Below, one piece after another: positions 1 to 64,000 of a stretch of 64,000 nucleotides of DNA. Position 1 is the stretch's first letter; each line of letters opens with the position of its first letter. The notes beneath the pieces are model-generated. The model worked only from the letters and a program-made list of their open reading frames with translations, did no database searches and was not told where the DNA came from. Source of the stretch: an uncultured Flavobacteriaceae bacterium (GTDB lineage Bacteria > Bacteroidota > Bacteroidia > Flavobacteriales > Flavobacteriaceae); contig CALFUL010000021.1 of the NCBI GenBank assembly GCA_937929935.1, positions 62,001 to 126,000 on the forward strand, written 5' to 3'. A program made the translations under genes and the position numbers.

Positions 1-270
1 TGACACTTTTGGATACACTCCGAAATCTTGGGGTAAATAACCTAAAACCTTTCTTATTTCTTCTGGTTCTTCAAAAACATCAATATCATTAAATTCTATT
101 GAACCGCTATCAGCGAGTTGCAGTGTGGCAATGGTACGCATCAACGTAGATTTTCCGGCACCGTTAGGGCCTAATAGTCCAAACATTCCTTTTCCTATTT
201 CAAGGTTCACATTATTCAAGGCCTGGGTTCCATTAGGATAGGTTTTGTTTAAATTGGTGATTAAAAGCAT
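1..270 (-). CDS. ABC transporter ATP-binding protein (N-terminal 90 residues, cut by window edge)
   Basis: Reading leftward from the ATG at 268-270, the frame is open to the window edge. It encodes the N-terminal 90 residues of an ABC ATPase, the cytoplasmic motor subunit of a membrane exporter or drug/Na+ efflux-type transporter. A Walker A motif (GPNGAGKST) lies near residue 35-43 and a Q-loop (LPQDFGVYP) near residue 80-88. The Q-loop wording is typical of the ABC-2/NatA-like group. The signature, Walker B and H-loop lie outside the window, so substrate and partner permease cannot be named. There is no neighbouring permease on the visible side. Confidence 0.88.
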   Translation of the reverse strand, partial: MLLITNLNKTYPNGTQALNNVNLEIGKGMFGLLGPNGAGKSTLMRTIATLQLADSGSIEFNDIDVFEEPEEIRKVLGYLPQDFGVYPKVS

Positions 271-342
271 AGTTTTTAGTTTTACGGTTATTAATCTTAC
301 AAGGTAGGTGTTAATTTCTCTTTTAATGTTACAAATTAACCC

Positions 343-419
343 TTACTTATTTGTGCCAAAGAAAGGGTAAAATTAATGTGAAATGCAAAATAAGTAACCC
401 TATTTTTATAAAAATAGGG
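343..419. repeat. Two inverted repeats in the spacer upstream of the ABC gene
   Basis: TTACTTATTTG at 343-353 is mirrored by CAAAATAAGTAA at 386-397. Immediately next to it is a 22-bp palindrome (CCCTATTTTT at 398-407, AAAAATAGGG at 410-419). Neither has a run of T typical of a terminator, and they lie between the end of the broken regulator gene and the ABC gene. They could be operators or a 3-prime hairpin. The rest of 271-505 shows nothing recognisable. Confidence 0.4.
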
Positions 420-505
420 AGCCAAATAAGATTACAAAGCACTGATTATTAATATTTTAACTACATTTTTTCTAAAAACGAAGTTAAAAACGTTAGTATT
501 CAATT

Positions 506-1189
506 TTAGTGCTCTTTATTCACTTTTTTAATAAATAAAGAAGGTGACAAGCCTGTATTTTGTTTGAAATATTTAGTGAATGAATCAACACTTTTATAAC
601 CAATTTCTTCTGCAATAGCTTTTACAGAATATTGCCGCATTTGGTTATTAGTTTTTAGCTCAGTAACAATGTAATTAATCCGAATCTCGTTTACAAATGC
701 ATTAAAAGTAGTATTCAAATGATTATTGATTACATTAGAAAGATATGATGTATTTGTTTTTAACTTTTTAGCCGTATTATAAAGCGTAGTTTTGGGTTTA
801 AGAAAAAACCCTTCTTCATTCAGTCGGGCAATTTGTCGAATCAATTCTGCAACTTTTTCATCTTTTATGACTAATGCTTGTGTTGTTTGAGAAATACCCG
901 TCTCATTCAAATCTTTACTATTTTCAATACGCTGTCTGTTCATTAGCGTATTAAACTTTGCCTGATTTTGCTTTTGTTTAAAGATTATGAAAAGCGTTGT
1001 AAATAACACTAAAACTCCAATCATATACCATAAGTAACTTATATAGTCTTCTAGTTTGCTTTTTGCCTCTCTTTCCTTTATTTGAAGGTCTTTGGTTTCA
1101 ATACCATGCAACCCCTCCATAACTTTCATTCTTCCATCATTATATTTCTCAAGATAAAAAACCAAATCTTTTAGATATTTTTCACTCAA
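506..1189 (-). CDS. C-terminal half of a broken membrane-anchored AraC-type regulator
   Basis: This frame encodes one transmembrane segment (about residues 52-69, rich in L/V/F) followed by a cytoplasmic AraC-family DNA-binding domain in the last ~110 residues (two helix-turn-helix units, ending around 'IGYKSVDSFTKYFKQNTGLSPSLF'-type helices). The TTG at 1187-1189 is only the first possible start. The reading frame stays open back to a TGA at 1259-1261 and clearly coding text precedes the TTG (HEIYEQKGSKEL). It is in the same frame as the TPR gene at 1265-2215. In this family the TPR, membrane and AraC parts form one ~560-residue protein, so this is read as the downstream half of an interrupted gene. 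Confidence 0.75.
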   Translation of the reverse strand: MSEKYLKDLVFYLEKYNDGRMKVMEGLHGIETKDLQIKEREAKSKLEDYISYLWYMIGVLVLFTTLFIIFKQKQNQAKFNTLMNRQRIENSKDLNETGISQTTQALVIKDEKVAELIRQIARLNEEGFFLKPKTTLYNTAKKLKTNTSYLSNVINNHLNTTFNAFVNEIRINYIVTELKTNNQMRQYSVKAIAEEIGYKSVDSFTKYFKQNTGLSPSLFIKKVNKEH

Positions 1190-1264
1190 CTCCTTACTTC
1201 CTTTTTGTTCATAAATCTCATGCGATAAACTGAAAAATTCTGGATCGAGTAACGGTTTTCATTC

Positions 1265-2215
1265 TTAATAAGAAGGGCCATTTGCAATGTAATTCAAATA
1301 AACAATTGAACTATCTATTTTATTTAAATCAAGATAAATACTGCTCATTTTTATTAATAATTGGCTTGGCATTCGAGCATAATCACCAAATTGCTCACTT
1401 CCATATTTCTTGTACTTTGTTAGTGCTTTATTTAAATCTCCTTCACGATAAGCCTGGTTTCCTTCATTAAATAAAGTTCTAAATTTCATAAAATCTTTAC
1501 CGCTTATTTGCACCTCTTTTTCATACTTTTTTAAATACAGATTCACTGAATCAGTATTTCCAAATTCGCCATGAATATTTGCTATTGCTAAAGCCAAGAA
1601 CTGTCTCCAATTGCTCGAATGAGATGTGTCATTAAATACTGAGTCAAGCTCCATATTAAACATCTTTACATAAAGGTCTAATGCTGAACCGTTTCTGCAA
1701 ATAATCTGATTTAGCCGTACTAATTCTGATCTTGCTGTAAACAAGACCAAATTTTTATTTTTCTCAGTAGGGTATTTATCATATTCAATCAATTCATAAT
1801 ACAGTTTAAAAGCCTTTTCATATTCAAAGAGATCAGAATATGCTGAAGCCATCAAAATTTTAGTTTGTGGTGTAAATTCATTGAGATTATTCTTATCAAT
1901 GATTTCAGAAACCTTAGTTAGATAGTCAAGTGCTAACCTAGAATTATTTTCTAAATAAATATTTCCAGCTACTGTATATATGACAGCTTTGTCATATTCA
2001 TTATAGTCAGACACCCCTTTTAGTAATTCTTCAGTTTCATGAATTGCTTTAGTTATTTCATTATTGTTATTCCAAGAATAGATGCTATCGATCTGTTTTT
2101 GTAATTCTGGATTTTCATTTTGGGAAAAAGAAATACATGAAAAAAGAGCAATTACAAGATATACTGCCAACTGAAAAGGTCTAAAATTCACTAAGAGATT
2201 TCGGTAATATGTCAT
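1265..2215 (-). CDS. N-terminal TPR half of a broken membrane-anchored AraC-type regulator
   Basis: A signal-anchor (VYLVIALFSCISFS, residues ~18-31) is followed by ~280 residues of helical repeats of TPR type, presumably periplasmic. The frame stops at TAA (1265-1267). After one Glu codon there is a TGA (1259-1261), and the same frame then continues for 250 codons into a membrane segment and AraC domain. TPR-TM-AraC proteins of this length are common regulators in Flavobacteriia, where the TPR part senses a periplasmic signal. With both stops the protein would lose its DNA-binding part. A -7 box (TATTTTTG on the minus strand, 2217-2224) ends only one base before the ATG, suggesting a leaderless message. 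Confidence 0.75.
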   Translation of the reverse strand: MTYYRNLLVNFRPFQLAVYLVIALFSCISFSQNENPELQKQIDSIYSWNNNNEITKAIHETEELLKGVSDYNEYDKAVIYTVAGNIYLENNSRLALDYLTKVSEIIDKNNLNEFTPQTKILMASAYSDLFEYEKAFKLYYELIEYDKYPTEKNKNLVLFTARSELVRLNQIICRNGSALDLYVKMFNMELDSVFNDTSHSSNWRQFLALAIANIHGEFGNTDSVNLYLKKYEKEVQISGKDFMKFRTLFNEGNQAYREGDLNKALTKYKKYGSEQFGDYARMPSQLLIKMSSIYLDLNKIDSSIVYLNYIANGPSY

Positions 2216-2216
2216 C

Positions 2217-2224
2217 CAAAAATA
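2217..2224 (-). promoter_or_regulatory. -7 box (TATTTTTG) of the TPR/AraC gene
   Basis: It matches the Bacteroidota -7 consensus TAnnTTTG and lies directly against the ATG at 2213-2215. No clear -33 TTG was found at 19-20 bp. Confidence 0.4.
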
Positions 2225-2301
2225 TACGTTGCTAAAGCAAAGGTTTTAAATCACAATTTATGCATTTAAACTCAATACTAAAGTATTAGTATTTGATGCA
2301 C

Positions 2302-2309
2302 TATCTTTG
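2302..2309 (+). promoter_or_regulatory. -7 box (TATCTTTG) of hemB
   Basis: TATCTTTG matches TAnnTTTG. A TTG codon inside this box (2307-2309) is in frame with hemB and could be mistaken for its start. The box argues for the downstream ATG at 2328. Confidence 0.55.
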
Positions 2310-2327
2310 TTTTATAACAATGAATAC

Positions 2328-3317
2328 ATGTATCCACTACGTAGAAATAGACGTTTAAGAGCAAATGAATCGATCCGCCATTTGGTGCGCGAAACAATTC
2401 TGACCCCCAGTGATTTTTTAGTCCCGCTTTTTGTAGTTGAAGGTAAAGGGGTTAGAGAAGAAATTACCTCTATGCCTGATTACTATAGACTGAGTTTAGA
2501 TCATCTTGAAAAAGAAGTAAAAGAACTTTGGGGTATGGGGCTTTGCGCAGTACTTCTTTTTGTAAAAGTACCTGACCCTCTAAAAGATAATAAAGGCACT
2601 GAGGCATTGAACCCTGACGGACTCATGCAACGCGCTATAAAAGCGGTTAAAAATGCTTGCCCAGATATGTTGGTTATGACTGATGTGGCCCTAGACCCCT
2701 ATTCATCTTTTGGTCATGATGGCATTGTGAAAGACGGTCAAATTGTTAATGATGATACGGTGGATGTACTTGCCGAAATGAGTGTTAGCCATGCTGCTGC
2801 TGGAGCAAATTTTGTTGCCCCTAGTGATATGATGGATGGTCGCATTCTCAGCATTCGGGAAGCTTTAGAAGATGAAGGCCATGTGAATACCGGCATTATG
2901 AGTTATAGTGCAAAATACGCGAGCGCCTTTTACGGCCCGTTTCGCGATGCTTTAGATTCTGCTCCAGCTGCTATAAAAGATGTGCCTAAGGATAAAAAAA
3001 CATATCAAATGGATTCAGCCAACAGATTTGAAGCCATTTCTGAAACCCAACAAGATATTGATGAAGGTGCTGATATTGTCATGATCAAACCCGGTTTGGC
3101 CTATCTTGATATTGTGCGTGAAATTAGAAACGAAGTAGATGTGCCCATTGCCGTTTATCAAGTAAGCGGCGAATATGCAATGCTCAAGGCAGCGGCAGAA
3201 AAAGGATGGCTAGACCATGATGCAGTTATGATGGAACAATTGATTTCAATCAAAAGAGCGGGTGCCAACTTTATTGCTAGTTATTTTGCGAAAGATGCCG
3301 TAAAACTTATGGGATAA
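2328..3317 (+). CDS. hemB: Porphobilinogen synthase (delta-aminolevulinic acid dehydratase)
   Basis: This enzyme condenses two 5-aminolevulinate molecules to porphobilinogen, the second common step of tetrapyrrole (haem) synthesis, in the cytoplasm. At 329 residues it is full length. The two active-site lysines are visible: K196 (SAKYAS) and the Schiff-base lysine K254 (MIKPGLAYLD). The metal-site loop at about 118-132 reads TDVALDPYSSFGHDG, with aspartates where the E. coli type has zinc-binding cysteines. This is the Asp-rich (plant-like, Mg-dependent) class. The start is taken at the ATG 2328, giving MYPLRRNRRLR, because the upstream in-frame TTG is inside the -7 box. It appears monocistronic, with a hairpin just downstream. 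Confidence 0.97.
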   Translation: MYPLRRNRRLRANESIRHLVRETILTPSDFLVPLFVVEGKGVREEITSMPDYYRLSLDHLEKEVKELWGMGLCAVLLFVKVPDPLKDNKGTEALNPDGLMQRAIKAVKNACPDMLVMTDVALDPYSSFGHDGIVKDGQIVNDDTVDVLAEMSVSHAAAGANFVAPSDMMDGRILSIREALEDEGHVNTGIMSYSAKYASAFYGPFRDALDSAPAAIKDVPKDKKTYQMDSANRFEAISETQQDIDEGADIVMIKPGLAYLDIVREIRNEVDVPIAVYQVSGEYAMLKAAAEKGWLDHDAVMMEQLISIKRAGANFIASYFAKDAVKLMG

Positions 3318-3331
3318 GATAACGATTTGAC

Positions 3332-3352
3332 ATTCCTAACGACGTTAGGAAT
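3332..3352 (+). terminator. Hairpin after hemB
   Basis: A perfect 9-bp stem (ATTCCTAAC / GTTAGGAAT) with a 3-nt loop starts 14 bp after the hemB stop. The following run (CTAAATTT) is only weakly T-rich, so termination is plausible but not certain. Confidence 0.45.
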
Positions 3353-3408
3353 CTAAATTTAGCTATCAATAGGTTCCATGATTTTTGGAATTGTAGTGCT
3401 TTAGAAAA

Positions 3409-4737
3409 ATGCAAAAAATACTTTTTATACTTTTTGGTATATTTATGTTAACCGCCCATTCTCAGAAAGGTAGCGTAGTTGATTTGAATCTCGATTTACT
3501 CAAAGAACTAGAATATGGCAACCCCTCAGAAGTTCAATTAGATTCAGTTTTTATTCATACACAAGTGGATTCTATAATGGCCTGGGCCATTGATCAAAAT
3601 GCTTTTCCTGGGGCGCAACTACTAGTGGCTAAAAACTCAAAAATCATCTTTCACAAAACCTATGGTTTTCACACCTACAATAAGGTACAGCCAGTTGCTT
3701 TAAATGACCTATACGATTTGGCATCGGTCACAAAAATAACAGCGGCTTTACCTGCGCTCATGAAATTAATTGATGATGGTAAACTAGATTTAGATAAACC
3801 CTTTAGCAATTATTGGAAACCTTGGCAACAAATCGATAACAAAAAAGACATAACGCTACGAGAAATATTGGCACATCAGTCAGGTCTTAAACCTTATATT
3901 GTTTTTTTAAATGAGGTGCTGAAAAAAAATGGTAAGCTTAAAAAAAGATACGTCAAAGCATCCCGAAAAAACAACTATTCAAAAAAGGCTTATAAGGGCT
4001 TCTTCATTCGAAATAATTTTAATGAAAAAATGTATCGAATGATTGAGAAATCATCCGTAGGAGAAAAAAAATACAAATATTCGGGACTCACATTTTTAAT
4101 TTTTCCGAAGCTCATTGAACAACTATCTGAGCAGTCATATGAAAGTTATCTTCATGAAAATTTCTATATCCCCTTAGGAGCAAAAACATTAGGTTTTTTA
4201 CCTGAATTTAAAAATTATCCGAACAAAATTGTGCCTACAGAAAAAGATACGCTTTTTCGAAAATCTGTGGTAAAAGGATGGGTTCACGATGAAAATGCAG
4301 CTTTATTGGGCGGTGTTTCTGGAAATGCTGGTTTATTTGGGTCCGCTGAAGATTTAGCTAAAATGATGCAGCTTTATTTAAACTTCGGAACCTACAATCA
4401 AGAACGTTTTATCAACAAAGAGACATTATTAGAATTCACAAGAGTTCAATATTCTGAAAATGACAACCGCAGAGGTTTAGGCTTTGACAAACCTTTACTC
4501 AATAATTCAAGTTTACCACTTTCAAAAGCATATCCGGCCCCAGAAGTGAGTGCTGAAAGTTTTGGTCACAGCGGCTTTACAGGTACTTTTGTTTGGGCAG
4601 ATCCTGAAGCACAATTGGTTTTCATTTTCTTATCAAACAGAGTTCAACCTACACGTGAAAATAGAAATTTATATACCCATAATATTCGGGGGGCATTACA
4701 ACAAGTTTTCTACAAAGCAATTATATCTTCAGAATAA
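3409..4737 (+). CDS. Exported serine hydrolase of the beta-lactamase (class C/PBP) superfamily
   Basis: A signal peptide (residues 1-~18, cleaved near AHSQ) precedes a ~380-residue beta-lactamase/D-alanyl-peptidase fold. The nucleophile motif is S106-V-T-K109. The second motif is Y224-S-G rather than the usual YxN. The third is H387-S-G389 in place of KTG. The layout matches the stand-alone esterase/peptidase-like members; in many Bacteroidota a similar domain is fused behind a GH3 N-acetylglucosaminidase, but no GH3 part is present here. A Lys-rich insert (~170-200) separates motifs one and two. Substrate unknown; a cell-wall peptide or ester is possible. Confidence 0.85.
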   Translation: MQKILFILFGIFMLTAHSQKGSVVDLNLDLLKELEYGNPSEVQLDSVFIHTQVDSIMAWAIDQNAFPGAQLLVAKNSKIIFHKTYGFHTYNKVQPVALNDLYDLASVTKITAALPALMKLIDDGKLDLDKPFSNYWKPWQQIDNKKDITLREILAHQSGLKPYIVFLNEVLKKNGKLKKRYVKASRKNNYSKKAYKGFFIRNNFNEKMYRMIEKSSVGEKKYKYSGLTFLIFPKLIEQLSEQSYESYLHENFYIPLGAKTLGFLPEFKNYPNKIVPTEKDTLFRKSVVKGWVHDENAALLGGVSGNAGLFGSAEDLAKMMQLYLNFGTYNQERFINKETLLEFTRVQYSENDNRRGLGFDKPLLNNSSLPLSKAYPAPEVSAESFGHSGFTGTFVWADPEAQLVFIFLSNRVQPTRENRNLYTHNIRGALQQVFYKAIISSE

Positions 4738-4786
4738 CCAAATATTAGCTCTTGTTTTTTGGTATCTTAGTCGCATATTTAATACT

Positions 4787-5923
4787 ATGGGTTTATTACT
4801 TTTTTACGCATTCATTTCGATTTTCTTTTCATTTTTATGTTCGATACTTGAGGCTGTCTTACTTAGCATAACCTCCACTTTTATAAGTGTTAAGAAAAAA
4901 GAAGGTAAGGCTTACGCTGAAACTTTTGAGACTTTAAAAGCTGATGTTGACAAGCCTTTAATTGCCATTTTAACGCTTAATACTATCGCCCATACCGTTG
5001 GTGCTATTCTTGTTGGTGTTCAAGCAAAGGTTGCATATTCTGAGCTATACGGCAGCACTCCCCGTTCTATTTTTGGAATGGAATTCACTGAAGATTTAAT
5101 GGTAGGTGTGGTATCTACTTTAATGACCATTTTAATTTTGGTGGCTTCTGAAATTATACCCAAAACAATTGGTGCTACCTATTGGAAAAGCCTGGCCAAT
5201 TTTACAGCAAAAACATTAACCATAATGGTGCTTTTCTTGAAATACACTGGTTTACTGTGGGTGCTTCAATTGTTTACCAAATTAGTTGGCGGAAAAGGTC
5301 ATCATGGTAGTGCGTTGAGTAGAGAAGATTTTACTGCGATGGCTGATATTGCCGAAGAAGATGGTGTTTTTGAACAATCAGAAAGCACGATTATCAAAAA
5401 TTTATTACGTTTTGATGAAGTACTAGTAAAGCATGTAATGACCCCAAGAACGGTCATGAAAATTGCTGATGAAACAAATACGATTCAGGCCTTTTTTGAC
5501 GATAATTCAAAAATGAGATTTTCTCGTATTCCTGTTTTTAGTGATAAAGAAGATCACATTACAGGGTTTGTTTTAAAAGATAATATTCTTGAGGAATTAG
5601 TACATGGCAATGGCAACAAGAATTTAAAAGATATTAAAAGAGAACTAAAAGTTGTTGAGCGTAATACGCCCATACCAAAATTGTTTGAGTTATTTGTAGG
5701 TAAAAGAGAGCATATTGCCTTAGTGGTAGATGAATATGGATCAGTAAGTGGCTTGGTTACCATGGAAGATGTGATCGAAACCTTATTAGGTTTAGAGATC
5801 ATGGATGAAAGTGACAACGTAGCCGATCTTCAACATTTAGCCCGTAAGAAATGGGAGACTCGTGCGCGTCAGACAGGCATAATTACCAATGAAACAAAAG
5901 TTTCAGACGAAGATTGCGATTAA
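4787..5923 (+). CDS. CNNM-domain (DUF21) / CBS-pair membrane protein, CorC/HlyC-like
   Basis: 378 residues. The N-terminal DUF21/CNNM transmembrane domain (~1-185) has three to four hydrophobic helices starting right at the ATG (GLLLFYAFISIFFSFLCSIL). It is followed by a CBS pair (~200-335; HVMTPRTVM and ALVVDEYGSVSGLVTMEDVIETLLG). The usual C-terminal CorC_HlyC domain is missing; the protein ends soon after the second CBS motif. Family members are linked to Mg2+/Co2+ efflux and are gated by nucleotide binding to the CBS pair. An in-frame extension upstream would run far back over the previous gene, so the ATG at 4787 is chosen. Confidence 0.9.
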   Translation: MGLLLFYAFISIFFSFLCSILEAVLLSITSTFISVKKKEGKAYAETFETLKADVDKPLIAILTLNTIAHTVGAILVGVQAKVAYSELYGSTPRSIFGMEFTEDLMVGVVSTLMTILILVASEIIPKTIGATYWKSLANFTAKTLTIMVLFLKYTGLLWVLQLFTKLVGGKGHHGSALSREDFTAMADIAEEDGVFEQSESTIIKNLLRFDEVLVKHVMTPRTVMKIADETNTIQAFFDDNSKMRFSRIPVFSDKEDHITGFVLKDNILEELVHGNGNKNLKDIKRELKVVERNTPIPKLFELFVGKREHIALVVDEYGSVSGLVTMEDVIETLLGLEIMDESDNVADLQHLARKKWETRARQTGIITNETKVSDEDCD

Positions 5924-5935
5924 TAATTCTATTTC

Positions 5936-6412
5936 ATGAAAACAGCACGTATTCATACTCCGCTAGGTATTACTGAGATAATGGCAGATGAAAAAGGGGT
6001 AGCATCAATTACACTTTTAGATAATGAAGAAGCTTTTTCTGAAGTTATTCCTGAAGCTTTAAAAGAGGCTGTTGACCAACTTCAAGAATATTTTGACGGT
6101 AGTAGAAAAACATTCTCTTTTGAGATGAACCCACAAGGAACGGAGTTTCAAAAGAAAGTTTGGATGGGTTTATTAGATATACCCTACAGTAAAACCCTCT
6201 CCTATTTAGAATTTTCAAAAATTTTAGGTGATGTAAAAGCGATTCGAGCGGTTGCTAGCGCAAACGGAAGAAACCCGATAGCAATTGCGATACCGTGCCA
6301 TAGAGTTATTGGCAGTGATGGGTCATTGACAGGTTATGCCAGTGGCTTGCATCGAAAAAAATGGTTGTTGGATCATGAAAATCCTGTAAAACAACAATCG
6401 CTTTTTTCCTAA
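5936..6412 (+). CDS. ogt: Methylated-DNA--[protein]-cysteine S-methyltransferase
   Basis: A suicide repair protein that takes the methyl group from O6-methylguanine onto its own cysteine. The invariant motif PCHRVIG is present with the acceptor C121, and the DNA-binding stretch before it (IRAVASANGRNP) is intact. 158 residues, normal for the single-domain Ogt form without the Ada N-terminal domain. It starts 12 bp after the CBS protein and probably shares its transcript. Its end overlaps the convergent lipoprotein gene by four bases. Confidence 0.95.
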   Translation: MKTARIHTPLGITEIMADEKGVASITLLDNEEAFSEVIPEALKEAVDQLQEYFDGSRKTFSFEMNPQGTEFQKKVWMGLLDIPYSKTLSYLEFSKILGDVKAIRAVASANGRNPIAIAIPCHRVIGSDGSLTGYASGLHRKKWLLDHENPVKQQSLFS

Positions 6413-7125
6413 TTACATTCTATGGTACTGAATTCATTAGTTTCTGAAGTAGCCGTATTGAATTCAATATCTTTAAAAAGAACAAAACTGTCTAGGCCAT
6501 GACCCGATGATCTTGGGGCAACTTCCATGGTATAAATACCTGCATTCTGAAAATCAATATAAATATCATGAGCGTCATGATCATTGGTACTCGATTGCCA
6601 TTTAAAATCTAAATCACTACCGCCACGATATATTTTAAACCATCCGTCATGTGAAGCTCCTGCCGGAATAGGGCTTTTACCTGTACCATCAGGATAAACC
6701 CGTGCCGTATTATCTTTTAATCCGTAAAAGTTATGAGCATCTGCAAAACGCAACCAACTGTCATTGTGATCGGTGCCATTTGAACCAATTAAAACTGCCG
6801 ATTTCCATACAAACCTGTATGTTCCCGGATTTTGAATTTTGATTGTAAAATTTGCAAACCCCTCTTCTGGTTTATGCAAATATTGGTCTCCTTCCCAAAC
6901 CATATATCCTTTACCTGAAAAATTACCGTTGTTTTTAAATTTCCAGTCTCCAGAAAATTCGGCGTTTTCAAATTCAACGTTAACTAAACCGTCTTTTTCA
7001 ACAAATAAGTAGGTGCCCGCATTGGTACATAATTCATCAATAACCGCATCACTGCTGCATGAAAAGACAAGACCTATATATAGCACTAAAGCTAAATTTT
7101 TGATTTGAATGTGTGATGATTTCAT
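6409..7125 (-). CDS. Lipoprotein with a beta-sandwich, carbohydrate-binding-like domain
   Basis: The lipobox (VFSC, Cys23) predicts a lipid-anchored, surface or outer-membrane protein of 238 residues. The body is rich in Gly, Asp, Trp and aromatic residues, with the pattern of a jelly-roll. 'AGIYTMEVAPRSSGHGLDSF' near the C-terminus resembles the closing strands of CBM6/GH115-C-type modules. I cannot name a ligand; a polysaccharide or a calcium-dependent binding role is inference. An upstream in-frame extension is possible but lacks a signal sequence, so the ATG at 7123-7125 is used. It is transcribed alone, convergent with ogt. Confidence 0.7.
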   Translation of the reverse strand: MKSSHIQIKNLALVLYIGLVFSCSSDAVIDELCTNAGTYLFVEKDGLVNVEFENAEFSGDWKFKNNGNFSGKGYMVWEGDQYLHKPEEGFANFTIKIQNPGTYRFVWKSAVLIGSNGTDHNDSWLRFADAHNFYGLKDNTARVYPDGTGKSPIPAGASHDGWFKIYRGGSDLDFKWQSSTNDHDAHDIYIDFQNAGIYTMEVAPRSSGHGLDSFVLFKDIEFNTATSETNEFSTIECN

Positions 7126-7203
7126 ATTTGGGGCTTTAAGAAATATTAGAAAACTATAAATCAACGATTTACATTAAAAGCATATTGCGATTCAAGCCCA
7201 TAT

Positions 7204-7250
7204 TTCGATGAATTACAAAGCAAGGGTCGACCGTTCATCTATTCATCGAA
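7204..7250. repeat. Inverted pair of TTCGATGAAT in a divergent promoter region
   Basis: TTCGATGAAT at 7204-7213 and its exact reverse complement at 7241-7250 are separated by 27 bp. They lie between the divergent lipoprotein and exonuclease genes. The same 10-mer occurs twice in direct orientation at 28556 and 28575. This looks like an operator rather than a terminator. Confidence 0.45.
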
Positions 7251-7340
7251 TAAAACCTAGAATTTGAATGTCTTACTAATTCAAATTTGTGCGTATATTT
7301 AAAACCCCCATATCACGCTTACTTTTAAAAAACAAATAAG

Positions 7341-8054
7341 ATGTTAGATCGGGTAGAACTTGAAAATATTTTGTTTTTAGATATTGAAACTGTTCCTGAA
7401 AAAGAGCGTTTTGATGAACTTGATGACGAGAAGAAAGAGCTATGGGCACAAAAATCTAAATATCAAAGAAAGGATGATTTTACCCCAGAAGAGTTTTACG
7501 AACGCGCAGGTATTTGGGCTGAATTTGGAAGAATTATTTGCATTTCTGTAGGCTATTTTAATTTTAAAGGAGATATCAGAACCTTTAGAACTACTTCATT
7601 TCATGGCGAAGAAAAGAAATTACTCAATGAATTTAAGTCTCTTTTGATCAACCATTTTAGCAAAAACAAACATTTACTTTGTGGGCATAATGTGAAGGAG
7701 TTTGATATACCGTATATCGCCAGAAGAATGATCATTCATGGTGTTGAATTACCTTATAAACTTAATTTTTTTGGAAAAAAACCATGGGAAATTCCGCATT
7801 TAGACACGATGGAACTATGGAAATTTGGCGATTACAAACATTTTACCTCATTGAAATTGTTAGCCAACATTCTTGGTATTCCTTCGCCAAAAGTAGATAT
7901 TGATGGTAGTATGGTTCGACATGTATTTTATGAAGACAAAGACCTAGACCGTATCATCAATTATTGTGAATTAGATGTGGTTACCACAGCGCAGGTATTT
8001 CTAAGATTGCGCAATGATGATTTGATTGATGAGAGCGAAATCAAGAAGGTTTAA
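7341..8054 (+). CDS. Predicted 3'-5' exonuclease related to the PolB exonuclease domain
   Basis: 237 residues forming a DEDD-superfamily exonuclease fold. The first motif is D14-I-E16 (FLDIET), the second is a GHNVKEFDIPYIARR stretch and the third is YCELDVVTTAQ (a DEDDy-type Tyr/Asp arrangement). This is the PF10108-like stand-alone family found in many bacteria. No polymerase domain is present. Probable role: single-strand DNA or RNA trimming in repair; the precise substrate is unknown. It has its own upstream region, shared with the divergent lipoprotein, and converges with the EEP gene two bases later. Confidence 0.87.
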   Translation: MLDRVELENILFLDIETVPEKERFDELDDEKKELWAQKSKYQRKDDFTPEEFYERAGIWAEFGRIICISVGYFNFKGDIRTFRTTSFHGEEKKLLNEFKSLLINHFSKNKHLLCGHNVKEFDIPYIARRMIIHGVELPYKLNFFGKKPWEIPHLDTMELWKFGDYKHFTSLKLLANILGIPSPKVDIDGSMVRHVFYEDKDLDRIINYCELDVVTTAQVFLRLRNDDLIDESEIKKV

Positions 8055-8056
8055 AA

Positions 8057-9031
8057 CTACTCATTAAGTTTTAATTGAATATAGACCGGAAAATGATCAC
8101 TATACCCGCCTATATATTTCTTGCCTGAATAAGTTCGATACGGATTGCCTTTATACTTGCCATCAAATTCAGTCAAAAATTTTTCATCAAAAATATTGGC
8201 ATCAGCAAAACTATGGGTTCCTTTTTCATAATTAAGAAAATTATGAGACACCAAAATCTGATCAAATAATGACCATGAATTTTTGTAATTAGCACTACCT
8301 CGCTTTGGCGTAATTAACTTTTCCATGGGGTTGTACAATTGATTTGTTTGCATCAATTTTTGAATGCTTTCATCTTCAGGCCCATCATTGAAATCGCCCA
8401 TAATGATATAATTAGGTGCCGCATCATTCAGTTCTATTTTCTTCATGAATTCAATAATTAGCTCTGCTGCCTTAACCCGTTTGAAACTAGTTTCAGAGCG
8501 ACCATCTCTTCTTGAAGGCCAATGATTGACAAAAACATGAACCTTTTCGCCGTTCAATTTTCCGTGAACATATAAGATATCTCGCGTTGCATCACGTACG
8601 CCATCCTTTTCATAAACTAACAGCGTAATGGGCTCAGAATGTATAACCTCAAAATTATCTTTAATATAAATCAAGGCCGTGTCAATACCGCGTTCATCAG
8701 GAGAGTCATAATGAACAAAACCATAATTTGCACTTTGTAGGGGTTTGCTCTTCAATAAATCTTTTATAACCATCGCATTTTCAACCTCAGCAACACCCAT
8801 GATTACCGGAAATTTATTGGGTATGTCATTACCCACCTCAGAAATAGTTTTGGCAAGCTTAAACAACTTTCTCTGATATCTTTTGTTTGACCATTTTTTA
8901 ATGCCGTTTGGGGTAAAGTCATCATCTAAGGTATCAGGGTCGTCTATGGTATCAAAAAGATTTTCCAAATTGTAGAAACCAACAGCGTAAAGGTTTTCAA
9001 TTCTTTTTTTTTTGAAAAATGAAAAAAACAT
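8057..9031 (-). CDS. Endonuclease/exonuclease/phosphatase (EEP) family hydrolase
   Basis: 324 residues with the EEP metal/phosphate-site signatures in order: NLENLFD near the N-terminus, the metal-binding glutamate in MGVAEVEN, VNHWPSR, GDFND and the C-terminal SDHFPVY. It belongs to the group annotated as endonuclease/exonuclease/phosphatase in Bacteroidota. The N-terminus (MFFSFFKKKRIENLYAV) has a short basic patch but no convincing signal peptide. Substrate could be nucleic acid or a phospho-ester such as a phosphoinositide; the sequence does not decide. Confidence 0.88.
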   Translation of the reverse strand: MFFSFFKKKRIENLYAVGFYNLENLFDTIDDPDTLDDDFTPNGIKKWSNKRYQRKLFKLAKTISEVGNDIPNKFPVIMGVAEVENAMVIKDLLKSKPLQSANYGFVHYDSPDERGIDTALIYIKDNFEVIHSEPITLLVYEKDGVRDATRDILYVHGKLNGEKVHVFVNHWPSRRDGRSETSFKRVKAAELIIEFMKKIELNDAAPNYIIMGDFNDGPEDESIQKLMQTNQLYNPMEKLITPKRGSANYKNSWSLFDQILVSHNFLNYEKGTHSFADANIFDEKFLTEFDGKYKGNPYRTYSGKKYIGGYSDHFPVYIQLKLNE

Positions 9032-9105
9032 TTTTAGAGGTTTAAGGTATTAAAATGTAAAGATAGCTAGTTTTCTAATTCATAAATTCGCACTTTGCAA
9101 AATGT

Positions 9106-10317
9106 ATGTTCGAAAAAAAATCATTTGAGTATGAAAGTGTAGTCTTGATAGGAATTATCAACCGTGATCAAAGTCAAGAAAAGGTTGATGAATATTTAGA
9201 TGAACTTGAATTCTTGACCTATACCGCAGGAGGAGAAGTAAAAAAGCGTTTTGTACAACGCATGAATATACCCAACCCAAAAACTTTAATTGGAAGCGGT
9301 AAAATGAAAGAGGTTGAAGAATATGTTGAAGCTCACGAAATTGGATCTGTAATTTTTGATGATGAACTAAGTCCTGCACAGCAAAGAAATATTGAAAAAC
9401 TTTTGCGCTGTAAAATCATTGATCGTACTAGCTTGATTCTTGACATTTTTGCGCAAAGAGCTCAAACTAGCTATTCAAGAACTCAGGTTGAATTAGCTCA
9501 ATATGAGTTTTTATTACCCCGATTAACAGGATTATGGACGCACCTTGAACGCCAAAAAGGGGGTATAGGAATGCGTGGCCCGGGTGAAACTGAAATTGAA
9601 ACCGATCGTAGAATTGTTCGTGATAGAATTTCATTATTGAAAAAGAGATTGTTAAAGATTGATAAACAAATGGCTACTCAACGAGGTAATAGAGGCGCTT
9701 TAGTACGTGTTGCTTTAGTAGGATATACCAATGTGGGTAAGTCAACATTGATGAATGTTATTAGTAAGAGTGAGGTTTTTGCAGAAAATAAGCTCTTTGC
9801 TACTTTAGACACAACAGTACGTAAGGTTGTTTTAGGCAACTTGCCCTTTTTAATGAGTGATACTGTTGGTTTTATCAGAAAGCTGCCTACACAACTCGTA
9901 GAGAGCTTTAAAAGCACCTTAGATGAAGTTAGAGAGGCTGATTTACTATTACATGTTGTTGATATTTCGCATCCTCAATTTGAAGAACAAATTAATGCTG
10001 TAAATAAAATTCTTGCTGAAATAAAAAGTTCAGATAAAAAAACAATTTTAGTCTTTAATAAAATTGATCAATATCATCATGAGAGTATTGAAGAAGATGA
10101 TTTGATAACTGAAAAAACAGGAAAACATTTTACCATTGCCGAATGGAAAAAAACTTGGATGGACAAAGTAGGAGATCGTGCTTTGTTTATATCAGCTTTA
10201 AATAAAGAAAACTTAACTGAGTTTAGAAAGAGAGTCTATAATGAGGTTCGTGAAATTCATGTTACTCGTTTTCCGTATAACAACTTTTTATACCCTGAAA
10301 ACCTTGATGAATATTAG
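9106..10317 (+). CDS. hflX: GTPase HflX
   Basis: 403 residues. An N-terminal HflX domain (~20-130) and a glycine-rich linker (GGIGMRGPGETE, ~152-162) precede a GTPase domain. The G-motifs are G1 GYTNVGKST (206-214), G3 DTVGFI and G4 NKID. HflX binds the 50S subunit and splits stalled or heat-stressed ribosomes. The C-terminal region after the G domain is short. An overlapping ATG at 9102 is out of frame; the start at 9106 gives MFEKKSFEYES. It is divergent from the EEP gene and stands alone. Confidence 0.96.
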   Translation: MFEKKSFEYESVVLIGIINRDQSQEKVDEYLDELEFLTYTAGGEVKKRFVQRMNIPNPKTLIGSGKMKEVEEYVEAHEIGSVIFDDELSPAQQRNIEKLLRCKIIDRTSLILDIFAQRAQTSYSRTQVELAQYEFLLPRLTGLWTHLERQKGGIGMRGPGETEIETDRRIVRDRISLLKKRLLKIDKQMATQRGNRGALVRVALVGYTNVGKSTLMNVISKSEVFAENKLFATLDTTVRKVVLGNLPFLMSDTVGFIRKLPTQLVESFKSTLDEVREADLLLHVVDISHPQFEEQINAVNKILAEIKSSDKKTILVFNKIDQYHHESIEEDDLITEKTGKHFTIAEWKKTWMDKVGDRALFISALNKENLTEFRKRVYNEVREIHVTRFPYNNFLYPENLDEY

Positions 10318-10371
10318 TCAATTTTGGTTCTTATAGTGTTGTTCATCGAAGAAAGAATACCACTCGTATTT

Positions 10372-10401
10372 TTCACAACAAATGCCTTTAGGTTCACAAC
10401 A
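10372..10401 (+). promoter_or_regulatory. Two-box operator-like element, TTCACAACA-N12-TTCACAACA (copy 1)
   Basis: Two exact 9-mers TTCACAACA at 10372-10380 and 10393-10401 are 21 bp apart, two helical turns. The context matches copy 2 beyond the boxes (TTTT before, AAnA-TTTA after). 9-bp direct repeats with a 12-bp gap resemble the geometry of LytTR-type response-regulator sites, although the base sequence does not obviously match the published consensus. Confidence 0.45.
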
Positions 10402-10414
10402 ATAATTTAGAAAT

Positions 10415-10441
10415 ACTGTAAAGCTAACCTATCTTTACAGT
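10415..10441. repeat. 9-bp hairpin in the gene-free region after hflX
   Basis: ACTGTAAAG at 10415-10423 pairs perfectly with CTTTACAGT at 10433-10441 around a 9-nt loop. It has no T-run, so it is an RNA structure or an operator rather than a classic terminator. Confidence 0.4.
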
Positions 10442-10560
10442 GTAATTAAGTGTTAGTGTTTTACCCAAATCGAACCTTGATCATAACCCTTAGCTAAAGT
10501 TTTGTTTACCCAAAGACAAAATTGAAAAGAACATTTTTAAAAGAACAATACCTACTTAAC

Positions 10561-10595
10561 AAAAGCCTTGATTTTTTAATCAGGGCTTTTTATTT
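10561..10595 (+). terminator. Strong rightward terminator
   Basis: A 13-bp stem (left arm 10561-10573 beginning AAAAGCC, right arm 10578-10590 ending GGCTTTT, one G-U pair) is followed by TATTT. It lies 244 bp after the hflX stop, unusually far for a simple hflX terminator, so an extra non-coding transcript may end here. Confidence 0.7.
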
Positions 10596-10655
10596 ACCCA
10601 AAAATTGAATAAAATCATAGGTAATTCATCGATCACACTGCATATTTAAAACCTT

Positions 10656-10685
10656 TTCACAACATACAAGTTCATGTTCACAACA
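10656..10685 (+). promoter_or_regulatory. Two-box operator-like element, TTCACAACA-N12-TTCACAACA (copy 2)
   Basis: Exact TTCACAACA boxes at 10656-10664 and 10677-10685 have the same 21-bp period as copy 1, 284 bp away. No gene start lies within 190 bp on either strand downstream, so the regulated transcript is unclear. A third, one-mismatch copy lies on the minus strand at 50263-50292. Confidence 0.45.
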
Positions 10686-10825
10686 AAAGTTTACCAAAAC
10701 TAAGGTCACTGATTACTTTAGTCTTGTATTTGAAATTAGTTAATCCCAAATAATTCTAATCTTAACTGAAAAGCTAAAGTTTATTTTAATTTTCAACCAA
10801 ATTTGAAGAATCCTACTTACAAAAA

Positions 10826-10850
10826 AAAGTCCCGCACATTGCGGGACTTT
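10826..10850 (-). terminator. Leftward terminator of the DUF3078-like gene
   Basis: A 10-bp GC-rich stem (AAAGTCCCGC / GCGGGACTTT) has a 5-nt loop. On the minus strand it is followed by a run of T (plus-strand A8 at 10821-10828). It sits 32 bp after the stop of the gene at 10882. Confidence 0.85.
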
Positions 10851-10881
10851 CTTTATGATATCTATTTGTTTATTCTCGCTA

Positions 10882-11814
10882 CTATAAAGAGTAATTAATT
10901 CCGAATAAGTAATAGGTTTGTGTGTTGGCATCAGTGTCAGCTAAGGTTGTTCCTGCGTCAGTACCAAAAGCAAAAGATTCTTGTTGGTTACCTCTTAAAC
11001 CAAATTCCAATCCAACTCCAATTCCTTTCCATAAAGTATATCCAAAAGAATTAATCCAATTCCAGTTTGATAAATCTCCACTCTTATAACTTTGAAAAGT
11101 TGAGAAATTCGATTTAAAATTAACAGCCCCTAATTGTCTTGTGTAATCAACAACAATTTTGGCGCCAGTAGAAGATTCAAAATCAGAATCAGCATCAGCA
11201 AATATGAAATTGTAATTCAAAGGGTGAACTACTACTACCATACCATCAATAGGCAACCAAGTAGCACCAACACCTATATCTAAATACCCGGGGTTATTAA
11301 ATGAATTAATAGAAGAACGATATTCTCCTAATGCTGAAATTGCGAATTTTGGACTTAAATTATAACCATATAATGAGCTTATATTGATTACATCTGTAGT
11401 TGGGTTAAACTTGTCAGCATCTTCTAATGGGTTTTCAGCATCTTTATCCTGTAACTTAACCCATTGAAGGTTTACATTTAATGAATTGTTCCAAAAGAAT
11501 TTTTCTTCTTTCAAATTGGCAAATCCATTAACACCAATACCAATATTACCAGCAGAATTATTTGGAGTTGCTTGTTGGTACCAGTTATTAGAACCTGAAA
11601 GATTGGCGCCAATAGTACCAAAAATTCCTTTTCTCCAACCAGGCAAACCATCTATTTCGCCTTGAATAGCATCTATTCTTCCTTGAATAGCAGCAATAGA
11701 ATCTGCTTTGGGACCAAGTAATGATTTTAATTCATCTGCCTTGGCTCCGTCAGTTTGTGCATTGACAAACGTAAAAGTGAAAATTGCAAAAATTGCAAAA
11801 ACTAATTTTTTCAT
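10882..11814 (-). CDS. Exported DUF3078-like outer-membrane protein
   Basis: 310 residues with a signal peptide (KKLVFAIFAIFTFTFVNAQ), a short coiled region (~22-58, repeated 'AIQGRIDAIQGEI') and then alternating beta-strands with a C-terminal aromatic ending (YLFGINYSL). This is typical of an outer-membrane beta-barrel. It resembles the DUF3078 proteins of Flavobacteriia; function unknown. The ATG at 11812-11814 starts the signal peptide. It follows the suf cluster but has its own promoter and terminator. Confidence 0.8.
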   Translation of the reverse strand: MKKLVFAIFAIFTFTFVNAQTDGAKADELKSLLGPKADSIAAIQGRIDAIQGEIDGLPGWRKGIFGTIGANLSGSNNWYQQATPNNSAGNIGIGVNGFANLKEEKFFWNNSLNVNLQWVKLQDKDAENPLEDADKFNPTTDVINISSLYGYNLSPKFAISALGEYRSSINSFNNPGYLDIGVGATWLPIDGMVVVVHPLNYNFIFADADSDFESSTGAKIVVDYTRQLGAVNFKSNFSTFQSYKSGDLSNWNWINSFGYTLWKGIGVGLEFGLRGNQQESFAFGTDAGTTLADTDANTQTYYLFGINYSL

Positions 11815-11853
11815 AATGTTTAATGTTAAGTGTTTAAAAGTTGTAATTAGATG

Positions 11854-11883
11854 CAAAGGTAAGAATTGTTAACAAATTAACAA
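11854..11883 (-). promoter_or_regulatory. Promoter of the DUF3078-like gene (TTG-N19-TACCTTTG)
   Basis: On the minus strand the -33 TTG (plus 11881-11883) and the -7 box TACCTTTG (plus 11854-11861) are 19 bp apart, matching the Bacteroidota consensus. An inverted repeat, AATTGTTAAC at 11864-11873 and GTTAACAATT at 11891-11900, overlaps the spacer and -33 region and may be an operator. Confidence 0.75.
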
Positions 11884-11898
11884 TTGAGTTGTTAACAA

Positions 11899-12405
11899 TT
11901 ATCTTTTCTTGTAAAGTGGCACTGCAGAGCATGCCTCGCCGTACATTACGCTTTTAGAAACTGTTTGAAGCTTGGTAGTTATCCACAAATAGGCGTTTAT
12001 AGGTATGGGTTTATTGGTGCACCCTTTTACAATAATATATTTTTCTTTAAAAGAAGAAACATCGAGGTTTTCAATAATGGGTTGAAAAATAGCTGATTCT
12101 AAATCTTCTAGGTTGCCATGAACCATTTTCTTAACAAAAGGTTGCAATTTTGAAGAAATCAGCATGTATGCCCAACCAGGTATTATTGCATCAGAACTGC
12201 AATGAATAGCAACATAAGTGTCTTTAAACTGGCTCCAATCAAATTCAGAAACATACCCCCTGAACTCTTTTTCTTTTAAAATTAAATCTTCATAAAGCCA
12301 CTTTTTAATATCTAAAACCTGCCTTTCTCCTTCAGGGTAATAGTCCTCAAGGTTAAAGGTGATTAACTTGCTTTGCGCAACGCGGTTTATAATTTCGTCT
12401 GACAT
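11899..12405 (-). CDS. DUF2480 family protein
   Basis: 168 residues, no signal or membrane segment, so cytoplasmic. The sequence matches the DUF2480 proteins that accompany suf genes in Bacteroidota (conserved features: DYYPEG near 21-26, AIHCSSDAIIP with a cysteine at ~69, IVKGCTNKPIP with a second cysteine, YGEACSAVPLYK at the C-terminus). Three conserved cysteines and the place at the end of the suf cluster suggest a link with Fe-S metabolism, but no activity is known. The stop overlaps the operator-like repeat of the next gene. Confidence 0.82.
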   Translation of the reverse strand: MSDEIINRVAQSKLITFNLEDYYPEGERQVLDIKKWLYEDLILKEKEFRGYVSEFDWSQFKDTYVAIHCSSDAIIPGWAYMLISSKLQPFVKKMVHGNLEDLESAIFQPIIENLDVSSFKEKYIIVKGCTNKPIPINAYLWITTKLQTVSKSVMYGEACSAVPLYKKR

Positions 12406-12434
12406 CTTGTTTTTGAATTCTTGTTTTGGAAATA

Positions 12435-12459
12435 GGTCTCGACTGCGCTCGACCAGACA
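12435..12459. repeat. Short quasi-palindromic dispersed repeat
   Basis: GGTCTCGA-CTGCGC-TCGACC followed by AGAC, in an otherwise AT-rich 66-bp spacer between the DUF2480 and sufT-like genes. It is strikingly GC-rich for this genome. Similar TCGACTGCGCTCGA-type units are, to my knowledge, scattered in intergenic regions of flavobacterial genomes; only one copy is visible here. Confidence 0.45.
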
Positions 12460-12471
12460 GAATTAAAAAAT

Positions 12472-12804
12472 TTAAAGCAACCCTAATTCAAGTTTGGCTT
12501 CTTCGCTCATTAAATCTTGAGTCCATGGCGGATCAAAAGTAATTTCTACCTCAACATCTTTTACCATATTAATAGATTTCACTTTCTCTTCAACCTCAAC
12601 AGGCAAAGTTTCAGCTACTGGGCAATTAGGAGAAGTTAACGTCATTAAAATTTTAACGTCATTATCTTCGTTCACTAAAACGTCATAAATTAACCCCAAT
12701 TCATAGATGTCTACCGGAATTTCAGGATCGTAAATTGTCTTTATAACCTTTACAATTTTTTCACCTAATTCTTGGGTATCTACTGTTGTATTTTCTTCAC
12801 TCAT
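12472..12804 (-). CDS. SUF-associated MIP18/DUF59 Fe-S assembly protein (SufT-like)
   Basis: 110 residues, nearly all DUF59 (MIP18) domain: YDPEIPVDIYELGLIYDV, then the conserved-cysteine motif SPNCPVAETLP and the C-terminal FDPPWTQDLMSEEAK. Proteins of this family act in maturation of Fe-S proteins downstream of SufBCD and are commonly encoded in suf operons, as here. Six bases separate it from sufE, pointing to one transcript. Called sufT-like rather than sufT because the family has several paralogues (PaaD, YitW, SufT). Confidence 0.9.
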   Translation of the reverse strand: MSEENTTVDTQELGEKIVKVIKTIYDPEIPVDIYELGLIYDVLVNEDNDVKILMTLTSPNCPVAETLPVEVEEKVKSINMVKDVEVEITFDPPWTQDLMSEEAKLELGLL

Positions 12805-12810
12805 CTTCTC

Positions 12811-13233
12811 TTATTTTACCTGTGTTTGATAGGCCACAGCATATAATTTTATTTGTTTTATCATGCTTACCAATCCGTTTGCTCGGGTTGGTGATAAATG
12901 TTCTTTTAACCCAATTTCATCAATAAAATCAGTATTGGCCTCAATAATATCTAAGGGCTTTTGATTGCTAAATGCCCGAATTAAGATAGCTATTATTCCT
13001 TTAGTTATTATCGCATCGCTATCCGCAGTAAAAACCAATTTATTCTCTTCTAACTCTGCATGCACCCAAACCTTACTTTGACAACCTTTTATGATGTTCT
13101 CATCAGTTTTATATTGCGCATCAATCAAGGGTAACGCCTTACCTAGGTCAATCATATATTCATAGCGCTGCATCCAATCTTCGAACATTGCGAACTCATC
13201 TACGATTTCTTCTTGTATTTCTTGTATTTGCAT
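12811..13233 (-). CDS. sufE: Cysteine desulfuration protein SufE
   Basis: 140 residues. SufE accepts persulfide sulfur from SufS and passes it to the SufBCD scaffold. The acceptor cysteine is C51 in KGCQSKVW, and LSPTRANGL near the C-terminus is the typical closing motif. It sits between sufS and the DUF59 gene in the order of the pathway. The 100-bp gap to sufS holds only a small GC hairpin. Confidence 0.95.
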   Translation of the reverse strand: MQIQEIQEEIVDEFAMFEDWMQRYEYMIDLGKALPLIDAQYKTDENIIKGCQSKVWVHAELEENKLVFTADSDAIITKGIIAILIRAFSNQKPLDIIEANTDFIDEIGLKEHLSPTRANGLVSMIKQIKLYAVAYQTQVK

Positions 13234-13246
13234 AAGCCCCTATTAA

Positions 13247-13263
13247 TCTCCCCAAAGGGGAGA
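13247..13263. repeat. Small GC hairpin between sufS and sufE
   Basis: TCTCCCC / GGGGAGA around AAA. It is similar in composition to the CTCCCC...GGGGAG hairpin at 19061-19083 and may be a fragment of the same dispersed element or an RNA processing site inside the suf transcript. Confidence 0.35.
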
Positions 13264-13335
13264 AAATAATTTATCAACAAAAATACGATAAGTAAGTTTG
13301 GTTATCAATAATTTAAGAAGACACTAGCGTTACAT

Positions 13336-14550
13336 TTAGAGTAGCATGTTTTTTGCTCTTTTCACACCCGCTACCAAAACATCAATTTCTTCTTTAGTGT
13401 TATAAAAACAGAAGCTAGCACGAACCGTACCAGGAATGTTGAAGAAGTCCATAATGGGTTGCGCACAATGATGCCCTGTTCTAACAGCAATACCCAATTT
13501 GTCTAGAATAGAACCTATATCATAAGGATGCAATTCTTCTATATTAAAAGATATGACAGAAGTCTTATTCTTGGCTGTTCCGTAAATTTTTAACCCCTCA
13601 ATTTCAAGTAATTTCTGGGTGGCATATTCGAGAAGTTCATTTTCATACGCTGCAATTGCCTCAAAACCAATAGAATTCATGTAATCTAGCGCCGCCCCAA
13701 AAGCAATACCACCACAAATATTGGGTGTGCCTGCCTCAAATTTATGTGGTAAATCAGCATAGGTTGTTTTTTCAAAAGTAACTTCAGCAATCATTTCGCC
13801 ACCCCCTTGATATGGCGGCAGTTTATTTAACCATTCTTCTTTGCCATACAGCATACCAGCACCTGTTGGCCCACAAACTTTATGCGCAGAAATTGTGTAA
13901 AAATCAACGTCTAAGGCTTGTACGTCTGCCACTAAATGCGGAGCCGCTTGTGCCCCATCAATTAAAACAGCAGCACCGACTTCATGTGCTTTATCAATAA
14001 TTTCTTTTATGGGATTTATTGTGCCTAAGGCATTCGAAATATGATTGCAGAAAACCAATTTTGTTTTATCAGAAAGTAGTTCGTCATAAACATTCAACAG
14101 TAACTCACCCTTTTGATTCATAGCAATCACTTTCAAAACAGCCCCCGTTCGTTCACATAACATTTGCCACGGAACAATGTTTGAATGATGCTCTAAAGCC
14201 GAAACTATGATTTCATCTCCTTTTTTCAAGATGGCTGAAAACCCATTTGCCACTATATTGATACTATGCGTTGTGCCCGAGGTAAATATTATTTCATGAG
14301 CTTTTGCAGCATTAAAATGTTTTTGAATTTTTAAGCGCGCCTGTTCATACTTATCAGTCGCCTCTTGTGATAAGGCATGCACCCCTCTATGAATATTTGC
14401 ATTATAATTCTGATAATAATCTACAATCACATCAATTACTTGCTGCGGTGTTTGAGAGGTCGCGGCGTTATCAAAATAGACCAAAGGTTTTTCGTTTACT
14501 TCACGAGTTAGTATAGGAAAATCTTTGCGGATATTTTTTACATCAAACAT
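13336..14550 (-). CDS. sufS: Cysteine desulfurase SufS
   Basis: 404 residues, PLP-dependent group II desulfurase supplying sulfur for Fe-S clusters. The PLP lysine lies in TISAHKVCGP and the catalytic cysteine in RTGHHCAQP. N-terminal (FPILTREVNEKPLVYFDNAATSQTP) and HHSN motifs are intact. Possible ATGs are 14550 and 14556; an in-frame TTG at 14569-14571 lies inside a -7 box and is rejected. Having its own -7 box, it may be transcribed separately from the upstream sufBCD part. Confidence 0.96.
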   Translation of the reverse strand: MFDVKNIRKDFPILTREVNEKPLVYFDNAATSQTPQQVIDVIVDYYQNYNANIHRGVHALSQEATDKYEQARLKIQKHFNAAKAHEIIFTSGTTHSINIVANGFSAILKKGDEIIVSALEHHSNIVPWQMLCERTGAVLKVIAMNQKGELLLNVYDELLSDKTKLVFCNHISNALGTINPIKEIIDKAHEVGAAVLIDGAQAAPHLVADVQALDVDFYTISAHKVCGPTGAGMLYGKEEWLNKLPPYQGGGEMIAEVTFEKTTYADLPHKFEAGTPNICGGIAFGAALDYMNSIGFEAIAAYENELLEYATQKLLEIEGLKIYGTAKNKTSVISFNIEELHPYDIGSILDKLGIAVRTGHHCAQPIMDFFNIPGTVRASFCFYNTKEEIDVLVAGVKRAKNMLL

Positions 14551-14568
14551 GGTCATTGCGTTGATATA

Positions 14569-14576
14569 CAAAGATA
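14569..14576 (-). promoter_or_regulatory. -7 box (TATCTTTG) upstream of sufS
   Basis: TATCTTTG on the minus strand fits TAnnTTTG. It lies 12 bp before the ATG at 14554-14556. No clear -33 TTG at the usual distance was seen. Confidence 0.5.
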
Positions 14577-14620
14577 CTTACTATCCACATGAAATCACAT
14601 TTTGAAGCAATCAGAATTCA

Positions 14621-15211
14621 TTAAAACCGGAAACCTACTCCTATTATGATATTGTTTAATTTCTCAATAAAATTGGGTTGAACTAGCTCTCCTTGAAAAA
14701 TAAATTCGTCTTTTACTCTCAAATTAATAAAATCATATTGCGCTTGAATAAAAAATCGTTTCGTGATATCATAAGACAATCCAAAATTAAAATTAAAACC
14801 GCCATTTGTGGTATTAGATATAATGGGCTCTCCTAATGAAACCAAATCAGTATCAGAATTAACAATACTATAGCCCAAACCTACAGTCGGTCTCAATTTT
14901 TCAATGCCTGGTATGATAAATTCAGCAAATGCTCTAGGCTGAAAATAGAATCCATTAGTTTCTCCAACAACTGCAAGGTTTGATCCTTCATATTTGTCTT
15001 TTGAAAAGCCTGTATTAACTCCTATTCCTAATTGCACAAAATCGAAGTCTACAAATCTATATTTTAAACCTAGATCTAAAACATTATCACCTCCTCCGAA
15101 ACCATCTTGGGGTACAACACTGTAGTTTGTTTCGATACTCCACTTTTTATCTTGAGCGAAAGTTTGAAAAGAAAAAAGAAAAAGAAATACAAATAGTAGT
15201 TTTAGTTTCAT
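14621..15211 (-). CDS. Small outer-membrane beta-barrel protein
   Basis: 196 residues. The signal peptide KLKLLFVFLFLFSFQTFAQ is followed by alternating amphipathic strands ending in aromatic GVGFRF, the outer-membrane insertion signal. It resembles the OMP_b-brl family. It sits between sufD and sufS with another barrel gene upstream, inside an otherwise cytoplasmic Fe-S cluster; no functional link can be read from the sequence. Confidence 0.8.
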   Translation of the reverse strand: MKLKLLFVFLFLFSFQTFAQDKKWSIETNYSVVPQDGFGGGDNVLDLGLKYRFVDFDFVQLGIGVNTGFSKDKYEGSNLAVVGETNGFYFQPRAFAEFIIPGIEKLRPTVGLGYSIVNSDTDLVSLGEPIISNTTNGGFNFNFGLSYDITKRFFIQAQYDFINLRVKDEFIFQGELVQPNFIEKLNNIIIGVGFRF

Positions 15212-15344
15212 CTGATTATCGTTTTTGATTTGACAGTATTGTCTGTTACAAACCTAAATCAATGAAGAACTTGAAGGTTGTAAGGCTTTGTTAATTGTAA
15301 CACAAGAGTTCGTTAAAACTCACTTAACTAATTGTTAAGTCCTA

Positions 15345-15989
15345 TCAGAAACTATAATTCGCAGATAATTGTATTGCGGCATTGAAGTTTTGAAGAGGAG
15401 CACCAATACCGTTTAAGCGATTGCGTAAGCCTATATAAAAGCGTGGAGCAATAGATATATTTTCAGCAAACTTTATATCAAGACCAACAGCACCCCCGTA
15501 ATCTAACTGAAAATTTCCGGAAACTGTACTTTTGTTTTCTGGTATTGAATCATCACCTTGATCTAGATTTTTAATTTTTGAGACTTGATTTAAGAGAAAA
15601 GCGAATTGAGGCCCAAATTCAAGGGCAACTTTGTCGTTTAAATAAAATTTACCTAAAATGGGTACTGCCAAATAGTTATACTGCACATTTGTTCTGAAAT
15701 CATTTTCATCTGAAACGACACCGCCATTTTGAATAGTAGCAAGATCAGAACTAAATTGAAACCCCTGCGAAGAATACAGTATTTCAGGTTTAAAACTAAA
15801 GTTTTCTGAAAATTCTAATTCAACAAAAACACCTGCATGACCTGAAAGACGAAACTTTAATCCATCTGTTAAATCGCCAATTACTGAAGAATAGCTCAAG
15901 CCACCTTTAAGGCCGAATTGAACCTCTTGTGCTTTTAAAAAGCTCGAGAGTAAAAATAGAACAACAAGAATAAATCTTGACTTTCTCAT
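15345..15989 (-). CDS. Porin-family outer-membrane beta-barrel protein
   Basis: 214 residues with a signal peptide (RFILVVLFLLSSFLKAQ), then strands starting VQFGLKGGLSYS and a C-terminal LSANYSF. This is the PF13568-like (OMP_b-brl_2) pattern. It starts two bases after sufD ends, so it is probably co-transcribed with it. The role in or near the suf cluster is unknown. Confidence 0.82.
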   Translation of the reverse strand: MRKSRFILVVLFLLSSFLKAQEVQFGLKGGLSYSSVIGDLTDGLKFRLSGHAGVFVELEFSENFSFKPEILYSSQGFQFSSDLATIQNGGVVSDENDFRTNVQYNYLAVPILGKFYLNDKVALEFGPQFAFLLNQVSKIKNLDQGDDSIPENKSTVSGNFQLDYGGAVGLDIKFAENISIAPRFYIGLRNRLNGIGAPLQNFNAAIQLSANYSF

Positions 15990-15991
15990 TT

Positions 15992-17308
15992 TTAAATATC
16001 AAACCCTAGGTTAACGCCCAATTTCTTTGCAATTAGTTTATTGATTCTAGCTTTTAACTCTGGAATACGAACACTTTCTAAAACATTGTTTGCAAAGGCA
16101 TACATTAATAGGGCTCTCGCTTCTTTCTCAGGAATTCCGCGTGATTGTAAGTAAAACATTGCATCTTCATCAAGTTGCCCAATAGTACAACCATGAGAAC
16201 ATTTTACATCATCTGCAAAAATTTCTAGTTGCGGTTTTGTATTAATAGTTGCCTTATCACTTATTAGAATGTTGTTGTTTTGTTGAAAAGCATTGGTTTT
16301 TTGGGCAATCTTATCAACAATTATCTTTCCGTTGAAAACGCCTGTTGAATTTTCGCCGTAAATACCTTTGTAATCTTGATGACTTTCACAATTAGGCTCG
16401 ATGTGATGTACTAAGGTGTGATGATCAACATGCTGTCTATCGCCTAAAATGGTAACACCCTTCATGGTTGAGTCCATATACTCACCATTCTGATAAAAAT
16501 TCAGGTTGTTTCTTGTGAGCTTTCCGCCAAAAGAAAACGTATGCACATTTACAAAACTCTTGCTCTTTTGATCAATATACGTATTGTCAATTAGCGAAGC
16601 AGTAGCCGAATCATTCTGTACTTTATAGTAATCAATATTAGCGCTTTTGGCAGCAAAAATTTCAGTAACACAATTGGTTAAAACCGCGTTAGTAGTCAAA
16701 CTTTGATGTCTCTCTATGACCTGCAGTTCAGCATTCTCTTCAACCACAATTAGGTTACGTGGCTGAAGCATTAATGAAGCCTCATTACCTGTAGCAAAAT
16801 GGATGATTTCTACTGGTTTTTTAGGCATTTTTCCTTTCGGAATATAGATATACGCTCCTTCTCTGCTAAAAGCAGTGTTCAATGTTGTTAAAGACTCTTC
16901 TTTAGATGCTACTTTATTGAAATAGACATCAATTACCTGCTTGTACATTGGTTTTGTCAAGGCTGAACTCATCAAACAAATATCAACCCCGTCATGCGTA
17001 GTCTCAGATAAATGCGAGCTAAAAACACCATCTACAAAAACAATTTTATACGTGTCAATATCGTGTATGAAATACTTTTTGACATCTTTATAATCGAGTG
17101 TCTTTTCTTTTTTCGGAAAAATACTGAAATCAATCTTTTGAAGTGTATTCAATGACGTATACTTCCAGGCTTCTTCCTTTTTAGAAGGAAATCCTTTTTT
17201 TTCGAAATTCTTCATCGCCTCGGTTCGCACATCATGCACCGGGTGCTCAATATCAACGTTGTTCTCAAACGCCATAAAGGATGAAACTAATTTATCTTTT
17301 AAATCCAT
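15992..17308 (-). CDS. sufD: Fe-S cluster assembly protein SufD
   Basis: 438 residues. SufD forms the SufB-SufC2-SufD scaffold complex. The right-handed beta-helix core carries the typical QHVDHHTLVHHIEPNCESHQ stretch and the C-terminal helical part KCSHGCTIGQLDEDAMFYLQ. The N-terminus is the Bacteroidota form (EEAWKYTSLNTLQKIDF). It lies downstream of sufC, separated by 74 bp of repeats (17309-17382). Confidence 0.95.
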   Translation of the reverse strand: MDLKDKLVSSFMAFENNVDIEHPVHDVRTEAMKNFEKKGFPSKKEEAWKYTSLNTLQKIDFSIFPKKEKTLDYKDVKKYFIHDIDTYKIVFVDGVFSSHLSETTHDGVDICLMSSALTKPMYKQVIDVYFNKVASKEESLTTLNTAFSREGAYIYIPKGKMPKKPVEIIHFATGNEASLMLQPRNLIVVEENAELQVIERHQSLTTNAVLTNCVTEIFAAKSANIDYYKVQNDSATASLIDNTYIDQKSKSFVNVHTFSFGGKLTRNNLNFYQNGEYMDSTMKGVTILGDRQHVDHHTLVHHIEPNCESHQDYKGIYGENSTGVFNGKIIVDKIAQKTNAFQQNNNILISDKATINTKPQLEIFADDVKCSHGCTIGQLDEDAMFYLQSRGIPEKEARALLMYAFANNVLESVRIPELKARINKLIAKKLGVNLGFDI

Positions 17309-17382
17309 TTTTACTTACGTATTAAGTAATGAGTATTAAGTAATAAGTACTCTGTACCATTTACTTTTTACTTTATACTTTT
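17309..17382. repeat. Complementary-arm and tandem-repeat spacer between sufC and sufD
   Basis: A 14-bp tandem (GTATTAAGTAATGA at 17319-17332, GTATTAAGTAATAA at 17333-17346) runs into an inverted repeat: AAGTAATAAGTAC at 17338-17350 against GTACCATTTACTT at 17354-17366 (10 of 13 paired, 3-nt loop). Arms built of AGTAA/AGTTAA words also flank the four-helix-bundle genes at 20.6 and 44 kb. Here no gene lies between the arms, so this may be an empty or decayed version. Confidence 0.45.
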
Positions 17383-18135
17383 TTAAACTACCGCCTCGTT
17401 TTTTATCCAATCATACCCTTTTGCTTCAAGCTCTAAAGCCAATTCTTTGCCTCCAGATTTAACAATTTTACCATTATGCAATACATGCACAAAATCAGGA
17501 ACGATATACTCCAATAAACGTTGGTAATGTGTAATTACAATTACTGCGTTGTCTTTACTTTTCAGTTTATTGACTCCGTTAGCCACAATTCTCAAGGCGT
17601 CAATGTCTAAACCAGAATCAGTTTCATCTAAGATGGCCAATTTAGGCTCTAACATTGCCATTTGAAAGATTTCATTTCGTTTCTTCTCACCACCCGAAAA
17701 CCCTTCGTTGAGCGAACGCGACAAAAACTTACGGTCAATCTCTAACATCTCAGCCTTTTCGCGAATCATTTTCAACATTTCTTTAGCGGGCATATCTTCA
17801 AGACCTTTTGCTTTTCTAGATTCGTTGATAGCAGTCTTCATAAAGTTTGTTACCGAAACACCAGGAATCTCTACCGGATACTGAAATGATAAAAACACCC
17901 CTTTGTGAGCTCTATCTTCAGGCGAATCATCTTCTAAATCTTCTCCGTTTAAAACAACATTACCTTTAGTGACTTCAAATTCTTCTTTACCAGCAATAAC
18001 AGAAGCTAAAGTACTTTTGCCCGAACCGTTAGGGCCCATAATTGCATGTACTTCACCAGCATTTACACTTAGGTTGATTCCTTTTAATATTTCTTTATCT
18101 TCTACACTCGCGTGTAAATCATTAATCTTAAGCAT
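17383..18135 (-). CDS. sufC: Fe-S cluster assembly ATPase SufC
   Basis: 250 residues, the ABC-type ATPase of the SufBCD complex. Walker A GPNGSGKST (~35-43), Q-loop FQYPVEIPG, signature LNEGFSGGEKKR and Walker B ILDETDSGLDIDAL are all present. It stands between the MBL lipoprotein gene and sufD. Five bases separate it from the upstream lipoprotein gene. Confidence 0.97.
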   Translation of the reverse strand: MLKINDLHASVEDKEILKGINLSVNAGEVHAIMGPNGSGKSTLASVIAGKEEFEVTKGNVVLNGEDLEDDSPEDRAHKGVFLSFQYPVEIPGVSVTNFMKTAINESRKAKGLEDMPAKEMLKMIREKAEMLEIDRKFLSRSLNEGFSGGEKKRNEIFQMAMLEPKLAILDETDSGLDIDALRIVANGVNKLKSKDNAVIVITHYQRLLEYIVPDFVHVLHNGKIVKSGGKELALELEAKGYDWIKNEAVV

Positions 18136-18140
18136 ACGTC

Positions 18141-19013
18141 TTACTTTAAATATTCAGGTGCCTTAGGCATTTTATTAAAATCTTCTTTTTGGTGCTGTAC
18201 ATAAACTTTCGCATTCATTTCTTTTGCAAAAGCCTCAAAAGCATCCATACTTTTTAGAGTTTGATCAACATCAAAATTAAAAATAGGCACTCTTTTATGT
18301 TCTCTATTTTCATATAAATGATATAAATCTCCTGTTAACAATGTTGGTCCGTGTTCAGCCAAATCAAGGTATAAAACTTGATGTCCTGGAGTATGACCTG
18401 GCGCAGATTTGATAATTACACTTCCGTCTCCAAATACATCAAAATCCCCTTTTAATTTTTGGGGTTTTGTAAGCTCCTTTATGGCATTATAATTATCTGT
18501 GTTTGTTTTTTGCGACTCTTCACTAGTTATAAAATCATACTCTGTTTCTTGAACCAACCACCTAGAATTCTTAAACGTATTCGCATGGCCACTATGGTCA
18601 AAATGAGTGTGCGATAAAGCAATATAGTCAATGTCATCAACGGTCATTTCTATGGATTTCAATTGATTTACCACAGAATCTCTTCGTGAAACTGTAAAGT
18701 TTCCGTCAGGTGAAGTAAACGGTTCAGGCAAACCAACTAATCCTTCAGGAAGTCCAGCATCCCACATTAAATTTCCTTTCGGATGACTGATTACATAAAA
18801 AGCATCTGAAAATTCTTTGGTCTGACCTTGATAGGTGGTGTCTTGCGAGAATAATTCTAAGTTATTTACCATCACTGTACCGCCATCAAAAGTGTAGAGT
18901 TTTACATCAGGCTTTACTACTTCAGTTACTTCTTCTTTTACATCTTTCTTTACCTCTTTGCAAGAAAAAGCAAGAACTGTTGCTGCTAATACGATGAGTA
19001 AATAACTTTTCAT
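18141..19013 (-). CDS. Metallo-beta-lactamase-fold lipoprotein, N-acyl-homoserine-lactonase-like
   Basis: 290 residues. The lipobox (LAFSC, Cys18) is followed by a Glu/Lys/Val-rich linker (~19-35) and an MBL domain. The zinc ligands are visible as SHTHFDHSGH (HxHxDH), SAPGHTPGHQ, LLTGDLYH and a final VQHQ. The arrangement matches AiiA-like lactonases (TGD and HTPGH motifs). As a lipoprotein it would act outside the cytoplasm. Its place between sufB and sufC, five bases from sufC, is odd; any lactonase activity or Fe-S role is inference. Confidence 0.85.
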   Translation of the reverse strand: MKSYLLIVLAATVLAFSCKEVKKDVKEEVTEVVKPDVKLYTFDGGTVMVNNLELFSQDTTYQGQTKEFSDAFYVISHPKGNLMWDAGLPEGLVGLPEPFTSPDGNFTVSRRDSVVNQLKSIEMTVDDIDYIALSHTHFDHSGHANTFKNSRWLVQETEYDFITSEESQKTNTDNYNAIKELTKPQKLKGDFDVFGDGSVIIKSAPGHTPGHQVLYLDLAEHGPTLLTGDLYHLYENREHKRVPIFNFDVDQTLKSMDAFEAFAKEMNAKVYVQHQKEDFNKMPKAPEYLK

Positions 19014-19042
19014 TTCTAATATAATTTAGAGATTCTACAAAA

Positions 19043-19084
19043 CCCCTCCGCCTATCGGCACCTCCCCTTTAAAAAAGGGGAGGA
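19043..19084. repeat. GC-rich dispersed-type repeat with 10-bp hairpin
   Basis: A CCTCCGCCTATCGGCACC stretch is followed by a perfect stem, CCTCCCCTTT at 19061-19070 against AAAGGGGAGG at 19074-19083. It lies between sufB and the MBL lipoprotein gene, and its composition differs sharply from its surroundings. On the minus strand no T-run follows, so a terminator is unlikely. Confidence 0.45.
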
Positions 19085-19093
19085 CCCATTTTT

Positions 19094-20539
19094 TTACCCT
19101 ACTGAGCCTTCAAGGCTAATTTCTAATAGTTTTTGTGCTTCCACCGCAAATTCCATAGGAAGTTTGTTTAATACTTCTTTGCTGAAACCATTGACTATCA
19201 AAGCAATTGCCTTTTCGGTCTCAATACCTCTTTGATTGCAATAGAAAATTTGGTCTTCACCAATTTTACTTGTGGTTGCCTCGTGTTCTATTTGCGCTGA
19301 TTTGTTTTTCACTTCGATATACGGAAAAGTATGTGCGCCACATTCATTACCCATCAATAGTGAATCACACTGCGAAAAGTTTCGAGCGTTTGCTGCTCTT
19401 GCACCTATTTGTACCAATCCTCTATAGCTATTCTGAGATTTTCCTGCGGATATGCCTTTTGATATGATTGTACTTCTGGTATTTTTTCCTAAGTGAATCA
19501 TCTTAGTACCTGTATCAGCCTGCTGATAATTATTGGTTACTGCTATAGAGTAAAATTCTCCAACTGAATTATTTCCTTTTAGAATACACGAAGGGTATTT
19601 CCAAGTTACTGCTGAACCTGTTTCAACCTGTGTCCAAGAAATTTTTGCATTCTTTTCGCACAATCCTCTTTTGGTTACAAAATTGTACACCCCACCTTTA
19701 CCTTCTGCATTGCCAGGATACCAGTTTTGAACTGTTGAATATTTAATTTCAGCATCATCTAAAGCGATGAGTTCTACAACCGCTGCATGCAATTGATTTT
19801 CATCGCGTGACGGAGCGGTACAACCTTCTAAATAACTTACATAACTACTTTCATCAGCAATAACCAAGGTGCGCTCAAACTGACCCGTACCTCCTTCATT
19901 GATTCTGAAATAAGTCGACAGCTCCATAGGGCATCTAACTCCTTTCGGAATATAGCAGAAAGAGCCATCTGTAAATACCGCCGAATTTAAGGCTGCATAA
20001 AAATTATCTGTTTTAGGCACTATAGTGCCCATATATTTTTTCACGAGCTCAGGATGCTCTTGAATCGCCTCAGAAATTGGCATAAAAATTATTCCTTTTT
20101 CCGCTAAGGTCTTTTTGAATGTTGTAGCTACTGAAACTGAATCTACAACAATATCAACTGCAACGTTTTGTAATTTCTTCTGCTCATCAACAGAAATACC
20201 CAACTTTCGGTACATCTCTAATAAATCAGGATCAACATCTTCTAGTGATTTGTTTGGGTCAGCAGCTTTAGGAGCTGAATAATAACTAATCGCTTGAAAA
20301 TCTGGCTTTTCATAATGAACATTCGCCCATTCAGGTTCCTCCATCTTTTCCCAAATACGGAAAGCTTCCAAACGCCAATCAGTCATCCATTGGGGTTCGT
20401 TTTTCTTTTTAGAAATTGCACGAACAATATCTTCGTTCAATCCTTTCGGAAAAGTATCTGACTCAATATCCGTATAGAAACCATATTCATATTCTTTGGT
20501 TTCTAATTCTTTCTTTAATTCCTCTTCAGTATATGCCAT
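19094..20539 (-). CDS. sufB: Fe-S cluster assembly protein SufB
   Basis: 481 residues, the usual SufB length. SufB is the main scaffold on which the nascent Fe-S cluster is built. Recognised stretches: the N-terminal [39 protein letters not shown] in the beta-helix, and the C-terminal [21 protein letters not shown]. It follows a four-helix-bundle gene that separates it from the sufA-like gene. Translation starts at the ATG 20537-20539. Confidence 0.97.
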
Positions 20540-20555
20540 GTCTTCTCTAGTAAAA

Positions 20556-20580
20556 AAGTTAAAAAGGGAAAGAGTAAAAA
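20556..20580. repeat. Left arm flanking the four-helix-bundle gene in suf
   Basis: AAGTTAAA + 8 nt (AAGGGAAA) + GAGTAAAAA. The reverse complement of 20973-20990 reads AAGTTAAA + GAGTAAAAA + A, so the arms pair over 17 bp with an 8-nt bulge in this arm. Confidence 0.55.
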
Positions 20581-20952
20581 TTATACTATTCTCTTTTTAA
20601 CAAACTTGATGTAATTAGCAAGTTGTTTTGAAATATTCAAAACCTCATTCTTATATTCTTTTAACTCTTCTTTTTCAAAATAACCAATTTCCAACATTAC
20701 ATTGAAAAGACTCCTTACTTCTCCAGCAGAACCCTTAGAAAAATAAAGATATCGTATTAGTTCTTTATCTGTCTCTCTTTCAAATCTTTCTGCAATATTA
20801 TTAGAAATTGAAATCGTTGCACGTCTTAACTGGTCAACCATCGCAAAATCAATTTTTAGAGGTTGCTCTTTAAGCAACTTATAAACTTTGCCCGTAAAAA
20901 CTATTGTGGCTTTATAAACTTCAAGATCTTCAAAAGAAGTATACTTAGCCAT
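20581..20952 (-). CDS. Four-helix-bundle protein (23S rRNA intervening-sequence protein family)
   Basis: 123 residues, all-helical. The family signature is clear: [14 protein letters not shown] at the start, then [21 protein letters not shown] and [20 protein letters not shown]. The fold is the same as proteins encoded by 23S rRNA intervening sequences and the Avd accessory protein of diversity-generating retroelements. It is inserted between the sufA-like gene and sufB, and its flanks (20556-20580, 20973-20990) are mutually complementary. A related gene sits in the sdh operon at 43961. Function unknown; the RFERET/AEGYGRY region is the conserved basic patch. Confidence 0.9.
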
Positions 20953-20972
20953 ATTTACTTTTACTTATTTTC

Positions 20973-20990
20973 TTTTTTACTCTTTAACTT
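20973..20990. repeat. Right arm flanking the four-helix-bundle gene in suf
   Basis: TTTTTTACTCTTTAACTT, complementary to the two blocks of the arm at 20556-20580. It lies between the sufA-like stop and the four-helix-bundle start. Confidence 0.55.
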
Positions 20991-20993
20991 ACT

Positions 20994-21323
20994 TTAAAGA
21001 GAAAAGCTCTCCCCACAGCCACAAGTTCTTTGAGCGTTCGGATTGTTAAATACAAACCCTTTACCATTCAGTCCGCCAGAATATTCTAAGACCGTTCCTA
21101 CTAAATACAAAAAGCTTTTCTTTTCAACTATGATACGAACATCATTGTCTTCAAAAACCTTATCAGTTTCGCCCATCTTATTGTCAAAATCAAGCTCGTA
21201 AGATAACCCACTACAACCGCCACTTTTTACTCCAACCCGAACATAATCTTTGGCGGCATCAAAACCTCCTTCTGACATGAGATTGATTACCTGTTGTTTT
21301 GCTGTTTCTGATACTTGTATCAT
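20994..21323 (-). CDS. A-type Fe-S carrier/scaffold protein (SufA/IscA/HesB family)
   Basis: 109 residues, a complete A-type carrier. The three cysteine ligands are present: C in KSGGCSGLSYEL (~37) and the C-terminal pair in RTCGCGESFSL. These proteins accept a cluster from SufBCD and deliver it to targets. It is the first gene of the leftward suf cluster, preceded by a -7 box. Confidence 0.94.
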   Translation of the reverse strand: MIQVSETAKQQVINLMSEGGFDAAKDYVRVGVKSGGCSGLSYELDFDNKMGETDKVFEDNDVRIIVEKKSFLYLVGTVLEYSGGLNGKGFVFNNPNAQRTCGCGESFSL

Positions 21324-21352
21324 ACTTATTCAATTTACTTCTAAATAGTTCG

Positions 21353-21360
21353 CAAATATA
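21353..21360 (-). promoter_or_regulatory. -7 box (TATATTTG) at the head of the suf cluster
   Basis: On the minus strand TATATTTG lies 29 bp before the ATG of the sufA-like gene. No -33 TTG is evident at 19-20 bp, so the promoter may need an activator or be weak. No IscR-like site was recognised. Confidence 0.5.
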
Positions 21361-21489
21361 CGTCATTCCTTACTTTTGACCTTTTTTGTTGCTATTTAAA
21401 AAACAAATTTTACAATAGTTTAATACTATTGAAATAAGATAGAGGAATTTTTGTAGAAAATTGTATTGTTATTCAATAGAATTTGATGG

Positions 21490-22836
21490 CTATTTTAACT
21501 TGATTAGCACCGCATCAGATTTTCCTTTATTGGTAAGACCCATAAAATCTGGACTTGTACTATTGCCTATTAGAATTACACTGCCATCAATGGTTTCTAA
21601 TACATCAAAACCATAGTCTAACCCTTGACCACCAAAAGTTTTTTGCCAAATCATGTTGCCCCTTGCATCTGTTTTAAGCAACCATATATCATTTTCGCCT
21701 TGGTTTTCATTGACATCTTGATCAATACTTTTTGTGTTGCCTGCAATGATAAAACCCCCGTCTTGACTTAAGGTCACGCTTTGAGCAGCATCAAACTTAG
21801 CCCCCCCAAAAGAAGCGTCCCATACCAATTGACCTTGGTCATTTATTTTTACCAACCAGATATCTGACTCCCCTTTGGTTTTTGAAACATCAGTATCATT
21901 ACTGAATGTATTACCTACTATCACATAACCTCCATCAGCGGTGTTAGCGATATCTTGAGCGCGTTCAATACCCGAGCCGCCAAAAGAATTTTGCCATTTG
22001 AAATTTCCGAGAGCATCAACTTTAACTACCCAATAATCATAACTTCCTCGTGAATTGTCAATATCAAAATCATCACTTTCAGTAAAACCTGCCATCACAT
22101 AACCCCCGTCATCAGCTTGAACTACGGCATGAGCTCTGTCATTGCTTGAGCCACCATAATACCCGCGCCATTGCAAATTAGCTGAAGCATCAATTTTAGT
22201 ACCCCAAAATTCGCCAACACCATGTAATGTTGTAGTGTTACTTTTTTCTGTATTTCCGTCTGCTCTAGCCGAAGTAATATCTAAAAAGCCCACGAAAAAA
22301 ATACCGCCATCATCTGTTTCTAGTAGATCATAGGAATGATCATGCCCTGAAAATCCGAAGCTTTTCTCCCATTCAATTTTTCCAACAGCATCTATTTTCA
22401 AAAGCCAATTGTCATGAAACCCTTTGTTTACACTGCCATCACCATCATCACTCATGGCGTAGCCTGTTAGCGCATACCCACCATCTTTTGTTTGTACTAA
22501 ACTTTGACCTCGGTCATCTTTACTACCCCCATAGGTTTTGGTCCATTCTATATTTCCGTCAGTATCTAATTTTAGTAACCAATAGTCATTTACTGCTATT
22601 GTTTTACCATTTAAATCACCATCAGTACTATTTGAAAAACCTAAAACAGCGTAACCCCCATCATTTGTTGTTATAATAGCTTGCGCCGTATCTTCACCTG
22701 TACCACCATAACTTTTTACAAATTCTAACTCGCCTAAAAATGACGAACGCGAATTTGAATCTAAAGCAACAATTGATGTTTCATCAGAGCATGAAATCAA
22801 ACAACAACTTACAATGAGAATTAAAAAAAATTTCAT
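21490..22836 (-). CDS. Lipoprotein forming a seven-bladed beta-propeller
   Basis: 448 residues. The signal peptide ends in a lipobox (CCLISC, Cys16). Seven repeats of ~55 residues follow, each with F/YGG...D-A-...DGGY--aG and a W-L-x-K-D hairpin (for example SYGGTGEDTAQ, TYGGSKDDRGQ, FGFSGHDHSYD, YYGGSSNDRAH, FGGSGIERAQD, FGGAKFDAAQS, FGGQGLDYGFD). Seven blades give a closed propeller, likely surface-exposed. Its start overlaps the stop of the upstream gene by one base (TAATG), so the two are translationally coupled and may act together. Confidence 0.85.
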   Translation of the reverse strand: MKFFLILIVSCCLISCSDETSIVALDSNSRSSFLGELEFVKSYGGTGEDTAQAIITTNDGGYAVLGFSNSTDGDLNGKTIAVNDYWLLKLDTDGNIEWTKTYGGSKDDRGQSLVQTKDGGYALTGYAMSDDGDGSVNKGFHDNWLLKIDAVGKIEWEKSFGFSGHDHSYDLLETDDGGIFFVGFLDITSARADGNTEKSNTTTLHGVGEFWGTKIDASANLQWRGYYGGSSNDRAHAVVQADDGGYVMAGFTESDDFDIDNSRGSYDYWVVKVDALGNFKWQNSFGGSGIERAQDIANTADGGYVIVGNTFSNDTDVSKTKGESDIWLVKINDQGQLVWDASFGGAKFDAAQSVTLSQDGGFIIAGNTKSIDQDVNENQGENDIWLLKTDARGNMIWQKTFGGQGLDYGFDVLETIDGSVILIGNSTSPDFMGLTNKGKSDAVLIKLK

Positions 22837-24761
22837 TAATTCGACTCTTTAAGAATAAACAAACCTGACCCAATATCACTTACTATTATTTTACCCGAAG
22901 AAAAATAAGGGTACACACTCCAAACGCCTGAAAACTGAGCATTATCAGTTGAAGGAAAGGTGTCAAAGAAGGCTCTTTCAACCACTGATCCATTTGCTAT
23001 GTCAGAAATATCAAGTATTCTAACGCCTGCTGTGTAATTGGCCAGAAAATAATCATCTCCTTTTACATAACCGTTATGGTCAATGGCACTAGTTGTACCT
23101 AAATAAGTCTCAAAAAATACAGGGTTATCTAAATCACTAAAATCAAAAATTAAAGTTCTTGATTGAAAACCAGCATCAACCTCATCTAATTCATCTCCTA
23201 AAATAAAATATTGCTGATCTTCTGTAAACCAGCCTTGATGCGTGTATGAAATATTAGGATAGGTTACTGCTGAAATATTAACCGGATTATCTTTATCAGT
23301 TACATCGGCAATAATGACTTCGTTTTCATTCGATCCAATATAAATTTCTCTTCCTGCATAGTCTAAATCAGGGCCATTATAAGTAACTACCTGCGCATCA
23401 TGAGAATACCCATTTTCGCCATAACCACCTTCGCCTATAGGGTTTTTAGGGTCTTGTATATTAATAAAATGAGCGCCGCCATTAAAAGCATCACTTCTTG
23501 ATGTACCTACTACATACGCAAAACCAGTATCTTCATTAATAACAATATTATGTGCACTACCTAACCCCATATATCGTGCATCAGCTTCAAATGTTGCAGG
23601 AGCATTTGTTACATCTCTTAATTTGGTTAAATCAAACACTTGCATGCCATGGTCTCTTGCCTCAGAAACAATAAACGCGTGATCATTATACACTTTAACA
23701 TCGCGCCAAGAACTCGAAAAAGTAGCGGTTGGAAGTTTGCCTAAATAGGTAAAATTCTCATCATCGGTTAAGTGAACAAAAGCGGTGCCATTATCTAAAC
23801 CAATTATTACATATTCTTCACCTGTTGTACTATCAGTCCATCCCCATATATCATTTGCAGAATTAGCTTCAAAAACATCTAATGAAATAGCGCCTATCAT
23901 ATCAAAACCGTTACAAGGATAACTACCAGAAAAATTGTTTTCACAAGGATCAACACCCTTAATTTCATACGTTGTTGCTAATATAAACCCTAATTCAAGT
24001 CCATTAGTAGGCTCTGTAATCGCTAATTGAAAACTCTCATTAGTCTCTAACACCTGATCATCAATTATTGACAACCCTTGTATTTCAATTGCTGAATTCA
24101 ACGTGCCGTCATATTGACCTGCCGGAATCTCTATAGCAAGTGAATTGTCAAAAGTATAGTCTTCTCCTAAGGTTGCACCGCCAGCATCAGAACTAGAAAT
24201 TTTTACAGTTGTATTTTCTAGAATTACGCCATTAACCAAAAGTAAGGGTAGATTTTCGACCTTGATTTCACTACCACTACCTGTCTCTTGAGAAAATTGA
24301 ATTGAAGTAATTTCATTATCGGTTATGGTATATGTGGTATTCGTTTGTTGCCCTAAGCTAAGATCGCCAGTAGGCTCACTTAAAGACATCTTAATGTCTT
24401 CAATGCCCTCTTTCAAATCATCATCTAAAATAGTCAACCCTTCAAGAGCAATTGCAGAACTTAATGACCCGTCATAATTACCCATAGGAATAGTTACTAC
24501 TGAAGGAGATTCAAAATTAAAATCAAGATCAATTGTGGCACTACTTTCCGCAGATAAATTAACAGTAATTGTACTCTTGTTTTCAATAGTACCTGACACT
24601 AACAAAAGTGGAAGATTAGCTCCTGATGATTCAATGTCTGTTCCTTGACTTTGAGAAAATTCTACGACTACAATTTCTTCATTCTCTTTATCTTCATTTT
24701 CTTTTTTAGAACATGAAAAAATTAAAAGAGTAAGGCAAAAAAATAAGGTACAGTACTTCAT
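22836..24761 (-). CDS. Lipoprotein with Calx-beta-like repeats and a choice-of-anchor-B/LVIVD propeller
   Basis: 641 residues starting at the ATG 24759-24761, with a lipobox LIFSC. Residues ~30-270 hold two ~110-residue repeats of Calx-beta type (each with an N-term SQ-GS-I and a 'TYTITDNE' or 'TYEIKG' end). The rest is a propeller with LVIVD-like motifs (HAFIVSEARDHGMQVFDLTKLRD, NPVNISAVTYP, GVRILDISDI), as in choice-of-anchor B family proteins. Likely displayed on the cell surface. Coupled to the downstream propeller lipoprotein. Confidence 0.85.
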   Translation of the reverse strand: MKYCTLFFCLTLLIFSCSKKENEDKENEEIVVVEFSQSQGTDIESSGANLPLLLVSGTIENKSTITVNLSAESSATIDLDFNFESPSVVTIPMGNYDGSLSSAIALEGLTILDDDLKEGIEDIKMSLSEPTGDLSLGQQTNTTYTITDNEITSIQFSQETGSGSEIKVENLPLLLVNGVILENTTVKISSSDAGGATLGEDYTFDNSLAIEIPAGQYDGTLNSAIEIQGLSIIDDQVLETNESFQLAITEPTNGLELGFILATTYEIKGVDPCENNFSGSYPCNGFDMIGAISLDVFEANSANDIWGWTDSTTGEEYVIIGLDNGTAFVHLTDDENFTYLGKLPTATFSSSWRDVKVYNDHAFIVSEARDHGMQVFDLTKLRDVTNAPATFEADARYMGLGSAHNIVINEDTGFAYVVGTSRSDAFNGGAHFINIQDPKNPIGEGGYGENGYSHDAQVVTYNGPDLDYAGREIYIGSNENEVIIADVTDKDNPVNISAVTYPNISYTHQGWFTEDQQYFILGDELDEVDAGFQSRTLIFDFSDLDNPVFFETYLGTTSAIDHNGYVKGDDYFLANYTAGVRILDISDIANGSVVERAFFDTFPSTDNAQFSGVWSVYPYFSSGKIIVSDIGSGLFILKESN

Positions 24762-24895
24762 ATCAAGTTTGTTATATATCAAAGATACATTTAATTGATT
24801 CTTAAATTGAGCTTAGAAACTCAATTATACAACAGTTCAAAAACAAATAACCCTACAAATCAGACAGTATTTATGGTCGCTTAGACTATTCAACT

Positions 24896-24903
24896 TATTT
24901 TTG
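24896..24903 (+). promoter_or_regulatory. -7 box (TATTTTTG) of thiL
   Basis: TATTTTTG ends four bases before the thiL ATG, so the predicted start of transcription falls at or next to the start codon (leaderless or nearly so). Confidence 0.5.
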
Positions 24904-24907
24904 CAAT

Positions 24908-25960
24908 ATGTTTGAAAATAAAAGTCAAGAAAATACTTCTCTAGAGAAGTTAGGTGAATTTGGTCTTATTGAGCGATTATCAAAAAGTTTTGATTGTGTC
25001 AATGAAAGTACCATTAAAGGTATTGGCGATGATAGTGCCGTTCTTGATTTCAAGAATAAGAAAACACTTATTTCTACTGATTTATTGGTTGAAGGCGTCC
25101 ATTTTGATTTAGCCTATGTTCCTTTAAAACATCTAGGATACAAAGCTGTGGTAGTAAATCTTTCAGATATCTATGCCATGAATGCAGTGCCTACCCAAAT
25201 TACAGTGTCAATTGCGGTTTCAAATCGCTTTCCTTTAGAGGCCATTGAAGAATTATATGCAGGCATTGCCCTAGCTTCAAAGAAATATGGTGTTGACCTT
25301 GTTGGTGGTGACACCACCTCTTCAACCAAAGGTTTACTTATAAGTGTTACAGCAATAGGTGTTGCTGATGAAAAAAACATTACGTACCGAAACGGTGCTC
25401 AAGTTGATGATTTATTGGTGGTTACAGGTGATCTTGGAGCAGCTTATCTAGGCCTTCAAGTTCTTGAACGCGAAAATGAAGTATTTAAAGTGAACCCTAA
25501 TAGTCAACCTGATTTAGTAGGGTATACCTACCTGGTTGAAAGACAACTAAAACCAGAAGCCAGAAAAGATATTAATGGTCTATTAAAAGTTCTTGGTGTA
25601 AACCCTACGTCAATGATTGATATTAGTGACGGACTCTCCTCTGAAATTTTACACTTATGTAAACAGAGTGAGGTGGGGTGCAATTTGTACGAAGAAAAAA
25701 TACCGCTTGACCCTACCGTAATTTCAACATGCGAAGAGTTCTCTATTGATAGCACCATGGTGGCCCTTAGTGGTGGCGAAGATTATGAGCTATTATTTAC
25801 AGTCAATCAAAAAGATTACGACAAAATAAAAGGCAACCCTAACTTAACAGTTATTGGTCATATGACTGAAGCTAAAGAAGGTAAACACATGGTTACCCGA
25901 GCAAATACTAAAGTGCCATTAACTGCTCAGGGTTGGAATTCTTTTTCGGAAGGAAATTAA
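24908..25960 (+). CDS. thiL: Thiamine-monophosphate kinase
   Basis: 350 residues. ThiL phosphorylates thiamine phosphate to the active cofactor thiamine diphosphate. Family motifs: GIGDDSAVLD (~39-48), STDLLVEGVHFDL, VVNLSDIYAMNA, LVGGDTTSS, MIDISDGLSSE and SGGEDYELLF. No other thi genes or THI-box are visible nearby. A membrane AraC-type regulator gene follows 37 bp later and may be in the same transcript. Confidence 0.96.
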   Translation: MFENKSQENTSLEKLGEFGLIERLSKSFDCVNESTIKGIGDDSAVLDFKNKKTLISTDLLVEGVHFDLAYVPLKHLGYKAVVVNLSDIYAMNAVPTQITVSIAVSNRFPLEAIEELYAGIALASKKYGVDLVGGDTTSSTKGLLISVTAIGVADEKNITYRNGAQVDDLLVVTGDLGAAYLGLQVLERENEVFKVNPNSQPDLVGYTYLVERQLKPEARKDINGLLKVLGVNPTSMIDISDGLSSEILHLCKQSEVGCNLYEEKIPLDPTVISTCEEFSIDSTMVALSGGEDYELLFTVNQKDYDKIKGNPNLTVIGHMTEAKEGKHMVTRANTKVPLTAQGWNSFSEGN

Positions 25961-25997
25961 TTTGAGTAGCTTGTAGTCACTTTACAACACCACTCAT

Positions 25998-27158
25998 ATG
26001 GAAATCATTTTAAATGCTGGGCTTGGCATTGGTGTCTTAATGTTGTTACTCTTACTTTTTAAGCGGAACAAAAACCAAAGCGATTATCTCTTTTTAGGGT
26101 GGATTTTAGTCGTTTTAGGTCAAATATGCTCGTACGAGTTTTCAATTTATCAATCGGAAATTCATGGGCTTTGGGCAATTCTACTTTTTAGCCTACCCCT
26201 ACTTGGCGCACCTCTTTTGTTTCTTTATATTATATCACTAACTGGAAAGCGTGTTACTTGGAAAACTACACTTTTGCATTTAGGAGCGTATTTCATTTAC
26301 GTTATCATCTTTATTACGTTCCAACAAAAAGAAAATCTTGACTTGAGATTAATCCATGGCTATATAAATTTATTCGAAAACTCACCTCAATGGATGGAAT
26401 ACTATGCCATCCCTTTAGCCATTTCAGGTTTGGTGTATTGTATTTGGGATTTAATTTTACTCAAAAACCACAGTCAGGCCATTGTGAACCTTTTCTCCTT
26501 TGATGAAAAAATTAATCTTAAGTGGTTGCATTATGTAGTGTATTCTTATTTAGTTCTTTTTATTCTAGCCTCTTTTTTAGTTTTTGGCGCTACTCAATTT
26601 CAACTTTTCCCTATTAAAAATGCTTTTGCACTAATTGGCATTTGCTTAAGTGTTATTTTGATTGCCTTTGGTTTTTATGGGTTCAGACAAACCACAATTT
26701 TCTCGAATTTCGATACTCAAGAAATTTTCAATTTATATGCGGATAAAAATTATTCTGAAAAAGCGTCATATTCTAAGTCAGGACTTACTCCAGAAAAAAT
26801 AAAAAGTTTGGCAAATCAATTGACTGAACATATGGAAATCACAAAACCCTTTTTAGATGAAAATCTTAGCTTAACACGACTTGCCGAACAAAGTGAAATC
26901 TCTCAGTCACATCTCTCACAAATCATCAATCAGCATTTTAAAATGAACTTTTATGATTTTGTAAATTACTATCGGGTTGAAGAAGCAAAACTACAACTCT
27001 CTTCTTCAGAATTTGAACATTTAACCTTATTAGGCATCGCATTCGATTGTGGTTTTCAATCTAAATCTTCTTTTAATCGATATTTTAAAAAGTTCTGCGA
27101 AACCACGCCTTCAGAATTCAAAAAAAATACAACAAATAAGACTCAGCCTAAAGGTTGA
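25998..27158 (+). CDS. Membrane-bound AraC-family transcriptional regulator
   Basis: 386 residues. Seven hydrophobic helices fill residues ~5-230, followed by a linker and a C-terminal AraC DNA-binding domain (~275-380): LSLTRLAEQSEISQSHLSQIIN is the first HTH and LLGIAFDCGFQSKSSFNRYFKK the second. This 7TM-AraC layout is common in Flavobacteriia and presumably couples an envelope or small-molecule signal to transcription. The next gene, a DUF2306-like membrane protein, is a reasonable partner or target. Confidence 0.88.
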   Translation: MEIILNAGLGIGVLMLLLLLFKRNKNQSDYLFLGWILVVLGQICSYEFSIYQSEIHGLWAILLFSLPLLGAPLLFLYIISLTGKRVTWKTTLLHLGAYFIYVIIFITFQQKENLDLRLIHGYINLFENSPQWMEYYAIPLAISGLVYCIWDLILLKNHSQAIVNLFSFDEKINLKWLHYVVYSYLVLFILASFLVFGATQFQLFPIKNAFALIGICLSVILIAFGFYGFRQTTIFSNFDTQEIFNLYADKNYSEKASYSKSGLTPEKIKSLANQLTEHMEITKPFLDENLSLTRLAEQSEISQSHLSQIINQHFKMNFYDFVNYYRVEEAKLQLSSSEFEHLTLLGIAFDCGFQSKSSFNRYFKKFCETTPSEFKKNTTNKTQPKG

Positions 27159-27207
27159 GTCGTCTGAAACAAAAGCTTCATAGATATTTGAACAAAATCA
27201 AAAAACT

Positions 27208-27864
27208 ATGGAAGACTTCACATTTTCGCATTCTGTTAATATTATAGTTCATGTTACATTAGGGTCGTTGGCTTTGCTTTTAGGATTATTCATTTTACTT
27301 GCAAAGAAAGGAACAAAACTTCATAAAAAAAGCGGAGTAGCATTCCTAGCTCTAACCACAGTAGTTGTATTCACTGGGCTTTTAGGCGTACTAGTATTCG
27401 CTCGAAATTTTTATCTCCTGGTTTTAACAGTCTTGAGTGGATACTTTGCTTATTCAGGCTTTAGAATAATAAAACTAAAATCAAATAAGCCAAATGTAAT
27501 TGATATTGTTATCGCTTTGGTAAGTTTAAGTTCCGGTATTTACTTTTTATATTACCTTAAATCTTTTGGATATTTTTGGTCTCCTGGCATTGTTTACTCA
27601 ACTGTTGGGGCTCTATTTCTAATTGTTGCCTATGACCTCTTGCGATATGTTATACCGCAAAAAAAATACAAAAATCTCTGGCTCTATGAGCACATTTATA
27701 AGATGATAGGTGCTTTTACTGCACTCTTAGGTGCTGCAACAGGAATAATTTTGGCAAATTATAAACCATATAGTCAATTTCTACCCTCGATTTTTGGAAC
27801 TATACTAGCCATAGGTTTTATCATACACTATTACAGAAAAAATACTCGAAAAAAAAGGATTTGA
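27208..27864 (+). CDS. DUF2306-like integral membrane protein
   Basis: 218 residues with six to seven hydrophobic segments spread along its length (first HVTLGSLALLLGLFILLAKKGTKLHKKSGVAF-like, with a His/Lys-rich loop at ~40). This resembles the DUF2306 family. Histidines near helix ends (HVTLG, LHKKSG, YEHIYKM) could bind haem or metal, but that is only a suggestion. It lies 49 bp after the AraC regulator gene in the same direction. Confidence 0.7.
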   Translation: MEDFTFSHSVNIIVHVTLGSLALLLGLFILLAKKGTKLHKKSGVAFLALTTVVVFTGLLGVLVFARNFYLLVLTVLSGYFAYSGFRIIKLKSNKPNVIDIVIALVSLSSGIYFLYYLKSFGYFWSPGIVYSTVGALFLIVAYDLLRYVIPQKKYKNLWLYEHIYKMIGAFTALLGAATGIILANYKPYSQFLPSIFGTILAIGFIIHYYRKNTRKKRI

Positions 27865-27876
27865 AGAAATGCTAAC

Positions 27877-27903
27877 AAAAAAATACCCCCCTAAAAAGCG
27901 GGG
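27877..27903 (-). terminator. Leftward terminator, copy 1 of the tandem unit
   Basis: The hairpin CCCC-C-CT aaaa AG-C-GGGG (27886-27903, one C-C mismatch) is followed on the minus strand by TATTTTTTT (plus A-run 27877-27883). Confidence 0.6.
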
Positions 27904-27957
27904 TTAATTCAATTACTTAATTTGTTTCGCATGTAATGCTTTACAAATAGGAGTTTC
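27902..27957 (-). repeat. 56-bp tandem unit, copy 1
   Basis: Differs from the copy at 27998-28053 at only four of 56 positions, with a 96-bp period. On the minus strand each copy runs straight into its own terminator hairpin. Read in one minus frame both copies encode ETPICKALHAKQI plus one residue and then a stop, but no start codon is linked to that frame. Confidence 0.75.
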
Positions 27958-27972
27958 GCAAAAACAACCCTC

Positions 27973-28000
27973 AAAAAAAGACCTTGCTCTTCAGCAAGGT
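27973..28000 (-). terminator. Leftward terminator, copy 2 of the tandem unit
   Basis: A perfect 8-bp stem, ACCTTGCT (27981-27988) and AGCAAGGT (27993-28000), with a GAAG loop on the minus strand, followed there by CTTTTTTTGA. The hairpin sequence is unrelated to that of copy 1 although the flanking 56 bp are conserved. Confidence 0.75.
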
Positions 28001-28053
28001 TAATTCAACTACCCAATTTGTTTCGCATGTAATGCTTTACAAATCGGAGTTTC
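27998..28053 (-). repeat. 56-bp tandem unit, copy 2
   Basis: Partner of 27902-27957. It lies 168 bp downstream of the small zinc-ribbon gene on the minus strand, so both copies may be the 3-prime UTR of that transcript or separate small RNAs. Confidence 0.75.
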
Positions 28054-28159
28054 ATTAAAAAAATTCCCAAAAATTAAGCGCTATCCTATCAAAGCTGTTG
28101 TGGGGCGAACGACAGATAAGAGTTTAGGTGCTAACTTAATCTTCGGGAATAAATCTTAA

Positions 28160-28180
28160 ATTTTAATTCAGAATTAAAAT
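28160..28180. repeat. AT-rich perfect hairpin
   Basis: ATTTTAATT (28160-28168) and AATTAAAAT (28172-28180) around CAG. A second small one, AGCATA-GTT-TATGCT, lies about 20 bp further at 28190-28205. Both lie between the zinc-ribbon gene and the tandem units. Otherwise 28054-28220 shows nothing I recognise. Confidence 0.35.
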
Positions 28181-28220
28181 CCGGTGCCAAAGCATAGTTT
28201 ATGCTAAATAAGTATTATTC

Positions 28221-28439
28221 TCAAGCTACTTGCGCTGCAGCTCTATGTCTTTTTTGATAAATTTTTTCTAATGTTTTATTGATGTCTTCTAACTCTGGAG
28301 TTATCGCAGATAAGTTTCCGCTAACATCAGTGGTCACATGCTTCTCGCAATGCACACACTTATATTCTTTGATATGTTGAGTAATATTTTTTGAAACGGA
28401 GTAGTGATGTCCGAAAAAGTTACATAATACTTTTTTCAT
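28221..28439 (-). CDS. Small protein with a zinc-ribbon-like CxxC and histidines
   Basis: 72 residues, cytoplasmic. The N-terminal third holds possible metal ligands: C6, H11-H12, H22, and C28-V-H-C31-E-K-H34 (YKCVHCEKHV). The remainder is a charged helix (ITPELEDINKTLEKIYQKRHRAA). It is too short to assign to a family with confidence; it resembles small prophage-derived or DUF1660-like proteins. It stands alone, followed by a long structured 3-prime region. An ordinary ATG start at 28437-28439. Confidence 0.6.
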   Translation of the reverse strand: MKKVLCNFFGHHYSVSKNITQHIKEYKCVHCEKHVTTDVSGNLSAITPELEDINKTLEKIYQKRHRAAAQVA

Positions 28440-28551
28440 GTTGGCGTTGTTTGGTAAAACTTGGGTTTAAATTTGAAACCTCTTTCGAAATTTCTATTAC
28501 CCCAACGCAAGGCTCTTCTATTTTATTGGCTACCTATTTCTAATTATTGCC

Positions 28552-28587
28552 TTTTTTCGATGAATGACATTTTTTTCGATGAATGAC
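28552..28587 (+). repeat. Tandem 17-bp direct repeat TTTTTTCGATGAATGAC (19-bp period)
   Basis: Two perfect copies, 28552-28568 and 28571-28587, lie in the region between the divergent zinc-ribbon gene and brnQ, 77 bp before the brnQ start. The core TTCGATGAAT also forms the inverted pair at 7204-7250. Likely a transcription-factor site. Confidence 0.6.
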
Positions 28588-28663
28588 CTAGTTTACAATT
28601 CAATACAGCTCTTTCTTAGACACATTTTTTAGATTATCTTTCAAACCAATTTTAAAAACTTAC

Positions 28664-29962
28664 ATGAATAAAACAAAAGAAACCTTAGTAACTGCTTTTG
28701 CCCTTTTCTCATTATTTTTTGGTGCAGGCAATTTGCTCTTACCCCCACTTCTTGGGTATAACTCAGGCGAAGATTGGTTTTGGGTAACTGTTGGTTTTAT
28801 GGTAACAGCAGTGGTCATACCTATCTTAGGTATTCTTGCTCATGCCAAGCGGCAAGGCACTATGTATGATTTTGGCAAAAAAGTGTCACCCGCCTTTAGC
28901 ACCATTTATTGTATAATCGTGTATCTGATTTCAGTAACCATACCGTCGCCAAGAACGGCATCAGCAACGCATGAAATTGCAATACACCCATCCTTTGGTA
29001 CGAGTCCGTTATTGACCAGCAGCATCTATTTTACTTTGGTATTGGTATTTGTTTTAAATAGATCTAAAATTTTATCATTTATTGGCAAATTCTTGACCCC
29101 TATCATTGTATTAATGCTCATTGCAGTAATTACCATTGGTTTATTTTCTTCGGATGGATTGATGAATACCTCAACTTTTAAAACGCCAATAGTCAGCGGT
29201 ATTTTAGAAGGCTATCAAACTTTTGATGCCATTGGCGCTGTAGTTGTTGGTGCCGTAGTAATTATTTCTTTGAATTTAAGAGGGCATACTTCTTTCGAAG
29301 CAAAAAAAGAAATGATTCGTAAATCAGGATTTATTGCGGGCATAGGATTACTTCTTATATATGCCGGATTAATTTCAGTAGGTTCTTTTTACGGTGGTAA
29401 TATTGAAATAGATAATACACTTAGTGGCGATATGCAGCGTGCAAATTTATTAAGAGGAATAAGCATTTCCTCACTTGGTACTTTTGGCAATAAAATTCTC
29501 AGCATACTCATCGCCCTTGCTTGTTTCACTACCGCCGTAGGTATTGTTACAGGAACCGCTGATTATGTGAAACAACTTTTCAATGGCTCGCAAAAAGCTT
29601 ACATTATTACGGGTGTTGTCGCTAGTTGTGTTGGCGTATTAATTGGTCAACTTGATTTTCATTCTATTATAATTATTGCGATACCAGCGCTAATGATTAT
29701 TTACCCCATAACTATAATATTGATTTTGTTGAATGTAGTACCAGATAGGTATGCATCGCCAAAAGTTTTTAAGGCCGTTGTGATTACTACTATTATTTTT
29801 AGTTTACCTGATTTCTTAGGTAGCATAAACCCTCATATTCTTGACGGAATAAACCTTAGTTGGATCCCTTTATCGCAATTCAGTTTGGGGTGGGTGCTGC
29901 CGACTTTGGTGGTTTTTGTTGTTTCTAACTTGCTTGGTGGAAAAATTAAGGAACACTTTTAA
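28664..29962 (+). CDS. brnQ: Branched-chain amino acid transport system II carrier protein (BrnQ/LIVCS)
   Basis: 432 residues with about twelve hydrophobic helices. The family-defining N-terminus is present: LVTAFALFSLFFGAGNLLLPPLLG. Further LIVCS landmarks are GYQTFDAIGAVVVGAVVI and the TAVGIVTGTADY stretch. It is an inner-membrane Na+(or H+)-coupled carrier for leucine, isoleucine and valine. It stands alone behind the tandem 17-bp repeats and a possible -7 box (TATCTTTC at 28635-28642, one base off consensus). Confidence 0.94.
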   Translation: MNKTKETLVTAFALFSLFFGAGNLLLPPLLGYNSGEDWFWVTVGFMVTAVVIPILGILAHAKRQGTMYDFGKKVSPAFSTIYCIIVYLISVTIPSPRTASATHEIAIHPSFGTSPLLTSSIYFTLVLVFVLNRSKILSFIGKFLTPIIVLMLIAVITIGLFSSDGLMNTSTFKTPIVSGILEGYQTFDAIGAVVVGAVVIISLNLRGHTSFEAKKEMIRKSGFIAGIGLLLIYAGLISVGSFYGGNIEIDNTLSGDMQRANLLRGISISSLGTFGNKILSILIALACFTTAVGIVTGTADYVKQLFNGSQKAYIITGVVASCVGVLIGQLDFHSIIIIAIPALMIIYPITIILILLNVVPDRYASPKVFKAVVITTIIFSLPDFLGSINPHILDGINLSWIPLSQFSLGWVLPTLVVFVVSNLLGGKIKEHF

Positions 29963-29998
29963 ATAATTATTCTCTTGTATTTATATTTATTGGATTCT

Positions 29999-32900
29999 TT
30001 ACTCTAAATATTTTTTCAGAGTAGCTTCTTTCTGTTTCGGAATTTCGGCTATTTGCTTTTCTAATGTTTGAATTTTCTTCTCAATCTTCTCTATTTCAGA
30101 AACTATTTTTTCTTGGTCTTTTAATGGTGGGAGAGGGATTTTGAACTCTTCTAATTGTAGTTTTGTAATAGCTTGACGAGAAGTACCACCATCACCAATT
30201 TCTAATAATCTTTCTTTAACGGAAGAACCAACTAAAGTCATTTGCAAATATTTTGGTAATGCCTTTTCATTTGTTCTAATTATTGAAACATGCTGATTAA
30301 CTCTTGCAGGAAGATACTTGTCTTCTACAATACAACATCTTGCTACAGACGCTCCTGTTATATTAAAGAGAATGTCATTTTTTTCAACTGTCACATTATC
30401 TAACTTTTTAGCTTGTTCTTCATTGATATGAGCTAAACCTTTTTCTACAAATCCTTCATCGTAAATATTTTGACTTCTTATTAAACTAATACCACTACTC
30501 TGATAAGACCCTTTACCGCCTTTTGGTGTAGCTCCACTTCCAATTTTTGTAGTGATGTCTTCAAGTTTAACTAAACCACCTTTTGAGTTATTGATTATCC
30601 TTCCAATACCTTTTCTCAGCTCCTTAATTTCTCCAACTGCTTTCTGCTCCTGTTTTTCTAATTTTTCAATTTCAGCAACTATTTTTTGTTGAATGTCTTT
30701 TGGTGGTAGGGGAATCGGAAAAGGACCTAAGTTTGTTCTTGTTATCTGTGGTTGTGCCGTGCCCGTAATTACACTATTTAATTCAATATTTGCCAAGTAA
30801 ATCTTCAAAAAGCCTTTTTGTAATGATTCAGTTTTTGGTCTTATAACCATTGCGTTTCCAGTAATCCATGATTTTGGCTCTGTATAATTTAACCTTCCAC
30901 AAGTTGCGCCTCTACATGTGATTGCTATTTCTGAAAATTCATGATTATATTCAGAGTAGTAACCTATGACTCCATTTGCACCATAAACTTTGTACTTTCC
31001 TTTATCTTTGACTTGTTGTGAAGTAATTGTTTTTGGCTGGTATATTTCGCACATTTTATCTAGTGTGGAGATATCCCACCTACTCTCAAAGTTTACTTTT
31101 TTTTTAGTTGAAAGTGATATACTTTTTTCAAAGTCAACACGGTCAAAGGTTAGCATGTCTATCAGCCTATGATAACTTATGTTTTGCTTTAAGCTATCTG
31201 GCAATTCTACATCAAACTCATTATTAAATGCTTTGTAAATGTACGTACTTGCTTTTTCTGGGTTTTCAAAGTTGGAGGTATCATATAATTGTGTGCATTC
31301 GTCAATGCTTTTGCTGCGCTGAATTGGGTGAATGCCTTCACTACCTCTGCGGTTACTAAATTCATAGCCTAAAAAGGCTTTTTCTTGGTTTTTACTTCCT
31401 GTTTTAATTACCGCTAATTTTTGAGGAAATGCAAGAATAAAATGAAGCAATTTATCTTGCTCCAAAGCTAAGATCTTAGTCCATTTTTCAGACTCGTTTT
31501 TAGCCTTTATTTTCTTTGTATACTCTTGGTAAATTTCTTGATTTTGAATAGACTGGTTAGGTGATTTTTGTAAGAGTGTTTTATAATCCTCTAAAGAAAT
31601 AGACTCCCAAACGTGTTCTATATACTTTTTTAAAGGGTTTTCAATACCGTTAATAGTTATGTCATTCAAACTAGTGAAAAGCTTAAAAATCGCACTTTTA
31701 AAATTAATAACATCATAGTTATTTCTTCTGCGCAAAAAGAGTGTAACAGTGTTAGTGCCCGTAGCCATAAAAGTATTAGAGCCAAACTCTGCAATGGCGA
31801 TAATTTCAAAATACTGCAAAATCATTTCTCTTGATTTTGAGTAAATACCTGTATTACTTAAAATACTACTCGGTAAAATGATGCCGGCTATACCGCCATC
31901 TTTCAATAATTGTTTCGTACGCTCTATAAACAGACATTCTATCTCACTACTGTTATCAGTAAGGTAGTCATATAGTTCAAAATCATTTTCACTATAAAAC
32001 TTTCGTGCGTTATTCTTAAAAGATGAAACCGAATATGGAGGATTTGAAACTACAATGTCAAACTGTTTATTCTCTTTTTCAAAATCAGCATCTGCATGAT
32101 TTAAAGCGCCTTTATAATCCTTAGTAGTTTTGAAATTTCCTAGACCATCGCTATGCACAATTTGTGCTAGACCATCTCCATGTAAATAACAACCTACTTT
32201 ACCCACTTTAACCAAACGGTAATCTTTCTCTATACCATACACATATTTTAAAGCCCAATCAAAATGGTCATCTTGCCAATTTCTAATCTTTTTAGAAGTA
32301 TCAGAAAGATAGTCATCAGGGTTTTTAGCATCAATCAGTTGCTGCATGACATGCATACTCTCTGTTATGAAATGACCGCTGCCTGATGCGTAATCAATTA
32401 CCTTAGGCAGCAAGTTATTTTTCTCTCCTTTTTCGAGTTTCTCATTTACCAAAGTGTCAATTGGCAAGCTTCTAATTATAAATTGCGCTATAGGTACAGG
32501 TGTAAAAAATTGACCCGACTCTTGCTTTAAACCTGTAGTCAACAGAAGTTCAAAAAAGTCAGAAAGGTATTGTTGTTTCTTGGTGTAACGTATTTTATAG
32601 TTCTGAAGTAGCTCAACTATTTCCTTAACAACAACTGCATTTTCTTCAAATGAATCTGAATTAAAAACTTCTTTTATAGCAAATTCATTGTTTTTTTCTA
32701 GTCGAATTTTAGTGAGCGTATCTTTTATTTCTTGTTTAGTAAAATCGTCTAAGCCCGCGTATTTTTTATCAAAATCTTTATCAGAAATATCGGTTACTTC
32801 TTTTTCTAAAAACGCTTTCATGCCTTTAGAATACAAATCAGTTAACCTTTTTTGAAAAGAAACATGTGTATCTGCTGGGTACTTAATTCCATCATAAGTA

Positions 32901-33733
32901 TACGGAGCATAAAACCACTGAAACACTAATTCTTGATTAGGCTTGGTATGTTTTTCATCATAGATTTTACAGAGAAAAAGCGTGAAAATCTTATTGAACG
33001 CATTTGGTTTATCTGAAACTACGTTATGGCGTAATATCTCTAAAAATTGGTTGAATATAAAACTACTATCCTCTTCTTCAATGTCTTTTAAATCATTTAG
33101 AGTTAATGCTTTGCTTTCAAAATTGTAGCTATTTACCCAAGATTCAAAAACACCATTATTTTTGGTGAGTTTATTCCATCGATCATAAAAATCCTTGACG
33201 TTAGAAGTTTCTTTATACTCTTTTTCAATATTGATGATTTCATTTTGAAATTGAATTTTCCCATCAATAAATTGAGATGTATAGAGTAAAATAACATCTG
33301 CATTTTTATCTTGCTGAAAATACGTAAAAAGCTGTCCGCCGTTTTTATGAAGGTTACTTAACTCTTTTTCATATTCTTTGCCCCATGTTTTGCACTCAAT
33401 CATCATGTAAGCAGCCCCATCATCATGAGTTACTAAAACATCTAATCTTCCGCTAGTTCCATGACCCGTTTTCCAAGTTTTTTCTAGGGTAATGTTTTGA
33501 GGTTTGTAACCTTTTTCAAGCAACCTATCAACACATTCAAGAACGACCCAATTTTCTGCTTGCGAAAAGTTTTGAGTAGACTTACTTTCTGCTCTTATCT
33601 TATCTCCAAAATTGAAAGATTTTTTGTCAAAATTAACTTCTATAACGTACGCATCATATTTCTTTTGAAATATTCCTGATGCATTTTCTTTAGGATAAAA
33701 GCCAAGTGCCTTAACTAAAAGCTTAGTGTTCAT
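29999..33733 (-). CDS. Single-chain restriction-modification enzyme (endonuclease, N6-adenine methylase and two target-recognition domains)
   Basis: 1244 residues. In order: an HsdR-N-like PD-(D/E)xK nuclease (D98 in SGRLDVLV, E113-C-K115), a helical region (~210-400), and a gamma-class N6-adenine methylase with GQFFTP (407-412), motif I DYASGSGHF (447-455) and NPPY (564-567). Then come two type-I-S-like recognition domains (~885-1010 and ~1055-1203), each closed by a coiled coil (1012-1042 and 1205-1244). No helicase motifs, so it is a type IIG/IIL-like enzyme rather than type I. There is no partner gene beside it. The promoter has a palindrome upstream. Confidence 0.9.
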   Translation of the reverse strand: MNTKLLVKALGFYPKENASGIFQKKYDAYVIEVNFDKKSFNFGDKIRAESKSTQNFSQAENWVVLECVDRLLEKGYKPQNITLEKTWKTGHGTSGRLDVLVTHDDGAAYMMIECKTWGKEYEKELSNLHKNGGQLFTYFQQDKNADVILLYTSQFIDGKIQFQNEIINIEKEYKETSNVKDFYDRWNKLTKNNGVFESWVNSYNFESKALTLNDLKDIEEEDSSFIFNQFLEILRHNVVSDKPNAFNKIFTLFLCKIYDEKHTKPNQELVFQWFYAPYTYDGIKYPADTHVSFQKRLTDLYSKGMKAFLEKEVTDISDKDFDKKYAGLDDFTKQEIKDTLTKIRLEKNNEFAIKEVFNSDSFEENAVVVKEIVELLQNYKIRYTKKQQYLSDFFELLLTTGLKQESGQFFTPVPIAQFIIRSLPIDTLVNEKLEKGEKNNLLPKVIDYASGSGHFITESMHVMQQLIDAKNPDDYLSDTSKKIRNWQDDHFDWALKYVYGIEKDYRLVKVGKVGCYLHGDGLAQIVHSDGLGNFKTTKDYKGALNHADADFEKENKQFDIVVSNPPYSVSSFKNNARKFYSENDFELYDYLTDNSSEIECLFIERTKQLLKDGGIAGIILPSSILSNTGIYSKSREMILQYFEIIAIAEFGSNTFMATGTNTVTLFLRRRNNYDVINFKSAIFKLFTSLNDITINGIENPLKKYIEHVWESISLEDYKTLLQKSPNQSIQNQEIYQEYTKKIKAKNESEKWTKILALEQDKLLHFILAFPQKLAVIKTGSKNQEKAFLGYEFSNRRGSEGIHPIQRSKSIDECTQLYDTSNFENPEKASTYIYKAFNNEFDVELPDSLKQNISYHRLIDMLTFDRVDFEKSISLSTKKKVNFESRWDISTLDKMCEIYQPKTITSQQVKDKGKYKVYGANGVIGYYSEYNHEFSEIAITCRGATCGRLNYTEPKSWITGNAMVIRPKTESLQKGFLKIYLANIELNSVITGTAQPQITRTNLGPFPIPLPPKDIQQKIVAEIEKLEKQEQKAVGEIKELRKGIGRIINNSKGGLVKLEDITTKIGSGATPKGGKGSYQSSGISLIRSQNIYDEGFVEKGLAHINEEQAKKLDNVTVEKNDILFNITGASVARCCIVEDKYLPARVNQHVSIIRTNEKALPKYLQMTLVGSSVKERLLEIGDGGTSRQAITKLQLEEFKIPLPPLKDQEKIVSEIEKIEKKIQTLEKQIAEIPKQKEATLKKYLE

Positions 33734-33807
33734 GGTTGATTTTGCTTACAAATTTAGAGAAAGACATTGCTTAAAATGCAAATAAATCGAATAAACAATA
33801 TTCTTAA

Positions 33808-33815
33808 CAAAAGTA
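33808..33815 (-). promoter_or_regulatory. -7 box (TACTTTTG) of the restriction-modification gene
   Basis: TACTTTTG on the minus strand, 74 bp before the ATG, fits TAnnTTTG. No TTG lies at the usual -33 distance; a palindrome occupies that region instead. Confidence 0.45.
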
Positions 33816-33816
33816 A

Positions 33817-33850
33817 TTACTAAATTATGGAAATAATCCATATTTAGTAA
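33817..33850. promoter_or_regulatory. 34-bp palindrome over the -33 region of the restriction-modification promoter
   Basis: TTACTAAATTATGGA (33817-33831) faces TCCATATTTAGTAA (33837-33850), complementary apart from one extra T, with a 5-nt centre. It directly abuts the -7 box. It could be an operator, or a weak hairpin after pepP; no T-run follows. Confidence 0.45.
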
Positions 33851-33880
33851 AATATTAGGAATAAATCCAAGAATGATAAT

Positions 33881-35173
33881 TTATTTCGCCATCAACTCCT
33901 CAATCTCTTCAACCTCTATTGGAATGTTCTTCATTAAGTTAAAAGGTGCGCCACTTTCTTGAATAACCACATCATCTTCAATACGTACACCCATTTTCTC
34001 TTCAGGTATATATATACCGGGTTCAACAGTAAAAACCATATTGGCTTTCATGGGTGTTTTTAGTTCGCCATAATCATGCGTATTCAAACCAATATGATGG
34101 CTAGTGCCATGCATGAAATATTTTTTATAAGCGGGCCAGTTGGGGTCTTCATTTTGTATATCTGCCTTGTCTAGAAGCCCTAACCCAAGTAATTCAGAAG
34201 TCATTATTTTACCGCATTCTTTATGATATTCAGCCCAAAGAGTTCCGGGTACTAATAATTTTGTCGCTTCGTTTTTTACATTCAAAACAGCATTGTAAAC
34301 AGCTTTTTGACGTGCTGTAAACTTTCCGTTAACAGGTATGGTTCTGGTTAAATCACTAGAATAGTTCGCATACTCTGCAGCCACATCCATCAAAATCATA
34401 TCGCCATTATGACATTGTTGATTGTTTTCGATATAATGAAGCACATTCGCATTATTTCCTGAAGCTATAATAGGTGTATAGGCAAAGCCTTTAGATCGAT
34501 TACGAACAAACTCGTGCAATAGTTCGGCTTCAATTTCATACTCCCAGACCCCTGGTTTTATAAAACTGAGTAAACGTCTAAAACCTTTTTCAGTAATATC
34601 ACAAGCGGTTTGCATGAGAGCGATTTCTTCAGCTTCTTTTACTCCTCTTATTTCTTGAAGAATTGGAAAACTTTTCGCCACACCATGCGCCGGAAATTTT
34701 TGCTTACATGCCATGATGAAACGGTCTTCACGCGTTTGTAATTCAACGGCCTGACGGTAGTGTTCATTGGTATTAAAGTAAATAGTTTCAGCTTCAGTCA
34801 TTAAATCAAAGAAAACTTTATCAAAATCTGAAAGCCAATAAATAGATTGAATTTCTGAAACTTCTGTTGCTTTTTCTTTTGATAATTTCTCGCCTTCCCA
34901 TACCGCAATGTGTTCATTTGTTTCACGCACAAAAAGAACCTCTCTGTGTTTGGCATCAATCGCATCAGGAAAAAGAACTAATATCGTTTCTTCTTGATCT
35001 GCACCACTCAAATAAAAGATATCACGATGCTGTTCAAATGGCAAGGTTGCATCAGCACTTATTGGGTAAATATCGTTTGAATTAAAAACCGCAATACTCT
35101 TTGGCTGCATTCTAGCCATGAATTTTTTTCGATTCTTTTTGAATAATTGACTGGATATTTGCTGATACTTCAT
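33881..35173 (-). CDS. pepP: Aminopeptidase P (Xaa-Pro aminopeptidase, M24B)
   Basis: 430 residues. It releases N-terminal residues preceding proline. The N-terminal AMP_N domain (~1-130) precedes a creatinase-fold catalytic domain with the two-metal ligands: D in LMDVAAEY, D in YSSDLTR, H in HGTSHHIGL, E in TVEPGIY and E in GVRIEDDVV. The in-frame extension upstream of the ATG 35171-35173 is hydrophobic and unlike the family, so it is not included. A -7 box at 35191-35198 supports this start. Confidence 0.95.
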   Translation of the reverse strand: MKYQQISSQLFKKNRKKFMARMQPKSIAVFNSNDIYPISADATLPFEQHRDIFYLSGADQEETILVLFPDAIDAKHREVLFVRETNEHIAVWEGEKLSKEKATEVSEIQSIYWLSDFDKVFFDLMTEAETIYFNTNEHYRQAVELQTREDRFIMACKQKFPAHGVAKSFPILQEIRGVKEAEEIALMQTACDITEKGFRRLLSFIKPGVWEYEIEAELLHEFVRNRSKGFAYTPIIASGNNANVLHYIENNQQCHNGDMILMDVAAEYANYSSDLTRTIPVNGKFTARQKAVYNAVLNVKNEATKLLVPGTLWAEYHKECGKIMTSELLGLGLLDKADIQNEDPNWPAYKKYFMHGTSHHIGLNTHDYGELKTPMKANMVFTVEPGIYIPEEKMGVRIEDDVVIQESGAPFNLMKNIPIEVEEIEELMAK

Positions 35174-35190
35174 TTTCAAATTGCTTTGTT

Positions 35191-35198
35191 CAAAAATA
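35191..35198 (-). promoter_or_regulatory. -7 box (TATTTTTG) of pepP
   Basis: TATTTTTG on the minus strand, 17 bp before the pepP ATG; no clear -33 TTG. Confidence 0.45.
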
Positions 35199-35258
35199 AG
35201 AAAAAGTGAATCCTTATTCGCTTCCTTTATCAAGAGAATCTTTATATTAAAGCCAAAA

Positions 35259-35281
35259 AAAGAGACCAAATTGGTCTCTTT
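35259..35281 (-). terminator. Leftward terminator of the Gly/Ala-rich protein gene
   Basis: AAAGAGACCAA (35259-35269) pairs with TTGGTCTCTTT (35271-35281). On the minus strand a run of seven T follows. It separates the small gene at 35304 from pepP. Confidence 0.85.
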
Positions 35282-35303
35282 AAAACATTAAATTTTAATT
35301 TAA

Positions 35304-35618
35304 TTATTTTGACATGGCATTTTTGATAGCACCTACAATGGCCATCACTGCACCGCCACCAACGCCACCGCTAGCAACACTACCTAAAATACTTGAAATG
35401 TCCATGCTGCCAGCTGCTTCTGCAGCCTCAGCTGCCCCATCAGCTCCTGCACCCATACCTAGCATGCCTAAAATCTGTCCTCCAATACCGCCACCTAAAA
35501 TTCCGGCAATACTGTTTCCCGCTGTTCCAAGAGAGAAATTCTTTAATAATTTTCCTGCTACGTTACCCCCTAAGGCACCCGTTACTAATTGAATAATCAA
35601 TGGCAAATACTCTTGCAT
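35304..35618 (-). CDS. Small Gly/Ala-rich protein with glycine-zipper segments
   Basis: 104 residues, low complexity. LVTGALGGNVAGKLL, AGILGGGIGGQILGMLGMGAGADG and SGGVGGGAVMAIVGAI form three glycine-rich hydrophobic stretches that could insert in or oligomerise on membranes. Similar short flavobacterial proteins are sometimes mis-named DNA methyltransferase; nothing here supports that. Function unknown. It has its own terminator and no operon partner. Confidence 0.65.
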   Translation of the reverse strand: MQEYLPLIIQLVTGALGGNVAGKLLKNFSLGTAGNSIAGILGGGIGGQILGMLGMGAGADGAAEAAEAAGSMDISSILGSVASGGVGGGAVMAIVGAIKNAMSK

Positions 35619-35809
35619 TTTCTTAAATTTTGTTGGTTATATAACATTAAATAAACGAAATTTTAAATACATAAGCAATTATTAAAAACAATTTTTGCCC
35701 TATTTCTATATACTTTCTCTAGATATTTTATTAAAATTCTTTATTGAATTACTATTTTGAAAAAATTAAGCAACTTTTCTTACCTTTCAATACTTATCAA
35801 AAAATCATT

Positions 35810-38659
35810 ATGAAATTTAAAATAGTTTTACTTCACGTACTCCTTTCTGGTTTTTGTTTCGCTCAAACAAATACCCTATCAACAGAAAATATCAGCGCTT
35901 CACTTGTTTTGAAAAAGAACATGGAAAACAACTCTCGAGTTAAAAGTGTTTTATTCGAAAATATTGGCCCTACAATCATGAGCGGCCGAGTTGTTGATGT
36001 TGATGTCAACCCAGAAAATACTACTGAATTTTATGTAGGATATGCTTCTGGCGGACTTTGGTACACCAATAATAATGGCACATCATTTACACCTGTTTTA
36101 GACACTTCAGATACACAAAATGTGGGTGAAGTGGCTGTTGATTGGCAAACCGGAATAATTTGGGTAGGTACCGGAGAAAACAATTCTTCAAGGTCTTCTT
36201 ATGCAGGAATTGGCCTTTTAAAATCAACTGATAAGGGTAAGACATGGCAAAACATGGGATTACCAGATTCTCATCACATAGGCGCTATAGTAATAAACCC
36301 CAATAACCCTGAAGAAGTTGTAGTTGGTTCAACCGGGCATCTTTATACAAAAAATGAAGAGCGTGGTATTTTTAAAACCACAAATGGTGGTGAATCTTGG
36401 ACCAAAACTTTATATGTTACTGATGATGCCGGCATTATTGACCTTGTACATGCTCCCAACAATTTCAACATCATGTATGCAGCTTCATGGCAAAAAGATA
36501 GAAAAGCATGGAATTTTGATGGTAGCGGTAGCGCCTCAGGAATTTATAAAAGTACAGACGCTGGCGCAACCTGGAAAAAAGTTTCTACCATTGAAAGTGG
36601 CTTTCCAACCGGAGATGGTGTTGGCCGTATTGGACTTGCGGTATACGACGAAAAAACTGTTTACGCCGTTCACGATAATCAATTCAGAAGACCAAATCTA
36701 GATGCGGTTAAAAAGAAAACTTTGGGTTTAACCAAAGAAGATTTTAAAACTATGAGTGCGGCAGATTTTCTCAAGTTAGATGATAAAAAATTAAACGCCT
36801 TTCTTAAAACAAACAACTTTCAAGAAAAATATCGTGCTGAGAATGTAAAACAAATGTTACGCAGTGGTTCGATTCAACCAATTGATTTGGCCAAATACCT
36901 TGAAAATGCAAATTCAATGCTTTTTGACACCCCAGTGATAGGTGCAGAGGTCTATCGAAGCAATGATGGCGGTGTCAGCTGGAAAAAACAAAATGACAAC
37001 TATATTGAAGATTTGTATTATAGCTACGGTTACTATTTTGGCGAAATACGTGTGGATCCAAATAATGCTGACAAAATTTATTTAGAGGGCGTGCCCATTA
37101 TCAAATCTGAAGATGCTGGTAAAAGTTATGTTTCAATCAACGGCGACAATGTGCATTCAGATCATCAAGCCTTATGGGTCAACCCAAAAAGACCAGGCCA
37201 TTTATTAAATGGTAATGATGGCGGACTCAATATGACCTATGATGATGGAAAAAGTTGGACAAAATTAAATTCAGCATCAGTGGGTCAGTTTTATGCCATT
37301 AATGTTGACAACCAAAAGCCTTACCATGTTTATGGTGGTTTACAAGACAATGGGGTTTGGAAAGGACCTCATAACGCTAAATCAAATTCACGCTGGCATT
37401 CAACAGGTCAAAACCCATGGCAATCAATTATGGGTGGCGATGGTATGCAAGTTGAAATTGATAGTCGAAATCATAATATAGTTTACACTGGTTTTCAATT
37501 CGGAAATTATTATCGTCTTGATACTAAAGCTAAAAAAACAACCTACATTCAACCTAAACATCAATTGGGTGAAGAGCCTTATCGTTTTAACTGGCAAACT
37601 CCTATTTTACTCTCATCACACAATCAAGATATTTTATATTTAGGTGGAAACAAATTACATCGGTCATTGAATAAAGGCGATGATTGGGAAGCTATATCGC
37701 CTGATTTAACAAAAGGAGGCAAAAAAGGAAATGTCGCGTATGGTACCCTAACCACAATTTCAGAATCACCTTTTAAATTCGGACTTATTTACACCGGCAG
37801 TGATGACGGCCTAGTTCAAATTTCAAAAAATGGAGGCGGTAGCTGGGCGAACATTTCTGATACTTTTCCTGAAAATTTATGGGTTAGTCGCGTACAAGCT
37901 TCTAAACACAAAAAAGAAAGAGTCTATGCCAGCTTAAACGGTTATCGCAATGATAATTTTAGTCCGTATGTTTTTAAAAGTGATGATTTTGGTAAAACAT
38001 GGACAAGCATTTCAGAAGGTATTCCGGCATCACCAGTAAACGTGATTCTTGAAGACCCTGAAAACCAAAATATTTTATATGTGGGTACCGATAACGGGCT
38101 TTATATTTCTTTTAATCAAGGAACTTCTTGGGAAGCTTTTCAAAACGGCATACCCAATGTTGCCATTCATGATTTAGTCATTCAAAAAGATGCGAAACAT
38201 CTTTTGGTTGGCACCCATGGCAGAAGTATTTACAAAGCTGATATTTCAACCATTCAAAAAATGAATGATGACCTATTTAAAAAAGAACTTCATTTGTTTG
38301 CTGTGAAAAACTTGAAACATTCTTCAAGATGGGGTAATTCTTTTAGTACATGGCGCAAAGCACAAACTCCAGGTCTTGATATTAATTTTTACACTTCAAA
38401 AGCAACTGAAGTTATAGCGCAAATAAAAACTGAAGAGGGTATTGTTGTTAGTGATGTAGCGCTTAGTGCTATGAAAGGTTTAAACGTATTATCTTTTGAC
38501 GTAGCCTTTTCAAAAGCAGGTAAATCAGCGTACTTGAAAAAACACAAAACTGAGCTCAAAGAAGCCAAAAACGGTAAAACCTATTTGCCAAAAGGAAACT
38601 ATAGTATCGAATTAAACGCGAACGGAAAAAAAGAAAACACAACATTTGTTCTTGAATAG
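35810..38659 (+). CDS. Exported VPS10/sortilin-like BNR (Asp-box) multi-propeller protein
   Basis: 949 residues with a signal peptide (FKIVLLHVLLSGFCFAQ). At least ten Asp-box/BNR-type repeats of the form S-x-D-x-G-x-(T/S)-W are spread along the chain (for example STDKGKTWQNM, TTNGGESWTK, STDAGATWKK, SNDGGVSWKK, YDDGKSWTK, SKNGGGSWAN, KSDDFGKTWTS, SFNQGTSWEA). These predict two stacked propellers like those of xyloglucanase/VPS10 proteins. A ~70-residue helical insert interrupts blades near 300-390 and a C-terminal beta domain follows. Periplasmic or surface location; substrate unknown. The ATG at 35810 starts the signal peptide. Confidence 0.85.
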   Translation: MKFKIVLLHVLLSGFCFAQTNTLSTENISASLVLKKNMENNSRVKSVLFENIGPTIMSGRVVDVDVNPENTTEFYVGYASGGLWYTNNNGTSFTPVLDTSDTQNVGEVAVDWQTGIIWVGTGENNSSRSSYAGIGLLKSTDKGKTWQNMGLPDSHHIGAIVINPNNPEEVVVGSTGHLYTKNEERGIFKTTNGGESWTKTLYVTDDAGIIDLVHAPNNFNIMYAASWQKDRKAWNFDGSGSASGIYKSTDAGATWKKVSTIESGFPTGDGVGRIGLAVYDEKTVYAVHDNQFRRPNLDAVKKKTLGLTKEDFKTMSAADFLKLDDKKLNAFLKTNNFQEKYRAENVKQMLRSGSIQPIDLAKYLENANSMLFDTPVIGAEVYRSNDGGVSWKKQNDNYIEDLYYSYGYYFGEIRVDPNNADKIYLEGVPIIKSEDAGKSYVSINGDNVHSDHQALWVNPKRPGHLLNGNDGGLNMTYDDGKSWTKLNSASVGQFYAINVDNQKPYHVYGGLQDNGVWKGPHNAKSNSRWHSTGQNPWQSIMGGDGMQVEIDSRNHNIVYTGFQFGNYYRLDTKAKKTTYIQPKHQLGEEPYRFNWQTPILLSSHNQDILYLGGNKLHRSLNKGDDWEAISPDLTKGGKKGNVAYGTLTTISESPFKFGLIYTGSDDGLVQISKNGGGSWANISDTFPENLWVSRVQASKHKKERVYASLNGYRNDNFSPYVFKSDDFGKTWTSISEGIPASPVNVILEDPENQNILYVGTDNGLYISFNQGTSWEAFQNGIPNVAIHDLVIQKDAKHLLVGTHGRSIYKADISTIQKMNDDLFKKELHLFAVKNLKHSSRWGNSFSTWRKAQTPGLDINFYTSKATEVIAQIKTEEGIVVSDVALSAMKGLNVLSFDVAFSKAGKSAYLKKHKTELKEAKNGKTYLPKGNYSIELNANGKKENTTFVLE

Positions 38660-38661
38660 AA

Positions 38662-39144
38662 ATGCAAGTCCGTATTGAAATCTTACCCCAAAAGAAATTG
38701 ATTGCAAAGTCAATTAGAATGTCATTGATTGAGAATAAAACCTATGAGCTTTGGAGTAATTTTATGATGCAAAAATCAGCGATTAAAAATACTGTTGGCA
38801 CTGATTTATATTCGATTCAAGTGTATGATGATTTACACTATTTTAAAAACTTCAACCCAAGTACTGAATTCACAAAATGGGCTGCGATAGAAGTTGAAAA
38901 TCATAATAACATACCAAATGGTTTCTTGTCGTTTAGAATAATTGGTGGCTTGTACGCGATTTTTATTCACAAAGGGTTTTCAAGTGATTTTCCAAAAACC
39001 ATGAGCTTTATTATGAGTCAGTGGTTGCCAAATTCAGACTACACTATAGATGACAGACCTCATTTTGAATTGTTGGGCGAGAAGTATAAAAAAAATAGCT
39101 CTGATTCAGAAGAAGAAATATGGATTCCGATCAAAAAGAAGTAA
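38662..39144 (+). CDS. GyrI-like/AraC effector-binding-fold small-molecule-binding protein
   Basis: 160 residues. The beginning (MQVRIEILPQKKLIAKSIRMSL) and the end (DYTIDDRPHFELLGEKYK...EEEIWIPIKKK) are the usual frame of the GyrI-like domain, with the catalytic-style glutamate at the PHFE position. No DNA-binding domain is attached. It begins two bases after the propeller gene ends, so the two are probably co-transcribed. Ligand unknown. Confidence 0.8.
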   Translation: MQVRIEILPQKKLIAKSIRMSLIENKTYELWSNFMMQKSAIKNTVGTDLYSIQVYDDLHYFKNFNPSTEFTKWAAIEVENHNNIPNGFLSFRIIGGLYAIFIHKGFSSDFPKTMSFIMSQWLPNSDYTIDDRPHFELLGEKYKKNSSDSEEEIWIPIKKK

Positions 39145-39164
39145 AAAGCTACTAAGATTTTCTT

Positions 39165-40136
39165 TTAATCTTGTTCGCCAACATGAAATAATGCCTCACC
39201 TTGATTAACTACTGCCTGATGATTAATACAAAAAACAACGCCGTCAAAAGGAGCTTTGATTTGTTTTGTACGTTTGCCGAATGTATCAGTGACAATACCC
39301 AAAACCTGTCCTTTTACTAGCTCGCTACCATTAGTGATTTTAGGAATAAACATCCCAGCGGTTGGTGCTCTAAGCCACCTGCGATTAGTTAAATGTGTTG
39401 TTTTTCTTTGATTTTTTGTTTTTAAATCAGCTTCAGGAGTCATCCCAAAATAATTTAAAACATTAGAAACACCTTTCATTCCTTCTAAAATAGCAAAGTC
39501 ATCAAACCGCATGCTTTCACCTGCTTCAAATACAACCGTTGGTTTATTCATTGAAAAAGCCGCATTGCGAAAAGATCCTTTGATTAATTTCGAGGAAAAA
39601 GTAATAGGGGCATTAAATACTTCAGCAAGTTTTGCACTTTGCGCATCTTCTTGGGTATATCGAATTTGCGGATAATTATTTCTTTGACCTCCGCCAGTAT
39701 GCAAATCAATTCCGAAATCAATTTGATGAATAATTTCATTGAGATAATGATAGGCCATTCTGCTTGCCATTGATCCTTTTTTGGTGCCCGGAAAACTTCG
39801 GTTTACATCTTTACCATCGGGTACGTCTCTTGAAAAGTGAATAAATCCAAAAATATTTAGAATAGGTACGGCGATTACGGCCCCCTTTTTTACATTGAAT
39901 TGTTTTTCAGACATCATCCGCCTCACAATTTCAATTCCGTTGATTTCATCACCATGCAAACCTGCTTGCACTAAGATTGTTGGCCCAGGTCTTTTAGAAT
40001 TAAAGACATAAACCGGAATATCAATTAAAGTACCTGTTGGTAATCTATCAATACTAATTTTAAGTAATTTCTCTTCACCTGGCGATACTGTTTTACCACC
40101 TATGATAATGTCTTTATTTTCTTCTACGACGTCCAT
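39165..40136 (-). CDS. Succinylglutamate desuccinylase/aspartoacylase-family metallo-carboxypeptidase
   Basis: 323 residues. Zinc site HGDE (AGLHGDEINGIE) with the later HTGGG (GIDLHTGGGQRN), and the catalytic glutamate in VVFEAGES; the C-terminal half is the lipoyl-like beta domain (RAPTAGMF...DTFG). The first ~60 residues before HGDE are the family's N-terminal strand region. The ATG at 40134-40136 overlaps the end of rimK by 23 bp. In-frame codons further upstream would lie wholly inside rimK, so they are not used. The rimK neighbourhood suggests hydrolysis of a RimK-made amide or glutamate tail, which is inference. Confidence 0.88.
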   Translation of the reverse strand: MDVVEENKDIIIGGKTVSPGEEKLLKISIDRLPTGTLIDIPVYVFNSKRPGPTILVQAGLHGDEINGIEIVRRMMSEKQFNVKKGAVIAVPILNIFGFIHFSRDVPDGKDVNRSFPGTKKGSMASRMAYHYLNEIIHQIDFGIDLHTGGGQRNNYPQIRYTQEDAQSAKLAEVFNAPITFSSKLIKGSFRNAAFSMNKPTVVFEAGESMRFDDFAILEGMKGVSNVLNYFGMTPEADLKTKNQRKTTHLTNRRWLRAPTAGMFIPKITNGSELVKGQVLGIVTDTFGKRTKQIKAPFDGVVFCINHQAVVNQGEALFHVGEQD

Positions 40137-41004
40137 TTCGCTCAACGTATAAAATGATTTCTTTAGCAATATTAACACCCGTTGCTCCTTCAATACCCTG
40201 TAAACCAGGCGACGCGTTAACCTCTACCAAAAGAGGTCCTTTTCTAGATCGAATTAAATCAACACCAGCTACCCCTAAACCTAAATGTTTAGTGGCTTCT
40301 AAAGCGATACGTTGCTCTTTTTTGGTGGGTTTAATTTCTTCTGTGCCACCACCTCTGTGCACGTTTGAACGAAATTCTCCGGCCTCGCTCGTTCGTTTCA
40401 TACTCGCCACAATTTTATTGCCTACCACAAAGATGCGTATATCTTCTCCGTTTGATTCTTCAATATATTCTTGTAACAAAACACTTGTATCCATTTTATA
40501 AAAGGTGTCGATTATTGATTTTGCTGACTTTTTAGTTTCTGCCAATATAACGCCCAAACCTTGAGTGCCCTCTTGAAGCTTAATAATTACAGGCGCTCCG
40601 CCTAAAATTTCAATTTGTTCTTTTATATTATCAGGGTTTATTGCAAACAAAGTTTCTGGTATAGGTATGCCCTTTCTTGACATTATTTGAAGTGTTCTGA
40701 TTTTATTTCTTGCCCTAGTAATACTCAATGAGCGGGCCGTACTAAAAATACCATTCATTTCAAATTGCTTAACAATAGCAGCTCCGTGACGGGTTACTTT
40801 GGTTCCGATTCTAGGAATAATTGCATCAAATTCATTAGTAATATTCTCACCGTAATAAAAAATTTGCGGTTTGTTTGCGCCCAATTTTACCACACACTTG
40901 GTGTGGTCAATTTGTTCAATTTTGTGTCCTAATTTCTCGGCCTCCTCTGCTATTCTTTTGGTAGAATAGACATTCATACTTACTGATAAAAGTCCGATAT
41001 TCAT
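40114..41004 (-). CDS. rimK: RimK-family ATP-grasp ligase (ribosomal protein S6--L-glutamate ligase type)
   Basis: 296 residues, the length of RimK. The ATP-grasp core is intact: PVIIKLQEGTQGLGVILAE (ATP lysine), LLQEYIEESNGEDIRIFVV and GLGVAGVDLIRS...LLVEVNASPGLQGIE (metal ligands). RimK adds glutamate residues to the C-terminus of S6. The neighbour-overlapping desuccinylase-like peptidase makes a modification/removal pair plausible. Substrate specificity is not provable from sequence; a peptide-ligase role on another protein remains possible. Confidence 0.92.
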   Translation of the reverse strand: MNIGLLSVSMNVYSTKRIAEEAEKLGHKIEQIDHTKCVVKLGANKPQIFYYGENITNEFDAIIPRIGTKVTRHGAAIVKQFEMNGIFSTARSLSITRARNKIRTLQIMSRKGIPIPETLFAINPDNIKEQIEILGGAPVIIKLQEGTQGLGVILAETKKSAKSIIDTFYKMDTSVLLQEYIEESNGEDIRIFVVGNKIVASMKRTSEAGEFRSNVHRGGGTEEIKPTKKEQRIALEATKHLGLGVAGVDLIRSRKGPLLVEVNASPGLQGIEGATGVNIAKEIILYVERNGRRRRK

Positions 41005-41205
41005 AACTAATCTTTAGTCGAAATTAATCTTAAATTTTTAAGAATAAAACAATCTTGACTAAAATGGTGTAAATAGTATTGAAAGGCTTCCTAGAAACCG
41101 ATTAAAAAACTACAATAAATTAGTATACCACAAAGACCTTAAATTAAACCTCATTGATTTCTTTTCTAGATTCCTTCCAAATAGTATACTAAACAGCTTC
41201 AAAGT

Positions 41206-41236
41206 TTGTTAGTAACTTGGTTACGCTGTATTTTTG
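41206..41236 (+). promoter_or_regulatory. sdh promoter (TTG-N20-TATTTTTG)
   Basis: -33 TTG at 41206-41208 (within TTTG), -7 box TATTTTTG at 41229-41236, 21 bp before the sdhC ATG. A good match to the Bacteroidota housekeeping consensus. The remainder of 41005-41205 shows only small AT palindromes (TAGTATACTA, CTTAAA..TTTAAG). Confidence 0.75.
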
Positions 41237-41257
41237 TAAAGCTAAATATCAAACTAA

Positions 41258-41929
41258 ATGAGTGCAATACTAAAATCTTCGCTTGCTCGAAAAGTAGTTA
41301 TGGCCCTTTCAGGCCTTTTCTTGGTTTTCTTTTTAGGCCAGCATTTCGTAATTAACCTAACTTCAGTTATAGCGCCAGACACCTTTAACTCTTGGTCACA
41401 TTTCATGGGGTACAACCCCATAGTACAGTATGCCCTTCAGCCTGTTTTAATTGCTGGAGTAATTATACACTTTGTAATGGGCTTCATTCTAGAACTTCAA
41501 AATCGAGCCGCAAGAGGTAGCGTTAGATATGCTAGCTATAAAGGAAGTGCTAATGCTTCTTGGATATCAAGAAACATGATTATTACTGGTCTCGTAATTT
41601 TGGCTTTCATAGGTTTGCACATGTATGATTTTTGGGCACATGAGATGTCTTATAAGTATATTGATGTAAAACCAGAAGATCCAACAAGATACTATGCTGA
41701 AACCGTTCATAAATTTGAGCCATTCTGGAGAGTTGTTCTTTATGTGATTTCTTTTGTGCTTTTGGCACTTCACTTATTACATGGTTTTGCAAGTTCGTTT
41801 CAAACTATGGGTATGAATAACAAATACTCATCAGCGATAAAAATATTTACTAAGGTGTATGCAATCTTGATTCCGGCTGGTTTCATTTTTATTGCATTAT
41901 GGCACCATTTTAACCAAATACAACACTAA
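41258..41929 (+). CDS. sdhC: Succinate dehydrogenase cytochrome b subunit (fused, diheme type)
   Basis: 223 residues with five hydrophobic helices, the single-subunit membrane anchor of type B succinate:quinone oxidoreductase (as in Wolinella FrdC and Bacillus SdhC). Histidines suitable as haem ligands lie in helices 1, 2, 3 and 5 ([34 protein letters not shown]). It transfers electrons from SdhB to menaquinone in the inner membrane. First gene of the sdh operon, two bases before sdhA. Confidence 0.95.
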
Positions 41930-41931
41930 GT

Positions 41932-43935
41932 ATGGGCGTATTGGATTCTAAAGTTCCTGCTGGGCCGTTGGCCAATAAATGGACAGATTATAAAAATCAT
42001 ATTAACCTTGTCAATCCGGCAAACAAGAGAAACATCGATATTATCGTTGTGGGTACTGGTTTAGCTGGTGGTGCTGCGGCTGCAACTTTAGCAGAGCTAG
42101 GGTATAATGTGAAAACATTTTGCTATCAAGATTCTCCGAGACGTGCGCATTCAATTGCTGCCCAAGGGGGAATTAATGCTGCAAAAAACTATCAAGGTGA
42201 TGGTGACAGTAACTACCGTCTTTTTTATGATACAGTAAAAGGTGGTGATTACCGTTCACGTGAAGCAAACGTGTATCGCTTAGCTGAAGTATCTGGCAAT
42301 ATCATTGATCAATGTGTTGCTCAAGGAGTTCCTTTTGCACGTGAATATGGCGGGCTTTTAGACAACCGTTCTTTTGGTGGAGTTTTAGTTTCTAGAACTT
42401 TCTACGCGAAAGGTCAAACAGGACAACAACTACTTTTAGGTGCATACTCAGCAATGAACCGTCAAATAAACCGTGGAAAAATTAAATCTCACAACCGTCA
42501 TGAAATGATGGATTTGGTAAAAGTAGACGGAAAAGCAAGAGGAATTATAGCACGTAACTTAGTGACCGGAGAGATCGAACGTCATTCAGCTCACGCAGTA
42601 GTATTAGCTACAGGTGGATATGGAAATGTATTTTTTCTTTCTACCAATGCGATGGGTAGTAACGTAATGGCAGCTTGGCGCGCTCATAGAAAAGGAGCTT
42701 TCTTCGCTAACCCATGTTACACACAAATACACCCAACGTGTATTCCTGTTTCTGGTGAACACCAATCGAAATTGACGTTGATGTCAGAGTCATTACGTAA
42801 TGATGGCCGTATTTGGGTTCCGAAAAGAAAAGAAGATTCTATAGCAATTCGCGAAGGGAAACTAAAACCGGGTCAGCTTAAAGAAGAAGATAGAGATTAC
42901 TACCTAGAACGAAGATACCCTGCTTTCGGAAACTTAGTACCACGTGATGTTGCTTCTAGAGCAGCAAAAGAAAGATGTGATGCTGGTTTCGGAGTTAACA
43001 AAACAGGTGAAGCTGTTTATTTAGATTTTGCTGCCGCTATCGAAAGATATGGTAACGAAAAAGCTTTGACTTCAGGAATTAAGAATCCGGATCAAGCTAC
43101 AATTACCCAACTAGGTAAAGATGTTGTTGAAGCGAAATACGGAAACCTTTTTCAGATGTATGAGAAGATCGTTGATGAGAATCCGTATGAAACGCCAATG
43201 ATGATTTATCCTGCGGTTCACTACACTATGGGCGGCCTTTGGGTTGATTACAATTTACAAACTACCATTGAAGGTTGCTACGCTGCTGGTGAAGCAAACT
43301 TTAGTGATCACGGTGCAAACAGATTAGGTGCTTCTGCACTGATGCAAGGTTTAGCTGACGGATATTTTGTGCTTCCTTATACTATCGGTGATTATCTTTC
43401 TAATGATATCCGTACAGGAACCATTCCAACAAATACTCCAGAATTTGATACCGCTGAAAACGAAGTCAAAGCTCGTTTAGAAAAGTTAATGTCTGGTAAA
43501 GGAGAGCATTCTGTAGATTACTACCATAAGAAATTAGGTAAAATCATGTGGAACAAATGTGGGATGAGCAGAAATGCAAAAGAATTACAAGAAGCCATTG
43601 ATGAGATTTCTGCTTTAAGAGCAGACTTCTGGGAGAATGTAAAAATACCAGGTAGTGCTAACGGCATAAACCAAGAACTAGAAAAAGCTGGTCGTGTTGC
43701 AGACTTTTTAGAATTAGGAGAATTGTTCGCTAAAGATGCATTGACAAGAAATGAATCTTGTGGTGGTCACTTTAGAGAAGAATACCAAACACCAGAAGGT
43801 GAAGCCATGAGAGATGATGAGAATTTCAAATTCGCTTCAGCTTGGGAATATAAAGGTGAACCTAAAGATGCTGTTCTTCACAAGGAGGAATTAGTGTATG
43901 AAAATATTGAGTTGAAAACACGTTCCTATAAATAG
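41932..43935 (+). CDS. sdhA: Succinate dehydrogenase flavoprotein subunit
   Basis: 667 residues. It oxidises succinate to fumarate with covalently bound FAD. FAD-binding [15 protein letters not shown] at the N-terminus, the covalent-flavin histidine in [17 protein letters not shown], and the substrate-site HPT (QIHPTCIP) plus [11 protein letters not shown] are present. The extended length is normal for the Bacteroidota/epsilon type. Its stop (43933-43935) lies directly against the left arm of the inserted four-helix-bundle unit. Confidence 0.97.
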
Positions 43936-43955
43936 GTTAATGGTAAAAAGTTAAT
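43932..43955. repeat. Left arm flanking the four-helix-bundle gene in sdh
   Basis: ATAGGTTAA + 8 nt (TGGTAAAA) + AGTTAAT. The reverse complement of 44331-44347 is ATAGGTTAA + G + AGTTAAT, so both blocks pair exactly and only the spacer length differs. The arm includes the sdhA stop codon. Confidence 0.6.
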
Positions 43956-43960
43956 CGTTA

Positions 43961-44335
43961 ATGGGTCAGGTAAAAACTTTTGAAGATTTAGAATGTTGGA
44001 AAAAAGGAACCTTACTCAGAAGAGAAATAGGTGAGTTAATTAAGACTTATCCTAGTCACGAGAAATTTGAATTAGTATCTCAAATGCGAAGAGCATCTAG
44101 ATCAATTACTCATAATATTGCAGAGGGATATGGGCGTTACCATTATCAGGAAAACGCTCAATTTTGTAGAATATCAAGAGGTTCGGCTTATGAAATATTA
44201 GATCAATTGATTGTAAGTCTAGATGAAAATTATATTAGTAACGAAAAATATGAAGCGTTAAAATCCTTAACTGCAGATTGTATCAAAATTTTAAATGGAT
44301 ACATCAATTACCTAATTAAAGCTAAGGCCAATTAA
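43961..44335 (+). CDS. Four-helix-bundle protein (23S rRNA intervening-sequence protein family)
   Basis: 124 residues, same family as the gene at 20581: KTFEDLECWKKGTLL, QMRRASRSITHNIAEGYGRYH and RGSAYEILDQLIVSLDENY are the signature regions. It sits between sdhA and sdhB, where most relatives have none, and is bracketed by complementary arms (43932-43955, 44331-44347). It shares only moderate identity with the suf copy, so the two are not a recent duplication. Function unknown; probable accessory to an RNA or retroelement-like insertion. Confidence 0.9.
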   Translation: MGQVKTFEDLECWKKGTLLRREIGELIKTYPSHEKFELVSQMRRASRSITHNIAEGYGRYHYQENAQFCRISRGSAYEILDQLIVSLDENYISNEKYEALKSLTADCIKILNGYINYLIKAKAN

Positions 44336-44347
44336 CTCTTAACCTAT
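44331..44347. repeat. Right arm flanking the four-helix-bundle gene in sdh
   Basis: ATTAACT-C-TTAACCTAT, the complement of both blocks of the arm at 43932-43955. It overlaps the stop codon of the four-helix-bundle gene. Confidence 0.6.
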
Positions 44348-44367
44348 AACAAATAACAATTTCAGTT

Positions 44368-45114
44368 ATGAAATTAAATCTAAAAATATGGCGTCAAGAA
44401 GATGCCAAATCGAAAGGAAAAATGGTCAATTACTCTTTAGACGGAGTAGAAGGTGACATGTCCTTTTTAGAAATGCTCGATATTCTTAATGAGCAACTCA
44501 TTAATAAAAATGAAGAGCCCGTTGTTTTTGATCATGATTGTCGTGAAGGAATTTGCGGTTCATGTTCATTAATGATTAATGGTGAACCTCATGGTCCAGA
44601 TAGAATGATTACAACCTGCCAATTGCATATGCGCAAGTTTAATGATGGTGATACAATTGTTATTGAGCCATTCAGAGCAAAAGCATTTCCTGTGATAAAA
44701 GATTTAATGGTTGACCGTAGCTCGTTTGACCGTATTCAACAAGCCGGAGCTTATGTTTCAGTGAATACTTCTGGTAATACGCAAGATGCAAATTCGATTC
44801 CGATTAATAAAGAAGATGCTGATGATGCATTTTATGCCGCTGCTTGTATTGGTTGTGGGGCATGTGTAGCAGCTTGTAAAAATGCAAGTGCAATGCTCTT
44901 TACCTCAGCTAAAGTATCTCAGTATGCTTTATTACCTCAAGGTCAAGTAGAGGCTACAGAACGTGTTGAAAACATGGTGCGTCAGATGGATCTTGAAGGT
45001 TTTGGAAACTGTACCAATACTGGTGCTTGTGAAATAGAATGCCCTAAAGGAATTTCATTAGAAAACATTGCTCGTATGAACCGAGAATATTATAGTGCAA
45101 GTGTGAAAGGATAA
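44368..45114 (+). CDS. sdhB: Succinate dehydrogenase iron-sulfur subunit
   Basis: 248 residues. It carries electrons from FAD to the cytochrome through three clusters: the [2Fe-2S] ligands in [11 protein letters not shown], and the ferredoxin-type motifs [15 protein letters not shown] and [15 protein letters not shown]. Last gene of the sdh operon, followed by a terminator. Confidence 0.97.
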
Positions 45115-45138
45115 TATTTTTCAGACTTTCTAAATAGG

Positions 45139-45176
45139 ATCCTAAATTCGAATACTATCGAGTTTAGGATTTTTTA
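45139..45176 (+). terminator. Terminator of the sdh operon
   Basis: ATCCTAAA (45139-45146) pairs with TTTAGGAT (45163-45170), with additional CGA/TCG pairing inside, followed by TTTTTTATTT. It overlaps the last codon of the convergent AlkD-like gene. Confidence 0.85.
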
Positions 45177-45845
45177 TTTCATTAAACGTAAAGCCTCCTT
45201 TTTACTTAAATTAGCGAGTTCTGGCGTTTCTTCAACAAATTGCTGCACCCATTTAGAGTTTGTTCTACTATACTCTCTTAAAACCCATCCAATCGCTTTA
45301 TTTATAAAGAATTCCTTAGATCCTAAAAGGGCATGAATACTTGATGACAACAAATGCGTATCAAGTTCATCTTTATATTTTAATTGAAAAAGTAGTGCCG
45401 ACCTTCGAAGCCACATGTGATTTGAAGCAAGCCACTTTTTGATATAGTGAGCTCTCTTATCAGGATAAGTTTTAAAATAGTTTCCCATTAATTTTGTGGC
45501 AATAAAATCAACAGTATCCCACCAAGAATTGTTTAAGACCATGTGTTCAAACAACTCAATATCTTTTTCATCAGAATTTTTGTAATATATAAACGCAAGT
45601 TCTTGTGCGAAATAATGAAACTCACGTTGTTGTTTGCTCCATAAAATCCTTGCTATTTGAAAAGCCTCAGACTTTGAAGGCAAATACTTTTTAACCAAAA
45701 AAGGTTTTTGAACTCCCCTTCTATCATCAGTTCGCATGCCATAGAATTCAAACCTATTTTTCAAATATGCCTTTTGTTCTTTTGCTAATTGTGGGTTAGC
45801 TTTTTTTGCAAATTCTACCTCTAAGGCTTGAATGAATTCTTCCAC
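45174..45845 (-). CDS. DNA alkylation repair protein (AlkD-like HEAT-repeat glycosylase)
   Basis: 223 residues, all-helical HEAT-like repeats. The family motif region LNNSWWDTVDFIATKLMG carries the conserved Trp and the putative catalytic Asp, and MWLRRSALLFQLKY and the final INKAIGWVLREYSRTN are typical. AlkD-type proteins remove bulky N3- and N7-alkylpurines without base flipping. It stands alone. Confidence 0.9.
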   Translation of the reverse strand: MEEFIQALEVEFAKKANPQLAKEQKAYLKNRFEFYGMRTDDRRGVQKPFLVKKYLPSKSEAFQIARILWSKQQREFHYFAQELAFIYYKNSDEKDIELFEHMVLNNSWWDTVDFIATKLMGNYFKTYPDKRAHYIKKWLASNHMWLRRSALLFQLKYKDELDTHLLSSSIHALLGSKEFFINKAIGWVLREYSRTNSKWVQQFVEETPELANLSKKEALRLMK

Positions 45846-45961
45846 AGTTATTAATAGTTTTGCATTAAAAGAATAATCTTACTAAACATTACCTCTACGG
45901 TTGTATTTCGCACAAAAATCGATTTTAGATTAAAAAATCCTAGTCTTGAAAATGAGATTAG

Positions 45962-46669
45962 CTAATCTAATTGCCTTTTTATTACTTTATAAAATTCTAT
46001 AACTTCTGAAACAGATACTTCAAAATCAGGATATTCTGGAGAGCTATTTAAACTGTGGCACGTAAGCGATTTATTCGTTTTATCATATTGCGTAATTTTT
46101 TTACACATTATTGTATTCGAACATACTAAAATCCAATTAGTATTTTCCTTTTTAATGTGCTTCAGCAATTCTTTTGTTGAAGTGCGTTTTCCCAAAACAA
46201 TACTATTTTGCGGGATTCTATTTGTTTGGCCATTATCCATAGAGCTATTTAGAATTTCAAAAGCCATATAATTTCCAACAGAAACCTGTTCTACTATAAA
46301 ACTAATTCTTGGTAAGGAATTTAAAAAGTTTATGCTATTGATATTATCAGCATAACCAGGTTGACTCTCTTTTATTAAAAGAGGACTTGAAAGCAAGTAC
46401 TTTCCTGGTCCAAGTTTTCGTATGGCATGCCCCTTTCTTACATCACTGTTACTGTTATCATAAACAAGATCGTCTTCATTTACCTCTTTCGCATAGAGTC
46501 TGTCAATACCCATTTCAAAATATGCAGCAATCTTATTTAGGTTTTTTATGGGTATGTTGGCATTCTCCTTTTCGTAAAGTTGAATCGTTCGTAAACTCAC
46601 ACCAATAATTGCTGCCAACTCAGATTGGCTGATATTTTTTTTCTTTCTGAGTTGCTTTAATATTAGCAT
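45962..46669 (-). CDS. XRE-family repressor with a LexA/S24-like C-terminal domain
   Basis: 235 residues. The N-terminal HTH_3 (~3-58, NISQSELAAIIGVSLRTIQLYEKENANIPIKNL) is joined through a linker to a C-terminal domain resembling the S24/phage-repressor fold (MAFEILNSSMDNGQTNRIPQNSIVLGKR; later ILVCSNTIMCKKI). The catalytic Ser-Lys of LexA-type autocleavage is not clear. It is divergent from a small HTH-like gene, and the shared region is packed with TTACA/TGTAA sites. This resembles a phage-type switch, but no phage genes follow. Confidence 0.85.
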   Translation of the reverse strand: MLILKQLRKKKNISQSELAAIIGVSLRTIQLYEKENANIPIKNLNKIAAYFEMGIDRLYAKEVNEDDLVYDNSNSDVRKGHAIRKLGPGKYLLSSPLLIKESQPGYADNINSINFLNSLPRISFIVEQVSVGNYMAFEILNSSMDNGQTNRIPQNSIVLGKRTSTKELLKHIKKENTNWILVCSNTIMCKKITQYDKTNKSLTCHSLNSSPEYPDFEVSVSEVIEFYKVIKRQLD

Positions 46670-46673
46670 AAAA

Positions 46674-46749
46674 TTGTAATATTGTGTAATTATCTTACAT
46701 ATTTTGTAAAATGCGAAATTTAATTACATTATTTGTAATTCGCTTACAA
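46674..46749. promoter_or_regulatory. Operator array TTACA-N5-TGTAA between divergent HTH genes
   Basis: Palindromes TTACA-N5-TGTAA at 46695-46709 and AATTACA-N5-TGTAATT at 46722-46740, a direct half-site pair TGTAAT...TGTAAT at 46675-46690, and a reversed palindrome TTGTAA-N5-TTACAA at 46733-46749. Most probably bound by the XRE regulator, its paralogue or both. Confidence 0.65.
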
Positions 46750-46818
46750 TCAAATATAACAAAATGCGTAATCAAACTATGCAAATTATTCACATTAACC
46801 GTAAATACCCTTTAGCCA

Positions 46819-47094
46819 ATGTTTAAAGCAGAAGATTATGGAAGACCAATTACAGAAAAACTTTCCGAAACCCTAAGAAGAAATTCAACAAAAAATGATT
46901 TTGCTAATATAGCAGCTTCATCTGGTATTAGCTTTTCTACCATCAGAGATGTAGTTTATCGCACCAATAGTTTGACGCACTCAAATTCGAAAGCCATAGT
47001 AGAGTTAATTCAAATTTCTTTTGACAATTCATTGGCTAGGCAACTCATAGCCGAATGTGATAAACAGTATTTAAATACGTTTCTGCCGCGGTAA
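46819..47094 (+). CDS. Small HTH-like protein divergent from the XRE repressor
   Basis: 91 residues, helical and soluble. NDFANIAASSGISFSTIRDVVYRTNSLTHSNSKAIVELIQISFDNS reads as a Cro/XRE-like helix-turn-helix followed by a short tail. The start ATG (46819) lies 70 bp past the last operator palindrome. Its relation to the XRE gene recalls a Cro-like counter-repressor, an inference from position and length only. The aminotransferase gene follows 40 bp later in the same direction. Confidence 0.65.
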   Translation: MFKAEDYGRPITEKLSETLRRNSTKNDFANIAASSGISFSTIRDVVYRTNSLTHSNSKAIVELIQISFDNSLARQLIAECDKQYLNTFLPR

Positions 47095-47134
47095 AAAGTT
47101 GTAAATACTTAATTTTAAGTCATACGCTTATGCT

Positions 47135-48289
47135 ATGACTAAAATTAAAGGAGTAATCTCTAAACTCCCAAACATCAAAACAACCATCTTTACAACAGTT
47201 GGTAATTTGGCTCGTCAACACAATGCCATTGATTTATCACAGGGGTTTCCGAACTTTGAGCCAGACCCCGAACTCTATAAACTTACCAGTCAAGCCATGA
47301 AAGCAGGCCATAATCAATATGCTGCTATGAAAGGGTATTATGGTTTACGTGAGGTTATTTCAGAAAAGATTACAAAGCTTCACCGCCACACCTATCATCC
47401 TGAAAAAGAGATTACCATTACGGTTGGGGCAACACAAGCTATTTATACGGCAATTACAGCATTTGTTCATGCAGGCGATGAAGTTATCGTCATAAAACCC
47501 GCCTATGATTGTTATGAACCTGCAATTGAAGTGAATGGCGGAATTTCCATTTACTATCAGTTAAGTAATCCCGACTATACAGTGAATTGGGATGATTTTA
47601 AAACCAAGATTACTTCTAAAACTAAAATGGTCATCATCAATACGCCTCATAACCCCAGTGGACGAATTTTCACTAAAGAGGATATGCTTCAACTACAAGA
47701 AATATTACGTTCTACAAATATTATTTTGCTCAGCGATGAGGTGTATGAACATATCATATTTGATGATGCTGAACATCAAAGTGCCTCTCGTTTTGAAGAT
47801 TTAGCAGCAAGAAGTTTTGTTTGTGCCTCTTTCGGAAAAACGTTTCATGTCACGGGTTGGAAAATGGGCTATTGTGCTGCTCCAGAAGTTCTCATGCGAG
47901 AATTTCAAAAGGTTCATCAGTTTGCTGTTTTCTGTGTGGATCATCCGGTGCAGAGGGCATTGGCAAAATATCTTCAACATGAAGAACATTATTTAGCCCT
48001 CAATGAATTCTATCAAAAAAAACGGGACTTTTTTCTAGACCAAATAAAAAATTCTTGTTTTTCTTTTAAACCTTCAGAAGGCACTTATTTTCAATTGCTA
48101 GACTATTCAGAAATAACTAAAGATGGCGATGAAGATTTTGCTAAAAGACTAATAATTGACCATAAACTTGCAAGCATTGCTATTTCATCTTTTAATGTTG
48201 AAAATAGAAATGACCATAAACTTCGTTTTTGTTTTGCCAAAAAAGAAGAGACGCTTTTTAAGGCCGCTGAAATACTAAATAAACTTTAA
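47135..48289 (+). CDS. Class I PLP-dependent aminotransferase, methionine/kynurenine aminotransferase type
   Basis: 384 residues. It begins with the YbdL/KAT-type N-terminus (LPNIKTTIFTTVGNLARQHNAIDLSQGFPNFEPD). The PLP lysine is in SFGKTFHVTGWKMGY, with INTPHNPSGR and LSDEVYEHIIFD around it. Members transaminate methionine or kynurenine with 2-oxo acids in methionine salvage or tryptophan breakdown; which one is used here cannot be told. It overlaps the convergent serine-hydrolase gene by four bases. Confidence 0.93.
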   Translation: MTKIKGVISKLPNIKTTIFTTVGNLARQHNAIDLSQGFPNFEPDPELYKLTSQAMKAGHNQYAAMKGYYGLREVISEKITKLHRHTYHPEKEITITVGATQAIYTAITAFVHAGDEVIVIKPAYDCYEPAIEVNGGISIYYQLSNPDYTVNWDDFKTKITSKTKMVIINTPHNPSGRIFTKEDMLQLQEILRSTNIILLSDEVYEHIIFDDAEHQSASRFEDLAARSFVCASFGKTFHVTGWKMGYCAAPEVLMREFQKVHQFAVFCVDHPVQRALAKYLQHEEHYLALNEFYQKKRDFFLDQIKNSCFSFKPSEGTYFQLLDYSEITKDGDEDFAKRLIIDHKLASIAISSFNVENRNDHKLRFCFAKKEETLFKAAEILNKL

Positions 48290-49440
48290 TCAATTGCAGT
48301 ATTTAGTAGCTTCATAAAATCGCCTATTTTACTAGGTTCAAGCCAACGCGTTACTACAACAAGATCATTTTCTTTATCAATAACTATGAAATTGCCCCCG
48401 AAACCTGCGGCATAATAAATGTTTTCAGAAAGACCTTGCCAATGACGATTGCCTTTCTTATTTAACCACCACATATAACCATAATTAACATTTGGTTCTG
48501 ACGGAGTCGTTGCTTTTTGGATCCATGATTCACTGATGATTTGTTTGTCTTTCCATTTTCCGTTATTTAAAAATAGAAGTCCGAAACGCGCCATATCTTC
48601 AGTACTAATAAATATACCAGCTCCTGAATGCCCACCACCAGTTACAGATTTCATTCTGATTCCGTCAATCTCTGTCCATGCTTTTTCATAACCGTGCCAA
48701 CGCCAAGTCGAAGAAGCACCAATTTTATCCATGACATGCTCTTTCAAAACCTTAGGCATTGGTTGTCGCCATACATGTGTTAATGAATATGCTAAAACAT
48801 TTACACGCACATCATTATATTCCATAACCGAACCTGGTTCTTTTGGCGTTTCAAATTTCCAGTCATCTATACCCCCTTCTTTTGGTGGTCTATCTGCCCA
48901 ATCATTACCGCCCCATAGTTCGCCCGACCAAGCTGAATTTTGTTGCAAAAGATGATGCCATGTTATTTTTGAATTATGGTTTCCAGCGAAAGTACCATCC
49001 CAGATGTAAGAATCAACCCTGTCATTGGTGTTTGAAATAAGTCTTTGATCTTCAGCTAGCCCAGCCATGGTCGAAAGAAAGCTTTTGGTAACACTAAAAG
49101 TCATATCAACTCTTTTAGTATCTCCCCATTTTGCAATCAGATACCCTTTTTTAAGGATCATACCCGCAGGACCACCTCTCTTTTTAGTAGGACCAAGTAT
49201 TTGATGAAAAGGTTCTCTTTCAAACCCCTTTAAAATTGCTATGCGTAAATCTCGAGAGCCAGAATATTCATTTGCTTCAGCAAAAGCAACAGCCTCACTA
49301 AGTTTTTTTGAATTTACTTTTATTTCTTTGGATGACTTTTCTTGCCAAACGGCATTTCTTTCAGGAAAATATTGAACATTCTGCCCGTTACTAAAAGGAA
49401 TATAGGCAATTAAAAATGCTATAGTAATTAGATTCTTCAT
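48286..49440 (-). CDS. Exported serine hydrolase of the beta-lactamase superfamily
   Basis: 384 residues with a signal peptide (KNLITIAFLIAYIPFSNGQ). The nucleophile motif is in FSVTKSF (SxxK), the second motif YND in MEYNDVRVN (the usual Tyr-x-Asn is Y-N-D), and the third is AGFGGNF. This is the EstB/penicillin-binding-like group, with an ordinary Tyr motif unlike the paralogue at 3409. The acetyltransferase gene ends 12 bp before it on the same strand. Substrate unknown. Confidence 0.87.
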   Translation of the reverse strand: MKNLITIAFLIAYIPFSNGQNVQYFPERNAVWQEKSSKEIKVNSKKLSEAVAFAEANEYSGSRDLRIAILKGFEREPFHQILGPTKKRGGPAGMILKKGYLIAKWGDTKRVDMTFSVTKSFLSTMAGLAEDQRLISNTNDRVDSYIWDGTFAGNHNSKITWHHLLQQNSAWSGELWGGNDWADRPPKEGGIDDWKFETPKEPGSVMEYNDVRVNVLAYSLTHVWRQPMPKVLKEHVMDKIGASSTWRWHGYEKAWTEIDGIRMKSVTGGGHSGAGIFISTEDMARFGLLFLNNGKWKDKQIISESWIQKATTPSEPNVNYGYMWWLNKKGNRHWQGLSENIYYAAGFGGNFIVIDKENDLVVVTRWLEPSKIGDFMKLLNTAID

Positions 49441-49452
49441 CTTTCTAAAAGT

Positions 49453-49986
49453 CTAGTCTGCTTGAAAGTTACTTAAATCAAATCGCATTAACCAATCTGT
49501 TTGTTTATCACTGCCTATATAATACGGATGCGTGTCAAATTTTTGAAAGCCCTGTTTTTCATAAAATCTTATGGCGTTGTTATTCTTCTGCCAAACCCCT
49601 AACCAGATATATGACTTTTGTTGTTCTGATGCAATATGAAAAGCATACCTCAACATTCGTTTGCCTATTTGTTTTCCTTGGTGTTCTTTTAAAACATAAA
49701 TACGTTCTAATTCTATTGAATCATCAGCGTTAATATCAGTTTGCGCTTTGTTAATGTTCAATTTAAAATATCCGACAAGAACAGCATCTTTAAAAACAAA
49801 GTAAAAAGTAGAATCATTGTTTTTTAATTGCGTTTTTATAGTTGAGTTGGTAAACGCGACATCAAGGTAGGTTTTAAAATCAACAGGGTGATTATCTTTT
49901 TCAAACGCTTCAACAAAAGTTGTTTTTGAAATAGCAACGAGTTGATTTAAATCTGAAAGGTCACATTTTCGAAAGCTAATAGACAT
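49453..49986 (-). CDS. GNAT-family N-acetyltransferase
   Basis: 177 residues. The acetyl-CoA pyrophosphate loop is LKEHQGKQIGKRMLRYAF (Q/RxxGxG/A), and WQKNNNAIRFYEKQGF is the usual C-terminal GNAT strand-helix. It resembles the spermidine/protein N-acetyltransferase type (PaiA). Acceptor unknown. It is followed by the serine hydrolase gene 12 bp later on the minus strand, probably in one transcript. Confidence 0.9.
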   Translation of the reverse strand: MSISFRKCDLSDLNQLVAISKTTFVEAFEKDNHPVDFKTYLDVAFTNSTIKTQLKNNDSTFYFVFKDAVLVGYFKLNINKAQTDINADDSIELERIYVLKEHQGKQIGKRMLRYAFHIASEQQKSYIWLGVWQKNNNAIRFYEKQGFQKFDTHPYYIGSDKQTDWLMRFDLSNFQAD

Positions 49987-50020
49987 ACTTCAAAAGATAT
50001 ATCTCAAAAATAAGGAAAAG

Positions 50021-50054
50021 AAAAAGAGCGATTTTGGGGAAAATCGCTCTTTTT
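50021..50054. terminator. Bidirectional terminator with a 15-bp perfect stem
   Basis: AAAAAGAGCGATTTT (50021-50035) pairs with its complement at 50040-50054 around GGGG. The A-run and T-run flank both sides, so it can stop transcription from either direction. It lies 20 bp after the 35-residue gene on the minus strand. Confidence 0.85.
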
Positions 50055-50074
50055 AAATTTTGTAGGTAAAAGGC

Positions 50075-50182
50075 TTAAAGCATAAATAGTCTTTTCATTA
50101 ATAGCATTACCCCACTCAAGAAATCATTTCGATACACTTGAATTTCCTCGTTTGCTTGTGTTTGGTTTATTTGGGCTTCCAT
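50075..50182 (-). CDS. Small 35-residue amphipathic protein
   Basis: ATG at 50180-50182, stop at 50075-50077. The peptide starts MEAQINQTQANEEIQVYRND, then FLSGVMLLMKRLFML. The N-terminal half is polar (Gln/Asn/Glu) and the C-terminal half is hydrophobic with basic residues, as in membrane-touching small proteins. It is framed by a -7 box (50227-50234) upstream and a strong terminator 20 bp downstream, which supports a real transcription unit. A two-box operator-like site lies 29 bp before the -7 box. No family recognised. Confidence 0.5.
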   Translation of the reverse strand: MEAQINQTQANEEIQVYRNDFLSGVMLLMKRLFML

Positions 50183-50226
50183 ATTTAATTCTTTTTAGTA
50201 AGATTGGGCGTTTTTATTTAACAGGT

Positions 50227-50234
50227 CAAATGTA
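50227..50234 (-). promoter_or_regulatory. -7 box (TACATTTG) of the 35-residue gene
   Basis: TACATTTG on the minus strand fits TAnnTTTG. TTTC stands 20 bp upstream in place of a -33 TTTG, so the promoter may depend on an activator bound at 50263-50292. Confidence 0.5.
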
Positions 50235-50262
50235 GTATCTAACGCACTGATTACGAAACTAT

Positions 50263-50292
50263 TGTTGTGAAGTGAATGAAAAATGATGTGAA
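50263..50292 (-). promoter_or_regulatory. Two-box operator-like element, TTCACATCA-N12-TTCACAACA (copy 3)
   Basis: On the minus strand TTCACATCA (plus 50284-50292) and TTCACAACA (plus 50263-50271) have the same 12-bp gap as the two copies at 10.4-10.7 kb, one base different in the first box. It lies directly upstream of the -7 box of the small gene. Confidence 0.5.
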
Positions 50293-50336
50293 AAATACAA
50301 ACGGTAAAAATGATCGATGAATTTACCTGATAACAA

Positions 50337-50990
50337 CTATAAATTCATTTCAGGAATTTCTCCCTCAATCAATAAAGTGCCTTCAGTTGCCTTTTTTATG
50401 TCTTCAACACTGACGCCCGGAGCTCTTTCAAGAAGTTTAAACCCATCAGGTACAATTTCTAGAACAGCAAGATTAGTAACAATCTTTTTAACGCAGCCCA
50501 CACCCGTTAAAGGCAACGAACATTTTTTTAATAGTTTAGAAGCACCCGCTCTATTGGTATGCATCATGGCAACAATTATATTTTCAGCTGATGCGACCAG
50601 ATCCATGGCACCACCCATACCCTTTACCATTTTACCAGGAATTTTCCAGTTAGCGATATCTCCGTTTTCAGAAACTTCCATTGCCCCAAGAATAGTTAGG
50701 TCAACATGTTGACCACGGATCATGGCAAAACTTGTAGCAGAATCAAAAAAGGAAGCCCCTTTAAGTGTTGTGATGGTTTGTTTACCCGCATTTATGATAT
50801 CTGCATCTTCTTCACCCTCAAAAGGAAAAGGTCCCATGCCCAACACGCCGTTTTCACTTTGAAATTCTACACTAATATCTTCTTGCACAAAATTGGCAAC
50901 CAAAGTAGGAATGCCAATACCCAGATTAACATAAAAACCATCTTGAACTTCTTTGGCTATACGTTTCGCTATTCCGTTCTTGTCTAACAT
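50337..50990 (-). CDS. scoB: 3-oxoacid CoA-transferase subunit B
   Basis: 217 residues. With subunit A it transfers CoA from succinyl-CoA to acetoacetate or a similar 3-oxo acid in ketone-body and branched-chain catabolism. The catalytic glutamate is in SENGVLGMG, after a YVNLGIGIPTLVANF motif. Subunits are separate as in most bacteria, and 54 bp plus the 51045 gene lie between them. Confidence 0.95.
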   Translation of the reverse strand: MLDKNGIAKRIAKEVQDGFYVNLGIGIPTLVANFVQEDISVEFQSENGVLGMGPFPFEGEEDADIINAGKQTITTLKGASFFDSATSFAMIRGQHVDLTILGAMEVSENGDIANWKIPGKMVKGMGGAMDLVASAENIIVAMMHTNRAGASKLLKKCSLPLTGVGCVKKIVTNLAVLEIVPDGFKLLERAPGVSVEDIKKATEGTLLIEGEIPEMNL

Positions 50991-51044
50991 ACTTTAATGT
51001 AAAATTAATAATTGTTATTTGAGTTATATCCTTTTACTTTAGTC

Positions 51045-51422
51045 CTATTTTTTAATAGCATATCTGTTAAATTGACCCACTGCTTTATTCTCCAAATTCC
51101 ATAAATAGGTCGGAATACCAACTAAAGCAGATGCCGAAGCGGCTATTAATTTCCATGTGGATAAAGAGCGTTCTTCCAGCTTTCCTCCAACCACAAAGAA
51201 GAGTACAACTAAAATAAGCCCGCCAATAAATCCGCCGACCACTAATCTGTTATCGACAACTGCATTTATTTTATTCAAATGTACCTTATCAACCTTACCA
51301 CAATTTTCACAATTTACCTTTGCTGTATCACCAAACTTCATTTGTAATTCAGCCCTTGAATGCATTTTTGGTTTAAATTGATTTCTTTGTTTACAGCCAT
51401 TACAAGTATACCTTAATACCAT
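51045..51422 (-). CDS. Zinc-ribbon membrane protein of unknown function
   Basis: 125 residues. Two CxxC pairs (YTCNGCKQRNQF, NCENCGKVDK) form a zinc ribbon in the first ~45 residues, followed by a transmembrane segment (VVGGFIGGLILVVLFFVVGG) and a second hydrophobic stretch (LIAASASALVGI). It starts at the base after the scoA stop and lies before scoB, so it is in the CoA-transferase operon, but nothing in the sequence explains this. Confidence 0.72.
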   Translation of the reverse strand: MVLRYTCNGCKQRNQFKPKMHSRAELQMKFGDTAKVNCENCGKVDKVHLNKINAVVDNRLVVGGFIGGLILVVLFFVVGGKLEERSLSTWKLIAASASALVGIPTYLWNLENKAVGQFNRYAIKK

Positions 51423-52124
51423 CTAATCTTTTTTTCTTACGGTGCGTTGTTCAATTCGCTTCTCGTAATTCTTTCCCTGAAAAATTCGTTTCACAAAAAT
51501 GCCGGGTACGTGAATTTGATTTGGATCTAAAGTGCCTGCGGGCACTAATTCTTCAACCTCAGCAACGGTAATTTTAGCGGCACCGCACATACAAGGGTTG
51601 AAATTGCGAGCAGTACCTTTAAAAATTAAATTACCTGCTTCATCACCTTTCCATGCTTTAACAAAAGCGAAGTCTGCTTTGTAGGCATTTTCTAAAACAT
51701 ACATTTTACCATTAAATTCTCTAGTTTCTTTTCCTTCTGCTACTTCAGTACCATACCCAGCTGGCGTATAAAAAGCAGGAAAGCCTGCCTTTGCAGCTCT
51801 ACACTTTTCGGCTAAGGTGCCTTGTGGTGTTAATTCAACATCTAATTCACCACTCAACATTTGTCTTTCAAATTCATCATTTTCGCCTACGTAAGAAGAA
51901 ATCATTTTTCTGATTTGCTTTTTTTGTAGAAGTAAACCGAGACCAAAATCATCGACCCCTGCATTGTTGGAAATACAAGTAATATCAGAAACTTCTAGGC
52001 GCACCAATTCTGCTATGGCATTTTCTGGAATACCACATAAACCAAACCCGCCAAGCATTAATGTCATTCCGTCTTGAACGCCATCAACAGCCTGCTGAAC
52101 ATTAGCTACAAGCTTCTTTATCAT
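51423..52124 (-). CDS. scoA: 3-oxoacid CoA-transferase subunit A
   Basis: 233 residues. The glycine-rich signature [16 protein letters not shown] near the N-terminus and the YAGSYVGEN-type active-site region (here [13 protein letters not shown]) belong to CoA-transferase alpha subunits. It is the first gene of the scoA-51045-scoB group on the minus strand. Confidence 0.95.
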
Positions 52125-52185
52125 GTTTTTTATTTTTAGATTGACCCTAGTTGAATTGAATACTAATTTACTCTTTTAAAAAGAA

Positions 52186-52216
52186 AATGCCCTAACTTTT
52201 AAAAGGTCAGGGCATT
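52186..52216 (-). terminator. Leftward terminator of the PBP1A gene
   Basis: AATGCCCT (52186-52193) pairs with AGGGCATT (52209-52216), with extra TTTT/AAAA pairing inside. On the minus strand TTTCTTTTT follows. Confidence 0.75.
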
Positions 52217-52239
52217 AAATTTATTATACCTTTTAAATA

Positions 52240-54606
52240 TTAAAAGTCAATATCATCTAAATCGTCATCTTGATCTTCTTCATTTTCATCTATTTCTTCT
52301 AACTTTTCACAATCAAGTTCTATTGACATTCTAGAGGGTCTTTCAAATTCACCTGAAGAGATATTTAAATCTTTATTTTCATAATTTTTTCTCATGTAGA
52401 TTGCCCAAATAGGTAGCGCCATTGTGGCTCCTTGCCCGTAAGCAGCATCTCTAAAATGAACAGATCTATTGTCGCCACCAACCCAAACTCCGGTTACTAG
52501 ATTGGGTACCATGCCCATAAACCAACCATCGCTATTATTTTGAGTAGTACCCGTTTTACCAGCAATAGGGTTTTTAAATTGATACGGATACCCAGTAACT
52601 ACTTCTTTATAGTATGGCGTATAATTATCTACACCTACGGTTCTTAAACGTCTGCCAGATCCCCCATCAGTTACGCCCATCATCAAATCAATCATTGCAT
52701 AGCTTACCTCTTTACTCAGTACATCTTTTGTTTCAGGCACGTATTCATATAAGACCGTACCATTTTTATCTTCAACACGCGTAACCATAACTGGTTTTAC
52801 ATAAACACCTTGATTCGCAAACATGCCATAGGCCCCTACCATATCATAAACATTCATATCAACAGTACCAAGGGCAATTGATGGCACCTCAAGAATATCT
52901 CTAGTAATACCCGCATTTTTTGCAATCGACACTACTGATTTCGGTCCTACTTTATCAATTAATTGAGCCGTAATAGTATTCTTAGAATTGGCTAGGGCGT
53001 TTTTTAAGGTATACTCAGTACCAGAAAATTTATTACTAGAGTTACTGGGGCACCAGCGTTCTAAGTTGCCGTGTTTAAATGCCTCAATACAGTATTCAGT
53101 ATCGGGCAAGGTATAACAGGGTGACAAGCCTAATTGATCAATTGCCGCGGCGTATACAAAAGGCTTAAAGGTTGACCCAGCTTGACGCGAGCCTTGATTT
53201 ACATTATCATATTGAAAATGTTTGTAATCTACACCCCCAACCCAAGCTTTTACATGACCTGTTTGCGGTTCCATTGACATCATAGCCGCACGTAAAAATG
53301 CTTTGTAATACCGAATAGAATCCATTGGAGTTAGAATGGTGTCTTTTTCTCTGTTTTCACCCGTCCAATCAAAAACAGTCATTTGTCTTTTTTTGTTGAA
53401 TGAGGCGCGAATTACTTTTTCAGATTTTCCTTCAGACTTCATTTTTCTCCAACGTTCAGAAGTCTTTACTGCTTGCTCCATGATCTTATCGATATCTTCT
53501 TTTTCAATATCAATAAAAGGGGTGGTTCTATTTCGTTTAGGTGTATTTTGAACAAAAAACTCAGCCTGCAATTTCTTCATGTGCATATTAACAGCCTCTT
53601 CAGCATTGACTTGCATTTTAGAGTCTATGGTAGTGTAAATTTTTAATCCATCTAAATACAAATTCCATTTGTCGCGTTCACCCTCTAAAGCAGGTTTTGG
53701 GTTTTTAGCTATCCATTTATTCATAAAACGCTGGGTATACATTCTAAAGTAGGTGGCGATACCATCGCGATGTGACTCAGGGTTATAATTCAAATCAATT
53801 GCTAACGCTTGTAATGAATCTTTCTGCTTTTCATTGATGTATTCATAGCGTTCTAACTGACGAAAAACCAAATTTCTTTTCTTCTGAGTAAGTTCTTCTC
53901 TTCGAAGCGGATTGTACAAGGAAGAGTTTTGTAACATACCCACCAACATTGCAGATTCTTCTATTTTTAAATCAATAGGTTCTTTGCCAAAGTAAATACG
54001 TGACGCTGATCGTATACCATCTGCGTTATTACCAAAATCATATTTATTTAAATACATGGTAATAATTTCTTTCTTGGTATACCTTCTTTCTAACTGGGTT
54101 GCAATGACCCATTCTTTTGCCTTTTGTTTGATGGTTTGAAAAACATTTCTAGACCTTGGACCCACATAAATTTGTCTTCCTAATTGTTGGGTAATGGTAC
54201 TCGCCCCACCTCTTTTTCCTAAAAAAGCCACAGCCCTTAAGGTGCCTCTAGCGTCAATACCTGAATGGTCATAAAAACGAATATCTTCACTTGCAATAAG
54301 TGCGTCAATTAAATTTTGAGGTAAATCTTCATACGCAACATCAGTTCTATTATCATCTAAATAGAATTTACCTAATAATTCTCCGTCTGAAGAAATTATT
54401 TGAGTTGCTAAATTAGTTTGTGGGTTTTCAAGTTCTTCATAGCTGGGTAGCGGCCCTAACCACCCCCATGAGGCAGCTAAAAAGAAAAGTGTTAGTACTA
54501 GTATACCCCCGAGAAAGAGCATCCAAAAAAATCTTATGAATTTTGAAAAAGAGGAATTTTGATTCTTTTTTGCCCGAGGTTTTCTTTTCTTAACTTCTTT
54601 GGCCAT
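52240..54606 (-). CDS. Penicillin-binding protein 1A (bifunctional transglycosylase/transpeptidase)
   Basis: 788 residues. A cytoplasmic Lys-rich tail and one membrane helix (FFWMLFLGGILVLTLFFLAA) precede the GT51 domain (SEDIRFYDHSGID, GGASTITQQLGRQ) and the transpeptidase domain (SxxK in AGSTFKPF, SxN in NSKNTI, KTGTT). It builds and cross-links peptidoglycan in the periplasm. The C-terminus is acidic (EENEEDQDDDLDD). It begins five bases after gldH, so the two may be co-transcribed. Confidence 0.96.
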   Translation of the reverse strand: MAKEVKKRKPRAKKNQNSSFSKFIRFFWMLFLGGILVLTLFFLAASWGWLGPLPSYEELENPQTNLATQIISSDGELLGKFYLDDNRTDVAYEDLPQNLIDALIASEDIRFYDHSGIDARGTLRAVAFLGKRGGASTITQQLGRQIYVGPRSRNVFQTIKQKAKEWVIATQLERRYTKKEIITMYLNKYDFGNNADGIRSASRIYFGKEPIDLKIEESAMLVGMLQNSSLYNPLRREELTQKKRNLVFRQLERYEYINEKQKDSLQALAIDLNYNPESHRDGIATYFRMYTQRFMNKWIAKNPKPALEGERDKWNLYLDGLKIYTTIDSKMQVNAEEAVNMHMKKLQAEFFVQNTPKRNRTTPFIDIEKEDIDKIMEQAVKTSERWRKMKSEGKSEKVIRASFNKKRQMTVFDWTGENREKDTILTPMDSIRYYKAFLRAAMMSMEPQTGHVKAWVGGVDYKHFQYDNVNQGSRQAGSTFKPFVYAAAIDQLGLSPCYTLPDTEYCIEAFKHGNLERWCPSNSSNKFSGTEYTLKNALANSKNTITAQLIDKVGPKSVVSIAKNAGITRDILEVPSIALGTVDMNVYDMVGAYGMFANQGVYVKPVMVTRVEDKNGTVLYEYVPETKDVLSKEVSYAMIDLMMGVTDGGSGRRLRTVGVDNYTPYYKEVVTGYPYQFKNPIAGKTGTTQNNSDGWFMGMVPNLVTGVWVGGDNRSVHFRDAAYGQGATMALPIWAIYMRKNYENKDLNISSGEFERPSRMSIELDCEKLEEIDENEEDQDDDLDDIDF

Positions 54607-54611
54607 ATGCT

Positions 54612-55097
54612 TTACTTATTACTTTTTTCTATTTCAAACCCAATATCGGTAATACCTTCAAGGTTTAAAATACCATTGACATTTCCGTTTTTACGCATTG
54701 CATGTGAAACTCTTAAGGTATATACGCCTGAAGACGGAAAAATGATGTTTTCTTTATACCAAAATTTGTTTTCTTTTAAACTGCCCGACCCTTTTCCAAG
54801 CCAAGAACCATCAGGTAAGGCCATTTCATATTCTAAAGTGTCAGTGACTGATTTACCGTCTGGATAATCGAGTTCTGCAATTAAAAAAAGGTTGTTGAAC
54901 TCAAAAGTTTCATCATTTCTTATGTTGATATACATATTATGGTTTATGGTTGTATCTATTTCAGAAAATGTGAATTCAATAACATTGTCTTTACTCCATG
55001 AACCATTATAAGTAGCTTGGTAGTCAGACGTTACCGTGTTAGAGTTACATGAAATTAGACTGCAGAAAAACGCAAGAACTACAACATATTTAATCAT
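54612..55097 (-). CDS. gldH: Gliding motility lipoprotein GldH
   Basis: 161 residues. Lipobox FCSLISC (Cys17), then a beta-rich domain with YNGSWSKDNVIEFTF, RNDETFEFNNLFLIAELDYPDG and SGVYTLRVSHAMRKNG. GldH is required for gliding and, in F. johnsoniae, belongs to the set needed for surface-adhesin export. The ATG 55095-55097 overlaps the ricT end by eight bases; an in-frame upstream extension would be inside ricT. Other gld genes are not in the window. Confidence 0.93.
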   Translation of the reverse strand: MIKYVVVLAFFCSLISCNSNTVTSDYQATYNGSWSKDNVIEFTFSEIDTTINHNMYINIRNDETFEFNNLFLIAELDYPDGKSVTDTLEYEMALPDGSWLGKGSGSLKENKFWYKENIIFPSSGVYTLRVSHAMRKNGNVNGILNLEGITDIGFEIEKSNK

Positions 55098-56322
55098 TTT
55101 TGGCGGGCCTTTTTTTTCTTCTAGAATTTCGATTTTTAGTATTCTGGTTGCTCTTTTGAGCATTGTTCTTATTTCTTTGATTCGACTTTTTATTGTTTCC
55201 TCTTTTGTTGTTTTTCTTTCTTTTAGGTCTATCAAAACGTGTTAAACTGTCTTGACCCACAACATTTTCAAAAACAATTTGATCTTTTAACTCAACTAAG
55301 TTTTCAACAGCATATTCTTCAAGGCTTACTACTTTCTCCTTTTTCTTATTCTTCTCAAGAATTTCTTTTACTTGTTCTTTAGAAAGTTCGTGCCAATTTG
55401 CTGGGTCTTCTTTGTAAGAGAACCAAAATTTACCTTTAAAAATATCTGTTTTTTGACAAAATGCTAATCCTTTTTCGGTAAATAGTTTTGTATCTGCTGA
55501 AGGAAAATCTTTGAGTGCGTCTAAATACACATCTAATTCAAAATTCAAGCAGCATTTCAATTTGCCACATTGCCCAGCCAATTTCTGAGGATTCAATGAA
55601 AGTTGCTGATAGCGTGCTGCTGAAGTACTAACTGACCTAAAATCAGTGAGCCAAGTTGAGCAACATAATTCTCTGCCGCAAGAGCCAATTCCGCCTAAAC
55701 GTTGTGCTTCTTGACGATACCCTATTTGGCGCATTTCAATTCTAATACCAAAAGCCTTCGCCATGTCTTTAATTAACTGACGAAAATCTACACGATCTTC
55801 AGCCGTGTAATAAAAAGTTGCTTTTGATCCATCACCTTGAAATTCAACATCTGAAATTTTCATCTGCAATTTCAAAATAATAGCTATTTCACGAGCTCGT
55901 TTTTTAATCTCTTCTTCGCGATCTCTGCACTTTTGCCAAATATCAATATCTTTTTGTGAAGCTTTGCGATATACTTTAGGAAGTTCAGGGTCTTTATAAT
56001 CAACCTTTTTTCTTTTCATTTGAACCTTAACCAGTTCGCCAGTTAAAGTAACCATACCTATATCATGACCTGATTGTGCTTCAGTAGCTAAAGTATCGCC
56101 AATAGAGAGAGAAAGATTTTCGTGATTTTTAAAAAACTCTTTGCGGCCATTTTTAAAACGGACCTCAACAAAGGCGAATGGTTTTTCGCCATTAGGAAGA
56201 GACATGTTTGATAACCAATCAAATACTGTTAATTTATTACAACCGTCGGTGCCGCAAGTACCATTGTTCTTGCAACCGCGCGGTTGTCCGTCTTTGCCAG
56301 TCGAACAACTGCTACAACCCAT
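55090..56322 (-). CDS. ricT: PSP1-domain regulator RicT (YaaT-like)
   Basis: 410 residues. A Cys-rich N-terminus (GCSSCSTGKDGQPRGCKNNGTCGTDGC, shown in parts) precedes the PSP1 domain (~45-300) with GSCGRELCCSTWL and GKLKCCLNFEL, cysteines that in Bacillus RicT share Fe-S clusters with RicA and RicF. The Bacteroidota extension is a ~60-residue Lys/Asn/Arg-rich tail. RicT acts in RNA processing by RNase Y in Bacillus; a similar role here is inference. It lies before gldH, as in other Flavobacteriia. Confidence 0.88.
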   Translation of the reverse strand: MGCSSCSTGKDGQPRGCKNNGTCGTDGCNKLTVFDWLSNMSLPNGEKPFAFVEVRFKNGRKEFFKNHENLSLSIGDTLATEAQSGHDIGMVTLTGELVKVQMKRKKVDYKDPELPKVYRKASQKDIDIWQKCRDREEEIKKRAREIAIILKLQMKISDVEFQGDGSKATFYYTAEDRVDFRQLIKDMAKAFGIRIEMRQIGYRQEAQRLGGIGSCGRELCCSTWLTDFRSVSTSAARYQQLSLNPQKLAGQCGKLKCCLNFELDVYLDALKDFPSADTKLFTEKGLAFCQKTDIFKGKFWFSYKEDPANWHELSKEQVKEILEKNKKKEKVVSLEEYAVENLVELKDQIVFENVVGQDSLTRFDRPKRKKNNKRGNNKKSNQRNKNNAQKSNQNTKNRNSRRKKRPAKND

Positions 56323-56336
56323 ATTTTATATATTGA

Positions 56337-56365
56337 TTTGGTCATTTCAGTTGAAATTGACCAAA
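56337..56365. promoter_or_regulatory. Inverted repeat just upstream of ricT
   Basis: TTTGGTCATTTCA (56337-56349) faces TGAAATTGACCAAA (56352-56365), complementary but for one bulged base. Located 15-43 bp before the ricT ATG. It may be an operator or a leader hairpin. Confidence 0.45.
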
Positions 56366-56440
56366 AGAGGTTCATACTAAACTTATAAGGTAAAGATAGG
56401 ATAAATTGTGACGGCAAGAAAGTGGTCAAAGCAATTGATA

Positions 56441-57472
56441 TTACTTTTTAAACTTCAATACCTCTGACCTTCCTTTTTTGAAAATCTTATTACTTACTAC
56501 TTTGCCTTTTCGAAGTGCCTTTTGATCTTCAAAAGGAAGGTTATGTACTTCTTGACAATCTGTAGAACAACAATTGTCCATTTTTTCAGCACATTCTGTA
56601 CATTGAATAAATAACAAATGACAGGCCTCATTTGCGCAATTTTCATGCGTATCACATGGTTTGCCACACTGATGGCATTGTGCAATGACCTCATCTGAAA
56701 TACGTTCGCCTCTTCTATGGTCAAAAACAAAATTTTTACCTCTAAATTTATTTTCTAATTTCTTTTGATCCACTTGTCTCGCATACTCAATAATACCACC
56801 TTCAAGTTGATACACTTGTTTAAAACCCTTGTGCTTATAATAGGCGCTTGCTTTTTCGCAACGTATGCCACCGGTGCAATACATGACTAATTTTTTGTCT
56901 TCTTTATGATCAGCGAGGTCTTTTTCAATAATATCTAAAGAATCACGAAAGGTGTCTACATCAGGAGTAATCGCATTTTTAAAATGCCCGATTTCACTTT
57001 CATAATGATTGCGCATATCAACCAAAATAGTATCGGGGTCTTCGATTAAAGCATTGAACTGCTCAGCGCCAACATGTATTCCCTTTTTAGTTACATCAAA
57101 GGTGTCATCATTCAGACCGTCTGCAACTATTTTTTGACGGACTTTTACCTTTAGCTTTAAGAACGATAGATTGTCTTGCTCGATGGCAATGTTCAAACGT
57201 ATGTTTTCTAAAAAAGAGATGCTGTCTAAATGCGATTTAAAAGCCTCAAAATTCTCTGCCGGAACTGAAAGTTGCGCGTTGATTCCTTCATGTGCAACAT
57301 AGATTCTGCCTAGAACGTCGAGCTCATTCCAGTGAATAAAAAGATGATTTCTAAAAATCGAAGTATTACCAATGTGTGCGTAAGTATAGAAAGAGATCGT
57401 CAAGCGTTCTTGTCCCGCTTCTTTAATAAGCGCTGCTCTTTCTTTGGCACTTAATGTATTGTACAGTTGCAT
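56441..57472 (-). CDS. trhO: tRNA uridine(34) hydroxylase TrhO (rhodanese-like)
   Basis: 343 residues. TrhO hydroxylates U34 of certain tRNAs as a step toward 5-methoxyuridine. The acylphosphatase-like N-terminal domain (~1-110) is followed by a rhodanese domain (~130-230) with the reactive Cys in VMYCTGGIRCEKAS, then a C-terminal Cys-rich domain (CHQCGKPCDTHENCANEACH, QCTECAEKMDNCCSTDCQ). Standard length. It has a clean consensus promoter. Confidence 0.93.
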   Translation of the reverse strand: MQLYNTLSAKERAALIKEAGQERLTISFYTYAHIGNTSIFRNHLFIHWNELDVLGRIYVAHEGINAQLSVPAENFEAFKSHLDSISFLENIRLNIAIEQDNLSFLKLKVKVRQKIVADGLNDDTFDVTKKGIHVGAEQFNALIEDPDTILVDMRNHYESEIGHFKNAITPDVDTFRDSLDIIEKDLADHKEDKKLVMYCTGGIRCEKASAYYKHKGFKQVYQLEGGIIEYARQVDQKKLENKFRGKNFVFDHRRGERISDEVIAQCHQCGKPCDTHENCANEACHLLFIQCTECAEKMDNCCSTDCQEVHNLPFEDQKALRKGKVVSNKIFKKGRSEVLKFKK

Positions 57473-57515
57473 GCTATACTAATTGTTTAAGTTAAAAGAA
57501 ATTAATTTTAAAGGG

Positions 57516-57545
57516 CAAAAATACATAGATTCAGAAGGCCATCAA
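57516..57545 (-). promoter_or_regulatory. trhO promoter (TTG-N19-TATTTTTG)
   Basis: On the minus strand -33 TTG (plus 57543-57545) and -7 box TATTTTTG (plus 57516-57523) are spaced 19 bp apart, about 43 bp before the ATG. Confidence 0.75.
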
Positions 57546-57703
57546 AGAAGTAACATCAAAAGTACTTACAGCGCTTCCATTCCATCATAGCGTTTCAAAA
57601 GGGTTCAATAAAAACTATGTGCAGGTAAGACCTGTACTAGCTTCTAATTATGGATAAAATCCTAATTTGCGGAATATTTCCAAAAAAATAATTATATTTG
57701 CAG

Positions 57704-57775
57704 TGTAAACAGGTATATACTTACCGAAATATTTAATAAAAAAAAGAGTCCCGAAAATTCGAAACTCTTTTATGA
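57704..57775 (+). ncRNA. Possible short rightward non-coding RNA
   Basis: A promoter-like pair (TTTG at 57666-57669, TATATTTG at 57693-57700, a rather long 23-bp gap) is followed about 40 bp later by the hairpin at 57742-57771. The predicted transcript is about 70 nt and contains no ORF. Its T-run is weak on this strand, so the call is tentative. Confidence 0.25.
57742..57771 (-). terminator. Hairpin terminator between trhO and recA, strongest leftward
   Basis: AAAAGAGT (57742-57749) pairs with ACTCTTTT (57764-57771), with inner CGAA/TTCG. On the minus strand eight T follow; on the plus strand only four. A leftward transcript ending here would have to start in 57772-57977. Confidence 0.6.
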
Positions 57776-57977
57776 CCAACCTATTTAATCTTTCTCATAG
57801 CACTTTTCAAAACACTAAAAAAGGTATTGGCCACCACTGCCCGCTACGAGTAAATAGCAGATAACATTTTGAGTTAGTTAGCTCATTTTTTAGATGTATG
57901 ATTTTTAAAAAGGTTGCGTCACCATTGTAACAAAAGAAAAGAAGTACTAATTTAGTCTCCCTTAATTAAAAAACAAT
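57772..57977. other. Gene-free spacer upstream of recA
   Basis: No clear -7 box was found for recA, nor an SOS-type operator. A minus-strand tiny frame (VVANTFFSVLKSAMRKIK, GTG start only) ends 10 bp before the terminator at 57771 but is too short to assert. Confidence 0.4.
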
Positions 57978-58982
57978 ATGAGCTCAGAAAAAGACGCAAA
58001 ATTAAAAGCCCTAAAACTTACTTTAGACAAACTTGACAAGACTTATGGTAAGGGTGCCGTAATGAAAATGGGGGATAGCGTCTTTGAAGATGTTGAGGTA
58101 ATTCCTTCTGGTTCTTTAGGTCTAGATATTGCCTTAGGGGTTGGGGGTTATCCGCGCGGAAGAGTAGTTGAAATATACGGGCCAGAATCATCTGGTAAAA
58201 CTACCTTAACTATTCATGCTATTGCTGAAGCTCAGAAACAAGGTGGTATTGCTGCTTTTATAGATGCTGAACATGCTTTTGATCGTTTTTATGCTGAAAA
58301 TTTAGGGGTTGATATTGATAACTTAATCATTTCGCAACCTGATAATGGGGAACAAGCCCTTGAGATAACCGACAATTTAATTCGTTCTGGTGCAATTGAT
58401 ATCATAGTAATCGATTCAGTAGCTGCATTAACGCCTAAAAGTGAAATTGAAGGCGAAATGGGCGACTCAAAAATGGGCTTACATGCGCGTTTAATGTCAC
58501 AAGCCTTACGTAAGCTTACAGGGTCAATTAGTAAAACAAATTGTACTGTTATTTTTATCAACCAATTGAGAGAGAAAATTGGTGTGATGTTCGGCAACCC
58601 AGAAACTACTACAGGTGGTAACGCCCTAAAGTTTTACGCTTCTGTTCGTTTAGATATCAGAAGATCTACTCAAATAAAAAGTACTGATGGTGCCGTTAAA
58701 GGAAACAAAACCCGAGTAAAAGTTGTTAAAAATAAAGTTGCTCCGCCTTTCAGAACTACTGAATTTGATATCATGTACGGCGAAGGAATTTCAAAAGTGG
58801 GTGAGATTATTGATTTAGGTGTTGAATATGAAATTGTGAAGAAAAGTGGTTCATGGTTTAGTTATGGCGACACCAAATTAGGTCAAGGTCGTGATGGCGT
58901 AAAAACACTTTTATTAGATAATCCTGAACTATTAGAAGAACTTGATGGCAAAATAAGAGAAGCCATTAACGCTGTAAAATAA
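57978..58982 (+). CDS. recA: Recombinase RecA
   Basis: 334 residues, complete. Walker [10 protein letters not shown] (~65-73), Walker [13 protein letters not shown], loop L2 region [28 protein letters not shown] and the C-terminal [19 protein letters not shown] are all typical. It drives strand exchange in homologous recombination and repair. Transcribed alone. Confidence 0.98.
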
Positions 58983-59051
58983 ATATTGCTTACCTATTGC
59001 ATACGCAACCATTGCGATTAGACTGCGTCTAAAAAATGAAAATTAAACCCA

Positions 59052-59468
59052 ATGAAAAGGTTCGTTTTTTTATTTTTAATAGGTGTTGCGCTAGTATTTA
59101 GTGGTTGTAGTCTTGATTCTCAAGAACCAAACTTCTATTTTGAGCCTCTCAGCATTGTAAGTGCTGTTATGCCTGATTCGTTTGAATTAAACCAAACCTA
59201 CCAAATTGAGGTAACCTATAAGTTACCTAATGAATGTACAGGTTTTGGAGGTTTTGACGTCACGCAACAAAACGAAACCATTAGAAACGTGGTTGTTTTT
59301 GGTACTGCCAGAACTGATATGGACAATTGTGCGCAAACAATCTCTGAGAAGAAAGAAACTTTTGATTTCATTTGCAAATACAACCAAACGTATACTTTTA
59401 GATTTTGGCAAGGTGTTGATCAAAACGATGAACATCAATATCTTGAAATAGAAGTACCTGTTAATTAA
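59052..59468 (+). CDS. Small lipoprotein of unknown function
   Basis: 138 residues. Lipobox LVFSGC (Cys19), then a single beta-rich domain (EVTYKLPNECTGFGGFDV, NYLEIEVPVN-like end) with three further cysteines (ECTGF, NCAQT, FICKY) that could make a disulfide. It precedes the sigma-factor gene by 22 bp in the same direction, so it may be part of that operon. No family recognised. Confidence 0.65.
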   Translation: MKRFVFLFLIGVALVFSGCSLDSQEPNFYFEPLSIVSAVMPDSFELNQTYQIEVTYKLPNECTGFGGFDVTQQNETIRNVVVFGTARTDMDNCAQTISEKKETFDFICKYNQTYTFRFWQGVDQNDEHQYLEIEVPVN

Positions 59469-59490
59469 GATTATTTAATCTAAAGACAAT

Positions 59491-60090
59491 TTGAGTTTAG
59501 AAGAACTTATAGCACGCTGTAAGAAAGAAGAACGCAAAGCCCAAGAAGAACTGTATCGAAAATTTTCTCGAATACTCTTTGGTTTATGCCTTAAATACTC
59601 ACGCAATAAAATTGAGGCAGAAGACAATCTACACGATAGTTTTATGACCATTTTTGAAAAAATTGGACAATTCAAAAATAAAGGTTCTTTTGAGGGTTGG
59701 ATGAAACGTATTACCATTAATACTGTAATGCAGAAATATAGAAAAACTGAATATTTGAGTCTCGTTACAGAAAAACTAGAAGAAGAAACTGAAGTTGAAA
59801 CACATGAAACTAATATTGATTTAAAAACTCTTTTAAAATATATTCAAGATTTACCCAATAAGTATCGATTGACTTTCAATATGTATGTTTTAGACGGATA
59901 TAGTCATAAAGAAATTAGTGAACAACTAGGAACTTCAATCGGAACTTCAAAATCAAACCTATCAAGGGCAAGAATTATTTTAAAAGAACGCATTGAAAAA
60001 GATCAAAACAAATCGGTAATAGGATTGTTTATACTCTTTGCTAAAGAGATGAAAAAAGAGCTATTACCTAAGATAATAAATAATGGATAA
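59491..60090 (+). CDS. RNA polymerase sigma factor, sigma-70/ECF family
   Basis: 199 residues. Region 2 (LYRKFSRILFGLCLKYSRNKIEAEDNLHDSFMTIFEKI, GSFEGWMKRITINT) and region 4 (LPNKYRLTFNMYVLDGYSHKEISEQLGTSIGTSKSNLSRAR) are complete, with no region 1 or 3. The start is a TTG (59491) giving MSLEELIARCK: an in-frame TAA lies 12 bp upstream and there is no in-frame ATG between. The downstream membrane/barrel gene overlaps it by eight bases and should be its anti-sigma regulator. Confidence 0.93.
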   Translation: MSLEELIARCKKEERKAQEELYRKFSRILFGLCLKYSRNKIEAEDNLHDSFMTIFEKIGQFKNKGSFEGWMKRITINTVMQKYRKTEYLSLVTEKLEEETEVETHETNIDLKTLLKYIQDLPNKYRLTFNMYVLDGYSHKEISEQLGTSIGTSKSNLSRARIILKERIEKDQNKSVIGLFILFAKEMKKELLPKIINNG

Positions 60091-61531
60091 GAAGAATTTA
60101 GACAAGCTGTTTCAAGAGAAGTTAAATAACTTCTCTGAAGCACCTGATGAAAAAGTTTGGCATCAAATTGAAGCCTCACTCGATCAAAAAAAGAAAAGAA
60201 GAGTCATTCCGTTTTGGTGGCAATTGGGTGGTGTTGCGGCACTTTTAATAATATCATTTTTTCTATTTAACCCTTTTAATACTGCTACTGAAAACGTTCC
60301 TACCGTAGTTGAAACCGAGAATGCTGTTGACACTAATGAATCATCCTTAAAAAAGAATGCAATACACGAATCGTCTAATGAACATAGCGATGAGAATAGC
60401 ACTAAAGTAGCTGAGCATGAAACTATAAAACCTTCAAAGGTTTCAAGCTCATCAAAACAGAAAATTGTAACAACAGATGTTCATGCCAAATTTAAACAGC
60501 AAAAAAAAACAGAGTATTCTTCGCTACCCGTAAAAGAAAGTACGGTTGTTGAAGTAACGCCTAATGTAGAAAAGTATACAAAGTTTCAGAAAACGCCCCC
60601 CCCGGTAGAAGCTATAACATTTGAAAAAAATATAAGTTCAAAAACATTAGGCTCTAATCAAGAAGACAGTATCGCTGAAAAAGATATGAAAAGTACTCAA
60701 GCTGAAGTAATTGAAGAAAATAAAAAATCGATTTTTGATGAAATTGCAGACCAAGAAAATGAAGAAACAGAAATAGCCAACACCAACACCACAAAATGGT
60801 CAGTTGGGCCAAGCGTAGCTCCTGTGTTTTTTGATGCCATAGGAGAAGGCTCACCTGTTCATTCAATTTTCACGGCTAACAGTAAATCTGGTAATTACTC
60901 AATGAGCTACGGTCTTTCAGTAGCATATGATATTAACAAAAGATTACGAGTCAGAACAGGAATTCATAAAGTAGATTACGGTTACGATACCAATGATGTT
61001 GAATTTTCATCGTCACTTGAAAGTTCTTCTAGAACTCAAATTAATAACATTAATTATACAGCAACATCAAGAAATGTTCTTGTTTCAAGCAGTACTTCGT
61101 CAAATTCTATAATTGGCACCAGTGATTTGCCAGAGGCAGCTGATATTCAGGCCATCACAACTGCATCTCAAAACGGCATCATGTCACAACAATTTGGGTA
61201 TCTTGAGGTACCCATTGAACTTGAATACGCCTTAATCAATTCTAAATTTGGCGTTGATGTAATAGGTGGTTTAAGTTCATTGTTTCTAGTAGATAATATG
61301 ATATTACTTTCTTCTGAGAACTTAACTACTGAATTAGGCGAAGCAAACAACCTAAATACCATGAATTTTAGTGCCAATATCGGACTTGGGTTTAACTATA
61401 CTATTTCTAAAAACATTCGTTTAAACCTTGATCCCGTTTTCAAATATCAGTTAAATACATTTTCACAAACCAATGGTACATTTCAACCATTTTCTGTGGG
61501 TGTATACAGTGGGTTGAGTTTTAGGTTTTAA
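60083..61531 (+). CDS. Anti-sigma-like membrane protein fused to an outer-membrane beta-barrel domain
   Basis: 482 residues. Residues 1-~45 look like an anti-sigma N-terminus (NLDKLFQEKLNNFSEAPDEKVWHQIEASL, KKKRR). A transmembrane helix at ~46-62 (WWQLGGVAALLIISFFLF), a long Ser/Thr/Glu/Lys linker (~65-230) and a barrel-like C-terminal domain (~240-482; GPSVAPVFF, GLSVAYDINKRLRVRTGIH, final FSVGVYSGLSFRF) follow. It overlaps the sigma-factor gene by eight bases. Inner-membrane anchoring together with a barrel ending would span the envelope. Confidence 0.83.
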   Translation: MDKKNLDKLFQEKLNNFSEAPDEKVWHQIEASLDQKKKRRVIPFWWQLGGVAALLIISFFLFNPFNTATENVPTVVETENAVDTNESSLKKNAIHESSNEHSDENSTKVAEHETIKPSKVSSSSKQKIVTTDVHAKFKQQKKTEYSSLPVKESTVVEVTPNVEKYTKFQKTPPPVEAITFEKNISSKTLGSNQEDSIAEKDMKSTQAEVIEENKKSIFDEIADQENEETEIANTNTTKWSVGPSVAPVFFDAIGEGSPVHSIFTANSKSGNYSMSYGLSVAYDINKRLRVRTGIHKVDYGYDTNDVEFSSSLESSSRTQINNINYTATSRNVLVSSSTSSNSIIGTSDLPEAADIQAITTASQNGIMSQQFGYLEVPIELEYALINSKFGVDVIGGLSSLFLVDNMILLSSENLTTELGEANNLNTMNFSANIGLGFNYTISKNIRLNLDPVFKYQLNTFSQTNGTFQPFSVGVYSGLSFRF

Positions 61532-61550
61532 TAGTCGCTTTTTTTAAGAC

Positions 61551-62303
61551 CTAAGCCTTAGTTTTTTGGTCAACAAGCAAATCATTTAATATGATTGCTC
61601 TCACCTCATTCTTTAAGTTCAATTTAGCTTCTTCATCTAAATTTTTAGTTTCATGAAATGGGTGAATTTTTGCTCGAAGAGGCCCCGGAGAACCACTTAA
61701 AAAGGTAAAAGAAAAACGTTTTTTACAGTCGTAAAAAGTCATTGGTACTACCGGAATTAAATGAGAAATGGCCATTCTAAAGGCCCCATTTTTAAATTCA
61801 TCTAAAATAATATGCTCTTCAGGAACGCCGCCTTCAGGAAAAATGCAAATACTCAAACCTTGATTTAATCTTTTTTGGGCACGCCTATAAACCGCAGTTC
61901 GACTTTGTGTGTTTTCTCGATCAACCATAATACAAACACGTTTATAGAAAAATCCGAAAACAGGTATTTTTACAAGTTCTTTTTTACCCACAAAAACAAA
62001 CGGATTTTTACTGACTCTAAGCATTAGCATGATATCAAGCATACTAGTATGATTCGCCACGAGCATATAGCTTTTACCCTTGATGACCTTTTGTTCATAT
62101 TTGATTTTTGGAAAACAGCCCATTAAATATAAAACAGGTGCTGCCCATATATTTCTTGCAAGCCAAAAGAATTGAGGATATGTTCTTTCAGAAAATGTAG
62201 TAGCCAATAAAAAAGGAAAGAAAATCAAAATAGGAAGCATTACCATTAAGTAAAACCAAATACGGTAGCAGACGTGTCCAATGTTATTGATGATTTGAAT
62301 CAT
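61551..62303 (-). CDS. plsC: 1-acyl-sn-glycerol-3-phosphate acyltransferase
   Basis: 250 residues. Acylates lysophosphatidic acid to phosphatidic acid at the inner membrane. The catalytic H-x4-D is in NHTSMLD and the FPEGG motif follows (ICIFPEGGVPEEH). An N-terminal membrane helix (YLMVMLPILIFFPFLLA) is present. A -7-like box (TACTTTTG on the minus strand, plus 62309-62316) precedes the ATG. Confidence 0.94.
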   Translation of the reverse strand: MIQIINNIGHVCYRIWFYLMVMLPILIFFPFLLATTFSERTYPQFFWLARNIWAAPVLYLMGCFPKIKYEQKVIKGKSYMLVANHTSMLDIMLMLRVSKNPFVFVGKKELVKIPVFGFFYKRVCIMVDRENTQSRTAVYRRAQKRLNQGLSICIFPEGGVPEEHIILDEFKNGAFRMAISHLIPVVPMTFYDCKKRFSFTFLSGSPGPLRAKIHPFHETKNLDEEAKLNLKNEVRAIILNDLLVDQKTKA

Positions 62304-62347
62304 GAAACCAAAAGTATAAAAATACCTTTGGTATTTCTGATTTGTTT

Positions 62348-62355
62348 TACCTTTG
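62348..62355 (+). promoter_or_regulatory. -7 box (TACCTTTG) of trpS
   Basis: TACCTTTG at 62348-62355, with a TTTG at 62327-62330 (17-bp gap) as a possible -33. The in-frame TTG 62353 lies inside it and is not the start. Confidence 0.55.
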
Positions 62356-62376
62356 TCTTTTGATTTATATAATCTT

Positions 62377-63345
62377 ATGGCAAGAATTTTAACAGGTATA
62401 CAAAGTACAGGAACCCCTCATTTAGGCAATATACTTGGTGCCATAATGCCTGCCATTGAAATGGCTGAAAATCCGGCAAATGAATCTTTTCTTTTTATTG
62501 CAGATATGCATTCGCTCACTCAAATCAAAAACGGAGATGAATTGCGAAAAAACACCTACGCTACTGCTGCAACGTGGTTAGCTTTTGGTCTCGATATTGA
62601 AAAAACTGTTTTTTACAGACAAAGTGATGTGCCTCAAACGGCAGAATTAGCATGGTATTTGAGCTGTTTTTTTCCGTATCAGCGTTTGACTTTAGCGCAT
62701 TCATTTAAAGATAAAGCAGATCGCTTGGAAGATGTCAATGGCGGACTTTTTACGTACCCCATGCTCATGGCAGCTGATATTTTATTATACGATGCCAATA
62801 TAGTACCCGTAGGTAAAGATCAATTACAACATCTTGAAATGACCCGTGATGTAGCCTCTCGTTTTCATACCCAAATGGGAGAAACTTTTGTTTTACCTGA
62901 AGCCCAGGTTCAAGAAGGTACCATGTATGTTCCAGGAACTGATGGTGCTAAAATGAGTAAAAGCAAAGGCAATTTGATTAATCTTTTTCAGACTGACAAA
63001 AAACTACGAAAGCAAATCATGGGCATTGTTTCAGACAGCACCTCCATGGAAGATCCTAAAGACCCAACAAACGACACCACTTTTGCGTTATACAAAATAC
63101 TTGCCACCTCAGAACAAGTCGCTGAGATGGAGGCCAACTACAAGAATGGTAATTACGGTTATGGCCATGCAAAACAAGCCCTTTATGATGTCATTCTTGA
63201 GCGTTTTGGTACCGCAAGAGAAAAGTTCGATTACTATATGAATAACCTTAATGAGGTTGATGAAGCTTTACATTTAGGGGCTGAAAAAGCACAAAAGGTT
63301 GCCAATGAAGTATTGCATAGAGTGCGTTCAAAAGTAGGGTACTAA
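62377..63345 (+). CDS. trpS: Tryptophanyl-tRNA synthetase
   Basis: 322 residues, class I aminoacyl-tRNA synthetase for Trp. The HIGH-type motif appears as TGTPHLGNILG, and KMSKSKGN is the KMSKS motif. The mid-section SFKDKADRLEDVNGGLFTYPMLMAADILLYDA is typical. The ATG at 62377 gives MARILTGIQSTG, the usual start. Confidence 0.97.
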   Translation: MARILTGIQSTGTPHLGNILGAIMPAIEMAENPANESFLFIADMHSLTQIKNGDELRKNTYATAATWLAFGLDIEKTVFYRQSDVPQTAELAWYLSCFFPYQRLTLAHSFKDKADRLEDVNGGLFTYPMLMAADILLYDANIVPVGKDQLQHLEMTRDVASRFHTQMGETFVLPEAQVQEGTMYVPGTDGAKMSKSKGNLINLFQTDKKLRKQIMGIVSDSTSMEDPKDPTNDTTFALYKILATSEQVAEMEANYKNGNYGYGHAKQALYDVILERFGTAREKFDYYMNNLNEVDEALHLGAEKAQKVANEVLHRVRSKVGY

Positions 63346-63354
63346 AAGCCTACT

Positions 63355-64000
63355 TTAAATCGCTTCAAATAACTTGCCAGGTAAAGGTCGAATAACCCCT
63401 TTCATTTCCATATTCAATAAGGTTGAAGATGTTTTGAATATAGGTATGCTGCATTCTAAAGCAATAGTATCAAGCAGTTGTTTTCCGTTTTTTTGTAAGT
63501 ACGTATAAATTGATTTTTCAGCAGTATCTAATTCAACAAATAGCTGCTTTTGAATGGCCGGCATTTTCTTTTCAGCAAGATCCCATCCTAATAAATAAAC
63601 TAGATCAGCTGCAGATGTCAACATATGTGCTTTCTGTTGTTTGATTAAGTTATTACACCCTAAACTGAATTTATCTTCTGCTCTACCCGGTACCGCAAAA
63701 ACGTCTCTGCTATATGAATTGGCAATATCAGCGGTTACCAAGCTACCTCCTTTTTCTGCAGATTCTATCACAACGGTGGCTTCAGCCATGCCCGCAATAA
63801 TTCTATTTCGTTTTAAAAAATTCTCACGCTCAGGCGTACTAGAGCTCCAAAACTCAGTATAAAAACCACCGTTTTTTTCAACATCTTTCACATATTTAGA
63901 GTGATTTTTTGGGTACATTTGATTCAACCCATGTGCCAAACAACCAATGGTTTGCAAGCCGTTCTTTACGGCCGCCTTTTGTGCACAAATATCAACTCCG
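63355..64000 (-). CDS. dprA: DNA-processing protein DprA (C-terminal part, cut by window edge)
   Basis: At least 215 residues on the minus strand with the start beyond 64000. The frame is open through the edge (GVDICAQKAAVKNGLQTIGCLAHGLNQMYP), so the TTG at 63955-63957 is only internal. TIGCLAHGLNQMYPKNH and FLKRNRIIAGMAEATVVIESAEKGGSLVTADIANSYSRDVFAVPG are the DprA Rossmann-fold signatures, followed by a C-terminal winged-helix (DTIALECSIPIFKTSSTLLNMEMKGVIRPLPGKLFEA). DprA loads RecA on incoming single strands in natural transformation. Confidence 0.94.
   Translation of the reverse strand, partial: GVDICAQKAAVKNGLQTIGCLAHGLNQMYPKNHSKYVKDVEKNGGFYTEFWSSSTPERENFLKRNRIIAGMAEATVVIESAEKGGSLVTADIANSYSRDVFAVPGRAEDKFSLGCNNLIKQQKAHMLTSAADLVYLLGWDLAEKKMPAIQKQLFVELDTAEKSIYTYLQKNGKQLLDTIALECSIPIFKTSSTLLNMEMKGVIRPLPGKLFEAI

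Follow-up and report, generated by a model that had tools for sequence, protein, structure and literature searches.

An IVP gene between sdhA and sdhB framed by inverted heptamer arrays: a probable operon-gap relative of the rRNA intervening sequences

What kind of element is the short gene that separates sdhA from sdhB in an uncultured Flavobacteriaceae bacterium, and why do its two flanks repeat the same short words on opposite strands? A preliminary description of the window (the whole 64-kb stretch of DNA that was analysed) had seen here a four-helix-bundle gene inserted between complementary arms, akin to a second copy in the suf genes. The locus consists of three genes on the forward strand: sdhA (41932-43935; NF005749, 1182.5 bits), an open reading frame of 124 amino acids (43961-44335) and sdhB (44368-45114; NF005746, E 1.3e-128). 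The open reading frame matches PF05635, the profile of the 23S rRNA intervening-sequence protein (23S_rRNA_IVP, here IVP), with E 4e-33 and 114.3 bits against a curated cut-off of 33.8, as well as TIGR02436 (four helix bundle protein) with 106.6 bits against a curated cut-off of 24. The AlphaFold2 monomer model, obtained with 24 aligned sequences, is predicted to consist of four helices with a mean pLDDT of 95.7, so that the fold assigned earlier agrees with both profiles and with the model. Sequence comparison brought up a single relative of known structure, 2gsc (XCC0516 of Xanthomonas campestris, with five chains in the structure; E 4.1e-10), which is described as a toroidal homopentamer in a passage of PMC4990558. 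A known structured RNA is not supported, as Rfam gave no match at gathering score anywhere in the 64-kb window, and PADLOC matched neither IVP of the window as a defence system.

The flanks of the gene are built of heptamers. The left array (43936-43963, + strand) follows directly on the TAG stop codon of sdhA (43933-43935), just where the left arm had been placed before, and its four units, read in register, are GTTAATG, GTAAAAA, GTTAATC and GTTAATG, the final three bases of the last unit being the ATG start codon of the IVP gene. The right array (44330-44357, - strand) has four in-register units with the same GTTA core, which read GTTATTT, GTTATAG, GTTAAGA and GTTAATT on the minus strand from 44357 to 44330, and it overlaps the IVP stop codon. 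The letters of both arms had been given correctly, and the arms are real, although the right one had been ended at 44347 and the array reaches 44357. The spacers reported for the two arms, 8 and 1 nt, do differ, and the difference is exactly 7, that is, one heptamer. The 64-kb window was scanned on both strands for runs of 28 nt that carry the in-register word GTTA three times or more out of four, a word picked after inspecting these same arms, and only the run at 43936 (+) and three overlapping ones (-) within 44323-44364 were found. Complementarity between the arms of this single locus is weak: alignment does not distinguish them from shuffles (p 0.149), and the RNA duplex is marginal (p 0.044). 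A clean target-site duplication was also considered at the sdh gap, where a 4-nt GTTA can be read on both sides; none is claimed, because the array itself consists of GTTA.

The proposal that the unit was inserted into the sdh gap is supported by the genus. Of 14 genomes sampled from the genus, 13 gave an SdhB, the own genome among them, and the sdhA-sdhB gap was read in those 13. In 10 of them the stop codon of sdhA is followed after only 6 to 8 bases by the start of sdhB, so the gap is empty, and an IVP gene occupies it in just one, the genome of the window. Over the order, an IVP was found at this gap in 6 of 296 genomes (29 of the 30 fetched loci were tested, weaker matches being left out). 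Two other genus members (L125 and L130) carry in the same gap differing hairpin-like inserts, judged by eye, which are devoid of an open reading frame.

The arms were then considered across the IVP elements of the order, in which PF05635 was matched in 41 of 59 genomes (own included), with 0 to 16 matches per genome, and in none of 14 control genomes. The survey started from 128 ORF matches, of which 115 were complete from start to stop at E<=1e-8; removal of duplicates left 113, and both flanks were available for 110; the 117 loci fetched, own copies included, are part of the listed PF05635 matches. For these 110 elements the best alignment of a flank with its own partner has a mean score of 29.4, versus 16.8 with the arms of other elements and 16.9 with dinucleotide shuffles. 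Complementarity reaches p<=0.01 in 66 and p<=0.05 in 81, and significance is absent in 29, including the sdh element (0.149), L002 (0.95) and L063 (1.0). The claim that such arms are more complementary than shuffled flanks is thus not refuted over 110 loci. When partners were swapped within one genome, the own arm won in 187 of 191 pairs. In 85 of 110 elements the minimum-free-energy fold pairs the two flanks over 8 bp or more, against 47 of 110 when the right flank is taken from another element; for 63 of 110, the RNA duplex that an element's own flanks form has a z value below -2.

The period of seven seen at the sdh locus is general too. In the arms of the 110 elements, identity is 0.461, 0.428 and 0.391 at lags 7, 14 and 21, compared with about 0.309, the z value at lag 7 being about 33; a smaller rise is found at lag 8 (0.350). 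Identity passes 0.45 at one or more lags between 4 and 12 in 83 elements, and lag 7 dominates in 64 of these. Counting one element for each of the 62 site clusters leaves the lag-7 identity at 0.458 and arm complementarity at p<=0.01 in 40 of 62. Co-directional gaps without an IVP gene (n=134, from a 442-kb sample of the own genome) have a lag-7 identity of 0.310, and only 10 of the 134 reach at least 0.45, versus 68 of the 110 IVP elements. The consensus words that a greedy search gave for the heptamers are descriptive only. A second set of 111 elements, 109 of them kept, overlaps with the first, as the window's own, one from G041 and one from G036, at least, are in both. In these 109, many of which have one core, the own mean is 31.9 versus 19.2 for cross pairs, and the own score rises above the 95% point of the cross-pair scores in 53 and above the 99% point in no more than 15. 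The arms are therefore element-specific inverted heptamer arrays, complementary to their own partner, and similar arms are seen in other phyla and on cyanobacterial plasmids.

Where these elements sit is equally regular, since both neighbours lie on the strand of the IVP gene in 101 of 110 elements versus 189 of 358 background genes. The proportion is 54 of 62 when one element is counted per site cluster and 99 of 109 in the partly overlapping second set.

The genome of the window holds several such units. PF05635 has eight matches in it, one of them broken by two stops (L008, G000:C8:3633-3881), which has the look of a decaying element. The seven unbroken copies are found at hisH-hisA, at hemC-hemE, at ruvC-hemW, beside a signal peptidase gene, between the two members of an RND efflux pair, and in the suf and sdh genes. 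The suf copy is the second IVP gene of the window (20581-20952, - strand; PF05635 E 3.5e-27), and lies between a HesB/SufA-type gene (20994-21323, Fe-S_biosyn) and sufB (19094-20539, a profile match), with its arms in the gaps 20953-20993 and 20540-20580. Alignment of these arms gives p 0.01 and their RNA duplex p 0.03. The parallel once drawn between the spacers of the two copies is loose, for an alignment of the suf arms contains gaps of 4, 3 and 1 nt and offers no single clean spacer. The two proteins are indeed divergent, being 33% identical, so that neither is a recent duplicate of the other, and a shared type of element behind both copies is well supported by the population tests of the arms. 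The preliminary description did not mention that the arms are built of heptamers, that the protein belongs to the IVP family, that heptamer and protein lineage are coupled, that the same gap is occupied in other lineages, or that there are copies without IVP.

These last copies are arrays without an IVP gene. An inverted heptamer array with an AGTA core lies between sufC and sufD (17314-17387), and a 17-mer of it occurs 14 times in the genome within 2 mismatches, at 12 places, compared with one occurrence of the reversed control pattern. Among these places, one is the right arm of an IVP element, L001. In the 12 AGTA-array places examined, with that of the window included and that of L001 left out, 11 lie between co-directional genes and 11 have a lag-7 identity of at least 0.45, while the inverted repeat is significant (p<=0.05) in 7 and not in 5. 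None of them is one of the eight IVP places of the genome. L001, which has the AGTA core, sits between hisH and hisA with IVP-less arrays flanking it on both sides; a single his operon, at G000:C20 43479-45999, contains an IVP unit and two IVP-less ones, all three sharing one heptamer core.

The sdh gap has been occupied elsewhere as well. When an alignment of the sdh IVP was scanned against a collection with one genome per species and the best 80 loci were kept, 9 of the best 10 and 19 of the best 80 relatives were hosted by the sdhA-sdhB gap, and those in the same gap among the best 80 include Cyclobacteriaceae, Fulvivirga and an Ignavibacteriota genome. In a tree of 89 rows the sdh-gap label needs 7 changes, versus 22 when shuffled, so the gap was entered several times or else lost its element repeatedly. 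A single clade for 22 Flavobacteriales sdh-gap IVPs is not rejected by the AU test (p 0.162), and neither is vertical descent with many losses; a single origin is thus, with 7 label changes, neither shown nor rejected. In the survey tree, near-copies included, the gap labels need 18 changes versus 43 shuffled, with site B unclustered by lineage (4 changes for 4 rows).

For a closer view of this gap, 25 elements were found and 24 analysed, some of them near copies, L185 being left out as it is without a left arm. The ratio of GTTA to TAAC is 64:1 in their left arms and 1:96 in their right arms. Own pairing scores 28.5 versus 23.7 for cross pairing, the own partner is the best in 4 of 24 rows, and swaps lose in 221 of 276 cases; this moderate excess may reflect selection on a motif for the protein and not on pairing. 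Among the relatives of the sdh IVP that lie at other gaps, at least three GTTA words are found in the arms of 16 of 23 with protein identity of 54% or higher, 9 of 16 at 50-54%, 14 of 24 at 45-50% and 3 of 22 below 45%, and they are found in 17 of 107 elements of the general survey. Over 190 elements, with same-site and same-genome pairs removed, the 4-mer similarity of the arms grows as the proteins become more alike, starting at 0.36 and reaching 0.49 (Mantel r 0.231, the maximum of 200 permutations being 0.133). A wrong-strand control gives r -0.015 overall, yet it is elevated in the two highest identity bins (0.36 and 0.38). The heptamer core thus tends to follow the lineage of the IVP protein, and because arms travel with the gene, this coupling may in part be descent and not recognition.

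Copies at the same gap also tell of selection and transfer. In 14 of 20 hand-picked same-gap pairs dN/dS is 0.03-0.14, dS being saturated in the remaining six, and the protein of the IVP elements is under purifying selection. In the suf pair L007/L082 the pS of the IVP gene is 0.35, versus 0.81 and 0.62 for its neighbours, and in the sdh pair L141/L148 it is 0.32, versus 0.73 and 0.66. Over 31 hand-picked pairs, the pS of the IVP lies under both neighbours in 17 and over both in 7. An IVP younger than both of its host neighbours suggests that it entered the same gap unaccompanied by its flanks; most of the weight lies with these two strong pairs.

We think that the finding at the sdh gap is real and is one case of a general rule, the anatomy of which comprises the arrays, their inversion, the period of 7, element specificity, co-directional placement, empty sites, recurrence at the same gap and copies without IVP. 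On this basis we regard it as probable that the sdh element is an operon-gap relative of the intervening sequences (IVS) of rRNA, that is, an IVP gene within two inverted arrays of a lineage-associated heptamer, the gene probably being without a promoter of its own. We infer from this anatomy how the element might work. The IVP, by analogy with the ring of five of its solved relative, would bind the heptamers that flank its gene. Once transcribed into polycistronic mRNA, the arms would pair into a hairpin enclosing the IVP cistron, and this hairpin could be cut or bound, as RNase III does to the IVS in 23S rRNA, where the ends are not religated, so that an insertion behind a stop codon would cost the host little. 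The left array extends into the start codon of the IVP gene, and a protein bound there might limit its own translation. Copies would spread horizontally, the same gap being preferred, by an activity supplied in trans; profile searches for reverse transcriptases and Y1 transposases identified no partner enzyme for this movement. More tentatively, and with a good deal of doubt, the IVP/S23 proteins might as a family be ring-shaped readers of 7-nt repeats, one heptamer for each lineage, in which case many arrays (the cyanobacterial STRRs, TAACTGA, GGGAATC) would be arms of IVP elements, or their IVP-less offspring, in the gaps of cotranscribed genes.

Other readings of the same anatomy have to be weighed. 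The arms could be terminal repeats that act at the level of DNA, the unit being mobilised in trans by a Y1 transposase of the IS200/REP type that reads structure, and the pairing of RNA being incidental. The copy numbers of IVP and Y1_Tnp are correlated over the 59 genomes (Spearman 0.53, p 2e-5, a raw value with genome size, completeness and kinship uncontrolled), and words of one heptamer family are spread over 12 places of the own genome. This genome has three Y1_Tnp matches (best E 2.5e-8). We find the DNA-level reading unlikely, as 7 of the 22 genomes with at least 4 IVP copies have no Y1_Tnp match, the arms vary from element to element and so provide no fixed recognition sequence, and placement on the sense strand is unexpected of a DNA element unless selection imposes it.

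Slightly less likely still, to our mind, is that the IVP regulates the operon in which it resides, by binding the arms and tuning sdhB (or sufB or hisA), and is inherited vertically with frequent loss. The purifying selection on the protein would suit such a role, as would the tendency of the protein tree to follow the gap, and arrays that abut the IVP start codon and sit just ahead of the next gene. The occupancy of the sdh gap given above, in a single genus member and in six genomes of the order, speaks against it, as do host functions as unrelated as his, hem, ruv, efflux, suf and sdh, and the two clear cases in which the flanks are older than the element.

An accessory role in a diversity-generating retroelement or another reverse-transcriptase element is very improbable. 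It would draw on the homology of Avd (4DWL) with PF05635 (2GSC) reported in a passage of PMC10053308; a reverse-transcriptase partner is rejected, as PF00078 (RVT_1) has no match in the own genome (85% complete) or in 15 of the 22 genomes with at least 4 IVP copies, and the correlation of copy numbers is absent (rho 0.11). That AT-rich flanks merely appear complementary by chance, as the alignment of the sdh arms alone would allow (p 0.149), is scarcely credible, being refuted at the population level by the survey and swap tests, the period of 7 and the unique in-register GTTA stretches.

The operon-gap relative of the IVS that we favour can also be followed onto plasmids. A plasmid scan matched 28 records, mostly of cyanobacteria, and 12 cyanobacterial loci were fetched, with cas6-cas4 (two), cas10-cmr3 and conjugation genes among their neighbours. 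Their arms have a lag-7 identity of 0.564 and score 38.0 with the own partner versus 17.8 in cross pairs, the own one being the best in 9 of 12. Nine of the 12 IVPs lie between genes annotated on their own strand; L255 and L256 have both annotated neighbours on the opposite strand and L257 only the downstream one, and in L260 the two arrays are direct, not inverted. The IVP genes of L253, L258 and L260 lie within cas operons of cyanobacterial plasmids and have heptamer-array flanks. A scan of phages found no IVP relatives, and eleven relatives (L242-L252) are on IMG/VR contigs; ten of these were read, some having heptamer-like flanks by eye. Viral contigs with IVP genes are possible vehicles of transfer.

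Bacterial heptamer repeats and the IVP/S23 family have both been described, and both are left unexplained in the cited passages. Should each IVP prove to read the heptamers that flank it, the two puzzles become testable with one protein and one oligonucleotide, and orphan seven-letter DNA repeats would gain a likely owner. A widespread class of operon-invading elements would then be definable by a rule simple enough for computer annotation. In this order a single genome can have as many as 16 PF05635 matches; the genome of the window hosts members in the operons of his, hem, suf and sdh, and others lie in cas operons on cyanobacterial plasmids.

Among known systems, the REP/RAYT and MITE families consist of intergenic repeats with dispersed copies that are devoid of the gene. 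The IVP elements are like them in having intergenic repeats and dispersed gene-less copies, and are unlike them in that no transposase lies inside the element and the arms are without a fixed sequence across elements. IVP genes in cas operons, the cmr2-cmr3 gap included, have been listed earlier (passages of PMC3936711 and PMC10910872), and this gap also holds an IVP gene on a Picosynechococcus plasmid. In the relevant passage of PMC3936711 they are listed as having a cas-associated function, whereas the plasmid cases here resemble ordinary heptamer-armed elements, and the cas-associated IVPs may be ordinary insertions of such an element.

Heptamer repeats have been described in their own right: TAACTGA in Beggiatoaceae, Cyanobacteria and Bacteroidetes (PMC4679880), and GGGAATC in Xanthomonas and GGGGA(C/T)T in Nostoc (PMC4692102). 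Convergent heptamer pairs number 70 in X. campestris (PMC4692102), from which the solved pentamer also comes. According to passages of both papers, these repeats share with the IVP arms the period of 7 and a mostly intergenic position, often just before start codons or nearer to the end of the preceding gene. Unlike the arms here, they are given there without a stated link to an IVP gene; 'S23' and 'four helix' have 0 occurrences in the main text of the two papers, and in the open-licence literature, as far as its accessible passages go, no paper was found that joins IVP genes with heptamer arrays.

The closest system is the IVS of 23S rRNA, elements with an S23p/IVP ORF in Leptospira, Coxiella and others that RNase III excises from the rRNA (passages of PMC4990558). 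The sdh element differs in lying in the gap of a protein-coding operon, between sdhA and sdhB in a window without an Rfam match, and not within an rRNA gene, and in that its ends are element-specific heptamer arrays; complementary ends that form a stem round the ORF are found at the population level and are marginal at the sdh locus alone. Given its location, we do not class it with the 23S IVS and see in it only an element that would work in the same way. Common to both, as far as passages of PMC4990558 describe the IVS, are the protein family, a length of about 400 nt, complementary ends enclosing the ORF, a sporadic distribution and recurrent sites, and the 23S IVS sits where a cut of the RNA is tolerable, as the operon-gap element probably would.
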